From assembly GCA_003170295.1 (NCBI GenBank), contig PNAJ01000138.1, forward strand, positions 1-64,000: 64,000 nt of DNA. Direction: 5' to 3'. Origin of the DNA: Bryobacterales bacterium (GTDB lineage Bacteria > Acidobacteriota > Terriglobia > Bryobacterales > Bryobacteraceae). Below the pieces are notes generated by a model that saw nothing but the letters and a program-made list of their open reading frames with translations, made no database searches and was not told where the DNA came from. The position numbers and the translations under genes are program-made. Every line of letters starts with the position of its first letter. Position 1 is the stretch's first letter. Below, in pieces: positions 1-64,000 of this stretch.

Positions 1-446
1 TGAACACCGGCACCATGGCCGCGAAAGAAGCGGGCAATATGGTCGACCTCGACTCCAACCCGACCAAGCTCATCGAAGTGGTTGCCATCGGCAAGCAGTT
101 GCTGATCACGCGCGGCGCGCTGACTACTTTTTCTATCGCCAACGATGTTGCGAAATACTTCGCTATCCTTCCCGCGATGTTCATGAGCACCTACCCCGCG
201 CTCAAAACCCTCAACATCATGGGCCTGCATACGAAAGAGAGCGCCATCCTGTCCGCGGTAATCTTCAACGCCCTGATCATCATCGCGCTGGTGCCTCTGG
301 CCCTTCGTGGAGTTCGCTACCGACCCGTCAGCGCAGCAGCCTTACTGCGCCGCAATTTGCTGATCTACGGCCTCGGAGGAGTCCTCGCGCCGTTCCCCGG
401 AATCTGGCTCATCGATCAAATCGTGCACACGCTGCACTGGGCATAG
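1..446 (+). CDS. kdpB: KdpB, C-terminal part (potassium-transporting P-type ATPase subunit B), cut by window start
   Basis: This is the last ~148 codons of KdpB, the ATP-hydrolysing subunit of the KdpFABC high-affinity K+ pump of the inner membrane. The frame is open from base 3 and begins in the conserved [19 protein letters not shown] region, where the window keeps NTGT onward. It continues through [24 protein letters not shown] and the C-terminal membrane helices ([19 protein letters not shown]). The stop at 444-446 lies 9 bases before kdpC, so the two are one operon; kdpA and the catalytic half of kdpB must lie outside the window. Identification is secure from the near-signature sequence. 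The feature is incomplete only because the window starts inside it. Confidence 0.96.
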
Positions 447-455
447 GAGATTTAT

Positions 456-1034
456 ATGTGGCGTCAACTTCTTCCCGGACTTCGCATGACCTTAGTAATG
501 ACGGTGCTCACCGGGCTCATTTATCCCAGCATCGTAACCGGCCTCTGCCAAATGCTCTTCCCGAACCAAGCCAACGGCAGTCTTGAATCGAAAGACGGCC
601 GCGTCATCGGCTCCTCTCTCATCGGCCAGAACTTCACCAAGCCCGAATATTTTCAACCCCGCCCCTCCGCGGCCGGTAACGGCTACGACGCCACGGCCTC
701 CACAGGATCGAACCTCGGTCCCACCAGCCAGAAACTCGCCGACCGCGTGAAAGCCTCCGTCGAAAAATTCCGCAAGGAGAATCCCAGCTTCACCGGCCCC
801 ATCCCCGCCGACCTGGTAACCGCCAGCGGCAGCGGCCTCGATCCGCACCTGAGCCCCGAGTCCGCCGATGCGCAAGTCGACCGCGTAGCAAAAGCCCGCG
901 GCGCAGACCCGCAGGATATTCGAGCCTTAGTCGCGCAACTAACCGAACCCCGCGACCTAGGATTCCTAGGCGAGCCGCGCATCAACGTCCTGCGCCTAAA
1001 CGAAGCTCTGGATGCTCGCTACGCGCGCAAATAG
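456..1034 (+). CDS. kdpC: KdpC, K+-transporting ATPase subunit C
   Basis: KdpC (192 aa, normal length) is the single-span subunit that stabilises the KdpA/KdpB pump. A hydrophobic N-terminal helix is visible at about residues 10-33, followed by the periplasmic domain with family signatures: GSSLIGQNF near residue 50, [17 protein letters not shown], and the C-terminal LDPHLSP and LNVLRLN-like ([11 protein letters not shown]) elements. A ribosome site AGGAG lies 8 bases before the ATG. It follows kdpB by 9 bases. No kdpF or kdpE is seen in the window; possible KdpD-like regulators lie 2.6 kb downstream on the same strand. Confidence 0.96.
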
Positions 1035-1140
1035 CGCGGAGATATCTAGGAACATGATGGCGGGATGTGTGGTGTTTCCTTCCGCCTTACTGTAGGCTTT
1101 TGCATTTAACGCGAAGTGTATCCCGCGCATTTGTTGCATC

Positions 1141-2088
1141 ATGAATCCTATGGAAGACCGGCGCGGCTTGTTCAATGCATTGCTCGGCGATGGCCGTCCC
1201 TTTCTCTCGCTCACCGGCACAGCCCTCTGTCTCAGCGGCGGCTTTGCGATTTTTCAGTCATACACCGGACACCTGCTGCCGCACGATTCTCAGGCTCTTG
1301 GGATGGATGCGGCGGCGCTCGCCCACATTTCAAACCGTCATCTCACCATGTTCATGTTCCATGATCGAGTCGCTTTCGGAGGCACTCTGCTCGCCACCGG
1401 ATCCGCTTACTGGTGGTTGTCGGCATTCCCTCTTCGATCGGGAGAGGTGTGGGCATGGTGGACGTTTGCCATCTCCGGCGCCGCGGGATTCGCGAGCTTC
1501 CTCACCTACCTGGGCTATGGGTACCTCGATAGTTGGCACGCCCTGGCTACCGTCCTGCTATTGCCTGTTTTCGTCATCGGCCTCTGGCGATCCCGCTCTT
1601 GTGTCCCCGTCGATCTTCGAATCCAGCAGATCTGGAAGGTCGCACCGCGGACCGAACCTCGTCTTGCGATCGCAGGACGCCGTATGATTCAAGCCTGTGC
1701 GATCGGGCTGATACTGGCCGGCGGGACGATCATGGTGGTCGGCATGACCTCGGTGTTTGTGCCACAGGATCTGAGTTTCATCGCGCTTACCCGAACTCAA
1801 ATCGCGTCAATCTCGCCGATGCTGATCCCCATCGTCGCGCACGATCGCGCGGGTTTCGGCGGCGGATTGTTGTCGTGCGGATTACTCATCTTTTTCATGA
1901 CCCGTCACGCTGCGCTGAGCCGCAGTTTCCTCGAAGTAATCGCACTGATGGGATTGTTCGGATTTGGCGCAGCGCTAGGCGTGCATATAGCAATCGGTTA
2001 CCTGGACTTCACTCATTTAGCTCCGGCGTATTTCGGCCTGCTGCTGTTTTTATCAGGTTTCGCCCTATGCGTCAAATCCCGCGCTTGA
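1141..2088 (+). CDS. Integral membrane protein with two-fold internal repeat, function unknown
   Basis: A 315-aa polytopic membrane protein that I cannot assign to a named family. It has about eight hydrophobic segments and an internal duplication. The first half carries HDRVAFGG (residues 74-81) followed by GYLDSWH (about 127-133). The second half carries HDRAGFGG (234-241) followed by GYLDFTH (286-292). The spacing from HDR to the Asp of the second motif is the same (55 and 54 residues), so His, Asp, Arg and the later Asp-x-x-His are conserved inside the membrane domain of both halves. The 3' end overlaps the convergent acetyltransferase gene by 17 bases. There is no operon partner. The charged intramembrane motif suggests ligand, metal or proton handling, but this is inference only. 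Confidence 0.8.
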   Translation: MNPMEDRRGLFNALLGDGRPFLSLTGTALCLSGGFAIFQSYTGHLLPHDSQALGMDAAALAHISNRHLTMFMFHDRVAFGGTLLATGSAYWWLSAFPLRSGEVWAWWTFAISGAAGFASFLTYLGYGYLDSWHALATVLLLPVFVIGLWRSRSCVPVDLRIQQIWKVAPRTEPRLAIAGRRMIQACAIGLILAGGTIMVVGMTSVFVPQDLSFIALTRTQIASISPMLIPIVAHDRAGFGGGLLSCGLLIFFMTRHAALSRSFLEVIALMGLFGFGAALGVHIAIGYLDFTHLAPAYFGLLLFLSGFALCVKSRA

Positions 2089-2887
2089 TCAGCCGCCACT
2101 TCGTGCGTGTATAAGCGATGCGAAATCCCTTGCGCTCCGCATTGCGCTGGGATTCGCCGCCCGCCTCCGCCACCATCATCGCGAGATCGCAGCCATGATC
2201 GAACGCATATCTCATTCGCTCTCGAAGCAGCGCCCCCTGCAATCCGCGACGCCGCATCTCCGGAACCGTAGCCGCGCCAGCGAACAGAGCAACGCCGTTA
2301 TCGATAGAGAGCACGCCAGCAGCACCCGGCTGGCCGTCAATTTCGGCCAGGAAGCATGGACTCCGCTCGCGTGCGGAAGAAATAGCGCCGAACTGTTGCA
2401 TAAACTCCAGCAGGTCCGGATTTCCGCGAGCCCAGCCCTTGGCGCTCACCTCCGCCCACACCCGCGGCTCATCGGGACCCGTAACGCGCACTCTAATTCT
2501 GCCGCCGTCCTCCGCCGGGGGATTCTCAACACCCCGGTACATCACACTGCTGATCTCGATTGGCCGATACTCCCGCGCACATAGCAAACTCAACGCAGCG
2601 ACCCCCGCCAGCGGACTCACCTCATGATCCACATGCGCCCCCCGCTCCAGAAAAAACCGCTCGATCGCATCAAGCGAAGCCTCGCTCAACTCTTCAAAAA
2701 TCCCGAGCCCGAACGTCTGCGTCACAGGAGACTCGATCCCATCGAAGACCGCGACCGCTCCCCCGCATTCCATCCACTCCGCCCCGCTATCGGGAAACAG
2801 ACGCCGCCGGGCCTCCGCGAACTGAACGCAAGCGTGCCCCTCCGCGCGCTCCAAGCGTCGCGAGAGCGCAATATCGGAAAATAGCAT
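2072..2887 (-). CDS. GNAT-family N-acetyltransferase
   Basis: A 271-aa protein with a C-terminal GNAT fold. The acetyl-CoA binding loop is seen in VPEMRRRGLQGALLRERM (about residues 205-222), preceded by a beta strand with GAAGVLSIDNGVALFAGAATV and followed by AEAGGESQRNAERKGF, the usual asparagine region. The N-terminal half is a less conserved GNAT-like domain, as in two-domain acetyltransferases. The acceptor substrate is unknown. The start was set at the ATG at 2887; a GTG one codon upstream is possible. The start codon overlaps the stop of a STAS-like remnant (TGATG), which suggests translational coupling to a former upstream gene. Its end overlaps the convergent membrane-protein gene. 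Confidence 0.82.
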   Translation of the reverse strand: MLFSDIALSRRLERAEGHACVQFAEARRRLFPDSGAEWMECGGAVAVFDGIESPVTQTFGLGIFEELSEASLDAIERFFLERGAHVDHEVSPLAGVAALSLLCAREYRPIEISSVMYRGVENPPAEDGGRIRVRVTGPDEPRVWAEVSAKGWARGNPDLLEFMQQFGAISSARERSPCFLAEIDGQPGAAGVLSIDNGVALFAGAATVPEMRRRGLQGALLRERMRYAFDHGCDLAMMVAEAGGESQRNAERKGFRIAYTRTKWRLIKRGI

Positions 2888-2985
2888 CACGGCATTCGGA
2901 TGCTATGCTCGCCGCAGATCGTGAATACTTGCAGAAGATTGGTCACTCCCAGCAGCTCCCGAACGCGCTTGCCAATATTGGGTCG
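2887..2985 (-). pseudogene. STAS-domain (anti-anti-sigma-like) C-terminal remnant
   Basis: In the frame shifted from the VapC toxin, about 30 codons read NIGKRVRELLGVTNLLQVF followed by TIC and a short tail. This matches the last helix and strand of STAS-domain anti-sigma-factor antagonists (pattern KRVRELLxLTxLxxVFxI). No upstream STAS sequence is present: just before it the DNA encodes the truncated VapC toxin. I infer a deletion or recombination joint near 2985 that fused the 5' part of vapC to the 3' part of a STAS gene. The stop overlaps the acetyltransferase start. The short length limits certainty. Confidence 0.35.
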
Positions 2986-3275
2986 CGCCATCGATCATGC
3001 ACGGCGCCGCTGTCAGGTAGAAACTCAAAACTCCGTTCGATCGCACGAGCGATGCGATCCGTCTCGGCGGTACTCAGGCCGAACCCGTTTTGATCGCGCG
3101 GACGGGTGGAAGCATTCCAGAACTCGCCAAGGATCTGGGAAGTAAAATAGAGCCGCGCTCCCTGCGCAACCAGAATCCGAAGTGCCCCGCTAATTATCGG
3201 ATGGTGCGCGTCGTCGCTCTTGCTCATCCGCAACAGGATATTGGTATCAAGGAGCCACGCCGCACCATCCGGCAT
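2943..3275 (-). pseudogene. vapC: VapC-like PIN-domain toxin, C-terminally truncated
   Basis: The N-terminal three quarters of a PIN-domain ribonuclease toxin of a type II toxin-antitoxin system. It shows the first catalytic Asp in WLLDTNILLR (residues 7-16), the central Glu in SQILGEFWN, and the FxFLPDS...VHDRW region. After VHDRW (about residue 95) the expected block with the last acidic residues (VHDARLxAAM-type) is missing, and the frame runs into 14 unrelated codons. Full PIN toxins of this type are about 130-140 aa; this one is 110. It follows the antitoxin gene with a one-base TGATG overlap. The toxin is probably inactive because the metal site would lack its last ligands. Confidence 0.7.
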
Positions 3276-3529
3276 CAGTCGTAATCCCGATACAGACTCT
3301 CCCGCGTCAAGGCTTCGTCCGGAAGCGACGGAATCTTGTGCGAGAACTCAGCGATTTCCCGGAAGGTGCTTTCAAGCCGATCACCGCTCAGTCGGTCCGG
3401 CCCGGTCGGAAGACGGACGGCCTCTTCGAGCAGGCTCGCCACATACGCCTCGACTCCGCGGCCGCGGGCTGCGGCTTGACGCGCGAGCTCGGCCTGAACC
3501 TCCGGGGCGATGTCAACGGTAATCGTCAT
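3275..3529 (-). CDS. vapB: VapB-type antitoxin
   Basis: An 84-aa antitoxin upstream of, and overlapping, the PIN-domain gene. The N-terminus (MTITVDIAPEVQAELARQAA) is a ribbon-helix-helix-like DNA-binding segment, and the C-terminal part is an acidic toxin-binding tail (DEALTRESLYRDYD). The start was chosen at the ATG at 3529 because AAAGGA lies 6 bases before it; an ATG five codons upstream would sit inside that ribosome site. The gene is intact although its toxin partner is truncated. Such antitoxins usually repress their own promoter; the promoter would lie in 3530-3640. Confidence 0.75.
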   Translation of the reverse strand: MTITVDIAPEVQAELARQAAARGRGVEAYVASLLEEAVRLPTGPDRLSGDRLESTFREIAEFSHKIPSLPDEALTRESLYRDYD

Positions 3530-3641
3530 AGGCCGTCCTTTCACGCTATGCCCTTACCCTACCTCCACCGCACTCCACCCGTCAACAAAGTTCGATCCTG
3601 TTCACGCCCCCGACCTTCTCCCTCGCGCTACCCTAAAAACA

Positions 3642-4736
3642 ATGCCCGACCCCGAACGCCGCCGACCCGACCCCGACCGTCTCCTCAAACAAGTCGAGGC
3701 GGAGGAGCGCCACACCAATCGCGGCTACCTGAAAATTTTCTTGGGCTATGCCTCCGGCGTCGGCAAGTCTCTTCGCATGCTCGACGAAGGCCGCCGCCGC
3801 AAGTTGCGCGGACAGGACGTCGTCATCGCCGCCACGCAACCCTCCGGATCGCCCGAAGTGCAGAAGATCATCGCGAGCATGGAATCGATTCCGCCGCGCG
3901 TCGTCAACGGCGTTTCTGCCATCGACGTCGAAGCGCTGCTCCGCCGCCATCCATCTGTCTGCCTCATCGATGGACTCGCCTATCTGAATCCGCCGGGAAG
4001 TAAACACCCGCACCGTTGGCAGGATGTCGAGGAGCTTCGCGCGGCCGGCATCTCCGTCATCACTTCGATCAACATTCAATACATCGCCGAACGGCAACGC
4101 GAAATCGAAGCCATTCGTGGAAAAACCGTCAGCGATTCCGTGCCGGAATCCTTCATCCGCACTGCCGACGAGATTGAAGTCGTGGATGCCACACCGGAAT
4201 ATTGCGCCGCGCGCTCCATTGAAGGCGATGAACAGCGCCAGCTCTCCGAGCTCCGCGAAATCGCCCTCGTGCTCGCTGCCGACGTGGTCGATCATCAACT
4301 CGAAGAGTATTTGCAGCATCAGGGCGGCTCACAGCTTTACGGCACGCAGGAGCGTATTCTCGTTTGCGTCACGCCCCGGTCGAGCGCCCGGGAAATGATT
4401 CATCGCGCGCGCCGCGGTGCCGACCGCTTCCACGCCGATCTCTACGTCGTCTACGTCGAGCAGGATAACTTGAACGAAGCCGACCAGCGCCTGATCCGGG
4501 AGAATCTCGACTACGCTCACGAGGCCAAGGCTCGTGTCGAACTGCTCAGCGGAGACGACCCGATCGAGGCCATCCTCGACTTCGCCACCAGGCACGGCGT
4601 CACGCAAATCTTCGTCGGCCACAGCAATCAGACAGGATGGACTAGTCGCCTGCGCGCGAATCCCGTCGAACGCCTCATCATGGAAGCCGACGGAATCGAC
4701 GTTCGCGTTTTTCCCAATGAGCCCGTGAATGCCTGA
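3642..4736 (+). CDS. KdpD N-terminal domain protein with universal-stress domain, no kinase (divergent copy)
   Basis: A 364-aa protein made of a KdpD sensor N-terminal domain followed by a Usp-like domain. Walker A is ASGVGKSLRML (K42, S43). The region that reads DELAHTN in KdpD is degenerate here (DGLAYLNPPGS), although the following HPHRWQDVEELRAAGI stretch is retained. The Usp part starts at about residue 230 (QERILVCVTPRSSAREMI). There are no transmembrane helices and no HisKA or ATPase domain, so it cannot phosphorylate a response regulator. The ATG at 3642 was preferred to an in-frame ATG at 3510, which lies in the antitoxin promoter region. It overlaps the next gene, a more canonical copy, by 8 bases. 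It may be a soluble K+ or nucleotide sensor. Confidence 0.85.
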   Translation: MPDPERRRPDPDRLLKQVEAEERHTNRGYLKIFLGYASGVGKSLRMLDEGRRRKLRGQDVVIAATQPSGSPEVQKIIASMESIPPRVVNGVSAIDVEALLRRHPSVCLIDGLAYLNPPGSKHPHRWQDVEELRAAGISVITSINIQYIAERQREIEAIRGKTVSDSVPESFIRTADEIEVVDATPEYCAARSIEGDEQRQLSELREIALVLAADVVDHQLEEYLQHQGGSQLYGTQERILVCVTPRSSAREMIHRARRGADRFHADLYVVYVEQDNLNEADQRLIRENLDYAHEAKARVELLSGDDPIEAILDFATRHGVTQIFVGHSNQTGWTSRLRANPVERLIMEADGIDVRVFPNEPVNA

Positions 4737-5799
4737 TAAAGGCAAACTGAGAATCCTTTTGGGCTACGCCGCCGGCGTCGGCAAAACCTATCGCATGCTG
4801 GAAGAAGCCCAGCAGGCCAAGAGCGCCGGACGCGACCTGGTCGTCGGCTATTTCGAACCCCACGGCCGCAAGGACACCATCGCGATGACCGAAGGACTCG
4901 AAATCGTCCCTCGCCGCAAGATCGATTATCGCGGCCGCGAATTTGAAGAGATGGATACCGATGCGATTCTCCTTCGCAAGCCGCAAGTCTGCGCCGTCGA
5001 CGAGTTTCCCCACACCAACATCCCCGGCTCGCCGCGCGCCAAGCGCTGGGAGGATGTCATGGTTCTGATTGACGCCGGCATCGACGTGCTGACGACCATG
5101 AACATCCAGCACCTGGAAAGCCTTAACGATCAGATCCGCGAAATTACCGGCGTCGCCGTCCGCGAAACCATTCCCGATTGGGTCGTGAAGCAAGCCGAGG
5201 AAGTCGTGCTCGTCGATCTTCCTCCCCGTGCTCTGCTAAATCGCTTGCAGCGCGGCGTCATCTATGGAACGGAAAAGGCGCAGCGAGCCCTCGATAACTT
5301 TTTCAAAGAGCCCGCGCTGGCCGCGTTGCGCGAGATGGCCTTGCGCCAGACCGCGCACGAAGTCGAGATTCGTCAGGGCGAGGAAAATGTCCGCTCGCAT
5401 CATAGTGAGCCGGAAGTGCGCGAGCGAATTCTGATTCACGTCACCGAATCGCCCGCCTCGGCCGGCTTGATCCGCCGGGGACGGCGCGTCGCGGATTATC
5501 TTAAAGCCGATTGCTTCGCCGTCGGCGTGATGCCCTCGCCCGATCCCATCGCCCTCGAACAGCATCTCGAATTCGCGCGCAAGCTCCACATCGAAACGCG
5601 CGTGCTCGAAGGAAAGAACGCCGCGGAAACGTTAGTCGACTTCGCGCGCCGCAACTCGGTAACGCAAATCTTCCTTTCGAAACCGCCGAAGCACCAATTT
5701 CCATTCCTCGGTCCGCGCAGCGTCGCCATGGAGGTCGTGCGCCTCGCCAAAGATCGCCAGGTTACAGTGGTCGCGGAACGCAAATTTATGGTCAATTAA
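4729..5799 (+). CDS. KdpD N-terminal sensor protein (KdpD-N + Usp), kinase-less
   Basis: A 356-aa protein with the canonical KdpD N-terminal domain. It has Walker A AAGVGKTYRML (K19, T20), VDEFPHTNIPGS as the Walker-B-like DExxHTN motif, KRWEDVMVLIDAGIDVLTTMNIQHLESLND and VDLPPRALLNRL. A Usp domain follows from about residue 228 (ERILIHVTESPASAGLI). It ends at 356 aa without the four membrane helices and histidine-kinase core of full KdpD (about 900 aa). In the Kdp system the N-terminal domain senses potassium and ATP. Kinase-less KdpD proteins are known in some bacteria, so this is likely a real form and not a truncation: the stop is clean and the next gene is convergent. No kdpE is present nearby. 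Confidence 0.9.
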   Translation: MPDKGKLRILLGYAAGVGKTYRMLEEAQQAKSAGRDLVVGYFEPHGRKDTIAMTEGLEIVPRRKIDYRGREFEEMDTDAILLRKPQVCAVDEFPHTNIPGSPRAKRWEDVMVLIDAGIDVLTTMNIQHLESLNDQIREITGVAVRETIPDWVVKQAEEVVLVDLPPRALLNRLQRGVIYGTEKAQRALDNFFKEPALAALREMALRQTAHEVEIRQGEENVRSHHSEPEVRERILIHVTESPASAGLIRRGRRVADYLKADCFAVGVMPSPDPIALEQHLEFARKLHIETRVLEGKNAAETLVDFARRNSVTQIFLSKPPKHQFPFLGPRSVAMEVVRLAKDRQVTVVAERKFMVN

Positions 5800-5823
5800 G
5801 GCTCCGTCAAGGCACACTTTCGA

Positions 5824-6642
5824 TCATTTAAGGTCATTTATTACGACATTAGGATGCTCCATCGGGATGAAATGCGAGTATCCTTCCAAGAAAACGTCCC
5901 GCGCATTCGGCATCCGGGAAGCGAGCATTGGATCGGTGGCCGACGCCGAGAGATCGAATTTTCCCTCTGTCATCAAGTGCCCCGACCGCATGATCGTCGT
6001 AAATATCTGAATCGTAGCGAGTTCCGCGGAAATATCGGCATCCGGCCAGTTGCAGTGCTGGTAAATGGACGCTTCGATCTCGGGCGGACAAGCCAGCACT
6101 AACTCATCCCCATCCGGCAGCAGCCCAAATTCGCAATAATCACGCAAAATATCCGGTTTCCACGCTGAAAATGGAGGCTTTGCGCTAAATCTCTGGTACA
6201 TTTCCTCGGCCGATTTCCAACGCGCCCGCCGCCTCCTAATGAAGCCGACCTCGATGGGCGCGCTGTTGTATTGATCGGGCGATTGAATCACCGGATCGAT
6301 GAGCAAGAGCCTTGAAAAAGCAGCCGGTTCGAGCGCCGCCGCGAGCGCCATCGCATGTCCTCCCATCGAATGCCCCACGCCCACAGCCCCGCGCAATCCC
6401 AACTCCTTCGCGACCATCGCAGTATCCTCGCCAAACCTCCGCCAGTCATAGGATTCAAAATGTTTTTCGCTGCGCCCATGCCCTCTCGTATCAATGGCAA
6501 AGCATTGATTTGGAATCTGTTCGATGATGCGATCCCAAACGCGGGCATGAAAACCGGTGGCGTGAGTAAACAAAATCGGCGGACCGTTGCCAGGTCCTTG
6601 CCAAACGGCAAGATGGTGAATCCGAAGTAAATGCACGTACAA
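5824..6642 (-). CDS. Alpha/beta hydrolase
   Basis: An alpha/beta-hydrolase-fold enzyme of about 272 aa. It shows the oxyanion region FTHATGFHARVWD, the strand with DTRGHGRSEK, the nucleophile elbow GVGHSMGGHAM with catalytic Ser, the acid region with DPV, and the C-terminal His in GYSHFIPMEHP. The substrate is unknown. The reading frame stays open far upstream into the RND gene, but that is an antisense shadow. The likely start is the TTG at 6642, preceded by GAGGAG, or the GTG at 6636. It is transcribed divergently from the efflux pump with only 18 bases between the two start codons, so the promoters must overlap the coding ends. Confidence 0.85.
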   Translation of the reverse strand: MYVHLLRIHHLAVWQGPGNGPPILFTHATGFHARVWDRIIEQIPNQCFAIDTRGHGRSEKHFESYDWRRFGEDTAMVAKELGLRGAVGVGHSMGGHAMALAAALEPAAFSRLLLIDPVIQSPDQYNSAPIEVGFIRRRRARWKSAEEMYQRFSAKPPFSAWKPDILRDYCEFGLLPDGDELVLACPPEIEASIYQHCNWPDADISAELATIQIFTTIMRSGHLMTEGKFDLSASATDPMLASRMPNARDVFLEGYSHFIPMEHPNVVINDLK

Positions 6643-6660
6643 TGAAATTACAGCCTCCTC

Positions 6661-9600
6661 ATGTGGATTGTCCAGCTTGCCCTCCGGCGTCCTTACACAT
6701 TTGTTGTCATGGCGCTTTGTATTGTTGTCCTTGGCGGACTGGCGATGGTGCGCATGCCGGCCGATATTTTCCCCGACATCAACATCCCCGTTGTCAGCGT
6801 GATCTGGACTTATGCGGGTCTCTCGCCGGAGGAAATGGCGGAGATCATCACCACGCGATCGGAGCGCGGCTTCACCAGCGCGGTGAACGACATCGAACAC
6901 ATGGAGTCGATTTCGCTCACCGGTGTCAGCGTGATTCGCATCTACTTCCATCCCAATGCGCGGATTGACGCCGCGGTATCGCAGCTCGCCGCGCAATCGC
7001 AATCGACGGTGAAATCGCTGCCTGTCGGCGCTACGCCTCCCAATGTGATTCGCTATAACGCGGCGACGGTGCCGATTCTCGATCTCGGTCTTTCGAGCGA
7101 CACGCTCACCGAGCAGGAAGAGTACGATCTCGGCTACAACTTCATTCGCACGCAACTCGCGAACATCGAAGGCGCGAGCATCCCTTTGCCGTACGGCGGT
7201 CGGCCGAAGCAGGTGATGATCGACATTAACCCGGAGGCATTGTTCTCGCACGGGCTGGGAGCAACCGATGTCTCGGATGCGCTGAACAGCCAGAATCTGA
7301 TTCTGCCCACCGGCAGCGCGAAAATCGGCACGCGCGAATACCGCGTCGAATTGAACAACAGCCCGTCGATCGTGGACGCTTTTAATAAGCTTCCCGTGAA
7401 AACGGTAAATGGCGCGACGATCTATATTCGCGACATCGCGCAGGTGCGCGACGGATATGCCGTACAAACAAACATCGTGCGGCACAACGGGCGGCGCGGT
7501 GCGTTGCTGACCATCCTGAAAAACGGCGCGTCTTCGACCCTCGAGGTGGTGAAGCAGATGAAGGCGATCCTGCCGCGCGTGCAATCGACGCTGCCGCCGG
7601 CGCTCAAGATCAGCCAGCTATTCGATCAATCGGTGTTCGTGGCCTCGGCTATTTCGGGAGTGGTGAGGGAAGCGCTGGCCGCAGCGCTGCTCACCGGCTT
7701 TGTGATTTTGTTATTTCTCGGCAGTTGGCGCAGCACACTGATCGTATGCATTTCCATTCCCCTTTCGATTCTCACATCGCTTGCAGTGATGTCGCTGATG
7801 GGCGAGACGATCAACATCATGACGCTGGGCGGGCTGGCATTGGCGGTCGGCATTCTGGTGGACGATGCGACGGTGGAAATCGAAAACATTCACCGCAATC
7901 TGGGAATGGGGAAAGGCGTGACGCGAGCGATTCTGGATGGCGCGCAGCAAATCGCCGTGCCCGCGTTTGTATCGACGCTCTGCATCTGCATCGTATTCGT
8001 GCCGGTGATTTTTTTGCACGGTGTGGCGCAGTATTTATTCACGCCTCTGGCGCTGGCCGTGGTGCTGGCGATGATGGCGTCGTATCTTTTGTCGCGCACG
8101 CTGATTCCGACCATGGTGCGCTATCTGATCCCGGCGGAGCTGCGCTTATACCGGCACGGCGCGGAACACGAGGATGAAATTCCCGACGCGGGGATCGTCT
8201 GGAAAATGCACCATCGTTTCAATAATGTATTCGAGCGCATGCGGGACGGCTATTCGAGCATGCTGCACTCCACGCTGTCGCATCGCAAGCTGGTGCTGGC
8301 ACTGTTTGCGGCGGTGGCAATCGGTTGCGTGAGCCTTTATCCCTTCATCGGAACCGATTTCTTCCCGCAGGTCGACGCGGGGCAGATTCGTCTCCATGTG
8401 CGCTGCCCGGGCGGCACGCGCATCGAGGAAACGGAGCAGAAGTTTTCCGAGGTGGAGGATTCCATCCGCAAAATTATTCCACCGGGCGAGATTGCGGACA
8501 TCCTCGATAACATCGGCCTGCCTTATAGCGGCTTTAACCTCGCGTTCAGCGACAGCGCGACCCTGGGCTCGTTCGACGGTGAAATTCTGGTGTCGTTGAA
8601 ACCGGGCGAGCATGGCCCCACCTGGGATTATGTGCGCGACATGCGGCGTAAGCTGGCCCGCGAATATCCCGACTTGACGTTCTTCTTCCAGCCTGCCGAT
8701 ATCGTGAGCCAGATTCTTAACTTCGGCTTGCCCGCGCCGATTGACGTACAAGTGGTTGGACCCATCAAGAACGCGCCGGCCAATTACGACATCGCGCAGG
8801 AGATTTCGCGCCGCCTTGCGAAGATTCCAGGCGCGGCCGACGTGCACGTTCATCAGGTGAACGACATGCCGCTGATGCGCATGAACGTGGATCGCGGGCG
8901 CGCCAGTCAAATGGGCTTGCAGCAGAAGGACGTCGCCAACGACATGCTGATGTCGCTCAGTTCCAGCGGCCAGTTGTCGCCGAACTGGTGGGTGAATCCC
9001 GCCAACAACGTGGATTATCTGGTGGCGGTGCAGACGCCGGCATATAAAGTGGATTCCGAAGAAACCCTGATGAACACGCCGGTGCACGCCAAGGGCGGAG
9101 GGATGCAGATGCTGAGCAACCTGGCGCAGATGGAGCGTGGACACACTGCGTCCGTCGTGAACCACTACAACGTGCAGCCGGTTTACGACGTGTACGCCAA
9201 CGTGCAGGATCGCGATCTGGGCGGTTTCTCAAAAGACGTCGCGAAGATCGTCGACGGCATGAAATCGAAATTACCCGCGGGAAGCTTTTTCGAGACGCGC
9301 GGTCAAGTGGCGACGATGGATGCGTCGTTCACAGGCATGGCGTACGGACTGGTGTTCTCGATTCTGCTGGTCTATTTCCTGATGGTGGTGAACTTTCAGT
9401 CCTGGAAAGATCCTTTTATCATCCTGACGGCACTGCCTGGCGCGCTCGCGGGAATTCTGCTGATGCTGTTTTTCACGCGGACCACGGTCAGTGTTCCGGC
9501 GCTGATGGGCGCTATCATGAGCATTGGGGTCGGCACGGCGAACAGCATTCTGCTGGTCACCTTCGCGAACGATCTGCGGCGCGACGGCCTGGACGCCACG

Positions 9601-9852
9601 CAAGCCGCCTACGAAGCCGGGCGCACACGTCTGCGTCCCGTGGTAATGACCGCTGTGGCAATGCTGGCGGGTATGATTCCGATGGCGATGGGACTGGGCG
9701 AGGGCGGCGAACAAAACGCGCCTCTGGGCCGCGCGGTGATCGGAGGATTGTTGGTGGCGACGGTGGCGACTCTGTTCGTCGTTCCAGTGGTGTATAGCAT
9801 GATGCGGAAGACTCCGCCCAAACGGTTCGAGGAAATTGAGGCGACAGAGTAA
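6661..9852 (+). CDS. RND multidrug/solute efflux transporter permease (AcrB-like)
   Basis: A 1063-aa inner-membrane RND permease of normal length with the two-fold layout: an N-terminal helix (RPYTFVVMALCIVVLGG), a large periplasmic loop, helices 2-6, a second N-terminal-like helix near residue 545 (LVLALFAAVAIGCV), a second loop and helices 8-12. The proton-relay aspartate pair is present (ILVDDATVEIEN, D401-D402). In the second half the helix-10 segment reads IGVGTANSILLVTF, so the lysine used by AcrB at this place is absent. It is followed at 8 bases by its membrane-fusion adaptor; no outer-membrane TolC-type gene is nearby. The exported substrates cannot be told from sequence. Confidence 0.95.
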   Translation: MWIVQLALRRPYTFVVMALCIVVLGGLAMVRMPADIFPDINIPVVSVIWTYAGLSPEEMAEIITTRSERGFTSAVNDIEHMESISLTGVSVIRIYFHPNARIDAAVSQLAAQSQSTVKSLPVGATPPNVIRYNAATVPILDLGLSSDTLTEQEEYDLGYNFIRTQLANIEGASIPLPYGGRPKQVMIDINPEALFSHGLGATDVSDALNSQNLILPTGSAKIGTREYRVELNNSPSIVDAFNKLPVKTVNGATIYIRDIAQVRDGYAVQTNIVRHNGRRGALLTILKNGASSTLEVVKQMKAILPRVQSTLPPALKISQLFDQSVFVASAISGVVREALAAALLTGFVILLFLGSWRSTLIVCISIPLSILTSLAVMSLMGETINIMTLGGLALAVGILVDDATVEIENIHRNLGMGKGVTRAILDGAQQIAVPAFVSTLCICIVFVPVIFLHGVAQYLFTPLALAVVLAMMASYLLSRTLIPTMVRYLIPAELRLYRHGAEHEDEIPDAGIVWKMHHRFNNVFERMRDGYSSMLHSTLSHRKLVLALFAAVAIGCVSLYPFIGTDFFPQVDAGQIRLHVRCPGGTRIEETEQKFSEVEDSIRKIIPPGEIADILDNIGLPYSGFNLAFSDSATLGSFDGEILVSLKPGEHGPTWDYVRDMRRKLAREYPDLTFFFQPADIVSQILNFGLPAPIDVQVVGPIKNAPANYDIAQEISRRLAKIPGAADVHVHQVNDMPLMRMNVDRGRASQMGLQQKDVANDMLMSLSSSGQLSPNWWVNPANNVDYLVAVQTPAYKVDSEETLMNTPVHAKGGGMQMLSNLAQMERGHTASVVNHYNVQPVYDVYANVQDRDLGGFSKDVAKIVDGMKSKLPAGSFFETRGQVATMDASFTGMAYGLVFSILLVYFLMVVNFQSWKDPFIILTALPGALAGILLMLFFTRTTVSVPALMGAIMSIGVGTANSILLVTFANDLRRDGLDATQAAYEAGRTRLRPVVMTAVAMLAGMIPMAMGLGEGGEQNAPLGRAVIGGLLVATVATLFVVPVVYSMMRKTPPKRFEEIEATE

Positions 9853-9859
9853 CAGAGTA

Positions 9860-11152
9860 ATGGAAACGGAACATCAGATCGACCGGGAACTGGCAAGCCG
9901 CGCGCCGCTCCCTCACAAGAAATCGCACGGAAAATTCATCGCCTTGCTGGTGGTGCTCGGCGTCTTGTTGATCGCGGGTATCGCGGCGGGCGTGATGATG
10001 CGGCAGACGCACGACCGCGCGCTCGCGGCCACAGCCGAGGACGATGCGGACCGCGCGCCCATGGTCAACGTCGGCCGCGTGCGACCGTCGGGCGCGAAAT
10101 CCACGATCGAACTGCCCGGCGATCTGGTAGCGCGCGTCGAGACGCCGATGTATGCGCGCGTCGACGGATACCTAAAACAGAGGCCGGTCGACATCGGCGA
10201 TCACGTCAAAAAAGGCGACCTTCTCGTCGAGATCGATACGCCGGATCTGGACGCCCAGATCGCGCAGACGCAGGCCACGCTGGCGCAATCGAAAGCGACG
10301 TTGCAACAGCTCCGCGCCGCGCTTCTGGTCGCGAAGAGCAACGCCAAACTCGCGGCGACGACGGCCGAGCGTTATCGAATCCTGCTGCAGCAAGAAAGCG
10401 TGGCCAAGCAGGATTACGATAACCAGGCGGCGCAGGCCGAGGTGGCGGAGGCGAACATCAAGCAGGCTGAGGAAAATATCCATGCGGCCGAAAGCACGAT
10501 TGCCGCGAACGCGGCCAACGTCCGCCGGATGGAAGAACTGAAGGTTTATACGCGCCTGCTCGCGCCGTATGACGGGATCGTCACGTATCGCAGCCCGCAG
10601 TCGGATCCCGGCACGCTGATCAGCGCTGGCAACACCACGCAATCGCGCGAATTGATCAAGGTCTCACAGATCGATACGATTCGAATTTTTGTCAACGTTC
10701 CGCAATCCTATTCCACGCTGATTCACGCCGGACAGAACGCCGATTTGATGGTCGACGAATATCCCGGTCGCACGTTTCCAGCGACGGTTCGCGGCACGAC
10801 CAACGCCGTCGATCCCGCGACGCGCTCGTTGTTAGCAGTGCTGCTGGTGAATAATCCGAAGGGCGAATTGCTGCCGGGAATGTATGCGAAAGTCCGGTTC
10901 GCGCTGCCGCACATGGTGAGCGTGATGATGCTGCCCGCCGACGCGCTGGTGCTGAAGACCGACGGACCCCATGCCGCCGTGGTGGGCGCGGATCGCAAAA
11001 TTCACTTTCACAAACTGGTGCTGGGGCGCGATTTTGGCGCGGAGATCGAGGTCAATTCGGGGTTGGAGGAAGGCGATGCGGTGGTGCTGAATCCGACCGA
11101 CGCGATTCGCGAGGGGGTCATGGTGGAGATGAAGGATCGCGGGGGGAAATAA
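9860..11152 (+). CDS. RND efflux periplasmic adaptor (membrane fusion protein)
   Basis: A 430-aa HlyD/AcrA-type adaptor. There is a membrane anchor at about residues 22-45 (FIALLVVLGVLLIAGIAAG), a lipoyl half-motif with DIGDHVKKGDLLVEIDTPDL, and a long coiled-coil hairpin rich in Ala, Gln and Glu. The second lipoyl half reads YTRLLAPYDGIVTYRSPQSDPGTLI, followed by beta-barrel and membrane-proximal domains (PGMYAKVRFAL). The start was taken at the ATG at 9860, 8 bases after the permease stop; an upstream in-frame ATG at 9836 lies inside the permease gene. It bridges the RND pump to an outer-membrane channel encoded elsewhere. The uncleaved anchor points to the non-lipoprotein subtype. Confidence 0.94.
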   Translation: METEHQIDRELASRAPLPHKKSHGKFIALLVVLGVLLIAGIAAGVMMRQTHDRALAATAEDDADRAPMVNVGRVRPSGAKSTIELPGDLVARVETPMYARVDGYLKQRPVDIGDHVKKGDLLVEIDTPDLDAQIAQTQATLAQSKATLQQLRAALLVAKSNAKLAATTAERYRILLQQESVAKQDYDNQAAQAEVAEANIKQAEENIHAAESTIAANAANVRRMEELKVYTRLLAPYDGIVTYRSPQSDPGTLISAGNTTQSRELIKVSQIDTIRIFVNVPQSYSTLIHAGQNADLMVDEYPGRTFPATVRGTTNAVDPATRSLLAVLLVNNPKGELLPGMYAKVRFALPHMVSVMMLPADALVLKTDGPHAAVVGADRKIHFHKLVLGRDFGAEIEVNSGLEEGDAVVLNPTDAIREGVMVEMKDRGGK

Positions 11153-11164
11153 TGCACCGAGATC

Positions 11165-12301
11165 TCAGTTAACCCAGAGCGCAGGCTGCCGGATAAAGAA
11201 ATTTCGTATCACTTCATCGACCGATGAGTCCGCGGGCAGCGTCTTCCACAGTTCGATATATGCGGGTTGGTGCAGCGCGAGACCTGAGAACAGCAGACTC
11301 GACTGCCGCATTGGCCACTGATCGTAATACATCACGTCAGGCTTCAGAGGCCACGTCCTTTTATCGCGAATGAACGGAGCCATGAACGCGACGGCTTTCC
11401 CAAGTCCGCGTCCATCGGCGAGTTCGAAGGTCCACAGGTTGTCGCTTGGCGTCGAAAGAATTTGCGCGATGGTCGAAAATGCTTCGAGGTTGAAGAGCGA
11501 ATATCCGTACGGCTTGGTACGCTTCATCTCCTGGGGAAAACTCCCGTCGACGGCCTCCTGATTCGGCAGAAGGACGGTCTTGAAGCGGTCGTTCAAATAC
11601 GCGAGCGTCTCTTGATCTCCCGTAAGATGGGCGAACGCGGCGACCTGCATGACCCAGCATGTGCCGTGGTTATTGGTCGCGTCGCGCTCGGCGACACCGT
11701 AGGCGTGCGTCATCATCCAGTTGGTATACTCGGCGAACCATTTTTTCACGGCGTTCAGATCGGGAGCCGATAGCGCCGGCGCGAGCACCTCAATCGCGCG
11801 CGCGACCTCCACAAGATGAATAGTATCGATGATGCCGGTGCCGCGGCCGGTGAAGCGTCCGTGAATCGCTTGCGCGTATTCGAGATTCGGATTCATGCGC
11901 GTCGCATCGTCGATGAACCAGGCGCGGAGGTGCAGTGCGGCACGATCGGCGTAGCGCGCGTTGTGCGTGATCTTCCAGGCTGCGGCGAGCGCGGGCACTT
12001 CGACGCTCAGGCGCATAAGCGCCTTGCGATGTTCGGCGAAATTATCGGGATTCGTCATCCCGTCGCGCTGGATGTAGGGGCCGCCGGAATTTTTCGGATC
12101 GGGCCACCAGTAGTCGCCTTCGGAAAAAAAGTCGTGCGCTCCGCCAGCACTGCGAGGCGAGTGCGCAGAGGTCACGGTAACCGGCTTCTCATTAAGATAC
12201 GCATCGGCGGAGGGAAGCACGCGGGCGCGATCGAACGCCGCGATGTCAAGAGATTGCGCGCAGAGCGCAATCGAGGCTGCCAGTAAACAAAATCCCTTCA
12301 C
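11165..12301 (-). CDS. Alginate-lyase-like secreted polysaccharide lyase
   Basis: A 378-aa exported protein of the alginate lyase fold (PF05426-like alpha/alpha toroid). A short signal peptide starts at a GTG (KGFCLLAASIALCAQS). Family features are the DYWWPDPKNSGGPYIQRDG segment, NNHGTCWVMQ (residues ~245-254, the catalytic Asn-His region), and the helical repeats with WKITHNARYADRAALHLRAW. The GTG start overlaps the stop of the LacI gene (GTGA), so the two are translationally coupled. Together with the divergent GH95 gene it forms a plant- or microbe-polysaccharide use locus. The true substrate could be another uronic-acid polymer. Confidence 0.85.
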   Translation of the reverse strand: MKGFCLLAASIALCAQSLDIAAFDRARVLPSADAYLNEKPVTVTSAHSPRSAGGAHDFFSEGDYWWPDPKNSGGPYIQRDGMTNPDNFAEHRKALMRLSVEVPALAAAWKITHNARYADRAALHLRAWFIDDATRMNPNLEYAQAIHGRFTGRGTGIIDTIHLVEVARAIEVLAPALSAPDLNAVKKWFAEYTNWMMTHAYGVAERDATNNHGTCWVMQVAAFAHLTGDQETLAYLNDRFKTVLLPNQEAVDGSFPQEMKRTKPYGYSLFNLEAFSTIAQILSTPSDNLWTFELADGRGLGKAVAFMAPFIRDKRTWPLKPDVMYYDQWPMRQSSLLFSGLALHQPAYIELWKTLPADSSVDEVIRNFFIRQPALWVN

Positions 12302-13314
12302 GACGTTCCGTTGCGGCGGCTGGAATCGCGCACCACTAATCGCGACGGAATGAAGATCCGCTTCATCTCGGCCGGCGTTTTCGCTTCCATGCATTCGCAC
12401 AACAGCTCCGCCGCGGTCTCGCCTATGGTGGCGCTGCTCTGATCGATGGTCGAAAGAGGAACGCGCAGAAGGTCCGAATAATGCACGTTGCCCGCGCCGA
12501 TGATCGCGATATCTTCGGGGACGCGCAGGCCGGCTTCGAGCACCGCTTTCACCGCGCCCGCCGCCACCGGATCGTTGTAGCAAAATACGCCGTCGGGCCG
12601 CGGAGAAGTTTTCAATAACTTACGCATGGCCTCATAACCGGTGTTGTCGCCGTACTGGCCACTGACGATGTAGTTGGGGCGGATCGTCATGCCCCGCTTG
12701 GTCAACGCGCGCCGGTAGCCTTTCAATCTGGCCGTGCCGGTGCCGTTTTGCGGACCGCGAATATGCGCGACTTTCTTGCAGCCTTGATCGATGAGATGGC
12801 CGGTGGCCATGGCGCCGAGGTCCTCGTCTTTGGTGCCGACGAAGTTCGCTTCCACGCCGTGGATCACGCGATCGATCAGCACGTAGGGCACTTCGCGGCG
12901 GCGCAGTGTTTCGAAAAGCTCGACTTGGCCGCTGCGCTGCGCCGAGGCGATAATCAAGCCGTCGACTTTGCGCGTCAGAAGAATTTCCACGTGGCGGCGC
13001 TCCGTATCGCCGTCCTCTTCAGTGTTCAAAATCACGGCGTGATAGCCGAGCGGAGTCAGCTTGCGCGCGACACCCTTCGCCACTTCGGCGAAGAAGGAAT
13101 GCATCAAATCCGGCAGCACCAGGCCGACCAGATAAGTGCGGCGCGTCACCATGCTGCGAGCGATCCAATCCGGCTGATAGTTGAGCTCGCGCATGCGTTT
13201 GAGCACGCGGTCGCGGGTCTGCTGGCTAATATCGCTGTGGTTCCTGAGCGCCTTCGACACGGTCATCAAGGAGACGCCCAGGTCGAGGGCGATGTCTTTC
13301 ATGCGTACTGGCAA
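12298..13314 (-). CDS. LacI-family transcriptional regulator
   Basis: A 338-aa LacI/GalR repressor. The N-terminal helix-turn-helix reads MKDIALDLGVSLMTVSKALRN with a hinge (LNYQPDWIARSMVTRRT). A periplasmic-binding-like sensor domain follows (VGLVLPDLMHSFFAEVAKG, VDGLIIASAQ, VLIDRVI, PEDIAIIGAGN, LSTIDQSS). The start at 13314 is used, with an ATG four codons later also possible. It probably controls the downstream lyase and the divergent fucosidase through an operator at 13338-13353. The effector is likely a sugar or oligosaccharide released by these enzymes. Confidence 0.93.
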   Translation of the reverse strand: MPVRMKDIALDLGVSLMTVSKALRNHSDISQQTRDRVLKRMRELNYQPDWIARSMVTRRTYLVGLVLPDLMHSFFAEVAKGVARKLTPLGYHAVILNTEEDGDTERRHVEILLTRKVDGLIIASAQRSGQVELFETLRRREVPYVLIDRVIHGVEANFVGTKDEDLGAMATGHLIDQGCKKVAHIRGPQNGTGTARLKGYRRALTKRGMTIRPNYIVSGQYGDNTGYEAMRKLLKTSPRPDGVFCYNDPVAAGAVKAVLEAGLRVPEDIAIIGAGNVHYSDLLRVPLSTIDQSSATIGETAAELLCECMEAKTPAEMKRIFIPSRLVVRDSSRRNGTS

Positions 13315-13337
13315 TGGAAGTAGACTCCAATCCTAAT

Positions 13338-13353
13338 ACTTTATCGCTCAAGT
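13338..13353. promoter_or_regulatory. Candidate LacI-family operator
   Basis: ACTTTATCGCTCAAGT is a 16-bp imperfect palindrome with 12 of 16 symmetrical positions and a central CG at 13345-13346, the usual form of LacI/GalR operators. It lies in the 83-bp gap between lacI-like and GH95 start codons and overlaps the putative -10 of the lacI-like promoter. Binding is inferred. Confidence 0.5.
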
Positions 13354-13368
13354 TATCCGTTGTGTCAA
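13340..13368 (-). promoter_or_regulatory. Promoter of the LacI-like / lyase operon
   Basis: On the minus strand a perfect -35 TTGACA (13363-13368) is separated by 17 bases from a -10-like GATAAA (13340-13345). The candidate operator covers the -10, which would give autorepression. Confidence 0.5.
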
Positions 13369-13389
13369 GTACAGGGAGGGCAGTATAAT
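13360..13389 (+). promoter_or_regulatory. Promoter of the GH95 gene
   Basis: A perfect -10 TATAAT lies at 13384-13389, with a weak -35 (TTGTGT, 13360-13365) 18 bases upstream. The GTG start is at 13398, so transcription would begin at or one base before the start codon; the mRNA may be leaderless, and indeed no ribosome site is seen. Confidence 0.45.
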
Positions 13390-13397
13390 CGATCCAC

Positions 13398-15683
13398 GTG
13401 ACGAAAATCATCGCTGTTGCACTATTCGCGACGACCGCTATCGGCTCCGCATCGAATCTACTATGGTACCGCCAGGCGGCCGCGAATTGGAATGAGGCGC
13501 TGCCGTTCGGCAATGGGCGACTGGGCGGCATGGTGTTCGGCGGAGTGTTGAGCGACCAGATCCAATTGAACGAAGACACGGTGTGGGCTGGCGAAAAGCG
13601 GGATCGAAATAATCCAGAAGCTGCGAAGAATCTGCCGGAAGTCCGCAGACTGCTCTTCGCTGGGATGCCGCATGAAGCGGAGGTGCTGGCTGAACGGACC
13701 ATCATCTCGACTCCGAAAAGGTTGCCGCCCTATCAGCCTCTGGGGGTGTTGCAAATGGGTTTTGCGGACGACGCGCACTCCGCGGTTAGCGGCTACCGGC
13801 GCGAACTGGATCTGGAGACGGGAATCGCGCGCGTTCGTTACCGGCAGGGCGCGATGTTCACGCGCGAAGTATTTTCATCGGCAGTGGATCAAGTGATCGT
13901 GGTGCGAATCACGTGCGATCAGCCGAAGCACGTCACGTTCGCCGCGACGCTTTCCCGGGTGAGCGATACGAAATCGCGCTTCGAGGGATCGAACCGCATC
14001 GTTCTCGAGGGCGAAGCGATCGCCCGCGATTCCCGGCACGCGGAGGAGCGACCTGTCGGAGTCAAATTTCAAGCGGTCCTGCTTGCAATTCCCGAAGGCG
14101 GAACGATGAGTAAATCGAGTGGCGATCTTTCGATTGTTGGCGCGGACGCGGTGACGCTGCTGATCGCCGTGTCGACCAGCTTCAAGCCTCGCGACATCGA
14201 GCACGATCTTCTCGCCGCGAAGCGCACGTATGCGGACCTGAAGGCTCGCCACATCGCGGATTATCAGCGATTGTTCAACCGCGTGAAGCTTTCGCTCGGC
14301 ACCGCGCCAGCGCCCGATCTGCCGACGGACGAACGATTGAAGCGCGTCGCTGCTGGGGCTGAGGATCCCCACTTAATCGAGCAATATTTTCAGTTCGGCC
14401 GCTACCTGCTGATCTCGTGCAGCCGTCCAGGCAACATGGCCGCGACGCTGCAAGGGTTGTGGAACGACAAGCTCGACCCGTCATGGGATAGCAAGTACAC
14501 CATCAACATCAATACGGAGATGAATTACTGGCCCGCTGAAGTGACGAATCTCTCTGAGCTGCACGAGCCTCTGTTCGACTTGATCGACCTGGCGCGTCCC
14601 GATGGGCGGCGTATCGCCAAAGCGATTTATGGCGCGCGAGGCTTCGTGCTGCATCACAACACCGATATCTGGGGCGACGCCGTGCCGATCGATGGCGTCG
14701 GCTCCGGTCTTTGGGCGATGGGCGGCGCATGGTTGAGCCTGCATTTATGGGATCACTACGACTTCACGCGCGACCGCAAGTTCCTCGCAGCGCGAGCTTA
14801 TCCCGTGATGAAGGAAGCCGCGGAATTTCTGCTTGATTATCTGGTCGATGACGGTAAAGGACATCTCGTCACCGGACCATCTTTGTCCCCCGAGAATAAT
14901 TACAAGACCGCAAGCGGCGTCACCGCGCGGCTGTGCATGGGCCCTTATATGGATACCGAAATCACGCGGCAACTATTCACTCGGGTGATCGATTCGAGCA
15001 CGATTCTCGGGATTGATGCAGATTTTCGCGCCAAAGTGAAAGCCGCTAGCGATCGTCTGCCACCCTTCCAGGTAGGAAAATACGGGCAGTTGCAGGAATG
15101 GATGGAAGATTACGAGGAGCCGCAGCCGGGCCATCGCCACATTTCACAATTGTTCGCGCTGCATCCGGGAAATCAGATCACGCCGCGCGGCACTCCGGAT
15201 CTGGCGAAGGCCGCGCGTGCGACGCTCGAACGCAGACTGGCGAACGGCGGAGGACACACCGGATGGAGCCGAGCCTGGATCATTAACTTCTGGGCGCGCC
15301 TGGAGGACGGCGACAAGGCTGGAGAGAACGTGACGGCGCTGCTCGCGAAATCGACGCTGCCGAATATGCTCGACACTCATCCGCCGTTTCAGATCGACGG
15401 AAATTTCGGAGGCACGGCGGGTATCGCGGAAATGCTGCTGCAAAGCCACGCGGGCGAGATCAGCATTCTGCCCGCGCTGCCGAAGACCTGGCCGACTGGT
15501 TCCGTGAAAGGACTGCATGCACGCGGCGCGGTAGAGGTCGATATCGATTGGAAAGACGCCAAAGCATCGCGAGTCGTTCTTCGATCGCCCATCGCCGGTG
15601 AGCGTAACGTGAGATTCGCCGATGGCCGCGTCCAGGTAGTGAACCTCGCCGCCGGAAAAGACTTCACTATCCCCGCGCGATAA
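13398..15683 (+). CDS. GH95 family alpha-L-fucosidase / alpha-galactosidase-type glycoside hydrolase, secreted
   Basis: A 761-aa exported enzyme of glycoside hydrolase family 95. It has a signal peptide (IIAVALFATTAIGSAS) and an N-terminal beta domain beginning LWYRQAAANWNEALPFGNGR, with GGMVFGG and QLNEDTVWAG, both hallmark GH95 strings. The catalytic (alpha/alpha)6 barrel contains NTEMNYWPAEVTNLSELHEP, GHRHISQLFALHPG, HTGWSRAWIINFWARL and PPFQIDGNFGGTAGIAEML. GH95 enzymes are inverting alpha-1,2-L-fucosidases or alpha-L-galactosidases acting on plant or host glycans. It starts with GTG just after a strong -10 box, divergent from the LacI-like regulator that presumably represses it. Confidence 0.94.
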   Translation: MTKIIAVALFATTAIGSASNLLWYRQAAANWNEALPFGNGRLGGMVFGGVLSDQIQLNEDTVWAGEKRDRNNPEAAKNLPEVRRLLFAGMPHEAEVLAERTIISTPKRLPPYQPLGVLQMGFADDAHSAVSGYRRELDLETGIARVRYRQGAMFTREVFSSAVDQVIVVRITCDQPKHVTFAATLSRVSDTKSRFEGSNRIVLEGEAIARDSRHAEERPVGVKFQAVLLAIPEGGTMSKSSGDLSIVGADAVTLLIAVSTSFKPRDIEHDLLAAKRTYADLKARHIADYQRLFNRVKLSLGTAPAPDLPTDERLKRVAAGAEDPHLIEQYFQFGRYLLISCSRPGNMAATLQGLWNDKLDPSWDSKYTININTEMNYWPAEVTNLSELHEPLFDLIDLARPDGRRIAKAIYGARGFVLHHNTDIWGDAVPIDGVGSGLWAMGGAWLSLHLWDHYDFTRDRKFLAARAYPVMKEAAEFLLDYLVDDGKGHLVTGPSLSPENNYKTASGVTARLCMGPYMDTEITRQLFTRVIDSSTILGIDADFRAKVKAASDRLPPFQVGKYGQLQEWMEDYEEPQPGHRHISQLFALHPGNQITPRGTPDLAKAARATLERRLANGGGHTGWSRAWIINFWARLEDGDKAGENVTALLAKSTLPNMLDTHPPFQIDGNFGGTAGIAEMLLQSHAGEISILPALPKTWPTGSVKGLHARGAVEVDIDWKDAKASRVVLRSPIAGERNVRFADGRVQVVNLAAGKDFTIPAR

Positions 15684-15692
15684 TAAGACCAC

Positions 15693-16823
15693 ATGCCCGG
15701 TCTTCAAACGCAAAGTATTCACGCCGGCCGCTCCATCGATCCATCGACTGGAGCTGTCGTCCCGCCGCTTCACACCTCGACAACTTTTGAGCGCGACCCC
15801 GACGGAGAATTCTCCCGCAGGTATGCCTACATCCGCGCCGCGACTCCGAATCGCGATTCGCTCGAAGCATGCATCACCGCGCTCGAAGGCGGCGATGAGA
15901 CGATTTCCTTCGGCTCCGGAATGGCCGCCTCGTTCGGCGTCTTCCAGGCGCTCGCGCCCAAGGACCACGTCCTGCTGCATCGCGACGTCTACTACGGCGT
16001 CCGCGAATTGATGGAAGGATTCTTCGCGAAATGGGGCCTCAACCATACGCTGGTCGACATGCGCGACATCGATGAAGTGCGCCGCGCCTCGCGGCCGGAG
16101 ACGAAATTGTTCTGGGTGGAAACGCCGACCAATCCTCTGATCGAGGTCGTCGATATTCGCGCCGTGGCGGAAGCCGCGCGAGCCGCGTGCGCCTTGCTGG
16201 TTTGCGAAAACACCTTCGCGACCCCAGTCCTGCAACGTCCCTTCGAATTGGGCGCGGATATCGTGGTTCATTCCCTGACCAAGTATCTGGGCGGCCACAG
16301 CGACGCGATGGGCGGCTCCGTCACGCTGAAAAACAAGCCGGAACTGGTCGCGCAGATTCGCGACTTTCAGCACACCGGCGGCGCGATTCTTTCGCCGTTC
16401 GATTGCTGGCTGATTTTGCGCGGTGTCGAAACGCTGGTGCCGCGCGTGCGTCTCCATTGTGAGAACGCGCGACTCATAGCGGAATTTCTTTCGACGCACA
16501 AAGGCGTCTCAAAGGTCCGTTATCCGGGTCTCGTAAACGATCCCGGCCATGCGGTCGCCAAGACCCAGATGAAGGATTTCGGAGGCATGCTTTCCTTCGA
16601 GATCCGAGGCGGCCGCGCGGAGGCCTTCGCCTTTACCGCCGCGCTGAAAACAATCGCACGCGCGACCAGCCTCGGCGGAACGCACTCGCTGATCGAACAT
16701 CGCGCCTCGATTGAGGGCAAGACTACACGCGCGCCGGAATCGCTGCTTCGCCTCTCAGTCGGTCTCGAGGACGCCAACGACCTTATTCACGATCTCGACC
16801 AAGCGCTCGGTTCAATAATTTAG
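15693..16823 (+). CDS. PLP-dependent Cys/Met metabolism enzyme (cystathionine gamma-synthase / O-acyl-homoserine sulfhydrylase type)
   Basis: A 376-aa trans-sulfuration-family enzyme. The PLP lysine is K197 in HSLTKYLGGHSDAMGG. Other family features are TQSIHAGRSIDPSTGAVVPP, YIRAATPNRDSLE, FGSGMAA, WVETPTNPL and GGTHSLIEHRAS near the C-terminus. It works in the cytosol on homoserine esters or cystathionine. The exact reaction (MetB, MetZ/MetY or MetC-like) cannot be fixed from sequence alone. It begins 9 bases after the GH95 stop but is not functionally related to it; there may be read-through transcription. Confidence 0.9.
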   Translation: MPGLQTQSIHAGRSIDPSTGAVVPPLHTSTTFERDPDGEFSRRYAYIRAATPNRDSLEACITALEGGDETISFGSGMAASFGVFQALAPKDHVLLHRDVYYGVRELMEGFFAKWGLNHTLVDMRDIDEVRRASRPETKLFWVETPTNPLIEVVDIRAVAEAARAACALLVCENTFATPVLQRPFELGADIVVHSLTKYLGGHSDAMGGSVTLKNKPELVAQIRDFQHTGGAILSPFDCWLILRGVETLVPRVRLHCENARLIAEFLSTHKGVSKVRYPGLVNDPGHAVAKTQMKDFGGMLSFEIRGGRAEAFAFTAALKTIARATSLGGTHSLIEHRASIEGKTTRAPESLLRLSVGLEDANDLIHDLDQALGSII

Positions 16824-16884
16824 ACCTTATACGGTGAAACGGATGGGCCGCGCGGTCGCTCTATTCCCCGGGAGAATTAATTTC

Positions 16885-17049
16885 ATGAGCGAAACCAAGA
16901 AATGCGCGCATCCGGTTTGCCACTGCCAAGCCCGGCCGGACAGCGTTTATTGCAGCACTTATTGCGAAGGGGAAGCAAAAACTGCGGACATCGTCTGTAA
17001 CTGCGGCCATCAGCACTGCGCGACCACGGCAGCGGCGAGCCGCTTGTAA
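16885..17049 (+). CDS. Bacterial metallothionein
   Basis: A 54-aa protein with eight Cys (residues 7, 12, 14, 23, 27, 38, 40, 45) and several His in the pattern CAHPVCHC...YCSTYC...CNCGHQHC. This is the SmtA/BmtA-type bacterial metallothionein that binds Zn and Cd through a zinc-finger-like core. The ATG at 16885 is preceded by GGGAGA at a good distance; the longer frame from 16834 lacks a ribosome site. It stands alone, and no SmtB-type repressor gene is adjacent. Confidence 0.88.
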   Translation: MSETKKCAHPVCHCQARPDSVYCSTYCEGEAKTADIVCNCGHQHCATTAAASRL

Positions 17050-17070
17050 CAGCGGCTGCCGCCCACTCCA

Positions 17071-17613
17071 TCAATTCGTTCCGGTCGCCTTTTGTTTTGT
17101 CACCTGCATCTCGTTCACAACTTGCCGCACATTCGGAATAGCGGCGGCCATGTTCTGGACCTGCTCGCGCATCGGCTGCGAGATAACGTCGCCGGTTAAC
17201 GTCAAGACGCCGTTTTTGGCGGAATATTTCACGATGTCGTGGAGATTATTTTGAATTAGCGCGGCGTCCATCAGTTTCTCGATGGCCTTATCGACATCCG
17301 AGTTAATGGCCTTCGCGGCGCTTTCGGCGCCCGGAGGCAGCACGATAATCTGATTTGCGACCACTTGTCCCACGGCCATCGTTCTGGCCATTTGTTCCGC
17401 CTGTGCCTTATCGGCGTCCGCGGAGACATGACCGGATAACGTCACTACTCCCTTGTCCCGATCCTGCGAGACGGAAACATCCTTGTAGCCCCCTTGCACC
17501 AGAGACTTCCGAATCCCGTCCGCCACGTCCGCGGACTGCGTCGTGGACGAACATCCCGCCAACGTTCCCGCGATCACGAGCGTCAATAAACCAAATGCTG
17601 CATTGTTTTTCAT
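17071..17613 (-). CDS. BON-domain lipoprotein (OsmY-like)
   Basis: A 180-aa predicted lipoprotein. The start at 17613 gives a signal peptide ending in a lipobox (GTLAGC, Cys at about residue 21). Two BON domains follow: VADGIRKSLVQGGYKDVSVS...GVVTLSGHV and a second with SAKNGVLTLTGDVISQPM...VRQVVNEMQV. BON domains bind phospholipid surfaces; OsmY and DolP-like proteins support envelope integrity under stress. The gene is monocistronic, convergent with the metallothionein gene. Confidence 0.88.
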   Translation of the reverse strand: MKNNAAFGLLTLVIAGTLAGCSSTTQSADVADGIRKSLVQGGYKDVSVSQDRDKGVVTLSGHVSADADKAQAEQMARTMAVGQVVANQIIVLPPGAESAAKAINSDVDKAIEKLMDAALIQNNLHDIVKYSAKNGVLTLTGDVISQPMREQVQNMAAAIPNVRQVVNEMQVTKQKATGTN

Positions 17614-17708
17614 AGTTCGGCCTCTGGCGTCTATAGAGCAGGCGAGTGGCCAACGTGCGGGCATGCCTTTCACAGCCCCTCCGCGTCACCGCCCGGGAAG
17701 CTGACCGT

Positions 17709-17738
17709 TTGCCTGCGCGGCCGGCAATCGAGTATACT
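17709..17738 (+). promoter_or_regulatory. Promoter for the small membrane protein gene
   Basis: TTGCCT (17709-17714) and TATACT (17733-17738) are 18 bases apart, upstream of the TTG-start gene at 17769. This is a good sigma-70-type match. Confidence 0.5.
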
Positions 17739-17768
17739 CGGTCGGCTTCGGCCCCAAGGATAACTACC

Positions 17769-18161
17769 TTGTCAAACACGGATCGAGTGAAATACTTGCG
17801 CGGCGCATTGGTGGCGTTCGGTTTGATCTTCCTCGTCGGGATCTACCCGCTCACCATCCTCTGGCCTTCCGGCTGGTCCTGGCACACCGGCCATTCCGAT
17901 TACTTGCCGATGATTCTGGGGATTTACGCAACCCTTGGAGTATTCCTGTTACTCGCGTCCCGCGATCCGCTGGCTCACCGCAGCCTTATCTGGTTCACGG
18001 TCTGGTCGAGCCTGGTGCATGGTGGAATCATGGGCGTGCAATCCTTCGAGAATCCCGAGCATATCGGGCACCTTTGGGGTGACGTGGCAGCGCTTTTTCT
18101 TGTCGCAATCGTGCTGGGTCTGCTGACGCCTCGAGACGCGGCGGCTGCGAAAACGGCGTGA
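17769..18161 (+). CDS. Small four-helix membrane protein, DUF6632-like
   Basis: A 130-aa protein with four hydrophobic helices (FGLIFLVGIYPLTILWPSGW; LPMILGIYATLGVFLLLAS; SLIWFTVWSSLVHGGIMGV; DVAALFLVAIVLGLL). The pattern of HTGHSDY, RDPLAHRSL and HLWGDV resembles small uncharacterised inner-membrane proteins of the DUF6632 type. The start is a TTG with AAGGA 8 bases before it, downstream of a good promoter; the upstream part of the open frame contains that promoter and is not coding. Function unknown. Confidence 0.7.
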   Translation: MSNTDRVKYLRGALVAFGLIFLVGIYPLTILWPSGWSWHTGHSDYLPMILGIYATLGVFLLLASRDPLAHRSLIWFTVWSSLVHGGIMGVQSFENPEHIGHLWGDVAALFLVAIVLGLLTPRDAAAAKTA

Positions 18162-18180
18162 CAGACTGATAAGGATTGCT

Positions 18181-18200
18181 GGCAGGCGAAACCGCCTGCC
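18181..18200. repeat. Short palindrome between convergent genes
   Basis: GGCAGGCG and CGCCTGCC (8 bp each) enclose AAAC in the gap between two convergent genes. There is no T-tract, so it is more likely a REP-type palindrome that may also stop transcription in both directions. Confidence 0.5.
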
Positions 18201-18272
18201 CCACCAACTGGCAAGTCGCAGGTTGCAGCGCCGTGGTGGCGTACGTGGTTCCGCCTGCGTTCTATTTTGAAT

Positions 18273-21200
18273 CTAATTCACCGAAACCATGGGCACCACA
18301 GGCCCGGTGCTCGGGCTCGACACGCCGCCAGCCGTGATCGTCACCAGCAGCGAATCGCCGCTGATGTGGAATCCCGGCACGCGCAGGTTCAATTGATAAA
18401 TTCCGATCAAGCCCGGCGCGAGGCCCGCCCAATCGACGATGATCGCGGACTGCACCCACTGCGGGTCGCCGAAACGAACCGAGGCCGTGGGCGAGACCGC
18501 CAGAGGACTTGCGGGCGATGGCGTGCCCGCGCTGATTCTGCCTCCCGTGGTCGCGCCCAGGCCGACTGCGTACAGCACCAGCGGCTCGTCGCGATTCGCG
18601 GGGTGGCTCTTGTTGACGTACGATCCATCGGCATGGAACAACAGGACCTGTCCCGTGCCATCGACCAATACGGCGGGCGCATATTTCGACACCGTGATTT
18701 GCTGCGATGCCGAGGCCGCTTGATTGGCGACCGACCGCACCACTAGGGGATACGTTCCCGCAACCGTCGCCGGCGGAATCTGCGCGTTGATCTGCTGCGC
18801 GCTCGTCATGAACAAAGGCAGCGCGACGTTGTTCAACGTGACGCAAGTGCCGCCGAGAATCACGGGCAGCGGAGTCGCCGACGCGACCGCGCTCGCGGCC
18901 AGGTTCTGTCCAAAAATCGAGACGAGCGAGTTCGGCGCGATGGCCGTTTGATAACTCCCCAGGTTCACCGTCCCCTTTTGATTCGGCACCGGGCGAGCGC
19001 TATTCGGGACCGCGGTCAGGTTGATGATGCTCAGCCCGCTGGTGGTAATCGCGTAGGCCACCGCGCCCGCCGAATCGATCGCCATCGTCCGGCCCGCGAT
19101 GGTCGCGCGCCCTCCCGTCAATTGCGTGATTGGCCCTTCGAGCGCGGGGATCTGCAACGTCGGGTTGCCGGTATTCGCGTTGATGATTTCGACGCTCGGC
19201 GCAGTCGTCGCGAGAGTGTTCAGGGTTGTCAGGGGGGTGGAGTAAATCGCGAAGCTCGAATTGCCGATCGCCGAAACGGCGGAGACGAATCCGGGAACCG
19301 CTGCCACCTGCACCAGCGCCTGGTTAAGCACCATGCCGTCGATCACGAAGTATTGACCGTTGGGACCAGCGGTGATCGGCCCCGTGTATCCGGTGGGAAG
19401 CGTAGTGAACAACTGGCGGCCCGCGACGAAATCGTCCACCGTCGCGTCGTATAAATACACGAAGCCATTGGTGGAGGCGAGCAGAATATACCGGCCCTCT
19501 GCTGAAGTTGCCATCACTCCGCCGCCGATCGGATTGGGAAGGCCCGTGTTCGGATTCGATCCAATGATGGTGCTCACGCCGCGCGGTACAGCGGTCGAGC
19601 CAATCACCTTCCATAACATCCCGTTGTTCATCAGGACCTTCAACCCGCTCTGGCCAGCCGCAATCGCGGTGGGAAGAATCGTCGGGAGTGTCGACGCGAA
19701 TGGAAGCGGCGGATATGCCACGAGTCCTGTAGAAACCATTTTGTCGGGATCGACAATGCCGATGCTCTCGCCGCCGGAGTTCGCGACGTACAGAGTGGCT
19801 CCATCTGGAGTCAGTGCGAGCGCGATCGGAAGTTGGCCGACTTTGATCGGCGTCAAAAACTGCTGCATGCCGATGTCGTAAACCTCCACGCGATTTAACC
19901 CGGAGTTGGCGATATAAATTCGCTGGCGCGGCGCATCGTAGACCAGATCGGTCAGTGTGGCACCGGAGGAAATGCCGACCGGGATCGGAAGAATCGTGCC
20001 GCGCGCTTCGGCGTCGCGATTGTTCTGGTAGACGCGTATGCGATCCGGAATGTTGATCGCGTCGGTCGACTGCACCTGAAACTCGTGAGGCGGATCGATG
20101 GTCCCGTAGCCTTTCGAAAGTGCCGTATTGAAGGTGAACGAAAGGCCGGTCTGCGTCGATCTAGCGGCAGGCGCCGTCGCGGGGTTGGGCTGATTCGCGA
20201 CGCCCGGGTATTGCAGAAGCTGCGGCGAAAACGTCGCGCGCACCTTGCCTGGACTATTGATCGTGACGGACGACGTGGAGGTGCCGCTCACGCCGCATTG
20301 ATCGTTGGTCAGCAGCAGAACGCTGGTCGCGGGCACGGCGAGCGCGCTCTGCGAAATGGTCGAGAGAGGGAGCGCCACAAAGCCGGAATCGGAGAGCGCG
20401 TAGGCGTTGGCTCCGTCGGCGCTCAACACTAGTTTCCCGGCGAAGAACTCGGGCGTCTGAATGCCCATCGTGATCAGCAGATTGTCGGGATCGGTGATCA
20501 TGAGTTGGCCGATATTTCCCCCGGCGTTTACGGGATTAACGTTGTACATCGTGTAGAGGGTCTGCCCGTCGGGTGAAAATACGGCGCCGCCCTGATTGGT
20601 TTGCGCCGTGAAGAGCGATGTCGTCTGGATGGGCGTGATCGGATACATCGCGTTGGCGGTATTCATCGTGCCCAACAGCTGCATAGTCGCACCATCGAAA
20701 AGATTCGCACCGCATAAGATGCGCTTGCCATCGTCGGAAATCGCGAGCGCGGTGAAGAAGCCTGTCTGCAACGTGCGCGCACGCAGCACCGTCGCGGACG
20801 CGGATTGATACACAAACACGACGCCCACGTTGCTCGCGGCGTTAGTATGCAGGCCCACGATCAAAGATCCATCGCGCGTCGCGCGAAGCTGGCTGTGCGC
20901 GGCTAAAAACGCGCGTCCCGAGGGCGCGGGAAACACCGGCGCAGCAGGCGCGGCCGGCGTCACGCCGAGCGCGGTTAATGGAGCCGCGGAGTTAGGCGCC
21001 GGATCGTAGAGTAGCAAAATATTGGTGGCGCCGCTGCCGATGGTTGAGATGAGCACGCGCTCGTCATTCGCAACCGCGATTCCTTCGGGTCTCGATGGCA
21101 AGCTGATGCGATTTGTCACAGTTAGCGTGGTTAGGTCGATCACATCGACCACGGAATCGGCATAGCAGGTCACGTAAAGAACCTTGCCGCTGCGCGAAAT

Positions 21201-21446
21201 CGCGACTCCGATGGGCTCGTTATCGGTATCGATCGCGGCAAGGAATTTGTTTTGCGCCAATGCGTAGACCTGCACCTGGTTCTGCGCACTGGAGGTGAGA
21301 TACAGGCGGTTGCGGGATTCATCGAGCGCGATATCGGTCGCGCCGCCCACCAATGGGACCACCCGCCCGAACGTGGCCGCGCGAAGAGAAAGGCCGGAAA
21401 ACGCAATAGCGGCAAGAAGACGAACAACCTGCATCAGCCCTCTCAT
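18273..21446 (-). CDS. Secreted YVTN-type beta-propeller protein with Solibacter-type C-terminal domain
   Basis: A 1057-aa exported protein. It starts with a signal peptide (VVRLLAAIAFSGLSLRA) and then two blade arrays of YVTN/NHL type: GGATDIALDESRNRLYLTSS, LYVTCYADSVVDVIDL, LYVANSGGESIGIVDPDK. The last ~240 residues (NLGSYQTAIAPNSLVSIFG, VTLNNVALPLFMTSAQQINAQIP, VLYAVGLG) match the TIGR03437 domain, found almost only in Solibacter-type Acidobacteriota. The domain probably helps surface display or secretion, but its role is not known. Monocistronic. This gene is the main basis for the taxonomic guess. Confidence 0.9.
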   Translation of the reverse strand: MRGLMQVVRLLAAIAFSGLSLRAATFGRVVPLVGGATDIALDESRNRLYLTSSAQNQVQVYALAQNKFLAAIDTDNEPIGVAISRSGKVLYVTCYADSVVDVIDLTTLTVTNRISLPSRPEGIAVANDERVLISTIGSGATNILLLYDPAPNSAAPLTALGVTPAAPAAPVFPAPSGRAFLAAHSQLRATRDGSLIVGLHTNAASNVGVVFVYQSASATVLRARTLQTGFFTALAISDDGKRILCGANLFDGATMQLLGTMNTANAMYPITPIQTTSLFTAQTNQGGAVFSPDGQTLYTMYNVNPVNAGGNIGQLMITDPDNLLITMGIQTPEFFAGKLVLSADGANAYALSDSGFVALPLSTISQSALAVPATSVLLLTNDQCGVSGTSTSSVTINSPGKVRATFSPQLLQYPGVANQPNPATAPAARSTQTGLSFTFNTALSKGYGTIDPPHEFQVQSTDAINIPDRIRVYQNNRDAEARGTILPIPVGISSGATLTDLVYDAPRQRIYIANSGLNRVEVYDIGMQQFLTPIKVGQLPIALALTPDGATLYVANSGGESIGIVDPDKMVSTGLVAYPPLPFASTLPTILPTAIAAGQSGLKVLMNNGMLWKVIGSTAVPRGVSTIIGSNPNTGLPNPIGGGVMATSAEGRYILLASTNGFVYLYDATVDDFVAGRQLFTTLPTGYTGPITAGPNGQYFVIDGMVLNQALVQVAAVPGFVSAVSAIGNSSFAIYSTPLTTLNTLATTAPSVEIINANTGNPTLQIPALEGPITQLTGGRATIAGRTMAIDSAGAVAYAITTSGLSIINLTAVPNSARPVPNQKGTVNLGSYQTAIAPNSLVSIFGQNLAASAVASATPLPVILGGTCVTLNNVALPLFMTSAQQINAQIPPATVAGTYPLVVRSVANQAASASQQITVSKYAPAVLVDGTGQVLLFHADGSYVNKSHPANRDEPLVLYAVGLGATTGGRISAGTPSPASPLAVSPTASVRFGDPQWVQSAIIVDWAGLAPGLIGIYQLNLRVPGFHISGDSLLVTITAGGVSSPSTGPVVPMVSVN

Positions 21447-21499
21447 GTTACAACGTGCGCCAAGCGGTTCGGTTGACTTGATCGCGATAAAATCGGGAA

Positions 21500-22033
21500 G
21501 TGCCCCACAAGCCCTCTCTTCGCTCGTTGACAGGCGTGTATCTGCGGATCGGAAACACCACCTTCGGCGGAGGCGATCCCACCATGGCTCTGCTCCAGCG
21601 CGAGCTGATCGGCCGCGGATGGATCACGCGGGAAGATTTCGCGCTGGCTTATTCGCTCGCACGCGTCACGCCTGGAACCAACGTGCTCGCATTCTGCGCC
21701 GCCACGGGCGCGCGAGTGCTCGGTCTCGCCGGAGCCATCGCCGCGGTGTTGGCCGTAACCGTTCCATCGGCGATTCTCGCTGTGCTGCTCACCCGCGGTT
21801 TTGAAACATGGCGCGCGCATCCCTGGGCGATGGCTGCGATCGGAGGCACCATCGCCGCGGTCTCGGGCATGATGTGGGCCAGCGTGTGGCTCCTCGTGAA
21901 GCCATATTTGGGATTGCGCGCGCTGCTGTTTTCGGGCGGTGCGTTTCTCGCCGCATGGAAATTTCACGTCACTCCGGTGCCCGTCATTTTGATCGCCGCG
22001 CTCGCGGGATATTTGTGGACGACCAAGGAATGA
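21500..22033 (+). CDS. chrA: Chromate transporter, N-terminal half-type subunit
   Basis: A 177-aa CHR-family protein of the short-chain type. It has RIGNTTFGGGDPTMALLQREL near the N-terminus (the FGGG signature), YSLARVTPGTNVLAF, and five or six hydrophobic helices. Short-chain chromate transporters work as pairs of homologous half-length proteins with opposite membrane orientation. It overlaps the next gene by four bases (ATGA). The likely role is chromate or sulfate-analogue transport across the inner membrane. The start is a GTG at 21500. Confidence 0.88.
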   Translation: MPHKPSLRSLTGVYLRIGNTTFGGGDPTMALLQRELIGRGWITREDFALAYSLARVTPGTNVLAFCAATGARVLGLAGAIAAVLAVTVPSAILAVLLTRGFETWRAHPWAMAAIGGTIAAVSGMMWASVWLLVKPYLGLRALLFSGGAFLAAWKFHVTPVPVILIAALAGYLWTTKE

Positions 22034-22548
22034 ACGTCTTCCTGCTTTATGGCCTGCTGCTCAAAGCCGCGTTGACTTCCTTCAGCGGCCTCGGGTCGCT
22101 GCCGATGGTGCGCAACGATCTTCTCGTCGAGCGAAAAGTGCTCACAGATCGCCAGTTAAATACAGCAGTCGTCGCGGGGCGCACCGGGCCGGGTCCGAAC
22201 GGTCTGTATTTGGTCAGCGTCGGATATTACGCCGATGGACTTCCCGGCGCGGCCGCGGGACTGCTGGCCGTAATGACGCCCGCGTTTCTAGTTCTGCCTT
22301 TGATGCGATGGATCGGAGCGCGTGCGGAATCGCCACGCGTAAAAAGCGCCATTCGCGCGGTGGTGCTCGCGAGCGCGGGCCTTCTTCTCTCCGCATCGCT
22401 ACCGCTGGCGCGCGACGCGATCACAGGTCCGCTGACGTTTGGAATCATGTTGGTGAGTTTTGCCGTTTTAGTGCTCACCAAGATCGATACGGTCTGGGTA
22501 GTTTTAGGCGGCGCGATCATAGGGCTGATCGCAAAGGCCGCGCACTGA
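22030..22548 (+). CDS. chrA: Chromate transporter, C-terminal half-type subunit
   Basis: A 172-aa second CHR half. It shows FSGLGSLPMVRNDLL (the counterpart of the FGGG region), GRTGPGPNGLYLVSVGYYADGLPGA and hydrophobic helices to the C-terminus. The ATG at 22030 overlaps the stop of the first half. It pairs with the upstream protein to make the transporter. Confidence 0.88.
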   Translation: MNVFLLYGLLLKAALTSFSGLGSLPMVRNDLLVERKVLTDRQLNTAVVAGRTGPGPNGLYLVSVGYYADGLPGAAAGLLAVMTPAFLVLPLMRWIGARAESPRVKSAIRAVVLASAGLLLSASLPLARDAITGPLTFGIMLVSFAVLVLTKIDTVWVVLGGAIIGLIAKAAH

Positions 22549-22570
22549 GAAAATATCGCCGTCTTCTGTG

Positions 22571-22610
22571 GCGCGCGCACTCGTGCGTGCCGCGTCGACA
22601 CTCGTGTCGC
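22571..22610. repeat. Tandem short palindromes (REP-like)
   Basis: Two adjacent hairpins, one around GCGCAC-TC-GTGCG and one GACAC-TC-GTGTC, share the same CACTCGTG core. They lie between the chromate transporter and tmk genes, which converge here. Confidence 0.45.
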
Positions 22611-22670
22611 CGCCAAGCTAGTTAAGGTCAATTAAGGCTGTACCAGGCCCACCACAACGCACTTTTATGG

Positions 22671-23318
22671 TCAATTAAGGAGCGCTAAGACCGCGTTCCA
22701 CACGTCTTTTTCGACGTTTTCCTCGCTCCGCGACCCATCAACGAGCTTCACCCGTTTCGGCTCATCTGACGCCAGTTGCAGGTACGCGTCCCGAACTTTG
22801 CGGTGAAAACCGATCGCCTGCTCGTCGATTCGCGTTTCGACGTGCTGGGTTTTGCGATTTCGCCCGTGCACGCGCTCCAAACCGAGCTCGGTCGCGATGT
22901 CGACGACGATGGTCAGGTCCGGAACCAGGCCCCGGCAGGCGATGCGGTCGACTTCGTAAACTACCTCTGATCCCAGGCCGCGCGCGATGCCTTGATAGAC
23001 CAGACTGGAATCGGTAAAGCGGTCGCACAAAACGATTTCACCGCGGGAAAGTGCGGGTAAAATCGCCTCGTCCACATTCTGCGCGCGGGCCGCGAACATC
23101 AAAAGAAGCTCGGTGGTCGGACGCATTTCGAGGTTTTTCGAGTCGAGCAAGACACGCCGGATCTGCATGCCGATCGCGGTCCCGCCGGGTTCCGCGGTTT
23201 CGAGTACCGTCCGGCCTTCCTCGCGCAGTCGGGCGGCAATTCGACGGAGCTGGGTTGATTTCCCGCTGCCTTCCGGACCCTCAAACGTGATGAAAAGGCC
23301 GCGCTTAATCGTAGACAA
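22671..23318 (-). CDS. tmk: Thymidylate kinase
   Basis: A 215-aa dTMP kinase that makes dTDP for DNA synthesis. It has the P-loop FEGPEGSGKSTQLRR (about residues 12-26), the DR(F/Y) signature CDRFTDSSLVYQG, EPGGTAIGMQIRRVLL, and a lid with Arg residues (GLERVHGRNRKTQ). The length is normal. It is the last gene of a minus-strand housekeeping cluster; its start overlaps the UDG gene by 14 bases. Confidence 0.95.
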   Translation of the reverse strand: MSTIKRGLFITFEGPEGSGKSTQLRRIAARLREEGRTVLETAEPGGTAIGMQIRRVLLDSKNLEMRPTTELLLMFAARAQNVDEAILPALSRGEIVLCDRFTDSSLVYQGIARGLGSEVVYEVDRIACRGLVPDLTIVVDIATELGLERVHGRNRKTQHVETRIDEQAIGFHRKVRDAYLQLASDEPKRVKLVDGSRSEENVEKDVWNAVLALLN

Positions 23319-23985
23319 AATGCAAAACCTTCTTCAAATCGTCCCACGCCTCGCGCTTCGCGTTCTGATTGTAAGGGCGCAATAAATACGACGGATGAAA
23401 AGTCACAATAACTGGTATATCGCGCCATTTGTGCCAGTTGCCTCGCAACCTGGTGACGCCGTCCTTAGTCGCAAGCAATGCCTTCGCGGCTGTGGAACCC
23501 AATGCGCAAATCGCCTTTGGTTTGATAGTCATCAACTGGCGGAACAGAAATTGACCGCAAATTTCCATTTCATCCGGCTGCGGCGCGCGATTCTCCGGAG
23601 GGCGGCATTTCACGACGTTGCAGATGTAAACATTTTCGCGCCGAATCGGGATGCCTTCTTTTGAAGCCGTGTTATCAATCATCTGCGTAAGCAACTGCCC
23701 GGCGCGGCCGACAAACGGCAGGCCTTGCGCGTCTTCGTCGGCGCCGGGACCTTCGCCGACGAAAACGAGGCGCGCGTTTTCATCGCCGGAGCCGAACACA
23801 ATTTTATTGCGCTGTTCGCAAAGCCGGCAGCGGCGGCAATCTCCGATATCGGCGCGAATTTTCGCGAGCGTATCGTCGAGGGGTGCAAGAGGGGGAATTT
23901 CCATGATGGGTTGGCGGCGATAAATTTCCTGCACGCCGAGATCGCGATAAAACGTGAGATAGCCGCGCAGTTGGTCCGGTGTCAT
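23305..23985 (-). CDS. Family 4 (type A) uracil-DNA glycosylase, Fe-S
   Basis: A 226-aa family-4 uracil-DNA glycosylase that removes uracil from DNA and carries a 4Fe-4S cluster. Cysteines of the cluster are visible in DCRRCRLCEQRNKIVFGSG and in CNVVKCRPPENRAP. The catalytic and uracil-binding motifs are GEGPGADEDAQGLPFVGRAG and HPSYLLR. It overlaps coaBC by four bases and tmk by 14, so it is cotranscribed. The N-terminal ~40 residues are variable as in other members. Confidence 0.94.
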   Translation of the reverse strand: MTPDQLRGYLTFYRDLGVQEIYRRQPIMEIPPLAPLDDTLAKIRADIGDCRRCRLCEQRNKIVFGSGDENARLVFVGEGPGADEDAQGLPFVGRAGQLLTQMIDNTASKEGIPIRRENVYICNVVKCRPPENRAPQPDEMEICGQFLFRQLMTIKPKAICALGSTAAKALLATKDGVTRLRGNWHKWRDIPVIVTFHPSYLLRPYNQNAKREAWDDLKKVLHFVYD

Positions 23986-25190
23986 CGGAGGGCGAGGCGC
24001 AGGCTCATGGTCTGGTCGAGGATTCGCGCGGCGATTTCCTTTTTCGGCGCGCGGCGAACGGCGATCGGATCGGAGGTGCGGGTGACCAGCACGACTTCGT
24101 TTTCATCGGAATCGAATCCGATGCCCGATTGCGAAACCAGATTCGCTACTACCATGTCGCAGTTTTTCGATTCGAGTTTGCGGCGCGCTTCGGCAATCAG
24201 ATTTTCGGTTTCGGCAGCGAAGCCGATCAGCAGGCGATCGCCCTTTTTCCGGCCCAGCTCCGCGAGGATGTCGACCGTCGGATCGAGCTCGATCGACATG
24301 CGGGCGGCGGTTTTCTTGACCTTGTGCTGGGGCGCATCGGCGCGGTGATAATCGGCGACGGCAGCGGTCTTAATGATGATGGTCGATTCATCGAGGTGCT
24401 GCATGACGGCGTCGAACATCTGGGCCGCGGTCTGGACGTGGATCACTTCCATGTTGGCGGGCTCGGCGAGACTCACTGGACCCGAGACTAAAATCACACG
24501 TGCGCCGCGCGCGACTGCTTCTTCGGCGGTGGCGTAACCCATTTTGCCGCTGGAACGATTGCTAAGATACCGAACGGCATCGAGAGGCTCCTGGGTGGGG
24601 CCGGCGGTGATGAGCACGACTTCCCCTTCGAGATCGCGTTTGGCAGGTGTCGCGAGATTCGCGACCGCGTCGGCGATGGATGAAGGCTCGGCGAGACGGC
24701 CGGGGCCGACCATGCCGCAGGCGAGCGCGCCGTCGTCGGGATCGACAATGAGATGCCCACGCTCGCGGAGAATGCGCAGATTCGCCTGCGTGGCCGGATG
24801 ATTCCACATATTGGTATTCATCGCGGGGGCGAGCACCACGCGCCCGGTGAAGGCGAGATAGGTCGTCGAAAGAAAATCGTCGGCCAGGCCGTGGGCGAAT
24901 TTCGCGAGCAGATCCGCGGTGGCGGGGGCGACTACCAGAATGTCGTTTTCCTGGGCTACGCGGATGTGTTCGATGGCGCTTGAAAGAGTGTCCTCCGCGC
25001 TAGCGGCGGAAAAGAGATTCGTAATGACTTTGCGGCCGGTGAGCGCGGCGAAGGTTAGGGGTCGAACGAATTCCTCCGCGGCGCGGGTCATGATGACGTT
25101 GACGGTGAAGCCCCGCGCCATCAAGTCGCGGGCGAGTTCGGCTGCTTTATAAGCGGCAATGCCTCCGCCGACGCCTAGGGCTACGTTCAT
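23982..25190 (-). CDS. coaBC: Bifunctional phosphopantothenoylcysteine decarboxylase/synthase (coenzyme A biosynthesis)
   Basis: A 402-aa CoaBC. The N-terminal flavoprotein decarboxylase domain has GGIAAYKAAEL, the catalytic His region SAIEHIRVAQENDILVVAPATADL, and PAMNTNMWNHPATQ with the ACGM Cys. The C-terminal synthase begins near residue 190 with VLITAGPTQEPLDAVRYLSN and contains KTAAVADYH and FAAETENL. It turns phosphopantothenate and cysteine into phosphopantetheine. It is located between rpoZ and the UDG gene, a common bacterial arrangement with gmk-rpoZ. Confidence 0.96.
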   Translation of the reverse strand: MNVALGVGGGIAAYKAAELARDLMARGFTVNVIMTRAAEEFVRPLTFAALTGRKVITNLFSAASAEDTLSSAIEHIRVAQENDILVVAPATADLLAKFAHGLADDFLSTTYLAFTGRVVLAPAMNTNMWNHPATQANLRILRERGHLIVDPDDGALACGMVGPGRLAEPSSIADAVANLATPAKRDLEGEVVLITAGPTQEPLDAVRYLSNRSSGKMGYATAEEAVARGARVILVSGPVSLAEPANMEVIHVQTAAQMFDAVMQHLDESTIIIKTAAVADYHRADAPQHKVKKTAARMSIELDPTVDILAELGRKKGDRLLIGFAAETENLIAEARRKLESKNCDMVVANLVSQSGIGFDSDENEVVLVTRTSDPIAVRRAPKKEIAARILDQTMSLRLALR

Positions 25191-25199
25191 GAGTTAGGA

Positions 25200-25232
25200 C
25201 CTCGGCTGAAGCCGAGGCTGCAAGCTAAAGCT
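25200..25232. repeat. REP-like palindromes in the coaBC-rpoZ gap
   Basis: CCTCGGC-TGAA-GCCGAGG (25200-25217) is followed by AGCTAAAGCT (25223-25232). This double-hairpin unit fills the 62-bp gap and would fold in the operon mRNA. Confidence 0.5.
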
Positions 25233-25252
25233 CGCGCCACCCGCTTCCATGG

Positions 25253-25504
25253 TTACTCTTTTTTGGCGGCCAACTCTGCTTGAGCAGCCAGAAGGGTCAG
25301 GTCTTCGTACTGCACCAATCCGCGGCGCACTTCTTCCATGGCGACGACGGTGGGCTTCTTGGAGGTGGTGGGCAGATAGCTGCGCGCGCCGCCTTGCAAC
25401 TGGCGGGCTCGCTTGGCCGCGACGATGATGAACCGGTAGGCGCTGGCTTCCGGATCGTCGGGGATAATACTCTGGGCCGTGTGTCGAATGGTAGTTTCAG
25501 GCAT
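25253..25504 (-). CDS. rpoZ: RNA polymerase omega subunit
   Basis: An 83-aa omega subunit, identified by the conserved core AYRFIIVAAKRARQLQGGAR, then KPTVVAMEEVRRGLVQYEDL, and by its position just after gmk. Omega aids assembly of RNA polymerase. The start is either the ATG at 25504 (MPETT) or a GTG/ATG two codons earlier; both overlap the gmk end, indicating coupled translation. Confidence 0.92.
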   Translation of the reverse strand: MPETTIRHTAQSIIPDDPEASAYRFIIVAAKRARQLQGGARSYLPTTSKKPTVVAMEEVRRGLVQYEDLTLLAAQAELAAKKE

Positions 25505-26108
25505 TGTCAAACGTCTCCAAAATCGGATGGATTTCTCTTTCCATCCGGTCGCGCCGGCTGCGGGTTGCTCTGACGATCGATTTCAATGTTTCCACCGACG
25601 CCTCTACTTCCCGATTGACCAGCACGTAATCGTACTGCTTATAATTCCGTATCTCTTCTTTGGCATCGCGCAGACGCCGCGCAATCACGGGCTCAGAATC
25701 CTGCGAGCGGGCCCGCAAACGCTCTTCGAGAGCCTGCCGGCTGGGCGGAAGAATAAAAATAGACACCGCGGCCGGACTCTTCTCTTTTAATTGTCGCGCA
25801 CCCTGCACGTCAATGTCGAGGATCAAATCGACGTTTTCCGCGGCTGCACGCTCCAATTCGCCGGTATGAGTGCCGTAGAAGTGACCGAAAACCTCGGCGT
25901 GTTCGAGGAATTCGCCCTTTTGGACGCGAGCTTCGAACTCTTCGCGGGAGATGAAAAAATAGTCCTTGCCGTGGCATTCCTGGCCGCGAGGAGGGCGCGT
26001 TGTATAGGAGATGGAAAAGCGAAGAAGGGGCACTTCCTGGACGAGGCGATGGGTCAAGGTGGATTTTCCGGAGCCGGAGGGCGCGGAGATGATGAAGACT
26101 GTGGTCAT
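25497..26108 (-). CDS. gmk: Guanylate kinase
   Basis: A 203-aa GMP kinase. It has the P-loop SAPSGSGKSTL (residues 8-18), the GMP-binding motif SYTTRPPRGQECHGKDYFF, YGTH, DIDVQGARQLK and the FILPPS segment. Normal length. It precedes rpoZ with overlap. Upstream, a 190-bp gap holding a large inverted repeat separates it from yicC. Confidence 0.96.
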   Translation of the reverse strand: MTTVFIISAPSGSGKSTLTHRLVQEVPLLRFSISYTTRPPRGQECHGKDYFFISREEFEARVQKGEFLEHAEVFGHFYGTHTGELERAAAENVDLILDIDVQGARQLKEKSPAAVSIFILPPSRQALEERLRARSQDSEPVIARRLRDAKEEIRNYKQYDYVLVNREVEASVETLKSIVRATRSRRDRMEREIHPILETFDNA

Positions 26109-26126
26109 TTATTCGTTGGAGGGAGT

Positions 26127-26154
26127 GTCCCCTCCCTGACGGTCAGGGTTCGGT
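26127..26154. repeat. 28-bp interspersed repeat, copy A
   Basis: This 28-bp unit has the palindromic core CCCTGACGGTCAGGG. It recurs with one mismatch, in inverted orientation, at 58090-58117 inside the 5' end of the S41 peptidase frame. Confidence 0.6.
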
Positions 26155-26182
26155 TTGGATGCGGGTGCGTTGCTCGGACGGG

Positions 26183-26287
26183 GCGAAAAATGGGGACAGA
26201 CAGCTCTGTCCACTGGCGTCGGGGTGCGTTGTGCTTGCGCGGGCGATCATAGCGCCTGGGACAGAGAAGTCTGTCCCCATTTTTCGC
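26183..26287. repeat. Long inverted repeat (REP/MITE-like) between yicC and gmk
   Basis: Arms 26183-26201 and 26269-26287 are perfect 19-bp inverted copies that begin GCGAAAAATGGGGACAG. Inner arms CTCTGTCC (26204-26211) and GGACAGAG (26259-26266) continue the pairing. The whole unit could fold into a long stem in the gmk-yicC mRNA. It contains no coding sequence. Confidence 0.7.
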
Positions 26288-26301
26288 GATGTGGTGTTCG
26301 A

Positions 26302-27210
26302 TCATTCGAGGTTGAGGGACTGCTCGCGGACTTTTTCGATGGCGGCTTTGGCGCTGAGGGCTAGCTCTGTGATTTTGAGGCCTGCTTCGCCCGCGCCGCT
26401 GGTTTTCGAGAGGATGGTGTTGGTTTCGCGATTCATTTCCTGGAGGAGGAAGTCGAGCTTCTTGCCGACTTCGCCGCCGGCATCGAGCAATCCGGCGAAC
26501 TGCGACGCGTGAATTTTCAGACGGGCGAGCTCTTCGCCGATATCGCTGCGGTCGGCGAGGATGGCAGCCTCCTGCGCGAGGCGCTGCGGGTCGATCTGCA
26601 CGCCCTTGAGCAGTTCCCTTAATTTTTCCGAGAGGCGCGCGTGGAAGGCGGCTTGCGCGGTGACGCGGACCTGCTCCATCTCGACCGCGAGCTCGGAGAC
26701 GCGTGCGTTGTGAGCGCGCATTTCCGCGGCGATCTCCGCACCTTCGCGCCCGCGAAATTCGTTCAGACCGTCGAGAGCATCGGAGAGTGCGTCGAGAACG
26801 TCCTTTTGGATCGTGCCGTTCGGCTCGGCGTCGGGAGACGATTCGGCGAGCATGCCTGCGTGGCGGAAGGCGGCGTTGAGGTCCGGCTCGGCATGGATGC
26901 CGTGGGCTTCGGCCGCTTCGTGAAACGCCTTCAAATATTGATGCAGCAGTTGGCGATTGAGCGCGAGGGCGGAGATTCCGCTCGATCCATTCGAAGGAAG
27001 GGAAATGCGCACTTCGACGTGACCGCGAACCAAACGGGTTTTCACCAAGGCGCGGATGGCGTTCTCAAATTCGTCGGCGGCCGATGGCGCGTGCACCTGC
27101 ACGTCGAGCCCGCGATGGTTGAGGCTTTTGACGCTGACGACGATTTCGCCGGAGTCGAGGGCTTTGCGGGAACGCGCAAAACCGGTCATGCTGCGGAGGG
27201 GTGACGACAT
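26302..27210 (-). CDS. yicC: YicC-family endoribonuclease-like protein
   Basis: A 302-aa YicC/YloC-family protein. It has the N-terminal signature RSMTGFARSRKAL, VKSLNHRGLDVQVHAP and the strongly conserved C-terminus with GKKLDFLLQEMNRETNTILSKTS and KAAIEKVREQSLNLE. Family members are RNA-cleaving or stress-related cytosolic proteins. Its ATG overlaps the ABC exporter stop (TAATG), so it belongs to the same operon. gmk follows downstream, which is the usual yicC-gmk-rpoZ order. Confidence 0.93.
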   Translation of the reverse strand: MSSPLRSMTGFARSRKALDSGEIVVSVKSLNHRGLDVQVHAPSAADEFENAIRALVKTRLVRGHVEVRISLPSNGSSGISALALNRQLLHQYLKAFHEAAEAHGIHAEPDLNAAFRHAGMLAESSPDAEPNGTIQKDVLDALSDALDGLNEFRGREGAEIAAEMRAHNARVSELAVEMEQVRVTAQAAFHARLSEKLRELLKGVQIDPQRLAQEAAILADRSDIGEELARLKIHASQFAGLLDAGGEVGKKLDFLLQEMNRETNTILSKTSGAGEAGLKITELALSAKAAIEKVREQSLNLE

Positions 27211-29030
27211 TAGGGGTTCACAATAGGATCTTCCAAGAACTGCATGTCATGCAACCTCTGGTAGATTCCTCCGCCAGCGACGAGTTCCTCATGCGTGCCG
27301 ATTTCCGTGATTTTTCCGCGATCGAGCACGACGATCTTGTCGGCGCGGCGGATGGTGGAAAGGCGATGCGCGATGACGATGACGGTGCGATGCTCCATCA
27401 GATTTTGCAGCGCGGTTTGGACCAGACGCTCGGATTCGGTGTCGAGATGCGAAGTGGCTTCGTCGAGGATGAGGATGGGCGCGTCCTTGAGCAGAGCGCG
27501 TGCGATGGCAAGGCGCTGACGCTGGCCGCCCGAGAGTTTCTGGCCGCGTTCGCCGATCATGGTGTCGTAACCTTCGGGCATGCGGAGGATGAATTCTTCC
27601 GCGAGAGCGTTGCGGGCGGCATCCTGAATCTGTTCGCGCGTTGCGTCGGGACGACCGTAGCCGATATTGTTGGCGACGGTGTCGTTAAACAGGAACGTAT
27701 CCTGCGCGACGATGCTGATTTTGTCTCGGAGTGAATCGAGGCGCAGGTCGCGAATATCCTTGCCGTCGACGCGAATCGAGCCGGAGCAGACGTCGTAAAA
27801 TCGCGGCACGAGATTCGCGAGCGTGGTTTTTCCGGAGCCGCTGGGGCCGACCAGCGCGGCAATTTCTCCGCGCTTCACATCGAGGCGGATCCGATCGAGG
27901 GAAAAACCGTCGGGAGCGCTGGGGTAATGGAAGCTGACGCCATCGAACAGAATCGACTTTTCGAAACGGGCGAGTCTGATGGCGTTCGGCTTTTCCTTGA
28001 TCTGCTGTTCACGATCGAGATATTCGAAGACGCGCTGCGATGCGCCGAGGGCCTGCTGAAAAATATTGTGGATGCCGGTGAGGCGCTTGACGGGCTCGTA
28101 GAGCATGAGCAGAGCGAAGACGAAGCTGATGAAATCGCCAGGCGTCATCGCGCCATGTTTGATTTGTATGCGGGCGTAGGCGACGAGTCCGACGATGGTG
28201 ATCGCGCCGAAAAACTCAATGAGAGGCGACGCGATGGCTTGCTGCGCGACGTAGCGAAGATTCGAGCGGCGGAGGCGTTGGACGCGGTCACGGAAACGGT
28301 TCGACTCGATCTCCTCTGCTCCAAAAGATTTTACGACCTGCTGGCCGCTGAGCGTTTCCTGCAAAACCTGATTCAGCTCGGCGGCGTCATCCTGCGCGCG
28401 GCGCGTGGTTTTACGGATTCGCCGGCCGAGACGAACGGTGGGGACGAGGACGAGGGGAAGGACGGTGAGGCTCCAGAGCGCGAGTTTCCAGTCGCTTTGA
28501 AGAACCAGCGTGAGCAGCGCGATGGCGGTGAAACTCTGGCGCAGAAAATCGGCGAGGATGTGTGAGAGCGCGACCTGAATTTTTTCGAGATCGTTCATGA
28601 TGGACGACATGACGCGCGCGGTGGAGTTGTCCTCGAAAAAATGCGCGTCCTGATGGACGACGCGGTCGAAGACGGTTTGGCGCAGATCGGTGACGGCGGA
28701 AAAGCCGACGTAGTTGATGAGGTAGTTGCCGAAATAATCGCAGATGCCGCGGAAGAAAAACACGGTGAGAATCGCGGTGGCGACCATGCTCCAGATGGTG
28801 TGGATGTTGTGGGGCATGAGGTCGTTCAAATAAATGGTGTGATGGAAGGCGGTGTAAAGTGCGACGGGCGGCTCGAAATCCTGCGGGTTGAGGACGCGAT
28901 CGAGGATCGGCTTGATGAGCAGCACGGTGATGGCTTGCGCGGCGCCGACGATGGCCATTGCAACGACGGAGACGAGGAGATGAGGAACGTAGGGGCGGGA
29001 GTAACGGAGGAGGCGGGTCAGTTCCTTCAT
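27210..29030 (-). CDS. MsbA-like lipid/multidrug ABC exporter (fused TMD-NBD)
   Basis: A 606-aa half-transporter. Six membrane helices fill residues 1-320. The nucleotide-binding domain has Walker A LVGPSGSGKTTLANL, the Q-loop IVAQDTFLF, the signature LSGGQRQRLAIARAL, Walker B ILILDEATSHLD and the H-loop VIAHRLSTI. The start was set at 29030 (MKELTRLL), where ATGA overlaps the end of the heptosyltransferase-like gene; the longer open frame runs into that gene. Next to a GT9 glycosyltransferase, export of lipid A or a related glycolipid across the inner membrane is likely. Confidence 0.93.
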   Translation of the reverse strand: MKELTRLLRYSRPYVPHLLVSVVAMAIVGAAQAITVLLIKPILDRVLNPQDFEPPVALYTAFHHTIYLNDLMPHNIHTIWSMVATAILTVFFFRGICDYFGNYLINYVGFSAVTDLRQTVFDRVVHQDAHFFEDNSTARVMSSIMNDLEKIQVALSHILADFLRQSFTAIALLTLVLQSDWKLALWSLTVLPLVLVPTVRLGRRIRKTTRRAQDDAAELNQVLQETLSGQQVVKSFGAEEIESNRFRDRVQRLRRSNLRYVAQQAIASPLIEFFGAITIVGLVAYARIQIKHGAMTPGDFISFVFALLMLYEPVKRLTGIHNIFQQALGASQRVFEYLDREQQIKEKPNAIRLARFEKSILFDGVSFHYPSAPDGFSLDRIRLDVKRGEIAALVGPSGSGKTTLANLVPRFYDVCSGSIRVDGKDIRDLRLDSLRDKISIVAQDTFLFNDTVANNIGYGRPDATREQIQDAARNALAEEFILRMPEGYDTMIGERGQKLSGGQRQRLAIARALLKDAPILILDEATSHLDTESERLVQTALQNLMEHRTVIVIAHRLSTIRRADKIVVLDRGKITEIGTHEELVAGGGIYQRLHDMQFLEDPIVNP

Positions 29031-29980
29031 GGCCTCCGCTCCCTGCGGTCGCGGCTCGGTAGAGCACCGGTTGTCGGGAGAGCACTGTTGGGTAGAGCAG
29101 CCGGGTGAAACAGGTTCAGGGATTCGATGGCGGCGGTTACCCGATGGGCGGAGATGCCGGCGATGGCGGCGGGAGACGTGAGCACTTTCGATTCGGTGCG
29201 CCAAGGGGCCCAGGTGACTGAGTCGGACTGCCCGAAGAGCACGACGACGGGGACGCCGAAGGCGGCGGCGATATGCGCCGGTCCACTATCGTTGCCGATA
29301 AAAAGAGATGCGCCAGCGATGAGGTTTTTCGTTACGGCGAGGGATTCGCGGGAGGTTTGGAAATTTTCGAACGGCGTGAGGTCGTCGGTAGGACCGGCGA
29401 GGAAGACGGGCTCGAGGTTGAGATGGTGCGCGACTTCGATGAAGCGTTCGGCGGGCCAGGTTTTATCGGGCCTCGCGGCGAAGGGATGAATCACGGCGTA
29501 GGGACGGCGACTGGGAGGCGGATCGGCAACAAAGAGCCTCGCGCGGGGGATCTCCTGCTGGGGCACGCCGAGCCAAAACATCGCGGAAGCTAAATGTTCG
29601 GCGGTATGGACGCGCCGGGAGACTCCGAGAATTTCTTGCGCGGTGGGGATTTTATGGGAATAGACGAAGCGGTAACGATGGTGCGCGAAGCCCACGCGGA
29701 ATTTCGCGCGAGACAGCGCGGTCAGGATCATGCTGCGCGTGCCGCCGTGAAGATTGAGCACGAGGTCGGCGTGGGTCATGGAATCGCGGGTCTCGTCGAT
29801 ATCGGGGTTATCGGCGAAAATTTCGGCGAAGCGTGGTTCGACGATGATGCTGAGCTTGAGATCGGGGCGATGGCCCTTGAGGAGAGAGAGGGCCGGCGTC
29901 GAGAGAACGCAGTCACCGAGGGATCGCAGACGGATCACGGCGATCCGCGAGCCGGACGGCAGACGGTCAAGCAAGTTCAC
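29027..29980 (-). CDS. Glycosyltransferase family 9 (heptosyltransferase-like)
   Basis: A 317-aa GT9 enzyme of the LPS-core heptosyltransferase type. It has RIAVIRLRSLGDCVLSTPAL at the N-terminus, VIHPFAARPDKTWPAERF in the middle, and the donor site LIAGASLFIGNDSGPAHIAAAFGVPVVVLFG. The last ~25 residues are not family sequence: their DNA contains a 25-bp interspersed repeat (29043-29067). It lies 2 bases after the Trm112-like gene and overlaps the MsbA-like gene, fitting an outer-membrane lipid-building operon. Confidence 0.92.
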   Translation of the reverse strand: MNLLDRLPSGSRIAVIRLRSLGDCVLSTPALSLLKGHRPDLKLSIIVEPRFAEIFADNPDIDETRDSMTHADLVLNLHGGTRSMILTALSRAKFRVGFAHHRYRFVYSHKIPTAQEILGVSRRVHTAEHLASAMFWLGVPQQEIPRARLFVADPPPSRRPYAVIHPFAARPDKTWPAERFIEVAHHLNLEPVFLAGPTDDLTPFENFQTSRESLAVTKNLIAGASLFIGNDSGPAHIAAAFGVPVVVLFGQSDSVTWAPWRTESKVLTSPAAIAGISAHRVTAAIESLNLFHPAALPNSALPTTGALPSRDRRERRP

Positions 29981-29982
29981 TT

Positions 29983-30153
29983 TTACTCTTCAATGCGGGC
30001 TTCGTCGACGAGCATCACCGGGATGTCGTCGCGAATGGGGTAGACCCGCTTGCATTCGACGCATTTCAGGCCGTTTTCGTCCTGTTTTAGCTCCACCGGC
30101 GCTTTGCAGAGCGGGCAGACAAGTATTTCCAGCAGATCTTTGCTGATGGCCAT
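29983..30153 (-). CDS. Trm112-family small zinc-ribbon-like protein
   Basis: A 56-aa protein with the Trm112/YcaR pattern: KDLLEILVCPLCKAPVEL, CVECKRVYPIRDDIPVML and an acidic end. CxxC and CxxC pairs are present. Bacterial members sit in LPS gene clusters. The ATG at 30153 has a GAGGA site before it; the longer frame to 30174 is unlikely. First gene of the minus-strand cluster. Confidence 0.9.
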   Translation of the reverse strand: MAISKDLLEILVCPLCKAPVELKQDENGLKCVECKRVYPIRDDIPVMLVDEARIEE

Positions 30154-30180
30154 AGTAATCCTCAAGTGTAGCAAATACGG

Positions 30181-31548
30181 CTATTCGGGCAGTGGTTTGC
30201 CCATGGTTTCCGGCGCCCAGGGGAGCACGGCGAGGCCGAGCAGAAATACAGAACACATGGTGATGCCGGCGTAGCGCATCGGCTCATCCATGCCGGCGTA
30301 TACGCTGCTGGTTAGCTTGGCGAGGGCGAAGGGGCCGACGGCGGCGATCAATCGGCCGACGTTATAACAGAACGACGTGCCGGTGGAGCGGAGGCGGGTG
30401 GGGAAGAGCTCGGGGAAATAAATCGCGAAGCCGCCGAATAGCGATAGCTGGCAGAATCCCATGAGAGGAGTCATCCAGAAAATGTCGCTGAAGTTTTGCA
30501 ATTTCCAGAAGGTGAAGGCGGTGGCGCAGAGAGCGGCGATGAATCCAGCGGCGAACGCTTTTCGACGGCCGACGCGCGCAGTGAAATAAGTGAACGCGTA
30601 GATTCCCCAGAACGAGCCGAAATTTTGCAGCAGGGAATTGATGCCGGTCCACAGCGTTTTCTGCGAGGCGATCACGTTTTCCGGCATGCCTTGCGCGCGA
30701 AACGTTTTGTCGAGCACGGAGCTGAGCAGGTCCGGCGTGAAGAATCCGATGCCCCACAATCCGACCACGCCGGAGAATGCGAGGGTCATGCCGACCAGCG
30801 TGCTGCGGCGCCATTTGGAGGAGAAGAGCTCGCTGACAGAACCGAGTTTGGCATGTCGATCCTTAGCCTTCTGCCAGCCTTCCGGTTCCTTAAGGCGGCG
30901 CATGATGACGAGCACCAGAAGGGCGGGGAGGGTACCGATGATGAACATCCATCGCCAGGGGCTGGAGATTGTTTCGGCGGCTTGGAGGCGTCCGAGAAAA
31001 ATTCCGATCAGCGCGGCGGTGACGTTGCCGACGGTGGAGGAGGCTTGCAAGAGGCCGAGCGCGTAGGGCCGCGCGCGATTCGGCATCACTTCGGCGACGA
31101 GCGCGACGCCGACGGCGAACTCGCCGCCGACGCCGAGGCCGGTGAGAAATCGGTAGGCCGAAAAATCCCATACGCCGGTCGAGAGAACGCTGAGGCCGGT
31201 GAACGCGGAGTAGCTGAGGATGCTGACCAGCATGGTTTTCACGCGGCCGATGCGGTCGCCCAGGATGCCGAAGAGGACTCCGCCGACGGCCCATCCGATC
31301 ATGAAAATCGAGGTGGAGTAACCGGCGTAGGTCGCGACGAGGCCGGCGGCATTGGGATCGCCTGCGTGGACGTGCAGTAATTCCAGCATCGCGGGGCGGC
31401 GGGCCAGCGTGAACAACTGCTGGTCCATGGTGTCGAACAGCCAGCCGAGCGAGGCGACGAGAAGGACGAACCAATGGTAGCGAGTGAGTTCCTTATACCA
31501 GGCGCCGGTGAACGGATTGGTGGAAGCGCCGGGTTCAACGAGGGACAT
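30181..31548 (-). CDS. MFS transporter (metabolite:H+ symporter type)
   Basis: A 455-aa major-facilitator protein with 12 helices. After helix 2 it has the MFS motif GDRIGRVKTML, and later YRFLTGLGVGGEFAVGVALVAEV and YFPELFPTRLRSTGTSFCYNVGR. This matches the aromatic-acid/sialate-type H+ symporters. The substrate is probably an organic acid. A separate transcription unit that ends 27 bases before the Trm112 start. Confidence 0.9.
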   Translation of the reverse strand: MSLVEPGASTNPFTGAWYKELTRYHWFVLLVASLGWLFDTMDQQLFTLARRPAMLELLHVHAGDPNAAGLVATYAGYSTSIFMIGWAVGGVLFGILGDRIGRVKTMLVSILSYSAFTGLSVLSTGVWDFSAYRFLTGLGVGGEFAVGVALVAEVMPNRARPYALGLLQASSTVGNVTAALIGIFLGRLQAAETISSPWRWMFIIGTLPALLVLVIMRRLKEPEGWQKAKDRHAKLGSVSELFSSKWRRSTLVGMTLAFSGVVGLWGIGFFTPDLLSSVLDKTFRAQGMPENVIASQKTLWTGINSLLQNFGSFWGIYAFTYFTARVGRRKAFAAGFIAALCATAFTFWKLQNFSDIFWMTPLMGFCQLSLFGGFAIYFPELFPTRLRSTGTSFCYNVGRLIAAVGPFALAKLTSSVYAGMDEPMRYAGITMCSVFLLGLAVLPWAPETMGKPLPE

Positions 31549-31579
31549 TGACGGTTATTTTCGCACGGACGGGAGCGCT

Positions 31580-32807
<1,228 letters not shown>

Positions 32808-32818
<11 letters not shown>

Positions 32819-33284
32819 TGTCAAGCAGGAGTTCCATGAGAACGGCGGATTCTTCAGGGTAGTACCCGGGGCATGTTCGGACCTTCCTAAAACCAAATTC
32901 CCGGTTCAACTTAATCATGCGCGCGTTGCTCCTTCGGCACGTCGTAATCACTCGATTGAATCCATGATAGCGGGCATAGGCGATCTCCCAGGATTTGAGC
33001 AGCGCGCCGAAGCCTTGATTCTGGAATTTGGGGAGAATGCCGGTGGTGCTGATATAGAGCGAGCCTTTGCGGCGAGGAGCAATGTCGTTGTTGTCGTGAA
33101 AATCGACGTGTTTTTCGAAGGCGCAGCAGCCGACTTTGGTATTGCCCACGATGAGCCAATAGGATTCGCAAGTCGCCCAGTACACGGTGTCGAAGCGATC
33201 GGCCGCTGGAAATATTTTGCGGTCGAAGGCAAGGAGCGCGCGGACTTCCTTGGGTAGGATCGCTCTTCTGAACTCGGTTTTCAT
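32808..33284 (-). CDS. GNAT-family N-acetyltransferase
   Basis: A 158-aa single-domain acetyltransferase. The acetyl-CoA loop is LYISTTGILPKFQNQGFGALLKSWEI, followed by the SNARMIKLNREFGFRKV region with the usual Asn. The start at 33284 (MKTEF) is used because a hairpin repeat lies just upstream. It overlaps serA by 11 bases, so the two may be translated together. Substrate unknown. Confidence 0.85.
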
Positions 33285-33286
33285 TT

Positions 33287-33363
33287 GGCAGGGCATGGCC
33301 CTGCCCCACACAATTGTAGATCAACAACATGAATGCTCCCGTGGCGCAGGGCCGTGCCCTGCG
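33287..33363. repeat. Pair of REP-like hairpins (BIME-like)
   Basis: GGCAGGGC-ATG-GCCCTGCC (33287-33305) and CGCAGGGC-CGT-GCCCTGCG (33345-33363) share the stem GCAGGGC/GCCCTGC and lie 39 bases apart. They form the 5' leader of the minus-strand acetyltransferase gene. Confidence 0.6.
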
Positions 33364-33404
33364 AAAATTGCCTCGTCGGAGGAATCTGTGGGTGATGGCG
33401 AGCG

Positions 33405-33490
33405 TCAGCGAGCCGCCTCTGTGAGGAACCCCGGAGCTTTCTGCAGGTTGAATCGAAGGACCTATGCTGATCTTCGCCTCCGTGATAAAG
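33405..33490 (-). pseudogene. 3' piece of a gene split by the peroxiredoxin segment
   Basis: On the minus strand these ~28 codons read LYHGGEDQHRSFDSTCRKL, then after an apparent one-base shift GFLTEAAR and a stop. The RSFD(S/A)TCRKL motif is the conserved end of a family of ~90-100 aa uncharacterised proteins, from my memory of such sequences. The matching upstream part ends at 34269 with YGGPF. Joining 34269 to 33490 gives an unbroken in-frame GGPF-LYHGG. The piece is decayed (frameshift). Confidence 0.5.
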
Positions 33491-33582
33491 CGTGGATTCC
33501 CCAGGCGGGCACCGCGATGGCCACGAATCGCACTCTCGTTTGCCGCACAGTAGCAACCGGACGGCGGGTGTTAAGCTTGGGC

Positions 33583-34131
33583 GTGCCTGAAGCTCCCATC
33601 GCGGGCGAACTTGCGCGGGAGTTCGAACTGCCGGACTCGACGCGGGTGTTGCGGCGCCTGACGGGACTGATCTCGCACGGCCGCCTGGTGCTGGTGTTTT
33701 ATCGCGGGAACTGGTGACCTTTCTGTCTCCGCCAGTTGGCGGACTATCGAGAACACTATTCGGAGATCCGGCTGGCAGGCGCGAGCCTGGTGGCTGTGTC
33801 GGTGGATCCTCCCGAGGTATCGGAGGCCTTGCGAACCAGCCTGTCTTTGCCTTTTCCGATTTTGTGCGACACGGAGCATCGCGTCGTCAGGGATTGGGAT
33901 ATTTACAACTCACAGGAGAAGGGCGGCATCGCAAAACCGGCCGTCTTCGTTATCGACTCCGACCGCGTGGTGCGTTTCGCTTCGGTGGATGGCGTTGCGA
34001 AGCGCGTGCCGGCGGCGGAGATCGTCTCTTTGTTGCGTAGTGCTGAAAAGGCGCGGCCCGTTCGGCGCAGAGTTTACATCCCGCTGTTCTCCGATTGGAT
34101 CAAGGGGATTCGGAATATTATTCGGCGGTAG
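33583..34131 (+). CDS. Peroxiredoxin (AhpC/TSA family) with in-frame TGA at the peroxidatic cysteine: predicted selenoprotein
   Basis: Read through the TGA at 33715-33717, this is an unbroken 182-aa peroxiredoxin of the thiol peroxidase/BCP-like group. The N-terminus reads AGELAREFELPDST, then LVLVFYRGNW-U-PFCLRQLADYREHY, where homologues have RGxWCPxC. VAVSVDPPEVSEAL, LPFPILCDTEHRVVRDW and GGIAKPAVFVIDSDRVVRFASVDG follow. The TGA replaces exactly the peroxidatic Cys (residue 45), and the resolving-type Cys of the UxxC motif is kept (C48). A SECIS-like hairpin follows the TGA. No other frame damage exists on either side. The GTG at 33583 is my start choice; GTG 33568 and ATG 33517 are alternatives. 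A nonsense mutation is the competing explanation. No sel genes are in the window. Confidence 0.8.
33728..33743 (+). promoter_or_regulatory. Bacterial SECIS-like hairpin
   Basis: TCCGCC-AGTT-GGCGGA forms a perfect 6-bp stem with an AGUU tetraloop. The loop begins 17 bases after the TGA and has G at its second position. These values satisfy the general bacterial SECIS description: a stem-loop just 3' of UGA and a G among the first two loop bases. A weaker lower stem (TTCT 33721-33724 with AGAA 33749-33752) is possible. SelB binding is inferred. Confidence 0.65.
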
Positions 34132-34235
34132 GGGGATTCCGATGAAGGCGATGCATTGCACGCGTTCACACCGGCGATAGTATGCGGTATAGTCGTCTTG
34201 CCGGACGCTGAAGTTTCATCGAACGGCGAACTTGT

Positions 34236-34526
34236 TTAACTGTTTGTGTCAGCCGAGCAGGGCATTCTAAACGGCCCGCCGTATTCGATCATTCCGAGCA
34301 GGACATTTTCGACGGGGCGCTTTCTGAGAGGCGGATCGTTGTGGAGGTCGCGGATGAACTCCCCGCCCAGTGCCCAAACGTTATCGACGTGTTTCTGAAT
34401 CGTCTTCGGCGACAACTCCGACGCCGCGAGGGATTCGAGGAACGGCCGATGCGTGGACGAAAGTTCTTGAGCGATGGCGCGGCCAATCCCCCGGCTCGCG
34501 CCGGTGACGAGTGCGACCGGCTTCAC
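34236..34526 (-). pseudogene. Chimeric remnant: SDR N-terminus fused to 5' piece of the split gene
   Basis: The first ~23 codons are the start of a short-chain dehydrogenase (ALVTGASRGIGRAIAQEL, the TGxxxGIG cofactor motif). The sequence then jumps to FLESLAASELSPKTIQKHVD, NVWALGGEFIRDLHNDP and LLGMIEYGGPF, which is the N-terminal part of the same uncharacterised family whose end is at 33405-33490. After GGPF at 34269 only unrelated codons follow to the stop. So both ends are recombination joints: no SDR body and no C-terminal family motif in place. Unlikely to make a working protein. Confidence 0.6.
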
Positions 34527-34643
34527 TTTTTCAGTTTAGGGGATGGTGCGCTTTAGGTCGATAAGTTGGACCGAATTCCCTCGGCAATTGACGTCCCGCT
34601 GATTTGCCCTTACACTGAGAGCGGGTTCCGATCGAACTTGGTG

Positions 34644-34928
34644 ATGACGATGAAGATAGCCCCTGCTCAAGAGCGAACCGCACGCGTGGGACAGCGCCGC
34701 CAGGTTGTGATCCCGCGGGATATCCTCGAAACCCTGAAGCTTGAAGCAGGGGATTTTGTGGCGTTTACCGAAAAGCGCGACGGCGTTTTGATCAAACCGA
34801 AACGCATGGTCGATCCGGACGACACGTTGACGCCCGGGGAAGCGAAGATCGTACGGCGCGGCTTGGCTCAGCTCAAACGGGGCGAGTCGAAGCCCTGGCG
34901 CGCCGTTAAAAATGCGCTATCGCTTTGA
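34644..34928 (+). CDS. AbrB/MazE-type antitoxin
   Basis: A 94-aa protein with a SpoVT/AbrB swapped-hairpin DNA-binding domain (ARVGQRRQVVIPRDILETLKLEAGDFVAF) and a C-terminal toxin-binding tail (TPGEAKIVRRGLAQLKRGES). It overlaps the RelE/ParE-type gene by 17 bases, the normal antitoxin-toxin order. The start is at the ATG at 34644 or 34650. Autoregulation of the pair is expected from the family. Confidence 0.85.
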   Translation: MTMKIAPAQERTARVGQRRQVVIPRDILETLKLEAGDFVAFTEKRDGVLIKPKRMVDPDDTLTPGEAKIVRRGLAQLKRGESKPWRAVKNALSL

Positions 34929-35184
34929 GCTTTCTTCTGAAGCCCAAAGGCATCTTTCCCGGTTCCCCCGCGAGGTGCAGGAGCGGCTGGCACGCGGCAT
35001 CGACGATCTTGAATCCAAAGACGACTCGCAGTGGAGCAATGTGAAGGCATTGCAAGGCGCTCAGTGGAAGGGGCTACTGCGGAAGAAAGTCGGCGGCTAT
35101 CGTATCATCTTCCAGAAATTCCCGAGTCGTGGCGTGGCGGAAATTGCCGCCATTCTTATCAGGTCAAAGAAGACTTATGGGTGA
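34912..35184 (+). CDS. RelE/ParE-superfamily toxin
   Basis: A 90-aa toxin: YRFELSSEAQRHLSRFPREVQERL at the N-terminus, the core with LQGAQWKGLLRKKVGGYRIIFQ (conserved Arg in GxYRIIF) and a final strand IAAILIRSKKTYG. RelE-type members cut ribosome-bound mRNA. This is the most intact toxin in the accessory stretch. It is translationally coupled to the preceding antitoxin. Confidence 0.87.
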   Translation: MRYRFELSSEAQRHLSRFPREVQERLARGIDDLESKDDSQWSNVKALQGAQWKGLLRKKVGGYRIIFQKFPSRGVAEIAAILIRSKKTYG

Positions 35185-35208
35185 ACCTTGAGCGTGAGCT
35201 GAGACGTG

Positions 35209-35520
35209 ATGAAAATGCCGCCCTTCAAGACTGAGACACAAGAGGCGAAATGTTGGGCGAAAAATCAGAACCTGATCGCAGACCGCTTAGAGCAAGCCAA
35301 GGCTGCGGGCAGACTCGGCAAAGGAACCGTGGCGCGAGTTGCCGGCGAGCGGGCCGGCCAGGCCGGAGCGTCGCCAACGATCACAATCCGGCTGGCGGAG
35401 GAGGACCTCGCGCGAGCCAGAACGCTCGCCGCCGAGAAGGGGTTGCGGTACCAGACGTACCTCAAAATGCTGCTGCACCAAGCTCTGAACTCGGAGGAGA
35501 AAAGGGCGGGTCGGCGTTAA
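35209..35520 (+). CDS. CopG/BrnA-like ribbon-helix-helix antitoxin, no partner seen
   Basis: A 103-aa protein. The C-terminal half has a ribbon-helix-helix pattern, ITIRLAEEDLARARTLAAEKG then LRYQTYLKMLLHQAL, as in CopG/BrnA-type antitoxins. The N-terminus has the usual MPPFKTETQEAKCWAKN start of such proteins. No toxin gene is on either side in a coupled position (the RelE gene upstream has its own antitoxin). The ATG at 35209 is preferred. Confidence 0.75.
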   Translation: MKMPPFKTETQEAKCWAKNQNLIADRLEQAKAAGRLGKGTVARVAGERAGQAGASPTITIRLAEEDLARARTLAAEKGLRYQTYLKMLLHQALNSEEKRAGRR

Positions 35521-35544
35521 ACACACACCGCACGCAACGATGGT

Positions 35545-35976
35545 CGGTCTCGTCCGTCCCTCGAGGTCCCTCAGGGCCCGTCCTCTCTAAAAGGACGGCT
35601 CCAAACTTGCTATTGAACCTCTGGAGTTAAGGTGATAGGATTATTCCTAACATGAAACGCCTGCTGCTCCTGCTGGCCGCTGTTCTGGCGCTGCTGTACA
35701 CACCGGCGCTTGAAGCAAAAGGAGGACACTCGGCTGGCCGTGTTACTTCTTCTCGTTCGGCAAAGTGCAAGAAACTTAAAAAGGCCAAGGCTCCTAAGGC
35801 CTCGAAAAAGTCCAACGTTCCCGGCAGTAATGATGGGACGTACGTGCGGGGGAGCGGCTCAAGCCACAAAGGCGGCAAGTACAAGAACTCGAATACTGGC
35901 GATAACTATCGGAACCGTCAGGCTGGCGTTCCCAAGTAACCGGGGGGACCGGGAGGAACCGGGACGGACGAGACCG
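35545..35976. repeat. Inverted repeats flanking the small secreted-protein gene
   Basis: CGGTCTCGTCCGTCCC at 35545-35560 and its exact reverse complement at 35961-35976 bracket a 400-bp segment that holds one gene. Both copies have a G/C-rich neighbour with GGTCCC elements. They may be ends of a small mobile cassette or two copies of a common interspersed repeat. Confidence 0.55.
35652..35939 (+). CDS. Small secreted basic protein
   Basis: A 95-aa protein with a clear signal peptide (RLLLLLAAVLALLYTPALEA) and a mature part rich in Lys, Ser and Gly: SAKCKKLKKAKAPKAS, then GSGSSHKGGKYKNSNTGDNY. The SSHKGGxYxNxxTxxxY ending is known from uncharacterised secreted proteins in many bacteria. Charge and composition suggest surface or nucleic-acid interaction, but there is no evidence. 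It sits between 16-bp inverted repeats. Confidence 0.72.
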   Translation: MKRLLLLLAAVLALLYTPALEAKGGHSAGRVTSSRSAKCKKLKKAKAPKASKKSNVPGSNDGTYVRGSGSSHKGGKYKNSNTGDNYRNRQAGVPK

Positions 35977-36138
35977 TACCGTGCTGCCGTGGACCGCCGA
36001 ATGATCACAAGCGAAGGTCAGGGACGGGGATCTCGTCTGTCCATTTGGGCTCTCTGGCTTCTCTCCCAATCAGCGGTTGGTTTCAACAGGCGCACGAACA
36101 ACTTGCGCCCAGGCGCGGGCGTGGCTTAACTTGAAGGT

Positions 36139-36393
36139 ATGACCGTGGAACTCAAACCGGAAACCGAGCGACTGGTGCAGGAAGAAATCCGGCGCGGCCA
36201 TTTTCACTCGGTCGATGAAGTGATTGTGCAGGGCGTCTATGCTTTGCGCGAGAAATCCAACTTGGCGCAAGCCACGGTAGCCTCGCCAAGGCCCCGCAAA
36301 AAGCTGTACGACCTTCTCACGCAGCCCCCGTTTGCAGGTTCTGAACTAAAGCTGGAAAGACTGAAGGATTATCCCAGGCCCGTCGATTTGTGA
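36139..36393 (+). CDS. Ribbon-helix-helix antitoxin (VapB/ParD-like)
   Basis: An 84-aa protein with an N-terminal RHH segment (MTVELKPETERLVQEEIRRG, FHSVDEVIVQGVYALRE) and a toxin-binding tail (AGSELKLERLKDYPRPVDL). A following GTG overlaps its stop (GTGA) and opens a VapC-type PIN gene that breaks off after a few codons. So the antitoxin is intact and the toxin is lost. Confidence 0.8.
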   Translation: MTVELKPETERLVQEEIRRGHFHSVDEVIVQGVYALREKSNLAQATVASPRPRKKLYDLLTQPPFAGSELKLERLKDYPRPVDL

Positions 36394-36491
36394 GCGGCTT
36401 TCTGCTCGATACCAACGTCCTGTCCGAATTTGCAGGCACGGGAAAGCTAGGGGTTTCCCTGAGAATTTCAGCCAACTCCGGCAACCACTGA
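36390..36491 (+). pseudogene. vapC: VapC toxin, 5' fragment only
   Basis: Starting at a GTG that overlaps the antitoxin stop, the frame reads SGFLLDTNVLSEF, the first strand of a PIN domain with its catalytic Asp, then diverges and stops after 33 codons. A full toxin would need about 100 more residues. This is a deletion remnant. Confidence 0.75.
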
Positions 36492-36509
36492 GAGTACAAT
36501 GGAGATGCT

Positions 36510-36701
36510 GTGCCTACAGTCCACACTCCGAAATTGCAGCAGCCGAAAACCGATCCCCACCTCCAGTCCGCCGGCGAGCGGACCAGGGCTGCGGCGGAAG
36601 AACTTGAGCGGCTTGGCATTGCCGACCGCGAGGGCAAACGCATACGCACGGAGCTGCCCAGCGACATGCGGGAAGGCACGGACCGCGATTTCGGCGGCTA
36701 G
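36510..36701 (+). CDS. Putative antitoxin-like partner of zeta-toxin-type kinase
   Basis: A 63-aa protein (AEELERLGIADREGKRIRTELPSDM, REGTDRDFGG). Small proteins with this acidic end (ADMxEGSxRDFGG) are often found directly before zeta-toxin-like P-loop kinases, as here with a 11-base gap. The start is a GTG at 36510. It lacks a recognisable DNA-binding domain. The function as antitoxin is inferred from context. Confidence 0.6.
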   Translation: MPTVHTPKLQQPKTDPHLQSAGERTRAAAEELERLGIADREGKRIRTELPSDMREGTDRDFGG

Positions 36702-36712
36702 ATGCCGCCAGG

Positions 36713-37283
36713 ATGTTTATCGTAGCCGGCCCTCCGGGGAGCGGTAAGTCTACAACTTTTCCCGTCTCAGGCTTTGGCGTCGATTTCTTCAACGCAGACG
36801 ACCGCGCGGCAGCCCTGCATCAGGGATCGTATGTAGGTATCCAACGGGCTATTCGCGAACGGGTGAATGATCTCTTCGAGGCTTTCGTCTTCGATCATAT
36901 CGAACGTCGTTCGAGCTGTGCGTTTCGAAACTTCGCTTCGTAGTGGTATCACTTTCGAGCAGGCGGGCCTGGCGAGACGAGCCGGTTTTACCGTGGAAAT
37001 GCGGTATTTGGGTCTGATAACGTTCGAGATGCACCTGGAGCGAATCAAGATGCGGGCAGATAGGCGCGGCCATAGCGCTCCTGAGTCCGTTCTCAGACGC
37101 ATCTACGACGCAAGCATCGAGAATCTTCCCCGCGCGATCCGCGAAATGGATTTCATCCACATCTACGACAACAGCCAATGGGGCACGGCTCCCAAGTTGC
37201 TCTTCCAGGCAGAGAGCGGTGAAACGATCTACCGAGCGGACGAATTCCCAGCTTGGCTAGTGAAAGCACTGGAAAGGCTCTAG
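36713..37283 (+). pseudogene. Zeta-toxin-like P-loop kinase, frameshifted
   Basis: The 5' frame has Walker A IVAGPPGSGKSTTF at residues 3-16, then FFNADDRAAALHQGSY and FEAFVFDHIERRSSCAF before it fails at a stop (36941-36943). The continuing family sequence FETSLRSGITFEQA, GLARRAGFTVEMRYLGL and IENLPRAIREMDFIHIYDNS is in another frame, up to a stop at 37283. Dropping one base near 36927-36932 (the TTTCGAAA stretch) joins both into one ~190-aa protein typical of zeta/UDP-GlcNAc-kinase-type toxins. Either a mutation or programmed slippage; mutation is more likely. Confidence 0.75.
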
Positions 37284-37306
37284 CATCGCCGCTGATTAGC
37301 AGACTG

Positions 37307-38167
37307 CTAGACCGCTTTGCGCTGCCGCACGGAATCGAGCAGCATCCCGGCGATTTGCTTGCCATGCTCGAAGGCTTCTTCGTAAGCCGCTTTGCGCTCA
37401 TCCCGAGTGAATCCGTAGCCGAGGCGGTAGAGCCTTTCAAGCGATAGCCCGACGGCGAACGTTGCCGCGTAAGCGATGCCTGCTTTCGGAATTAATCCGC
37501 CGCCGAACGGCACTTTGCCGACTAGCTCCCGAGCCAGCGCGCGCCATCCGAACGCTCCCGCGATGATCGAGGCTACTTGCGATTTCTGCTCCCGATACCC
37601 GATAGGACGGTCGCTGACGGCGGCCAATTGGAACGCCATGCGGATCTGGTTCATCGTGAGAAACGCCGTGTCGGAGCTGAATTCGCCCACGGCCCAGGGA
37701 ATGGACGCGAGGCTCGGCACAATATCGGGGATCGCGGTGGCGAGGCTGAACAGCGCATTTTCTTTCGCGATGGCGCGGATGATCTTATGCGCGGCGGGTT
37801 TGCGGAAGGGATAAAGATGGCGGGCCAGGGGCAGCATCAGGTCTTCCCGCTTCTTGAGGATGCGGCGGATGCAATCGTCCGGAGCGTCGGGATCGAACGA
37901 GAAACTCTTGCTCGGCCGCAGCAGAGCGGAATCGTAAACCTCGAGGTCGCATCCCAACGCCGGACCGCGGACCAGCAGGCGAACGGCCTCCGCACGCCGT
38001 TCCATCGAAAAATGAGGGGGCGCGAAAAACGTCTCCATGCGCCCTAGCGCTTCGGGCGAGGCGGCGACCAGCGAAATTCTCACGACCCGGTCCGCGTCTT
38101 CCCGCACAGCCCCTGGGTTCAGGCTGGTGAGCGCTCCTTTAATTTGGTGGAAGACGGCGATGGCCAT
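37307..38167 (-). CDS. Membrane-associated protein with DUF697-like C-terminal region
   Basis: A 286-aa protein of unknown function. The middle has helical segments (KIIRAIAKENALFSLATAIPD, SSDTAFLTMNQIRMAFQLAAV), and the C-terminal part PFGGGLIPKAGIAYAATFAVGLSLERLYRLG resembles the two-helix core of DUF697/YcjF-type proteins. There is no GTPase motif. The start overlaps the end of the upstream nuclease-like gene by 29 bases, so they are expressed together. Confidence 0.7.
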   Translation of the reverse strand: MAIAVFHQIKGALTSLNPGAVREDADRVVRISLVAASPEALGRMETFFAPPHFSMERRAEAVRLLVRGPALGCDLEVYDSALLRPSKSFSFDPDAPDDCIRRILKKREDLMLPLARHLYPFRKPAAHKIIRAIAKENALFSLATAIPDIVPSLASIPWAVGEFSSDTAFLTMNQIRMAFQLAAVSDRPIGYREQKSQVASIIAGAFGWRALARELVGKVPFGGGLIPKAGIAYAATFAVGLSLERLYRLGYGFTRDERKAAYEEAFEHGKQIAGMLLDSVRQRKAV

Positions 38168-39650
38168 GGTTTCGGAACATCACACGGAGTTCCTTCCTCC
38201 ATTCTAACCCCACGCCGGTCCTTTCCACAGGTACTTGAGCGGAAAAGTACTCTAATATAGTCTCATTCGAGGGATGGTACTCGACCGATGGCGCGACCAG
38301 CAGCAACCTCGGCGCAACGCAAGCGAGCGCGATTCCCGGAAAATATCCGCGCGCGGAAAACTCTCCGCGATCCAGATGCCACTTCACGCGCATCCAGTAA
38401 TCGAGCGCCTGTAACGGCAGATGGATGTCCTGATCGGCCTTCAGTTCGATCACGGCGAGCCTGCCGTCGCGGTCGACGCCGAGCAGATCGATGATGCCGC
38501 GCTCACCAGCCGCGAACTGCGGCACCTGTCCATAAAGAGGATGCGGATAAATCATCGCGTCTAGCGCTTCGACGCTCGCCCGCACCTGCGATTCAAGCCA
38601 CGCTTCCGGATGGCGCTTATAAATAGGATTGGCGCGGTCGATCGACTGGAAATTGCGGAGCCGCGCGATCTCCCGGGCGATGCGCTCGGCTTCGATCAAG
38701 TGCGCCTCACTGCCGGCGGCGTGTTTGCGGTCGAGCCCGTAGAGCAGGTCGTCGCCGATCACGCGTGCGAACTCCAGTCCACGAACTGCCAGGCTCACCG
38801 AGCCGTCGGGCCGGTCGCGCCGCTCGACGCCGTCGATCGCGGTCAGACGGTCCATCGTTTCCGCGAGACGCGGCGAAACCTGCGGGCGCATCGCCACGGG
38901 AAGGCGCGTGTCAAAGTTTTGATAATCGCGCGGGTCGACTTGCGCTTCGTTATTGGCCTGATGCACGAAGACCATGTATTGCGCGGCGGTCGTGCTCAAA
39001 TGGCGGATGCGATGACACGTCGTGGTCTCGTGTCCCGCCGGGAGAAAAATCGCCAGCGTGTCGATGGTGACCTTTGGTTCGCGATGGCGCAGATGGTCGA
39101 GCCAGATGAGCCCAAAGCTGAGCGAGTCGCTGGGCGAGAGCGAATCCTCCGACGCGCCGATGGCCGCGATACCAGTCGACCCACGTCGCAGCAGCGCTCG
39201 CGGAAAGCTCGGAGACAAGCTGTGATGCAGGTCGGGCTCCGTGCTCAATTCGGCGACACGGTATCCGGCGAATTGCCGGTGGAGCGAGCGCCGAAACCGT
39301 TCGCGATACTTCAGCCGTGCGCCGCGCCGGTCCGCATCGCGATTCGAAGGATCGGCAAGATCGAGCAGCGTCAACGTCCCGGCAAGCGCACCAAAACGCT
39401 CAATCTCAATCTCCAGCCGTCCGCGACGTTCGCTGCGGATGCCGCGGACCCGACGGACAAGGTTCTTGGTATCGCTCCAGCATTCGATGGTTACCACGAG
39501 GCCGCGTGTAGTGAGCGAAAATGACGCGGGGCTGACAGTTAGGGGATCGTCGCCAGCCTCAAATAGCACCGGCTGCCGGCTGGATTGGACGAATCGCTCA
39601 ATGGCGGCGTGGGCGGCCAGAGGGTCGGATTTGGCGCGGGCGGGGTGCAA
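38139..39650 (-). CDS. Large protein with PD-(D/E)xK nuclease-like C-terminal domain
   Basis: A 503-aa protein. Near residues 395-420 it has the PD-(D/E)xK core GIIDLLGVDRDGRLAVIELKADQ (Asp, then Glu-Leu-Lys), preceded by a helix (SQVRASVEALDAMIYPHPL). The N-terminal ~300 residues are unassigned, Arg-rich and probably a nucleic-acid or substrate-binding region. Nuclease-like proteins of this plan (NucS/DUF91 style) act on DNA, but the function here is unproven. It is coupled to the DUF697-like gene downstream. Confidence 0.7.
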   Translation of the reverse strand: MHPARAKSDPLAAHAAIERFVQSSRQPVLFEAGDDPLTVSPASFSLTTRGLVVTIECWSDTKNLVRRVRGIRSERRGRLEIEIERFGALAGTLTLLDLADPSNRDADRRGARLKYRERFRRSLHRQFAGYRVAELSTEPDLHHSLSPSFPRALLRRGSTGIAAIGASEDSLSPSDSLSFGLIWLDHLRHREPKVTIDTLAIFLPAGHETTTCHRIRHLSTTAAQYMVFVHQANNEAQVDPRDYQNFDTRLPVAMRPQVSPRLAETMDRLTAIDGVERRDRPDGSVSLAVRGLEFARVIGDDLLYGLDRKHAAGSEAHLIEAERIAREIARLRNFQSIDRANPIYKRHPEAWLESQVRASVEALDAMIYPHPLYGQVPQFAAGERGIIDLLGVDRDGRLAVIELKADQDIHLPLQALDYWMRVKWHLDRGEFSARGYFPGIALACVAPRLLLVAPSVEYHPSNETILEYFSAQVPVERTGVGLEWRKELRVMFRNHGHRRLPPN

Positions 39651-40257
39651 CTTAAATAGTTGGGTGGGGATAGAAAAATCTCATGGATTTAGGCCGACAC
39701 TACGGCTGTACGAAAAGTCGTGCGGATTGGACTGTCTCTAGCCCTGGGCCCCGGACCCGATCGTGGCTGACGAACCAGACCTCACGGGTTCCGATATTCC
39801 AAGCTTTCGATGCACAGCCCTCTGAAACCAATCGGGTGCGGCAATCAACGCTATCCGCCCGTCCCGTGATCTTATGAGATCGATCCCAAGATTCCTCCGT
39901 CGACGCCATCCATATAGTTGGCGCCGCAAGCCGTCTGACGGGCTCCGGAAGCTCAGGACCACCGCAATGCGACACTTCGTGGCCACGAAGAAACTGTCAA
40001 AGAAGCCTCGGTGGGAGACTCCTTCTGGTTTTAAGGTAAGCCAAGAAACGCGAAAAACATTTCACGCTAAGTCGCAAAGCTCGCTAAGGAAAGAAGATAA
40101 AAAAGTTAGCCCCAGTGGGATAGACGGAGCTAGGTTGACTGATTGTTTCTTTCTAAGGGGTTCCCCTAATGTTTTCCTAATCGTCGGGTGAAATTACATA
40201 AGTCTTACAAATCGTGGAGCGGATCCCTGGTAGTTTAGGGTTGCAAGGTTTTCCACA
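39651..40257. other. Intergenic stretch without recognisable gene
   Basis: About 600 bases with no supported coding sequence. Open frames at 39700-39986 have no family motif or ribosome site. From about 40030 the DNA is A/T-richer. It holds a unit CACGCTAAGTCGCAAAGC (40065-40082) followed by TCGCTAAGGAAAG, which looks like an intergenic interspersed repeat, and a small hairpin AGGGG-TT-CCCCT (40156-40167). The promoter of the desaturase gene is expected in its last 70 bases. Confidence 0.5.
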
Positions 40258-41112
40258 ATGAGCGAATACGTCATCCACCTGCCGAATGGCAACCGAATTA
40301 ACTGGCCGACCAGCCTTGTCCTGGTGTTGTTTCACATCGGGGCAATCGCCGCACTGTTTATGTTTAGCTGGCGCAATTTATTGATTTCATTTGCTTTATA
40401 CTGGATCACAGTGGGGTGGGGGATCAGCCTGGGGTATCACCGGCTGCACACGCATCGCTCCTACACGGTGCCTTTGTGGATGGAGTATTTCTTCGCGGTT
40501 TGCGGAGCGTTGACGCTTGAAGGCGGGCCGATTTTCTGGGTCGCTACGCACCGGATTCATCATCAGAAGTCCGATCAGCCGGGCGATCCGCATTCTCCTC
40601 ACGAGGGAGCATGGTGGTCGCACATGGGCTGGATTCTGTGGGGCGAAACGAACCACAACAACACGCGGCTGATGTCGAAATATGCGCCGGATCTGGCCAA
40701 GCACAAGTTCTACGTCTGGCTGAACAACTGGCACTGGGTTCCGATGGTCGCCCTCGGCGTGATTCTGCTGGCGACCGGCGGGTGGTCCCTGATGTTCTGG
40801 GGAATTTTCCTGCGCGTCGTGTTCGGGCTGCATGCGACTTGGCTGGTGAACTCGGCGACGCATATGTGGGGCACGCGACGGTTCTCGACCAAGGACGATT
40901 CGCGGAACAGCTGGTGGGTTGCGCTGCTGACGTTCGGCGAAGGCTGGCACAATAACCACCACGCGCACCCGACCTCGGCGCGTCATGGGTTGGCGTGGTA
41001 CGAATTCGACATTTCCTGGATCACTCTTTCGGTGCTGAAGGCTTTCGGCATCGCGAAGCAGGTGCGGGTGGCGAAGATCGACGCGGTTTTGCAGGAACGC
41101 GAAGCGGCTTAG
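40258..41112 (+). CDS. Membrane fatty-acid (acyl-CoA/acyl-lipid delta-9) desaturase
   Basis: A 284-aa di-iron desaturase of the stearoyl-CoA type. The three histidine boxes are present: HRLHTH (about residue 62), HRIHH (about 101) and HNNHH (about 238). Four membrane helices lie around them, e.g. SLVLVLFHIGAIAALFMFSW at the N-terminus. It places a double bond in membrane acyl chains with O2 and an electron donor. Monocistronic. Confidence 0.93.
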   Translation: MSEYVIHLPNGNRINWPTSLVLVLFHIGAIAALFMFSWRNLLISFALYWITVGWGISLGYHRLHTHRSYTVPLWMEYFFAVCGALTLEGGPIFWVATHRIHHQKSDQPGDPHSPHEGAWWSHMGWILWGETNHNNTRLMSKYAPDLAKHKFYVWLNNWHWVPMVALGVILLATGGWSLMFWGIFLRVVFGLHATWLVNSATHMWGTRRFSTKDDSRNSWWVALLTFGEGWHNNHHAHPTSARHGLAWYEFDISWITLSVLKAFGIAKQVRVAKIDAVLQEREAA

Positions 41113-41234
41113 AGCGAGCATCCTTCCTACGCGCCGACGCTGCCAAGTCAACATAGCGCCGGATTATCGGAAATGGCAGTAACCGGCCGCAAGGCATTTG
41201 GCAAGGAACGCAAGCAGGAAACGTCATCGAATTG

Positions 41235-43679
41235 TTAATGTCCGAATTGCCTGCTGGACCGCTTAGTCAACTCCAAGAAGCGCTTGTCGGATCTGATCGA
41301 GCTAAATGCAGGATCCTTAGCAACACCGTAAGGGAGCACACCCCGGGCCGTTGCCGCGGCTTGAAGAGCTGCGAAGGCATCACTAATGTAGCCCCCCTCT
41401 GCAAAAACCTTGGCACACTCCAGCTGCACCCGGAACCGATTGTACCCGTTCGCTTCAGCTCTTCGGAAGGAGGCAAGAACCTCTTCAGTATCCACTCCAA
41501 GATGACGCTGAGCTTCCGCGCAGTAGTACCAAGCAGCTCCCATCTTCGGGTCGCACCGGATCGCCTCTCCAAAGGTCGACACAGCATTCTTCCAATCTTC
41601 GCGCTGACGGTAGCACATGGCTAATCCAAAATACGCCGACTCATTGCCGGGCTCAAATTCAAGAGCGAGCTTATTGTTCTTTATGGCTTCGTCAAGCAAG
41701 TCACTATCCTTCCTAGAAAGCAGTCGCTGCTGGGCCGCCAGGCCCACCTGGGCCTCCGAATAGGAAGGCATCAACTGAACAGCAATTTGAAAGTGGTAAA
41801 GTGCGTCGGGATTCTTGCGTTGCTGCGTTAGCAGTTGGCCCAAGTATGAATGAATTCGCGGCGCCATGGGGCAGCACTTAACCCCTTGTCGAAGTACTGC
41901 TTCGGCGTCGCTGGGACGATTATCAGTCTCCAGGAGTACGGAAAGATAGGTGTATACAACAACCAAGTCGGGTTTCAGGCTAAGAGCCTTCCGATAAGCT
42001 TCTTCAGCCTTCGGCAAATCCCCCATCTTAAAGAGGGGTTCCCCGAGTCCAAAGTAGGCTTCCGCCCAATCAGGCCGTAATGCGATTGCTTTCTGATGCG
42101 CCGCCGCCGCCTCTTTCCAGCGCGATTGTTCTCGTAATGCGCGACCGTACGCCTGCCAAGGCTCTGCATCCTTAGGGTCAAGGCTGACAGCCTCCGCGTT
42201 TTCTTCGACCGCATCGTCGAACCGCCCCTCCAGCCGGAGTAATTCGGCTCTTCGATACCGGAGTTCAGCGTTGCTGCTTCCGAGGGCACGTGCTTCGCGG
42301 AAAGCTGCGGCACTTTCGCTGCTTTTTCTCTGTTCGCTTAGTGAGCGAGCTAGCCGATACCAGGCCGCTTGCCAGTCAGGACTTAGATGAGTTGCTTCCT
42401 TAAAACATTCTGAGGCACGATCCCACAGGTGGGATCGTGAGAATATCACGCCGAGTCGGTACTTGTAGTTAGGATTACTTGGATCGAGACGCACGGCACC
42501 TTCGCAAGCCTGACGGGCTCCATCCAAGTCGCCGCCTTGCATTCGGAACCAGCTCAAGACGACTAGCTGGCGGGGCCAACCGTGGGTGACCAACGTGGAC
42601 TCTAGTGCCCGTTCCATAGCTTGGACCACGCTCCATTCCTTCACGAACCCGAGATAAGCTGGATAAGCCTGAATCCAATCAATCGCCCCGCTCAGGAAGC
42701 CTTTATCATGCAGCGACTGAATCACAGACGCATCAACCGCGTCGTCCACTCCCACATCAAGGTTGGGGAGCTCGCACACTTGAAAAAACAGGTCGCGCGG
42801 TACAAAGGAAAAGCCAAAATGCGCACACAGCTTAAGTCCACGCATAGCTCTTTTTTCTTGAGGGGTCGAAGTCCGGTAACGTTCCGCCATGAGAGCTGAT
42901 GGTTGAATGATGGAAAGAGGCGTGCCATCCCATGAGGAAAGATCGCCTCCCACGATTTTGGCAAGCTTTGAACCCTGCTCTAGTGCCCAGTCGGATATAT
43001 CAATATTTCGCCACCGGCCCAGCAGTTTGGGACTAAGTACAGGCGCGTCGAACTCAGGCAAGGTACGCCGGATTGTCCCTATCACGACCAACTCTGTCGC
43101 CTGATGTTGGAGGTGCTGAATTAGTTCCAAGATTCCTACGCCGGCTGCCTTATCGTTGACCACGTATGCGTCTAGATCGTCAAGGAGCAGCACATATCGG
43201 CGCTTCGCAATCGGAATCTTGAGCATTTCGTCTATCGAAGTCGCGTAAGGATGAATAACGTGCCACCGTTGGAAACGGCTCCCGAAGATTTTTCGGATAT
43301 GATGCACGGCTGCTCGGGACTTCCCGACGTGGGGGCGACCTACGAGCAAGACATGACTACGTTGGCGTAGAGCCGCGTCGATTTCAGCATCCGCGCTTAT
43401 GGGCCAGTATTCCGAGAACTTACGGACTCCGTAAGCATTTACAATACGTGCTGGCTTGAAGCTTCTAACCGGGCAGATCAATCCGCCCGAGACACGACGA
43501 CGCTCATAAAGAGAGCGCAATGCAGCCAAAGTAGATGGAATACTAGCAAGTCCGAAGAGGACGGCGACAACAAGTCCCAAAACGGCAATTCGCCCATTCT
43601 GATCAGTCGGCAGAATCTTAAGAACATGGTCTGAGGCAGCTTCCCAGGCATGGCGAACTGTATTCCAAAGATGTGACAC
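41235..43679 (-). CDS. Membrane-anchored P-loop NTPase with C-terminal TPR array
   Basis: An 814-aa protein. A membrane helix lies at residues 31-52 (IAVLGLVVAVLFGLASIPS), then a STAND/KAP-like P-loop domain with Walker A GRPHVGKS (114-121), Walker B RYVLLLDDLDAY (161-172) and a sensor-like IGTIRR near residue 204. From about residue 380 to 770 there are ten or more TPR units (e.g. AWYRLARSLSEQRKSSESAAAF, AEAYFGLGEPLFKMGDLPKAE). Base composition is clearly A/T-richer than the neighbours, so it was probably acquired. This plan is typical of signalling or defence NTPases, but no effector domain is seen. Function unknown. Confidence 0.8.
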   Translation of the reverse strand: MSHLWNTVRHAWEAASDHVLKILPTDQNGRIAVLGLVVAVLFGLASIPSTLAALRSLYERRRVSGGLICPVRSFKPARIVNAYGVRKFSEYWPISADAEIDAALRQRSHVLLVGRPHVGKSRAAVHHIRKIFGSRFQRWHVIHPYATSIDEMLKIPIAKRRYVLLLDDLDAYVVNDKAAGVGILELIQHLQHQATELVVIGTIRRTLPEFDAPVLSPKLLGRWRNIDISDWALEQGSKLAKIVGGDLSSWDGTPLSIIQPSALMAERYRTSTPQEKRAMRGLKLCAHFGFSFVPRDLFFQVCELPNLDVGVDDAVDASVIQSLHDKGFLSGAIDWIQAYPAYLGFVKEWSVVQAMERALESTLVTHGWPRQLVVLSWFRMQGGDLDGARQACEGAVRLDPSNPNYKYRLGVIFSRSHLWDRASECFKEATHLSPDWQAAWYRLARSLSEQRKSSESAAAFREARALGSSNAELRYRRAELLRLEGRFDDAVEENAEAVSLDPKDAEPWQAYGRALREQSRWKEAAAAHQKAIALRPDWAEAYFGLGEPLFKMGDLPKAEEAYRKALSLKPDLVVVYTYLSVLLETDNRPSDAEAVLRQGVKCCPMAPRIHSYLGQLLTQQRKNPDALYHFQIAVQLMPSYSEAQVGLAAQQRLLSRKDSDLLDEAIKNNKLALEFEPGNESAYFGLAMCYRQREDWKNAVSTFGEAIRCDPKMGAAWYYCAEAQRHLGVDTEEVLASFRRAEANGYNRFRVQLECAKVFAEGGYISDAFAALQAAATARGVLPYGVAKDPAFSSIRSDKRFLELTKRSSRQFGH

Positions 43680-43923
43680 AGAAACCGTTTCCAGTGGGAA
43701 GGTTGCGCACTACGCTTCCAATTGATAGTATCCGAATCTTCTCGAACACGGCTCGGGGAGCGCGAGAGAGTAGAGGCGCGCCGTGCCAGACGTTGGCAGC
43801 TCGCGAATTCTTTTATTAGACTATAAGTATGTTATCGTCTACAAGGAACACAGGCTCGGAACCGACGTTAGGCTCGGCGTTAATCCTTATTCTCCAGGAG
43901 CGCGAAGCGGCCTAGCTGCGGGA

Positions 43924-44274
43924 TTATTTGCGCGGTTTTTTAGCGGACGCGCCCACTTGCTGATAACTGCCCGCGAGTAGTTCGCCGATTTCTTTCCAGT
44001 TCAAGGGTGCGGCATGGACCTTTAGCGAGATCCATCCCAAACGTCCGGTGTATGGAGTTAGGTAGAAGCGCGGGTCCTCTAAAAACACGCCCTGCACCTC
44101 CAATCCTACTTTCACGCAGATGGACAACTCGCCGCGATATTCTTCGAGCACTGCGTAGAACCCCTTGCTGGTTCGGAACGAAGGATGTCCGTGGCTGATC
44201 TTTTCCTCAGTCCCTGGCAGCGCCAGGCAGATCTTTCGCATCTTTTCCAGGACCTGCTGCTCGGTTACCTTCAT
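43924..44274 (-). CDS. MmcQ/YjbR-family protein
   Basis: A 116-aa protein with the YjbR fold pattern: KMRKICLALPGTEEKISHGHPSFRTS at the N-terminus and YLTPYTGRLGWISLKV in the middle. Family members bind DNA weakly and are often annotated as DNA-binding. The start was moved to the ATG at 44274, as upstream codons belong to the YgiT-type gene. It lies 10 bases after that gene. Confidence 0.85.
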   Translation of the reverse strand: MKVTEQQVLEKMRKICLALPGTEEKISHGHPSFRTSKGFYAVLEEYRGELSICVKVGLEVQGVFLEDPRFYLTPYTGRLGWISLKVHAAPLNWKEIGELLAGSYQQVGASAKKPRK

Positions 44275-44284
44275 GGCAGAGCAA

Positions 44285-44506
44285 TCAAGCGGCGAAGCGG
44301 ATGACTTCAAGTTCCGACGATGGTTCCACTCCAGCGAGGACCTGATCCACTCGCCGCATGGTCTCGTCCTCCATTTCGGTTTCTCCGCACTGGCGGCACT
44401 CCAGGACGGGCAAGGCCTTAACCACGACGATTGATGAGTCGCCGATTTTGAACGGGAGATCCGTCACGCGGTGCTCCAGTAACCCGCCACACACACGGCA
44501 TTTCAC
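44285..44506 (-). CDS. YgiT-type zinc-finger antitoxin
   Basis: A 73-aa protein with CRVCGG and ECRQCGE Cys pairs (a zinc site as in MqsA/YgiT N-terminal domains) and VRxVDQxL-like tail (MRRVDQVLAG). The GTG start at 44506 has a perfect AGGAGG 8 bases upstream. It follows a DUF4258 gene by 2 bases. DUF4258-YgiT pairs act as toxin-antitoxin modules. Confidence 0.85.
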   Translation of the reverse strand: MKCRVCGGLLEHRVTDLPFKIGDSSIVVVKALPVLECRQCGETEMEDETMRRVDQVLAGVEPSSELEVIRFAA

Positions 44507-44508
44507 GA

Positions 44509-44787
44509 TTAGACCCTCCTGGCTCGAAATTCCGAATCCCATTCCTCTGGGGCCGGGATGTACATGGTTACAATTCGGACGTTCCCACCCTCCACGTCAG
44601 CCGCGATCTGCACGTGGAATACCCTTGCTTCAAACTCTCCTCGCAGGAGAAAGCTGGGCAAGTACTTGTCATCCGGATAGGATTCTATAATCTCCAGCGA
44701 ATCGGCTCCCTTAATCAGAATCTCACTTCCCAACGACCTCTGCTTGAGGCGCATGGTTACATGGTAGGTCCACCGAAGGTCGGGCAT
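44509..44787 (-). CDS. DUF4258 toxin-like protein
   Basis: A 92-aa DUF4258 protein: YHVTMRLKQRS at the N-terminus, IIESYPDDKYLPSFLL in the middle and VHVQIA-like strand (FHVQIAADVEGGNVRIVTMYI, residues ~62-81) with the PAPEEWD end. The fold is RelE-like, and members pair with YgiT-type antitoxins, as here. The frame is open further upstream into parE sequence in the same phase; the internal ATG at 44787 is the natural start for this family, but before the MITE insertion a fused protein could have been made. Confidence 0.8.
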   Translation of the reverse strand: MPDLRWTYHVTMRLKQRSLGSEILIKGADSLEIIESYPDDKYLPSFLLRGEFEARVFHVQIAADVEGGNVRIVTMYIPAPEEWDSEFRARRV

Positions 44788-45210
44788 GAGCGACAACTGC
44801 TCGACCGAGTCCTCGACTGCGTCCACGAATCTGAAGGCGGCATCGGAAGCGTTCTGCTCGACCAGTAAGATGTCCCGGTGAATTTATTAGTGCTTGTGGT
44901 GCAGATTGTTAGATTCTGCTGAAAAACTCTTATAGAGTGACCTTCGGAAGCCAAGTGGGGCGGACCCCCTGGTCCGCGCGCGATCCCTGATCGCGCTCTT
45001 GACCAATAAAACCAGGCCTGCGGACACCAGAGGGGCCGATCCGGGGATCGGCCGCGGACCAGGGGGTCCGCCCCACCCGGAGGGGGAAATGAGTTTTTCA
45101 GCAACAAGCTGCACCATCGCGCTAACAAAATCGCTGGGACATCTTACCAGATACCAGCGGAATTGCCGGATGATATCGTCGCGCGCCCCTGGGCGAATCA
45201 CCAAATTCAC
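44788..45210 (-). pseudogene. parE: ParE toxin 5' part, interrupted by a MITE and fused to DUF4258
   Basis: The first 21 codons (VIRPGARDDIIRQFRWYL) are the ParE/RelE toxin start. The frame is then broken by the 281-bp element at 44866-45146. After the element, ParE sequence resumes exactly: VEQNASDAAFRFVDAVEDSV. Removing the element plus one 4-bp CCAG copy restores a perfect frame across the joint. ParE ends at LSLMPDL, where DUF4258 begins in the same phase; the rest of ParE is missing. The start codon overlaps the parD stop (ATGA). Confidence 0.8.
44866..45146. mobile_element. 281-bp MITE with CCAG target duplication
   Basis: The ends TAAGATGTCCC (44866-44876) and GGGACATCTTA (45136-45146) are perfect inverted repeats. 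The similarity continues imperfectly inward for about 60 bases and includes CTGAAAAACTC / GAGTTTTTCAG. Direct CCAG copies flank it (44862-44865 and 45147-45150). Inside are a perfect 24-bp inverted repeat that begins GTGGGGCGGACCCC and two smaller GATC-centred palindromes. There is no transposase gene, so it is non-autonomous. The parent IS family is not identifiable here. Confidence 0.85.
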
Positions 45211-45476
45211 GATTGCTTCGGCGCCTTGTGTTTAGCGGCGACATCACGCGCTTCGGCCTTCAGACTCTTCCAAAATTCCCGGTTGAGCGGGATGTCTTCC
45301 CCGCTGGCCAAGCCTTCGAGCAGCAGCATCTCCAGGCGTGCATCCTCTTCTTCCTTCTGGGCATCGCGCAACAGCGAGCGGAAATACTCGCTCACATTGC
45401 CATAGCCCTTGGTGGCCAGCTGGCGGTCGATGAACGCTTTCAGCGATTCTGGCAGGGAGATGGTGACGGTTGTCAT
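45207..45476 (-). CDS. parD: ParD-type antitoxin
   Basis: An 89-aa ParD/CopG antitoxin with an N-terminal RHH (TTVTISLPESLKAFIDRQLA, YGNVSEYFRSLLRDA) and an acidic C-terminal tail (EMLLLEGLASGEDIPL). It is intact and overlaps the broken parE gene. CTTAA elements repeated in the 90-bp upstream gap (CTTAACTGTTCTTAAT, 45509-45524) may be its operator. Confidence 0.87.
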   Translation of the reverse strand: MTTVTISLPESLKAFIDRQLATKGYGNVSEYFRSLLRDAQKEEEDARLEMLLLEGLASGEDIPLNREFWKSLKAEARDVAAKHKAPKQS

Positions 45477-45566
45477 GGAGGGCTCCTCATCCGTATCCTA
45501 ACATACTTCTTAACTGTTCTTAATAGATAAGGACGTTCTACGATCATATAAGTCATACTATAAAGC

Positions 45567-46457
45567 ATGGTCCTCGCCGGCCGGCGCAAATCGATCGCGT
45601 TCTTTATCGCGCTCGGCGCTGGTTTAATTCTCGTCACGCTGCTGCTGTACATCGGTTGGGTACTGCTCAACTGGAAACACGGGATCTTTTTGCTGTTGCT
45701 CGGTATCGTGCTGCTGGCGATGATCATCGCTGGCGTGGTGCTGAACACTATTTTTCTGGTCCGCGAGATTCGCCGGAACGAGCAGCATGATGCGTTTATC
45801 AACGCCATGACGCATGAGCTGAAAACGCCGGTCGCCTCGATCCGCCTGTATCTGGAAACCCTGCAATCGCGCGCTGTCGACGAGGAGAAGCGGAAAGACT
45901 TTTACCGCATCATGCTCGACGATAGCGACCGTTTGCTGCAGACCATTGAACAGGTGCTGCGGACCGGGCGCATGGGCGCGTCGCGGAAGCTCAACATCAC
46001 CCGTATCGATCTGAGCCAGGTGATTCAGGAATCGATCGATCGCGCGCGCGCCTTGTACCGGCTCGCTCCAGATGCGCTGACGTATCGAGCCGAAGGTCCG
46101 ACGACCATCATGGGCGACGCCGACGAAGTACGAGCCGCGGTGTCGAATCTGATCGACAATGCTGTGAAATATTCCGGGAGTAACGTAAAGGTGAGTGTAG
46201 AGACCGAGAAAATCGATACCTTCGTCGCGCTCCGCGTGAAGGATGAGGGCCCGGGAATTCCAAGAACCGAGCTGAAGCAGATCTTTAAGCGGTTCCACCG
46301 CGTGCCTGGATCGCTGGCGACGCGCGTGAAGGGGACGGGATTGGGACTCTATATCGTACGCTCCGTCGCGAAGCGTCACGGGGGACGAGCATGGGCAGAG
46401 AGCGAGGGACCGGGACGCGGCAGTACGTTCGTGCTTCAATTACCGGTTGCCAAATGA
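45567..46457 (+). CDS. Sensor histidine kinase, two membrane helices, minimal sensor
   Basis: A 296-aa kinase. Two close hydrophobic helices (residues ~9-33 and ~38-62) leave almost no periplasmic loop, so the stimulus is probably sensed in or at the membrane. HisKA has the phospho-acceptor H83 in NAMTHELKTPVASIRL; HATPase has N-box NLIDNAVKYSG, DEGPGIP and KGTGLGLYIV. A TATAAA box (45559-45564) lies just before the ATG. Its stop overlaps the response-regulator start (ATGA). Confidence 0.93.
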   Translation: MVLAGRRKSIAFFIALGAGLILVTLLLYIGWVLLNWKHGIFLLLLGIVLLAMIIAGVVLNTIFLVREIRRNEQHDAFINAMTHELKTPVASIRLYLETLQSRAVDEEKRKDFYRIMLDDSDRLLQTIEQVLRTGRMGASRKLNITRIDLSQVIQESIDRARALYRLAPDALTYRAEGPTTIMGDADEVRAAVSNLIDNAVKYSGSNVKVSVETEKIDTFVALRVKDEGPGIPRTELKQIFKRFHRVPGSLATRVKGTGLGLYIVRSVAKRHGGRAWAESEGPGRGSTFVLQLPVAK

Positions 46458-47182
46458 GTAATATTTTGGTGGTCGAAGACGAGTCGCATCTGGCCGAGGG
46501 GTTGCGGTTCAATCTGGAAGCAGAGGGCTATCAGGTCAACGTGGTCGAGACGGGCGAAGCGGCGCTGGAGTTGTTCGAAGAGGGCGGCCCACGTTTTGAC
46601 GTGGTGGTGCTCGACGTAATGCTTCCCGGCAAGGATGGCTTTACCGTGATCTCCGAACTGCGGCAGGCGGGACAATTCGTGCCGACTCTGATGCTGACCG
46701 CGCGCGGGCATCCGGAGGACGTGCTGAAGGGGTTCAGCGCCGGCGCCGACGACTATCTGACGAAGCCCTTCGACCTTTCGATTCTAATCGCGCGCATCCG
46801 CGGACTGCTCCGGCGTCGCGAATGGCTGGTGGGAACGCCGCCGGCTCCGCCTCCGCCGAGCGAAGAGTTCACATTCGGTGACAAATCGGTCAACTTCACC
46901 GCGCTCGAACTGCGCGTGCGCGGCGAGGTGTTTCCGCTCACATTGATGGAGGTGAACGTCCTCCGATACCTGATCGAGCATGAAGGGAAACCGGTGTCGC
47001 GGAAGCGGATGCTTGACGACGTGTGGGGCCTGCATGAAGACACGGACACGCGCGCCATCGACAACTTCATCGTGCGGCTGCGGCGCTATATTGAGGACGT
47101 TCCCGCGCATCCGCGCCATCTGCTGACGGTGCGCGGCGTCGGCTACCGCTTCATCGCCGCGCCTGGGGATGCGAAAAAGTGA
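46454..47182 (+). CDS. OmpR-family response regulator
   Basis: A 242-aa regulator. The receiver domain has DE pair in VVEDESHLAEGL, phospho-acceptor D54 in VVVLDVMLPGKDGF, Thr in LMLTARG and Lys in YLTKPFD. The C-terminal winged helix ends VRLRRYIEDVPAHPRHLLTV, RGVGYRF. The Pro-rich linker (PPAPPPPSEE) is typical. It is coupled to the kinase by a 4-base overlap and to the nitrilase by another, so all three form one operon. Confidence 0.95.
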   Translation: MSNILVVEDESHLAEGLRFNLEAEGYQVNVVETGEAALELFEEGGPRFDVVVLDVMLPGKDGFTVISELRQAGQFVPTLMLTARGHPEDVLKGFSAGADDYLTKPFDLSILIARIRGLLRRREWLVGTPPAPPPPSEEFTFGDKSVNFTALELRVRGEVFPLTLMEVNVLRYLIEHEGKPVSRKRMLDDVWGLHEDTDTRAIDNFIVRLRRYIEDVPAHPRHLLTVRGVGYRFIAAPGDAKK

Positions 47183-48090
47183 TCCGCGCAGCCGTTGTTC
47201 AAGCCGCTCCGGTAGTTTTCGATCGCGAAGCGACCATCGCGAAGGTCCGCACGCTCACGGCCGATGCGGCATCGGAGGGCGCGCAGCTCGTCGTGTTTCC
47301 GGAAGCGTTCGTGTCCGGTTATCCCAAAGGGCTCGACTTCGGCGCGCGCGTCGGCTCGCGGACCATCGAAGGCCGCCGCATGTTCCGCCGCTATTTTGAG
47401 AGCGCGGTGGAGTTGCCGAGTCCCGCGGCCACCGAGCTCGGCGCGATCGCGCGGGACCATTCCGTGTTTCTCGTGATCGGCGTGATTGAACGCGACGGAG
47501 GCACGCTCTATTGCACGGTGCTGTTCTTCAGTCCCTCTGGCGAACTGCTCGGCAAGCATCGCAAACTGATGCCGACCGCGATGGAGCGGCTCGTATGGGG
47601 CATGGGCGACGGCTCGACAATGCCGGTGTTCGATACGCCGTTGGGCCGCCTCGGAGCGGTGATCTGCTGGGAAAATTACATGCCGCTTCTGCGCATGGCG
47701 ATGTACGCGAAACGCATTGAGCTCTATTGCGCGCCGACGGTGGACGATCGCGAGACGTGGGCACGGTCGATGCAGCATATCGCGTTCGAAGGGCGCTGTT
47801 TCGTGCTGTCGGCGGTGCAGTATCTCGAACGCAAGGACTGTCCGAAGGATTATGCAGACACCGCGGAGGTCCTGATTCGCGGCGGCAGCGTGATTGTGAA
47901 TCCGCAAGGCGTCGTGGTGGCGGGGCCGCATTACGGCGGTGAGACGATTTTGATTGCGGATCTCGACCGGAATGAAATCGCCGAGGGGAAATTCGATCTC
48001 GACGTCGCGGGGCACTACTCGCGTCCCGATGTTTTCCGGCTTATCGTAAATGAGCGTCCGGCGCCGGCGGCGGAGTTTGAGAGGGATTAG
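47179..48090 (+). CDS. Nitrilase-family carbon-nitrogen hydrolase
   Basis: A 303-aa nitrilase-superfamily enzyme with the catalytic triad E42 (VVFPEAFVSGYP), K129 (HRKLMPTAMERLVWG) and C163 (AVICWENYMPLLR). The RLVWGxGDGS and CWENYMP segments match true nitrilases and cyanide/aliphatic nitrile hydrolases. It starts with a GTG overlapping the response-regulator stop (GTGA). Linkage to a two-component system suggests signal-controlled nitrile or amide use. Confidence 0.93.
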   Translation: MIRAAVVQAAPVVFDREATIAKVRTLTADAASEGAQLVVFPEAFVSGYPKGLDFGARVGSRTIEGRRMFRRYFESAVELPSPAATELGAIARDHSVFLVIGVIERDGGTLYCTVLFFSPSGELLGKHRKLMPTAMERLVWGMGDGSTMPVFDTPLGRLGAVICWENYMPLLRMAMYAKRIELYCAPTVDDRETWARSMQHIAFEGRCFVLSAVQYLERKDCPKDYADTAEVLIRGGSVIVNPQGVVVAGPHYGGETILIADLDRNEIAEGKFDLDVAGHYSRPDVFRLIVNERPAPAAEFERD

Positions 48091-48188
48091 TCCGCCGGGG
48101 AGGCCCCTCGTGGTCGCCCACGCCGAGCATGGCGCGGCCATTCGAATTATCACCGCCCGCTTGGCGACGCAGGCAGAGAGGAACCTTT

Positions 48189-48419
48189 ATGAGAAAGGCT
48201 AAGAAGGCTGCTGCGGACGAACTTCGACCCGAATATCGACGCGCCGATTTCGGCGCACTCATCCGGGGGAAATACGTCGATCGACTCCAAACGAGCTCCA
48301 ACGTCGTGGTCATTGATCCTGAAGTAACCGGCCTTTTCCCGAATGCGGCGGCGGTCAACGCCGCTTTGCGGTCCCTCGCGGAAATTGCGAAGCGCGCTGG
48401 CTCTCGACGGAGCCGATGA
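48189..48419 (+). CDS. Small conserved protein, possibly antitoxin-like
   Basis: A 76-aa protein: DELRPEYRRADFGALIRGKYVDRL, then NVVVIDPEVTGLFPNAAAVN. This pattern (LRxEYdl..l..GvRGKY, iepDv...Fpds.aVN.aLr) is common in uncharacterised small proteins next to toxin genes. AGAGGAA lies before the ATG at 48189. No toxin is seen beside it. Confidence 0.65.
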   Translation: MRKAKKAAADELRPEYRRADFGALIRGKYVDRLQTSSNVVVIDPEVTGLFPNAAAVNAALRSLAEIAKRAGSRRSR

Positions 48420-48458
48420 CAAGATTTAGGTGAACGGCAGACCCGGCGGCCGGGACTT

Positions 48459-48740
48459 ATGAAGAAAAAGAACATCGGATCGTCCTTCAATAGGTGGCTG
48501 AGCGAGGAGGGCATCCGCGAGGAAGTCACGGCGACGGCCATCAAGCGCGTTCTCGCCCGGCAGGTCGAAGATGCGATGAAGGAGAGGAAATTCTCTAAAG
48601 CGGAGATGGCGCGGAGGATGCAAACCAGCCGGGCTGCGCTGGACCGTCTGCTCGATCCCGACTACGAAGCGGTCACGTTAAGCACGCTGCGAAAAGCGGC
48701 CATCGCGGTGGGACGTCGGCTCGTGATGGAATTGCGCTAG
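48459..48740 (+). CDS. XRE-family DNA-binding protein (HigA-like)
   Basis: A 93-aa protein with a helix-turn-helix: AMKERKFSKAEMARRMQTSRAALDRLLD, followed by TLSTLRKAAIAVGRRLVMEL. This is the usual plan of HigA-type antitoxin regulators. It lies 39 bases after the previous small gene; no HigB toxin is present. It could be an orphan regulator or a solitary antitoxin. Confidence 0.75.
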   Translation: MKKKNIGSSFNRWLSEEGIREEVTATAIKRVLARQVEDAMKERKFSKAEMARRMQTSRAALDRLLDPDYEAVTLSTLRKAAIAVGRRLVMELR

Positions 48741-48851
48741 CCCGATCCGCATTGGTAGCCGTGAGCGCCCCGCCGCCACAAGGGCTTTCCCCACGAGACT
48801 GTCTCACAAAGGGTCCTTTGTGCAACGTGTGCCGGGCCTGCATGATTGGCC

Positions 48852-49874
48852 TCACGCACGGAGAGGGATACCGGAAGTGAATACGCGATCCTGGGCGTCT
48901 TTAACCCCTGCTTTCAAAAGCGCGGCAACGAACGCTTCATATATTACCCAAGGATAAGGCGATGGGCCAATAATCAGGCGGTCAAAAATGCGTGAAAGGT
49001 CTAACCCGCGAAGTTCATCACACACCGTCTCATCAATCGGGAACTTGTAAACCGTCTGCGGTATTCCTCCCACAATCTCGGCCGAAGGCGGCATGTGCGG
49101 CGAAGACAAACGCTTCGGGTTGTAGATCGCCCGCCATTCCCGTTCCTCATGAAATCCTTCGTGCTTGAGGCAGGAGACACCAGCCAGCAGCATAATGAAT
49201 ACCGCCGCGACAACATGAGATCGATCGCGGGAACGCAGAAAATCGCATTCCGCGCGAATATTTTCAACCACGCTGTACAGCGAGGCATGAACTTCGGCCT
49301 CTTTCAAATACGCCACGGGACTGAACAGGACATTTAGCGCCTGCGCTCCTCCTGTGTACAAAGGGATTCTCAAGACAATGGCAACACGAGCGACCTTGCT
49401 GGTTCCGAAAGCGCGCCACATCGAGAGCCGCCCGTGGGCATCCTCTTTGTCGTGATGCTCGGACAGCGAGGCAATGTAGGTGTTCAGGGCCATACCAGAT
49501 GGACCCGAAGTCCACCATTGATCGAATAATGCTAGGGCCTCCGCTGCTGCCCCCGGCACACAGGCATCAAGGGCGTCACAAAACGCTCTCCGTTTGTCTT
49601 CAACAGAAAAGAAGTTTCTATAAATAGTAAACCCGTGATGCACTTCGCGATAGTCTGACATGCAAGTTGTGTTGCGCATCCAAACGCGTTTGCTTGCGAT
49701 GATGCCGAGAGCAGCTTCAGCCGAGGTGTAATGAACAAATCTCGCGTTGTTCTTGTCGTTTTCATACAGCTTTTTTTGTGCTTGTGTGGCATAGGGCATG
49801 AAGGTACCCCCAAGCCGCATTCCGATGAGAACGCTCTCCGGGATAACAACTTCTTTTTCATCTCCTTGGGTCAC
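48852..49874 (-). CDS. DUF2971-domain protein
   Basis: A protein of about 340 aa with the DUF2971 signature: FVHYTSAEAALGIIASKRVWMRNTTCMSDYREV near the N-terminus, then LSMWRAFG and C-terminal KHEGFHEEREWRAIYNP. The molecular function is not established; such proteins occur often in genomic islands and near defence genes. The start is uncertain: GTG at 49874 follows AGGAG, and the frame is open to 49955. The codon use looks less G/C-rich than the flanking genes. Confidence 0.78.
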   Translation of the reverse strand: MTQGDEKEVVIPESVLIGMRLGGTFMPYATQAQKKLYENDKNNARFVHYTSAEAALGIIASKRVWMRNTTCMSDYREVHHGFTIYRNFFSVEDKRRAFCDALDACVPGAAAEALALFDQWWTSGPSGMALNTYIASLSEHHDKEDAHGRLSMWRAFGTSKVARVAIVLRIPLYTGGAQALNVLFSPVAYLKEAEVHASLYSVVENIRAECDFLRSRDRSHVVAAVFIMLLAGVSCLKHEGFHEEREWRAIYNPKRLSSPHMPPSAEIVGGIPQTVYKFPIDETVCDELRGLDLSRIFDRLIIGPSPYPWVIYEAFVAALLKAGVKDAQDRVFTSGIPLRA

Positions 49875-50156
49875 AGTCACTCCTGTTCTTTCGTTGCCTA
49901 AATCAAAAGTAACCCATCGGCGAAGCTGCAAAAAGCAAACCTGCGGCAGTCTCAAAAAGGGTAGGTTTTGAGACTCTGGGAGATGCCCTTGAAATCAATC
50001 ACTTGCAAGTCTCCTAGTCGTCCCAAGAAAAGGGTCGGAATTCATCTCCGGTCTGCGGCGCTGCACGGGCTCGCAGTCGCAATGGTAGGTCTCGAAACTG
50101 GGGCGATGGTCCGAACGAAACCCGCCGGTTCTCGTCCAAAGCTTTACTATTGGATT

Positions 50157-52172
50157 ATGGGCCTAACAATTGTCCGCTTCGGGGTGGTGCTGTCTTTATT
50201 CTCCGCGCTCGCCAGCGCACAAAAGATGTCCGGATTCGACGCTGGAGCGCTCGATAAGAACGCCGATCCGTGCGTCAATTTTTATCAATATGCGTGCGGA
50301 GGCTGGCTGGCTGCGAATCCCGTGCCTGGCGATCAATCGCGCTGGGGACGCTTCGATACGTTGCAGGAACGCAACCGCACCATCCTGCAAGGCATCCTCG
50401 AAACTGCCTCCGCCAACAAGCCCACGCGCACAGCGGTGGAACAGAAAATCGGCGATTACTACGCCTCCTGCATGGATACCAAGGCGCTCGACCAAAAGGG
50501 CCTCGCCGCCATTCAACCCGATCTCGACCGCATCAACGCGATGGAGAATAAGCCTGCGCTCACCGGCGTGGTGACCAGCCTCTTCCGTATCGGCTCGAAT
50601 CCGTTTTTCCGGTTCTCCTCGGAGCCTGACGCGAAGAATTCAGCCGAGATCATCGCCGGGCTCGATCAGGGCGGCCTCGGTCTGCCGGATCGCGACTATT
50701 ATTTCCGGACCGACGAAAAATCGGTGGAGACTCGCAGGCAATATGTCGCCCATTTGCTGAAAATGTTTGAGCTGCTCGGAAATTCCACGGACGTCGCGGC
50801 GAAACGGGCGGAGGCCGTGATGAAGATCGAAACCACGCTCGCGAAGGGGTCGTTCGATGCGGTAACACGGCGCGATCCGGCCGCGGTCTATCATCGCCTC
50901 ACGGTGAAGGAACTCATCTCGCTTTCCCCGGGCTTCGACTGGGAAAAGTTTTTCGAAGCGGTGGGCCTACCGGGCATGCAAAGTCTGGATGTCTCGGTGC
51001 CGCCGTTCATTCGAGCGATGGAATCGGTGATCGTCGAGACCAGCCTGGACGATATCAAATCGTATCTGACGGCGACGCTGCTGACCGACCGTTCCATTAT
51101 CCTGCCCTCGAAATTCCAAGAGGAGACGTTTGATTTCTACGGTCATGTATTGAATGGCGCCAAGGAGATGCGCGCCCGCTGGAAGCGCTGCACGGATCAG
51201 ACGGACGCCCAATTGCCGGACGCCTTAGGCCAGCGCTTCGTCGAGAAAACGCTGGGCGAAGAAGGCATGAAGCGCACGCATGAGATGGTAGCCGCGCTTG
51301 AAAAAGCTCTCGGGCGCGATATTCAGGCCCTCGATTGGATGACGCCCAAAACCAAAGAGGCAGCGATGGTGAAACTGCGCGCGATCATGAATAAGGTCGG
51401 CACCAAGGATCATTGGCTGGATTATGCGAGCATCCACGTGGTCCGCGGCGACGCGTACGGAAACTATGCCCGCACGAGCGAGTTCGAGCTGCACCGCCAG
51501 CTTCAGAAAATCGGCAAGCCTTTCGATCGCACCGATTGGCAAATGAGCCAGCCTACCGTGAACGCCTATTACGATCCGCAGGAGAACGACATCAATTTTC
51601 CGGCGGGAATTTTGCAACCCCCTTTCTATGACAACAAAATGGATGACGCGGTGAACTTCGGCGCGATCGGCGCGGTAATCGGTCATGAGCTGACGCACGG
51701 CTTCGACGATCAGGGCCGCCAGTTCGATGCGCAAGGCAATCTGCGCGACTGGTGGACGGAGCAGGATGCCAAGGCATTTGAGCAGCGCGCCGATTGCCTC
51801 GTAAAAGAGTATTCGAGCTTCACCGTGGCGGGCAACGTGAAACTCAATGGCAAGCTGACACTTGGAGAAAACACCGCGGACAACGGAGGACTGCGCATCG
51901 CGTACATGGCATTGTTGGACACGCTCGATGGCAAGGAGCCGCCCAAGCGCGACGGCCTCCCGGCGGTGCAGCGTTTCTTCCTCGGTTGGGGGCAAGTGTG
52001 GTGCGAAAACATCACCGAGGAAAGCGCGCGCTTGCAGGCGCAGACGAATCCGCACGCGCTGAGTGAATTTCGGGTCAACGGCGTCGTCTCGAATATGCCG
52101 GAGTTTCAGAAAGCGTTTTCGTGCAAGATCGGCCAGTCGATGGTGCGGTATCCTGCCTGTCGAGTATGGTAA
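50157..52172 (+). CDS. M13-family (neprilysin-like) zinc metallopeptidase, secreted
   Basis: A 671-aa exported endopeptidase. It has a signal peptide (VRFGVVLSLFSALASA), the N-terminal M13 domain with NADPCVNFYQYACGGW, and the catalytic domain with HELTH (H510, E511, H514) and GENTADNGG (Glu571 as third zinc ligand region, D575). It ends in the typical CRVW. The start at 50157 gives a normal signal peptide; the frame is open upstream to 49968 without one. Likely degrades small peptides outside the cytoplasm. The 282-bp gap before it shows no other gene. Confidence 0.94.
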   Translation: MGLTIVRFGVVLSLFSALASAQKMSGFDAGALDKNADPCVNFYQYACGGWLAANPVPGDQSRWGRFDTLQERNRTILQGILETASANKPTRTAVEQKIGDYYASCMDTKALDQKGLAAIQPDLDRINAMENKPALTGVVTSLFRIGSNPFFRFSSEPDAKNSAEIIAGLDQGGLGLPDRDYYFRTDEKSVETRRQYVAHLLKMFELLGNSTDVAAKRAEAVMKIETTLAKGSFDAVTRRDPAAVYHRLTVKELISLSPGFDWEKFFEAVGLPGMQSLDVSVPPFIRAMESVIVETSLDDIKSYLTATLLTDRSIILPSKFQEETFDFYGHVLNGAKEMRARWKRCTDQTDAQLPDALGQRFVEKTLGEEGMKRTHEMVAALEKALGRDIQALDWMTPKTKEAAMVKLRAIMNKVGTKDHWLDYASIHVVRGDAYGNYARTSEFELHRQLQKIGKPFDRTDWQMSQPTVNAYYDPQENDINFPAGILQPPFYDNKMDDAVNFGAIGAVIGHELTHGFDDQGRQFDAQGNLRDWWTEQDAKAFEQRADCLVKEYSSFTVAGNVKLNGKLTLGENTADNGGLRIAYMALLDTLDGKEPPKRDGLPAVQRFFLGWGQVWCENITEESARLQAQTNPHALSEFRVNGVVSNMPEFQKAFSCKIGQSMVRYPACRVW

Positions 52173-53528
52173 ATGGCTAAGAGTGTTCGCATCTCCGAAG
52201 TCGGCCTGCGTGGCATAGTCGGCTCTGGACTCTCGGCGGAGCACGTTCTCGATTTTGCCTCGGCGTTCGGCACATTCCTCGGTCCCGGCGCAGTGATCGT
52301 CGGCCGCGATCCGCGCGCCTCCAGTGTGATGCTGCGGGAAGGCGTGGTCGCAGGCCTGCTGGCTTGTGGTCGTGAGGTTATCGATCTCGGCCTCGTATCG
52401 ACGCCGGTGATGCAGCATGCCATCTGCCGCCACTCGGCCGCGGGGGGAATTTCGATCGGCGCCAGCCACAACGCCGCCGAATGGAACGCTCTCAAGTTTC
52501 TCGGCGCGCGCGGAACCTATCTCTCGACCGCCGAGGCGGGCGAACTGCTCGATCTCTATCATTTGCGCCGCTTCGCGTTCGTGGATTGGAAGAATATCGG
52601 CAAATTACGCATCGAAGAGGACGCGCTCGACCTCTATCTCGACGATCTGGCCGGCGCATTCGATTTTTCCGCACTTGCCCGCTACAAAATCGTCGTCGAT
52701 TGCGCCAATGGCACGTCGTCAAAGATCCTCCGCCGCTTGAACGACCGTCACGGCTTCCGGTTCATCCTGATCAACGAGCGCATGGGCGCGTTCGCGCACG
52801 AGCCGAACACATCGGCATCGACGGTCGCATTGCAACTCGCGCCGTTGATCGAGCCCACCGGCGCCGACGCGGGATTTCTGTTCGACATCGATTCCGATCG
52901 TGTCGCGATGGCAACGGAAAAAGGCGAGGCCGTCTCCGAGGAGCTGATGCTGCCTCTTCTCGCCGACTATCTCCTGCCCAGCTCCCCGGGAAGACTCGTC
53001 ATCACGAATCTCTCGACCACCGCGCTCGTGGAAGAAATCGCCGCGCGTCACGGCGCCACCGTCATTCGAGTTCCTGTCGGACGGCAAGCGGCCACCGACG
53101 CACTCGCGATGTATCGTCCCGATGAGATTGCCGTCGCCGGCGAAGGCACCGGCGCGGTGATGATGCCCCGGTTCCGTTTCGTCTATGACGGAATCGCGTC
53201 AATGTTCGCGGTTTTGTCGATGATGCATCTGCGAGGCGCGCGATTGTCGGAAATCCTCGCCGGCTACCCTCGTTATTCGATCTTAAAAGGCCAAATTCCA
53301 CTCCTTCCGCAGCGAATTCCAGCCTTATTTGCCCATCTTGAGCGTCGCTACGCCGACGGCCGCGCCAACTCCATCGACGGTCTTCGCGTCGATTGGCCCG
53401 AAAAATGGTTCCACGTCCGCGTCAGCCAGACTGAGCCGATCGTGCGCGTCATCTGCGAACATCGCGGCGTTCCTCCGCGCATGCTGTTTCAGGAATTGAT
53501 GGATCAGGTGCGCCAGTATGCCGCGTGA
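52173..53528 (+). CDS. Phosphohexomutase (GlmM/ManB-like), divergent first copy
   Basis: A 451-aa alpha-D-phosphohexomutase. The active serine loop is GASHNAAEWNALK (Ser near residue 99), the metal loop FDIDSDR, the sugar loop GEGTGAVM and the phosphate loop RVSQTEPIVRV. Compared with the next gene these motifs are altered (GASHNA for TASHNP, IDSD for PDGD, SQT for SNT). It could be an isomer-specific mutase or a less active paralogue. It directly follows the M13 stop and overlaps the next gene by 11 bases. Confidence 0.85.
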   Translation: MAKSVRISEVGLRGIVGSGLSAEHVLDFASAFGTFLGPGAVIVGRDPRASSVMLREGVVAGLLACGREVIDLGLVSTPVMQHAICRHSAAGGISIGASHNAAEWNALKFLGARGTYLSTAEAGELLDLYHLRRFAFVDWKNIGKLRIEEDALDLYLDDLAGAFDFSALARYKIVVDCANGTSSKILRRLNDRHGFRFILINERMGAFAHEPNTSASTVALQLAPLIEPTGADAGFLFDIDSDRVAMATEKGEAVSEELMLPLLADYLLPSSPGRLVITNLSTTALVEEIAARHGATVIRVPVGRQAATDALAMYRPDEIAVAGEGTGAVMMPRFRFVYDGIASMFAVLSMMHLRGARLSEILAGYPRYSILKGQIPLLPQRIPALFAHLERRYADGRANSIDGLRVDWPEKWFHVRVSQTEPIVRVICEHRGVPPRMLFQELMDQVRQYAA

Positions 53529-54891
53529 GCATCTTCTCAAAATCGGCGTCTCCGGCATTCGAGGCGTCGTCGGCCCGTTCCTCACTCCGCAGCTCGCGCG
53601 AGCATTCGCGCAGGCGTTTGGAACTTATGTCGGTGGCGGACGCGTGGTGGTCGGACGCGACACCCGCGCCACGGGTCCGATGCTGCAACACGCGGTGCAA
53701 TGCGGCCTTCTTGCCGCCGGTTGCGAAGTGATCGACGTCGGCGTTCTTCCCACCCCGACCATCCAGCTCTACACCGGAGCCATCGGGGCGCGCGGAGGCC
53801 TCGCCATCACCGCCTCCCACAATCCTCCCGAATACAATGCATTGAAGTTGTTCAACGCATCGGGGCTGTTTTTCAATCACTATGAACGCAGCGAACTGCT
53901 CGATATCTATCATCAAAGCGCGTTTCGCGAAGCCTCCGACATCTGCGCCGTGATTTCAGAATCCTCCGCGCCCATCCGCCAACATTTCGACCGCGTGCTG
54001 GCGCAGGTCGACGTGGAACGCATTCGCGCGCGCAAGTTCCGCGTCGCACTGGACGCTGTGAACGGCGCGGGCTCGGTAATGACTCCCAGGTTCCTTCGCG
54101 ACGAACTGGGCTGCGAACTGCATGCCATCTCGATTGATCCCGAAAAGCCATTCTCGCGCATCGCCGAGCCGAGGCCCGATACGCTAGGCGATCTCTCCAA
54201 GCTCGTCGTCGAGAAAAAGTGCGATCTCGGGTTCGCGCAGGATCCCGATGGCGACCGCCTCGCCGTAGTCGACGAAACAGGCCGCGTGCTCGACAACGAC
54301 GACGTGCTCGCGATCGCGGTGGATGCTGTCCTCGCGCGCCGCGCAGGTACAGTTGTTGTGAACCTTACGACTTCGATGGTCATCGACGATATCGCCGCAG
54401 CGCATGGAGCAACCGTGGTTCGCACACCGGTCGGCGAAGCGAACGTGGTGGAAGGAATGCTCGCCTCGGGCGCGGTGATCGGAGGAGAAGGCGGCAACGG
54501 CGGCGTGATTTTTCCCGCCGTTCAATATTGCCGCGACAGCTATGCCGGCATGGCTCTGTGGCTCGATCGTCTCGCGTCGAAAACGGAAACAGTATCCGAA
54601 CTTGCCGCCGCGCTGCCGCGCTATTTTCGACGGTCCGCGACCGTGACCCTGGAACACGGATGGCTGGGAGCGCTGATGCAGCGCCTCGCGGCTGCATGGC
54701 CCGGAGCAAGACTGGACCGCCGCGACGGCATAAAACTAATCCTCGACGATTCTTGGATTCACGCCCGCGCCTCGAACACGGAGCCGATTCTCAGGCTGTC
54801 AGTGGAAGCAAAAACGGAATCCCGGGCTGAAGAATTGTTTACTCGGGCGGAGGAATTGGTTTCTCTTTCTGTTCCGACTCGGGCAAAATAA
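53518..54891 (+). CDS. glmM: Phosphoglucosamine mutase-like phosphohexomutase
   Basis: A 457-aa phosphohexomutase with canonical motifs: ISGIRG-like start (KIGVSGIRGVVG), catalytic Ser in ITASHNPPEYNALK, metal loop AQDPDGDRLAVVD, sugar loop GGEGGNGG and phosphate loop RASNTEPILRLSVE. GlmM makes glucosamine-1-phosphate for cell-wall synthesis; a phosphomannomutase is also possible. The start overlaps the previous copy. The 3' end overlaps the convergent FtsB-like gene by 53 bases. Confidence 0.88.
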   Translation: MPREHLLKIGVSGIRGVVGPFLTPQLARAFAQAFGTYVGGGRVVVGRDTRATGPMLQHAVQCGLLAAGCEVIDVGVLPTPTIQLYTGAIGARGGLAITASHNPPEYNALKLFNASGLFFNHYERSELLDIYHQSAFREASDICAVISESSAPIRQHFDRVLAQVDVERIRARKFRVALDAVNGAGSVMTPRFLRDELGCELHAISIDPEKPFSRIAEPRPDTLGDLSKLVVEKKCDLGFAQDPDGDRLAVVDETGRVLDNDDVLAIAVDAVLARRAGTVVVNLTTSMVIDDIAAAHGATVVRTPVGEANVVEGMLASGAVIGGEGGNGGVIFPAVQYCRDSYAGMALWLDRLASKTETVSELAAALPRYFRRSATVTLEHGWLGALMQRLAAAWPGARLDRRDGIKLILDDSWIHARASNTEPILRLSVEAKTESRAEELFTRAEELVSLSVPTRAK

Positions 54892-55183
54892 ATGTGGTTT
54901 CGCCGGGCCGTTGCAGCTTCAATTGCTTGCGAATCTCCATCTCCTGTTCGCTGCGGCTCTCCTGCAGCCGGCGGATGCGTTCCTTTCGGCGATCGTTTTC
55001 CCGCCGTATATTGGCGTTCCGCTCCTCCAGCTCACGAATCTCGCGGCGCTTCTCGATCAGCGTTTCGAGCCCCTGCGGTCCGCGCAGAAATACCCACCCG
55101 TATGCGCTGGCGAGAATCACCACCAGCACGAATCCAGCGCGGCGTTTGGAGCCTTGAAACAGCGCTTGCAGAAAGGGTCCCAA
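54839..55183 (-). CDS. FtsB/DivIC-like septum formation protein
   Basis: A 114-aa protein with a membrane helix (AGFVLVVILASAYGWVFL) followed by a coiled coil (EIRELEERNANIRRENDRRKE) and a short tail with LRPGET-like text (LQRPGETTFILP). That layout is FtsB/DivIC, a divisome component. The likely start is the TTG at 55183 with AAAGG upstream; no ATG exists in a good place. Confidence 0.82.
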   Translation of the reverse strand: MGPFLQALFQGSKRRAGFVLVVILASAYGWVFLRGPQGLETLIEKRREIRELEERNANIRRENDRRKERIRRLQESRSEQEMEIRKQLKLQRPGETTFILPESEQKEKPIPPPE

Positions 55184-55253
55184 GTAACGTTTATAACCTT
55201 TATTGGGAAAAATATCTAGTACGCATGCTATTCTTCGTACTGTTAACGAGCAT

Positions 55254-55457
55254 ATGTCTGAAGAACGGGACTCCTTAAAACACACCGCCAAGTGTCCGAA
55301 GTGCGGTTCGACTGATATTCGCCGGTCGAAGAGCGACGGATTTTACGCGGCCATTCAGAGGGTATTCGGCCGCTGGCCGTTCCGCTGCCGCAGTTGCCGC
55401 GCGCGATTCTACCGCAATGCCGACGTTCCACCGGAGATGGAACATCCGAGTGCATAA
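55254..55457 (+). CDS. Small zinc-ribbon protein
   Basis: A 67-aa protein with CPKCGST and CRSCRARF, a CxxC...CxxC zinc ribbon, separated by a basic helix (DGFYAAIQRVFGRWPFR). Function unknown; perhaps nucleic-acid binding. It overlaps the convergent prepilin-peptidase gene by 49 bases. Confidence 0.65.
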   Translation: MSEERDSLKHTAKCPKCGSTDIRRSKSDGFYAAIQRVFGRWPFRCRSCRARFYRNADVPPEMEHPSA

Positions 55458-55969
55458 GCCAGGTACAAGAGAGTGCCCACCGCAATCGCGCATCCGTGCG
55501 GCAGCCGTAACCCCTTCGCGCTTGTGACGTCCAGTTCTTCTTCCGCCCGATGCGGCGCGCGCAAGTGGACCAGTTCCTTTAGCAGCACGCCGACGTTTCT
55601 GAGCGTGCGCCGCGTCCGCCCCTTGATCGCGATCACCACCAGCGCCATCGCTCCGCCCACAATCGCCGTGACGAGAAAAATCCCGAGCCACGCCGCCGGA
55701 CCCGCGATCGCTCCCACCGCGGCCATCAGCTTTACGTCGCCTCCGCCCACGGCGTGCAGCGCGAACAGAGGAACGTAGATCAGCAGCGCGAGCCCCGCTC
55801 CCATGAGTGCCTCGCGAAGGCCTGTCCATCGATACAGGGTAATTTGGCAGGCGAATCCAACCGCGAATCCGGCCGCGCACAACCAATTGGGGATACGTCT
55901 CGTTTGAAGATCGAACACCGCGGCGGCGGCGACCAGCACGGTAAGCAAAATCGCCGGCGCAGCCGCCAC
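55409..55969 (-). CDS. Prepilin peptidase (A24, CpaA/TadV-like)
   Basis: A 186-aa membrane protease lacking the N-methylation domain, as in CpaA. The two catalytic aspartates are in AAAVFDLQTRRIPNWL and GGGDVKLMAAVGA (GxGD motif). It has about five helices. It would process type IV/Flp pilins, whose genes are elsewhere. It is the last gene of a minus-strand operon. Confidence 0.9.
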   Translation of the reverse strand: MAAAPAILLTVLVAAAAVFDLQTRRIPNWLCAAGFAVGFACQITLYRWTGLREALMGAGLALLIYVPLFALHAVGGGDVKLMAAVGAIAGPAAWLGIFLVTAIVGGAMALVVIAIKGRTRRTLRNVGVLLKELVHLRAPHRAEEELDVTSAKGLRLPHGCAIAVGTLLYLAYALGCSISGGTSALR

Positions 55970-55970
55970 G

Positions 55971-56744
55971 CTACTTTTTCTCAGGAGCTTTGTTCAGCAG
56001 CGCCTTTATTTCCGCGGGAGGTTCGAACCGGTCCGCGGGAAGCGGCTGATTGATTTTCACATCCTGGATCGTGATGGTGAACTCCTGCCCGGCGGCCTTC
56101 TGCGTCATCTTCGTCGGCATGGTGACGCCGCCGAAGCTTTTGTAATCGCTCGCCAGAGATTCCACCGGCATGTCGCCCATCGGGCCGACCGCGACGGTCG
56201 TCGTCTTCACGGCAAGCCCGGATTTTTTCTGAAAATACATCGTCTCCGGATTGCCCTCCGCCGGCGTCAGCACCAGTTTGTAGCACAGCTCGCCGTCGAG
56301 GGTCTCGACGTCCACCGTCTCCGCCTTCGGGTACAACTCGCGCCAGTGAATCGCGAAGTTGAAGGCGTCTTCGCGCAGCGACTGCGCCCTTTCGATGCCA
56401 CTCTTGACGCGTGGGCCCAGCATCGGGTTCTTGTCCCACGCGACACCGTTGTTGATCCCTGACTCGATCTTTCCCACACCTTCGAGATCCATGATCAAGT
56501 ACGCCTGCGCGGGCTCGGCCGTATAGCGCGCAACGGATCCTTTGAGACCCTGCGCCTTAAACTCGAACGTTCCCGTTTCAACTGTGTTCTTGCGTTTCTC
56601 GTAGGCTGCCTTGCCGCCGGTCACTTCGACGTAGCGATCGAGAATGGTTTCAGCCTTCGGCAGCGGCTCCGTCTGCGCATTTGCATATGAAGCCGCGAAT
56701 GAAGCGAAGCCGAGCAATGCGGCTATGGAATATCGACGTGTCAT
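55971..56744 (-). CDS. Exported outer-membrane-lipoprotein-sorting-like protein
   Basis: A 257-aa secreted protein with a signal peptide (SIAALLGFASFAASYANA). The body AETILDRYVEVTGGKAAYEKRK, MDLEGVGKIESGINNGVAWD, LVLTPAEGNPETMYFQKKSGL and TMPTKM is the LolA/LolB-like fold seen in acidobacterial proteins next to proteases. The role is unknown. It overlaps the S41 gene by 4 bases and follows it in one operon. Confidence 0.75.
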   Translation of the reverse strand: MTRRYSIAALLGFASFAASYANAQTEPLPKAETILDRYVEVTGGKAAYEKRKNTVETGTFEFKAQGLKGSVARYTAEPAQAYLIMDLEGVGKIESGINNGVAWDKNPMLGPRVKSGIERAQSLREDAFNFAIHWRELYPKAETVDVETLDGELCYKLVLTPAEGNPETMYFQKKSGLAVKTTTVAVGPMGDMPVESLASDYKSFGGVTMPTKMTQKAAGQEFTITIQDVKINQPLPADRFEPPAEIKALLNKAPEKK

Positions 56745-58138
56745 TTTTTCTTCCTAATCCACTCTAGCGCAGCATCCAATGTCGCATCATGGCCCGCCAG
56801 CAGCCCTGCGCGCGTCAACTTTACTTCCACATCCGGCGTCACGCCGATCCCTTCCAGCGGCTTGCCGCCTTCCGAAATATAATTCGCCGTTGCGTACTGA
56901 AAGCCGTCGCCGTTCGGCAGCCGCTCAAAGATCGAAGGCAGCGCCGCCGCTGCGGTTTTGGTGCCGAACACCCGCGCCCGGCCCAGATCCTTCAAGCCCT
57001 CGGCGAATATTTCCGACGTCGATGCCGAGCTTCCGTCCACTAAGACCGCCACCGGACCGGTGAAGACTTCGGCGCGCGGATTGATCACGAACTTCAGTGT
57101 CGCGTCGCGCAGATACATCGCTCCCAGTCGCTGATCCGGCTTATCCACCAGCCAGCCCGCCATGCCCATCGCCATACCGCCGATGCCTCCCGGGTTGCCG
57201 CGAAGATCGATGATCAGGCCGTCGCACTGCATGCATCCTTGCACGGAATCGGCGAAGCTGCCCATCACGCGCACCAGGTCCAGAAACATGTTGAATCGCA
57301 TATAGCCCGTGTTGCCGAGCTTTTTCGATTCGAAGAAAACATGCATCGGAGGCAGATTTCCGAAGCGCGCCGCCTGTCCTCGCTCCGGACCGAGTTCCAG
57401 ATCGCGCGTCACTTGCGCGTTCGTCCCATCGAGAAAAACAGCTTTGATCGTGTCGCCTATCGATCCCGTCAGCCGCGAGTGCACCGCGCGTTCCAGAGCG
57501 AGCTCGTGAATCTCAGGATCACCCTTCAGCTTCTCAATCGCCAACGCGAGCGGCGTGCCATTCACGCTCACAACCACCCAGCCCAGCTTCACGCCGGCCC
57601 GTTCGGCGGACGATCCAGGATCGAGATCAGTTACCACCGCCTTGCCGTCCAGTACGCGCGTATCGATCCCAGCCGACCCATCGCCGCCGCCACCGGTCTC
57701 CACGTCGTTATAAACTGCGGACGGGAAAATTCCGAAATGGGTCTGCTTCAATCGCCCCAGCATTTCGCGAATAACGGCGCGAGCCTCGTCATCGGATTTG
57801 GCACGCTCGATGCGCGGATAAAACTCAGCATGAATCGCCTGCCAGTCGAGGCCGCCGGGATTTTTTTGCCAGTGCTTGTCGCGAATGGTCGTCCAGACTT
57901 TTTCAAACGATTCGATTTGCCGTTGCTTCTCAAGAGAAGGCGTTTGCCCGTTAAGGGTCACTGCGAGCAGGCACAAAGCAGCACACAGACTAAAGTCTGT
58001 GCCACCCGCAGCACCTGGTGGCACAGGCTTCAGCCTGTGATCGTGCTCTACCGAGCCGCGACCGCAGGCAGCGATCAACCAGTCTCCCCACCGAACCCCG
58101 ACCGTCAGGGAGGGGACGCTTGGCTTACGAAACATCAT
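56741..58138 (-). CDS. S41-family peptidase with PDZ domain; repeat-derived N-terminus
   Basis: A 465-aa C-terminal-processing-type (Tsp/Ctp) peptidase. It has helices at residues ~70-140 (ESFEKVWTTIRDKHW), a PDZ domain (VVTDLDPGSSAERAGVKLGWVVVSVNG) and the catalytic core IIDLRGNPGGIGGMA, VLVDGSSASTSEIFAEGLKD (catalytic Ser) and VFGTKTAAAALPS. The first ~50 codons are made of three interspersed palindromic repeats (58117 down to 57985), so the original signal peptide is rebuilt: HRLKPVPPGAAGGTDFSL is repeat sequence, and a hydrophobic run CAALCLLAVTLNG follows. It overlaps the propeller gene by 4 bases. Confidence 0.87.
   Translation of the reverse strand: MMFRKPSVPSLTVGVRWGDWLIAACGRGSVEHDHRLKPVPPGAAGGTDFSLCAALCLLAVTLNGQTPSLEKQRQIESFEKVWTTIRDKHWQKNPGGLDWQAIHAEFYPRIERAKSDDEARAVIREMLGRLKQTHFGIFPSAVYNDVETGGGGDGSAGIDTRVLDGKAVVTDLDPGSSAERAGVKLGWVVVSVNGTPLALAIEKLKGDPEIHELALERAVHSRLTGSIGDTIKAVFLDGTNAQVTRDLELGPERGQAARFGNLPPMHVFFESKKLGNTGYMRFNMFLDLVRVMGSFADSVQGCMQCDGLIIDLRGNPGGIGGMAMGMAGWLVDKPDQRLGAMYLRDATLKFVINPRAEVFTGPVAVLVDGSSASTSEIFAEGLKDLGRARVFGTKTAAAALPSIFERLPNGDGFQYATANYISEGGKPLEGIGVTPDVEVKLTRAGLLAGHDATLDAALEWIRKKK
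57985..58117. repeat. Cluster of three interspersed repeats in the S41 5' end
   Basis: It comprises ACAGACTAAAGTCTGT (57985-58000), CACAGGCTTCAGCCTGTG (58022-58039) and two units that recur elsewhere: 58043-58067 equals 29043-29067 reversed (25 bp exact), and 58090-58117 equals 26127-26154 reversed with one mismatch. GTGCCACC and GGTGGCAC also pair between the first two hairpins. Confidence 0.75.
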
Positions 58139-59460
58139 TTCTCCGATTGGATGTTCCCCGCCGCCTGCCGGATTCGATATAGATTCTTCTGCGACCGGAT
58201 ATAGATCGAATCCCCTGCAATGGCGAGCGACGCGGTCACTCCCTCACCCAGCGAATTCGTCCCTAAAATCTCGTACACCGGCCCCGCTTTCAACACGTAG
58301 GTATCGCCGTCCTGGCTCGTGATCAGCATCTTCCCGTCAAACGCCACCGGCGCGCCCGCGAAATGCGCCGGCGTTGGAAAGCGCTTCGATTCGTACTGAG
58401 GCTTCCCCGTCATCGCATCGACGCAGGTCAACAATCCGGCATCGGTCATGAAGTAAAGATAGTCGCCATAGAGGATCGTGTTCGGAATATATCCGGTTCC
58501 CTTCTTGTAGGTCCACGCAATCCGTTCCTCGCCTGGAGCGGGGTTCAGGCGAACCGCCATCACATTTTTGGTCGGATAGCCCGTCGACACGAACACCATG
58601 CCGTGTCCAAACACCGGCGTATGCACCGAATTTCCGCCTACTCCCTCAGTGCTCCAGATTTCCTTACCGGTGCGAGGATCGTATGCGATCAGCTGCTCCG
58701 TCCCACTGACGATGAGCTGCGGCTGCCTGTTAACCTCTAAAATCACGGGAACGGTCCACGACACCTGCGCCTGGCGTGTGACTTTCCAGGCGATTTTTCC
58801 GTCATTGGTCGATACAGCGGCCATGAACGAACTCTCCCCTTCGTCCTGATCGGCGAGGATGATGATCTTATCCTCGAACAACACCGGCGAAACACCGGCG
58901 CCCACGCCGAGCGTCGAAATCGGACCCAGCGACATCTTCCAGATCTGCTTGCCGTCGAAATCGTATTTATAAAGTCCCTGCGATTCGAAGTATGCGTAGA
59001 CAAACTTGCCGTCCGTGACGGTGGTGGGGGAAGCATACGTATTGAATTTGTGAATCTCGTCGGCCACAGTGCCTTCGTACGCGGTCCGCTCCCAAAGCTG
59101 TTTGCCGGATTTCGCGTCGTAGCTCATCACTTTGAGGGTGTGTTTATGGTTCATGCCGATGCTATCGGGATGACGGAACGGCTCGCCGTGGATCCTGTGT
59201 TTCGGAGGAACGGCGCCTTCGACGGCCTCGCCCTCAATATCGGTGGTCAGGAAAACGCGGTCGCCCCACACCACCGGCGAAGAATGCCCGCGTCCCTCCA
59301 GAGGCGTCTTCCATGCGATATTGCGATCCGCGCTCCATGACGACGGTACGTTTTTCAAGGGCGAAATTCCGTTCGCGGTGGGGCCTCGCCAACCCGGCCA
59401 ATCGTCACTGGCGGCGAAAGTGAGCGCACCGAGCGAAAGAGCAATAGGAAGAAGGCGCAT
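58135..59460 (-). CDS. PQQ-like beta-propeller protein (BamB/dehydrogenase-like), secreted
   Basis: A 441-aa exported propeller. It has a signal peptide (LLPIALSLGALTFAA), then DWPGWRGPTANGISP, AWKTPLEGRGHSSPVVWGDRVFL, and repeated blades with YDAKSGKQLWER, YDPRTGKEIWST and VDAMTGKPQYES. This is the PQQ_2-type outer-membrane or periplasmic protein common in Acidobacteria and Planctomycetes. Substrate unknown. First gene of an operon with the S41 peptidase. Confidence 0.88.
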   Translation of the reverse strand: MRLLPIALSLGALTFAASDDWPGWRGPTANGISPLKNVPSSWSADRNIAWKTPLEGRGHSSPVVWGDRVFLTTDIEGEAVEGAVPPKHRIHGEPFRHPDSIGMNHKHTLKVMSYDAKSGKQLWERTAYEGTVADEIHKFNTYASPTTVTDGKFVYAYFESQGLYKYDFDGKQIWKMSLGPISTLGVGAGVSPVLFEDKIIILADQDEGESSFMAAVSTNDGKIAWKVTRQAQVSWTVPVILEVNRQPQLIVSGTEQLIAYDPRTGKEIWSTEGVGGNSVHTPVFGHGMVFVSTGYPTKNVMAVRLNPAPGEERIAWTYKKGTGYIPNTILYGDYLYFMTDAGLLTCVDAMTGKPQYESKRFPTPAHFAGAPVAFDGKMLITSQDGDTYVLKAGPVYEILGTNSLGEGVTASLAIAGDSIYIRSQKNLYRIRQAAGNIQSEK

Positions 59461-59522
59461 GGATCTTATACGATGGTAAAGCTATTTCGTTAGCGATGCT
59501 GAAAAAGGGGACCCTTTTAAAA

Positions 59523-61631
59523 ATGAGCGAGCTCGTCAAGTATACGAGAGACGGCAATGTTGCCATTGTGACCATTGAGAATCCGCCAGTGAACGCGCTG
59601 AGTCCCGGCGTGCCGGAGGGAATCCTCGAAGGCATCGAGAAAGCGGGAGCGGACCGCGAAGTGGGCGCCATCGTCGTCATCGGCGGCGGACGCACGTTCA
59701 TCGCGGGAGCCGATATTAAGGAGTTTGGGAAAATCACGGCCGGCACCCGGCCCAGGTTGACGCTATATCCGGCGCTGCTCAAAATTGAAGATTCCAAAAA
59801 GCCGGTGGTGATGGCGATCCACGGCACGGCGTTCGGTGGTGGACTCGAAGTCGCGATGGCGGGCCATTATCGCGTCGCGGTAGCGTCGGCGCAGGTCGGC
59901 CAGCCGGAGGTGAAGCTCGGCATTATTCCGGGCGCGGGCGGAACGCAGCGATTGCCGCGCCTCGCGGGCGTCGCCAAAGCGGTCGAGATGTGCGCGTTCG
60001 GCGAACCGGTGGATGCGAAGACCGCGCTCGCGTGTGGCATCCTCGACAAAATCATCGACGGCGATCTTCTGCAAGGCGCCGTGAAGTTCGCCCGCGAAGT
60101 GACCGGCAAGTTAGCCTACAAGACGCGCGAGCGCGGCGAAAAACTTCACGACGCCGGCCGCAACGAAACGGTTTTCGCGGTTGCTCGCGAACACGCACGG
60201 CGCACGAAGCGCGGACAAACCGCACCGCTCGCCGCGATTGAAGCTGTCGAAGTCGCGACCCGCGGCAGTTTCCTCGACGGCTGCGACCGTGAACAATCGC
60301 TCTTCCAGGAATGCCTTTTTTCGACGCAATCGAAAGCTCTGATTCACGCATTTTTCGGCGAAAGAATGGTCGCCAAAATTCCGGATATTCCGAAGGACAC
60401 GAAAACCTACGACATAAAGAAAGCGGCCGTAATCGGCGCGGGCACCATGGGCGGCGGCATTGCGATGAACTATGCCAACGCGGGCATTCCGGTAATCATC
60501 AAAGAGACCACCCAGGAAGCGCTCGATAAGGGCTTCGCGATCATCAAAAAGAACTATCAAAATAGCGTGAATAAGGGCAAATTGAGCCCCGAAACGATGC
60601 AATTAAGGCTCGATAAGGTCACTTTAGGACTCACTTATGGCGGTTTTGAGCAGGCCGATATCATCGTGGAAGCTGTTTTTGAGGGAATGGCCCTGAAAAA
60701 GCAGATTTTCAGCGAAATCGATAAGATCGCGAAACCGGAGTGCATTTTGGCGTCGAATACGTCGACCCTCGATATCGATGAGATCGCATCGGCTACGAAG
60801 CGTCCGCAAATGGTGATCGGCCACCATTTCTTCAGCCCAGCCAACGTCATGAAACTGCTGGAGATCGTGCGCGGCAAGGCGACCAGCAAGGAAGTCATCG
60901 CGACCTCCATGGGCCTGGCGAAGAAACTGAATAAAGTTGGCGTGCTCGCAGGAAATTGCCGTGGATTCATCGGAAACCGAATGATTCACTGTTATGGCCG
61001 CGAAGCGCAGTTTTTGGTCGAAGAAGGCGCCACGGTGGAGCAGGTCGATACCGCTTTGTACGATTTCGGTTTGGCGATGGGGCCGCTGGCGATGGGCGAC
61101 CTGGCAGGGCTCGACGTCGGCTGGCGCATTCGCAAGGAGTTTAAACACCTGGAAAAACCAGGGGTCCGCGTGCCGTTGGTCGCGGACCAATTGTGCGAAA
61201 TGGGCCGCTATGGGCAGAAAACCGGAGCGGGCTGGTACAAGTACGACCAGAATCGTACGCCGTCAGGCGATCCGGTGGTCACCGCGCTGATCGAAAAACT
61301 AGCGCGAGGGGCCGGAATCGAGCGGCGGACGATTTCGAACGACGAGATCGTCGATCGAACTATCTATGCGCTGGTAAACGAAGGAGCGCGGATTCTGGAA
61401 GAGGGCATTGCGCTGCGGGCGGTGGACATCGACATCGTGTATTTGAATGGCTACGGATTTCCGGTCTGGCGCGGCGGGCCGATGTTTTATGCCGATACTG
61501 TGGGGCTCACAAATGTTCTCAAGAAAATCCAAGAGTTCGAAAAGCGCCACGGCGAATTATGGGCTCCCGCTCCTTTATTGAAGAAGCTCGCCGAGCAGGG
61601 GAAAACGTTCGCGAGTTTCGATGCTACTTAA
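59523..61631 (+). CDS. Fused enoyl-CoA hydratase / 3-hydroxyacyl-CoA dehydrogenase (FadJ-like)
   Basis: A 702-aa beta-oxidation enzyme. The N-terminal hydratase domain has [32 protein letters not shown] and [19 protein letters not shown]. The dehydrogenase begins near residue 305 with [19 protein letters not shown], then [29 protein letters not shown] and NRGF-like CRGFIGNRM; the C-terminal domain is doubled. It works on acyl-CoA with the thiolase encoded elsewhere. The ATG at 59523 is preferred to 59496. The gene's stop overlaps the convergent propeller gene by 8 bases. Confidence 0.93.
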
Positions 61632-63025
61632 TGCAAAATAGCGTGTTTTGCCCGCGCAGGTAAATTTCGCCGTCGGCGACCGCTGGGGTTCCGATGAATG
61701 TTTGCCCCTCTAACGTATTCGTAGCGAGCACTTCGTACGTCTCGCCCATTTTGACGACGATCACGTCGCCTTCTTCCGAAGCTAGATAGAGTTTGCCGTT
61801 CACGCCGACCGGCGACGCCTTGAAATTGTAGGGCTTGGGCAGGCGTTGCTGCTGATAGAAGCCTTTGCCGGTCTTCGCGTCGAGGCAGGAGAGCATGCCG
61901 CTGTCTGTAAGCAGATAAAGTTTGCCGTCGTGGAGTACGGGTGAAGGGGTGTACGAATTGCCTTTCTGGTTCTGCCACGCGATGGCGTCGGTCCCGGTCA
62001 GATCTCCTTCGCGGCCCAGTTTCACCGCCATCAGATTCGGATTGCGAAAGCCGCTCATCACGAACACGCAGCGAATGAATTATTAGCAAACGTGATCGCT
62101 GCTGCGCTTGTTGGCTAGGCACGTATCGCCAACAGGTTGAAACCATGCCGTCCGCCGCAACCGGTGCGGGAATGCTATTGGCGCCCAGGCCCGCGACCTC
62201 CCAGATCGGCTTGCCGGTTTCAAGGTCGTAGCTATGGACCTTCTTTGTCGCTGAAACGACCACCTGCTTTTTCCCCTGGTAGGTTATGACGACGGGGCCG
62301 CTCCAGTTGGTGCTCCCATCGGAACGCGGCGTGCGCCACAGCTCTTTCCCGGTGGCGACATCGAGCGCGACGAGGAACGAATCGCCCTCATGATCGAATA
62401 GCAGCAGCAGTTTTGAGCCTTCAATCGCCGGCCACGCGCCTTCGCCGAACGTCAGTCGCATCTTCAACTGAATGCCGAAATCCTTTTCCCAGATTTTCTT
62501 GCCGTCCAGGTCGTAGCAATAGACGCCTCGCGAGCCGAAGAAGGCAACTACATGTTTGCCGTCGGTCACGGGTGAATTTGAGGCGAAGCTGCCGTAGGTG
62601 GGATGGTATCCTTCGTGCGGCGTCGCGATCTTCGCCACTTGCTGCCACAGGAGCTTGCCGGTTTTGCGATCGAGCGCAAGCAGCATCAGTTTCTGCTCGG
62701 GCTGCGGTCGACTGTCACTAAATCCGGGTCCACCGCCTCTAACAGGTGTAGCCTTTGGAGGCGCGTCGGGCGGCACGACGCTGGTGGGCACCGCCGTCGT
62801 CACGAACACTCGATCGCCCCAGATCACGGGTGAAGAATGACCGCGTCCTGGTATTTGTGCTTTCCACTTGATATGCTCGGTATCGCTCCAATGCAGAGGG
62901 GCGTCGCCACGAGCCATTCCGTCATTGTCGGGACCACGCCAACTAGGCCAGTCACTACCGGCCTGAGGAGCCGCGAGCATCGGCAACAACAGCGAGAGCG
63001 AAAGTACCAGCGAGGGAAAGAGCAT
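61624..63025 (-). pseudogene. PQQ-like beta-propeller gene interrupted by a palindromic element
   Basis: The 5' frame starts with a signal peptide (LVLSLSLLLPMLAAPQAG), then DWPSWRGPDNDGMARGD, RGHSSPVIWGDRVFV, and blades up to IPAPVAADGMV. At this point about 75 extra bases (62067-62142) shift the frame. The protein then continues as FVMSGFRNPNLMAVKLGRE to a stop at 61624 (NTLFCIK). Without the insert, GMV-FVMSG joins smoothly, giving a ~440-aa homologue of the 58135 gene. An ATG two codons after the break could start the C-terminal piece, but a propeller of half size is unlikely to be active. Confidence 0.8.
62067..62136. repeat. Double-hairpin palindromic insert
   Basis: Hairpin 1 pairs CGCAGCGA (62067-62074) with TCGCTGCTGCG (62096-62106); hairpin 2 pairs TGTTGGC (62110-62116) with GCCAACA (62129-62135). 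Together they form a ~75-bp REP-like unit inside a coding sequence. Confidence 0.65.
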
Positions 63026-63154
63026 GGGGGTTTTTGAAATGATACACCGTTCCCGCATTTTTCAGATAGTACCTGCCGCGTACCAGGACCTCTTACTCGT
63101 GAAGTACCTTGTTCCCTACCGGCATAAGCCGCAAAATCGCAAGGTGAATCCGTG

Positions 63155-64000
63155 ATGGAGCGAGCCGACTTAGAGCAGTGGAAAGGCAAGGAAGTCTCGC
63201 GGTTGCTCGCTTTGGTGGAGACGGAGCGCCGCTACTACCAGGAGATGGTGGCGATGCTGCCGGTGCCGCTGGTGGTGCTGTCAGCGGATCGTCACGTGTC
63301 TTCCGCCAACCGCGCGTTTCGTCAGACCTTCGGCCTGCGATCGATCGATCTGCGCGGAAAACCCATCACTGAGATTCTGCCGTCCGATCGTTTGATCGAA
63401 AACATTCGAGACGCTCATGTAAGCGGCGTCCCGCACACGGCATTTCCATTGGAACACGAGGGGCGGCAATTCAGTCTCGCCGTAGTGCCGATGCGCAACT
63501 GGGACGACGAGGGCGAAGTCGAAACGCTGCTGATGGTGCAGGAAGCAGTTGGGGTCAAGGCGCCTGCCGCCGTCCCTGAAGCTTGGGGCGAGATTCCGGC
63601 GATCGTTTGGCAGGCGGACGGAGCGACGCTCGAATTCCGCTCCGTGCGGGGAGACGTCGATCGATTGCTCGGGTTCCCGGCGGCGCACTGGACCGAGACT
63701 CCGAAGTTTTTCGAGGAGCGCATTCATCCCAGCGATCGAACGGCCACGCTCGCTTTTTATCGCACGGCCATCCAGCGTGGCACGGGCGACGCCAGCGCGG
63801 AGTATCGCACGATGACGGCTTCCGGCGGCACTATCTGGGTACGGGAAACAATTCGCGTGAACGGCTCGCTGACGGGCGTGATGACGCCGATGGAACAACG
63901 CAGGCAGCTCGAGAATCAACTAATGCGCTCCGGGCGCGCGGAGGCGCTGCGAGGGATGGCGAGCAAGCTGGCGCACTACCTGAACAATCCGCTGATGATC
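63155..64000 (+). CDS. PAS-domain sensor histidine kinase, N-terminal part, cut by window end
   Basis: 282 codons are visible. The first PAS domain (about residues 25-130) reads MVAMLPVPLVVLSADRHVSSANRAF with LLMVQEAV at its end. A second PAS_3-like domain follows: IVWQADGATLEFRSVRGDVDRLLG, FFEERIHPSDRTATLAFY, SAEYRTMTASGGTIWVRE. A HisKA dimerisation helix begins with RAEALRGMASKLAHYLNNPLM, where the His is the expected phospho-acceptor. There are no membrane helices, so it is a soluble kinase. The ATG at 63155 follows AAGGTG. The catalytic domain lies beyond the window. Confidence 0.9.
   Translation, partial: MERADLEQWKGKEVSRLLALVETERRYYQEMVAMLPVPLVVLSADRHVSSANRAFRQTFGLRSIDLRGKPITEILPSDRLIENIRDAHVSGVPHTAFPLEHEGRQFSLAVVPMRNWDDEGEVETLLMVQEAVGVKAPAAVPEAWGEIPAIVWQADGATLEFRSVRGDVDRLLGFPAAHWTETPKFFEERIHPSDRTATLAFYRTAIQRGTGDASAEYRTMTASGGTIWVRETIRVNGSLTGVMTPMEQRRQLENQLMRSGRAEALRGMASKLAHYLNNPLMI

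Follow-up and report, generated by a model that had tools for sequence, protein, structure and literature searches.

A conserved in-frame UGA very probably encodes selenocysteine in a peroxiredoxin-fold UxxC protein of a Bryobacterales bacterium

The window, a 64,000-nucleotide stretch of DNA from a Bryobacterales bacterium, carries a single reading frame of 182 residues plus a final stop, in which the sole internal stop is a TGA at codon 45. The translation around this codon reads FYRGNW-U-PFCLRQL, and the AhpC-TSA domain (PF00578) matches residues 8-132, spanning the TGA, at 92.5 bits against a Pfam cut-off of 26. The GTG start aligns with the ATG of two homologues (L026 and L027), and PIAGEL follows four residues further on. 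Because reading stopped at the UGA, the two halves of the gene appear as separate ORFs in the ORF listing. Annotation that halts at UGA splits such genes, and therefore a class of redox enzymes from soil bacteria may be mis-annotated. Coordinates within the window are collected in Table 1.

Table 1. Positions of the probable selenoprotein gene and its features in the window, with the evidence for each.
Feature	Position	Strand	Evidence
Probable selenoprotein gene, 182 aa, AhpC-TSA (Prx) fold, UxxC	33583..34131	+	translation, Pfam, homologue alignment, predicted model, dN/dS
In-frame TGA, codon 45, very probably read as selenocysteine; Prx catalytic Thr/Ser column	33715..33717	+	translation, conservation, profile alignments
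SECIS-type hairpin TCCGCC-AGTT-GGCGGA	33728..33743	+	synonymous entropy, pairing conservation, covariation test
Arg41 codon; Prx catalytic Pro column	33703..33705	+	profile alignments, invariance
Cys48 codon; peroxidatic Cys column; expected Sec45 partner	33724..33726	+	profile alignments, invariance
Pro119 codon; Prx catalytic Arg column; cis-Pro-like	33937..33939	+	profile alignments, invariance
C-terminal tail, residues 156-182, low model confidence, predicted helix 170-180	34048..34128	+	predicted model, invariance alignment

A search at E ≤ 1e-15 returned matches in 23 of 151 genomes, the host included. Close homologues in eight other genomes (46-75% identity as aligned) each have one TGA at the same codon. 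Scanning named genome contigs yielded 37 loci, the best 24 of which (L086-L109; at least 144 bits, acidobacterial taxa by name) have TGA in the codon 45 column without exception; in the remaining 13 (at most 82 bits), this column holds Thr in seven, Ser in one, TGA in three and Cys in two. Once nine identical proteins had been removed, 24 non-identical sequences were left, the window's among them, and all 24 have TGA at codon 45. The named-contig scan included the pattern WC[PA][FM]CLRQ, one of two used, which fits the Cys form alone; no Cys member of the subfamily was returned among its 37 loci, because the sole locus carrying this string, L114, encodes a distant protein (24% identity). When 396 genomes drawn evenly across the phylum were searched, with at most eight candidates scored per genome, matches above 190 bits were found in three (G354, G266 and the host), all with TGA. 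Among the best 30 loci of this phylum scan, a sample biased to top scores, the residue 45 column holds TGA in 22, including the window's own, Cys in seven and Ser in one. The subfamily is thus seen here in Acidobacteriota alone and in Sec form alone, and a subfamily for which no Cys form has turned up provides a test of why some enzymes keep Sec.

Beyond the TGA, comparisons with the window give dN of 0.15-0.60 and, where estimable, dS of 0.72-3.56. Substitutions there remain biased to the third codon position, and for the comparison with L086 the values are 0.15 and 0.72. Since dN lies well below dS, the downstream half has been selected as protein in that frame. The gene therefore shows what marks a bacterial selenoprotein, an in-frame UGA conserved in homologues with coding continued past it.

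We used profile alignments to 2ywn, 2cx3 and 5epf to place the TGA within the active site. Residue 45 lies on the Thr/Ser of the PxxxTxxC motif, and Cys48 lies on the peroxidatic Cys of TxxC. Arg41 occupies the column of the catalytic Pro of peroxiredoxins, and Pro119 falls on the catalytic Arg in 2ywn and 2cx3. All four residues (R41, residue 45, C48 and P119) are invariant in the 24 non-identical sequences. Across 63 matched stretches, the residue 45 column holds Thr/Ser in 13, Cys in 12 and TGA in 38. Of the 13 Thr/Ser stretches, 10 carry the triad Pro, and 9 of the 12 with a letter in the Arg column carry Arg; among the 50 Cys/TGA stretches, Arg fills the Pro column in 49 and Pro fills the Arg column in 41 of the 43 with a letter. 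A peroxiredoxin proper has Pro, Thr and Arg together with Cys or Sec at the peroxidatic position; the window protein has Arg41, Sec45 and Pro119 in the first three places and Cys48 in the last.

The sequence-only reading had put the TGA at the peroxidatic Cys, which would make Sec45 itself the peroxidatic residue of a Sec peroxiredoxin. Membership of the AhpC-TSA family and the peroxiredoxin fold agree with that assignment, and attack on peroxide by a selenolate at position 45 is conceivable in principle. However, residue 45 is three residues short of the peroxidatic column, and the remaining features of the triad (Pro, Thr and Arg) are all replaced. We therefore reject the peroxidatic placement and regard a Sec peroxiredoxin of this kind as unlikely.

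In an AlphaFold model of the protein (pLDDT 84.9, pTM 0.79), residues 156-169 and 177-182 have low confidence and a helix is predicted at 170-180. The model's best fold matches are BcpB and Bcp4, with AhpE close behind, and the best PDB matches by fold and by sequence are peroxiredoxins. Taken with the active-site columns, these matches indicate a peroxiredoxin fold with thioredoxin-like active-site residues, and the site looks like a thioredoxin-type UxxC placed on that fold.

Just downstream of the TGA, TCCGCC (33728-33733) and GGCGGA (33738-33743) form a perfect 6-bp stem around the loop AGTT (33734-33737). The loop begins with the 17th base past the TGA and has G as its second base; the E. 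coli fdhF SECIS likewise requires G and U in the loop. Of 64 conserved codon columns tested, those of codons 50-53 alone have zero synonymous entropy, and these lie inside the hairpin. The frozen codons are CGC, CAG, TTG and, where the residue is Ala, GCG, and residue 49 ranks next. All 24 sequences retain the AGTT loop and the five core pairs of the stem, and 22 retain all six, with G-U alternatives at three of the pairs; the five core pairs survive in 4.3% of synonymous shuffles made for the window's peptide. A covariation test found no pair of the helix with compensatory double changes, and the covariation score was reached by 409 of 500 shuffles, so this control fails to set the helix apart. 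Folding energy is no strong argument for the hairpin either, because the proportion of synonymous shuffles that fold as stably is 7.6%, 5.2%, 12.3% and 24.5% for the four members tested, the first value being that of the window. When 55 bases from the TGA onward are folded, the hairpin belongs to the lowest-energy structure in six of the first nine members, including the window, and three prefer another fold. Scanned against Rfam at gathering scores, the window gave no matches. The core pairs, the loop and the synonymous freeze, with no covariation, mark this hairpin immediately downstream of the UGA as SECIS-type, and the 24-sequence set is a clean start for an acidobacterial SECIS model. Two loci of another subfamily (L115 and L117; FUTYCHGQL) have ACGGCC-AGTT-GGCCGT after the UGA, with the same AGTT loop.

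Three features had been proposed from the letters of the window: one TGA-interrupted frame, a UxxC protein, and a SECIS-type hairpin just past the TGA. The translation gives exactly that frame, U45-P-F-C48 is present in every non-identical sequence, and the hairpin's stem, position and loop G are as described. The acidobacterial names of the relatives likewise fit an acidobacterial host.

A search of the host genome for selA, selB, selC and selD recovered three of the four: selA (461.9 bits), selD (362.5 bits) and selC, the tRNA-Sec (64.9 bits; cut-off 47), which ARAGORN calls as tRNA-SeC(tca). The fourth, selB, was not found in this 82.9%-complete assembly by an NCBIfam model, the SelB wing domain or a same-genus SelB query. 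The same-genus query led to six places, on contigs C90, C130, C20, C91, C168 and C103; judged by eye, we take those on C90 and C130 to resemble CysNC/CysN and that on C20, where the contig ends, to resemble the start of EF-Tu. Matches to tRNA-Sec over the cut-off were obtained in nine of nine tested genomes that carry the gene, that of G067 (48.4 bits) being no better than the second-best matches of other genomes. In a set of 61 genomes, selA (E ≤ 1e-60) is present in 44, selB over the cut-off in 40 and both in 39. The genomes with selA and no selB over the cut-off are the host (G000), G025, G028, G034 and G093, the last of which has two sub-cut-off selB pieces. A same-genus genome, G021 (89% complete), has selB over the cut-off and no selA match at E ≤ 1e-60.

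The missing selB could mean that this gene was lost in the host species and that the window gene is a relic of a selenoprotein family. The Sec trait is indeed patchy in the genus, with selA in 7 of 23 same-genus genomes, the host included. Yet selB accompanies selA in all but five of the selA genomes and in all six other same-genus carriers. Those five assemblies are 64-96% complete and split into 168-610 contigs, and the window gene is under purifying selection. We consider loss of selB very unlikely, and a gap in the incomplete assembly is the simplest reading. The sequence-only reading had also proposed that the UGA is read as selenocysteine, and the conserved TGA and hairpin, the selection downstream and the presence of selA, selD and tRNA-Sec strongly support this. 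The gene very probably makes a selenium-containing redox protein into which Sec would be inserted at this codon.

The host genome has 32 AhpC-TSA matches, four of which contain one TGA: the window gene, a partial copy on contig C153, C168:9853-10227 and C94:75925-76254. The partial copy (C153, ~90756-91154; L065:5757-6154) is a 399-bp near-copy (98.7%) of window positions 33490-33887 near a contig end. Its frame departs from the gene after about residue 101-105 and enters unrelated sequence, and it is a partial duplication or an assembly artefact. A nonsense mutation, sequencing error or pseudogene, to which the one in-frame stop and this truncated near-copy might point, is rejected as having a negligible chance of being correct, because the same codon is TGA in every non-identical sequence and dN is below dS past it. 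The locus on C168 (L067) is a second selenoprotein candidate, a peroxiredoxin of the TxxU type (FTGGU) that retains the triad Pro and Arg. That on C94 (L083) is a third, with the motif WASWUGC, which recalls the name of the NCBIfam 'ResA-like WAxxUGC motif-containing protein'. Relatives have further groups of UxxC Prx-like selenoproteins (L034/L036/L050; L041/L042/L047; L035/L040/L044/L046; L049), some with extra domains or N-terminal extensions, and L049 holds two such genes in tandem. No conserved operon was found when window ORFs of at least 70 aa from 28583-39131 were compared by blastp (E 1e-12) with the ORFs of 30 homologous loci: matches were limited to the gene region itself, in a comparison that left out L092 and L095 (identical proteins) and included eight loci with just ~1.5 kb of flank.

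We conclude with good confidence that the window gene encodes a selenoprotein with a peroxiredoxin fold and a thioredoxin-like UxxC site, most likely a stand-alone thiol:disulfide oxidoreductase. Counted against this explanation are the missing selB, the lack of covariation, the ordinary folding energy, the other fold preferred by three of nine members and the peroxiredoxin identity of the best PDB matches, which leaves some probability to a peroxidase role. SelB with Sec-tRNA(Sec) would recognise the hairpin that closely follows the UGA, and position 45 would receive selenocysteine. Sec45 would most likely be the attacking nucleophile and pair with Cys48 through a Se-S bond, with Pro119 in what would be the place of the thioredoxin cis-Pro. 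The enzyme would probably exchange thiols and disulfides by itself, perhaps with some peroxide reduction, and may be recycled by thioredoxin or a similar donor. A more specific proposal, to which we give about an even chance, is that the gene represents an Acidobacteriota-specific subfamily of the peroxiredoxin fold that exists in Sec form only. Its site would have been rebuilt by changes of Thr to Sec, Pro to Arg and Arg to Pro, a helix-forming C-terminal tail would have been added, and its AGUU-loop SECIS would be nearly frozen at the nucleotide level. Such a subfamily may be one branch of a large UxxC Prx-like expansion in the phylum.

Several known systems resemble the window protein in part. 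Sec peroxiredoxins (Prx, TxxU) share the fold and an in-frame UGA near the active site, but they have Sec in place of the peroxidatic Cys and retain Thr, whereas the window protein has Sec in the Thr column and retains Cys48. The SelL-related redox proteins of NF040769 are the best NCBIfam match for three of four members tested; however, the window protein's 41.1 bits are far below the curated cut-off of 120, and no NCBIfam model passed its cut-off for any of the four. ResA/TlpA-type thiol-disulfide oxidoreductases share a CxxC-type motif, a ResA model scores 36.4 bits with the window protein, and ResA chains appear in the PDB sequence search, but none is among the 50 best fold matches, which are peroxiredoxins. 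The published selenoprotein family 'Prx-like thiol:disulfide oxidoreductase' (reference WP_010940744.1) combines AhpC-TSA with UxxC or UxxU. The window protein has this Pfam family and UxxC in common with it, a likeness at the level of family and motif, and a thioredoxin-type UxxC site on a peroxiredoxin fold fits that family. The 'Prx-like 1' group of an ocean survey (pfam00578, UxxC) is given there with 2,740 Cys and 225 Sec members (PMC2398784), whereas no Cys form of the window subfamily was returned here. For the phylum, the available text of a 2006 study lists Acidobacteria with four selenoproteins of three families (PMC1794560), and that of deep-Sep reports a test on one acidobacterial genome with three known selenoprotein genes (PMC12013277). 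No description of the acidobacterial UxxC subfamily was found in the open PMC literature, largely at the level of abstracts. The kind of protein is known from other bacteria; what is new is an acidobacterial subfamily seen here in Sec form alone.
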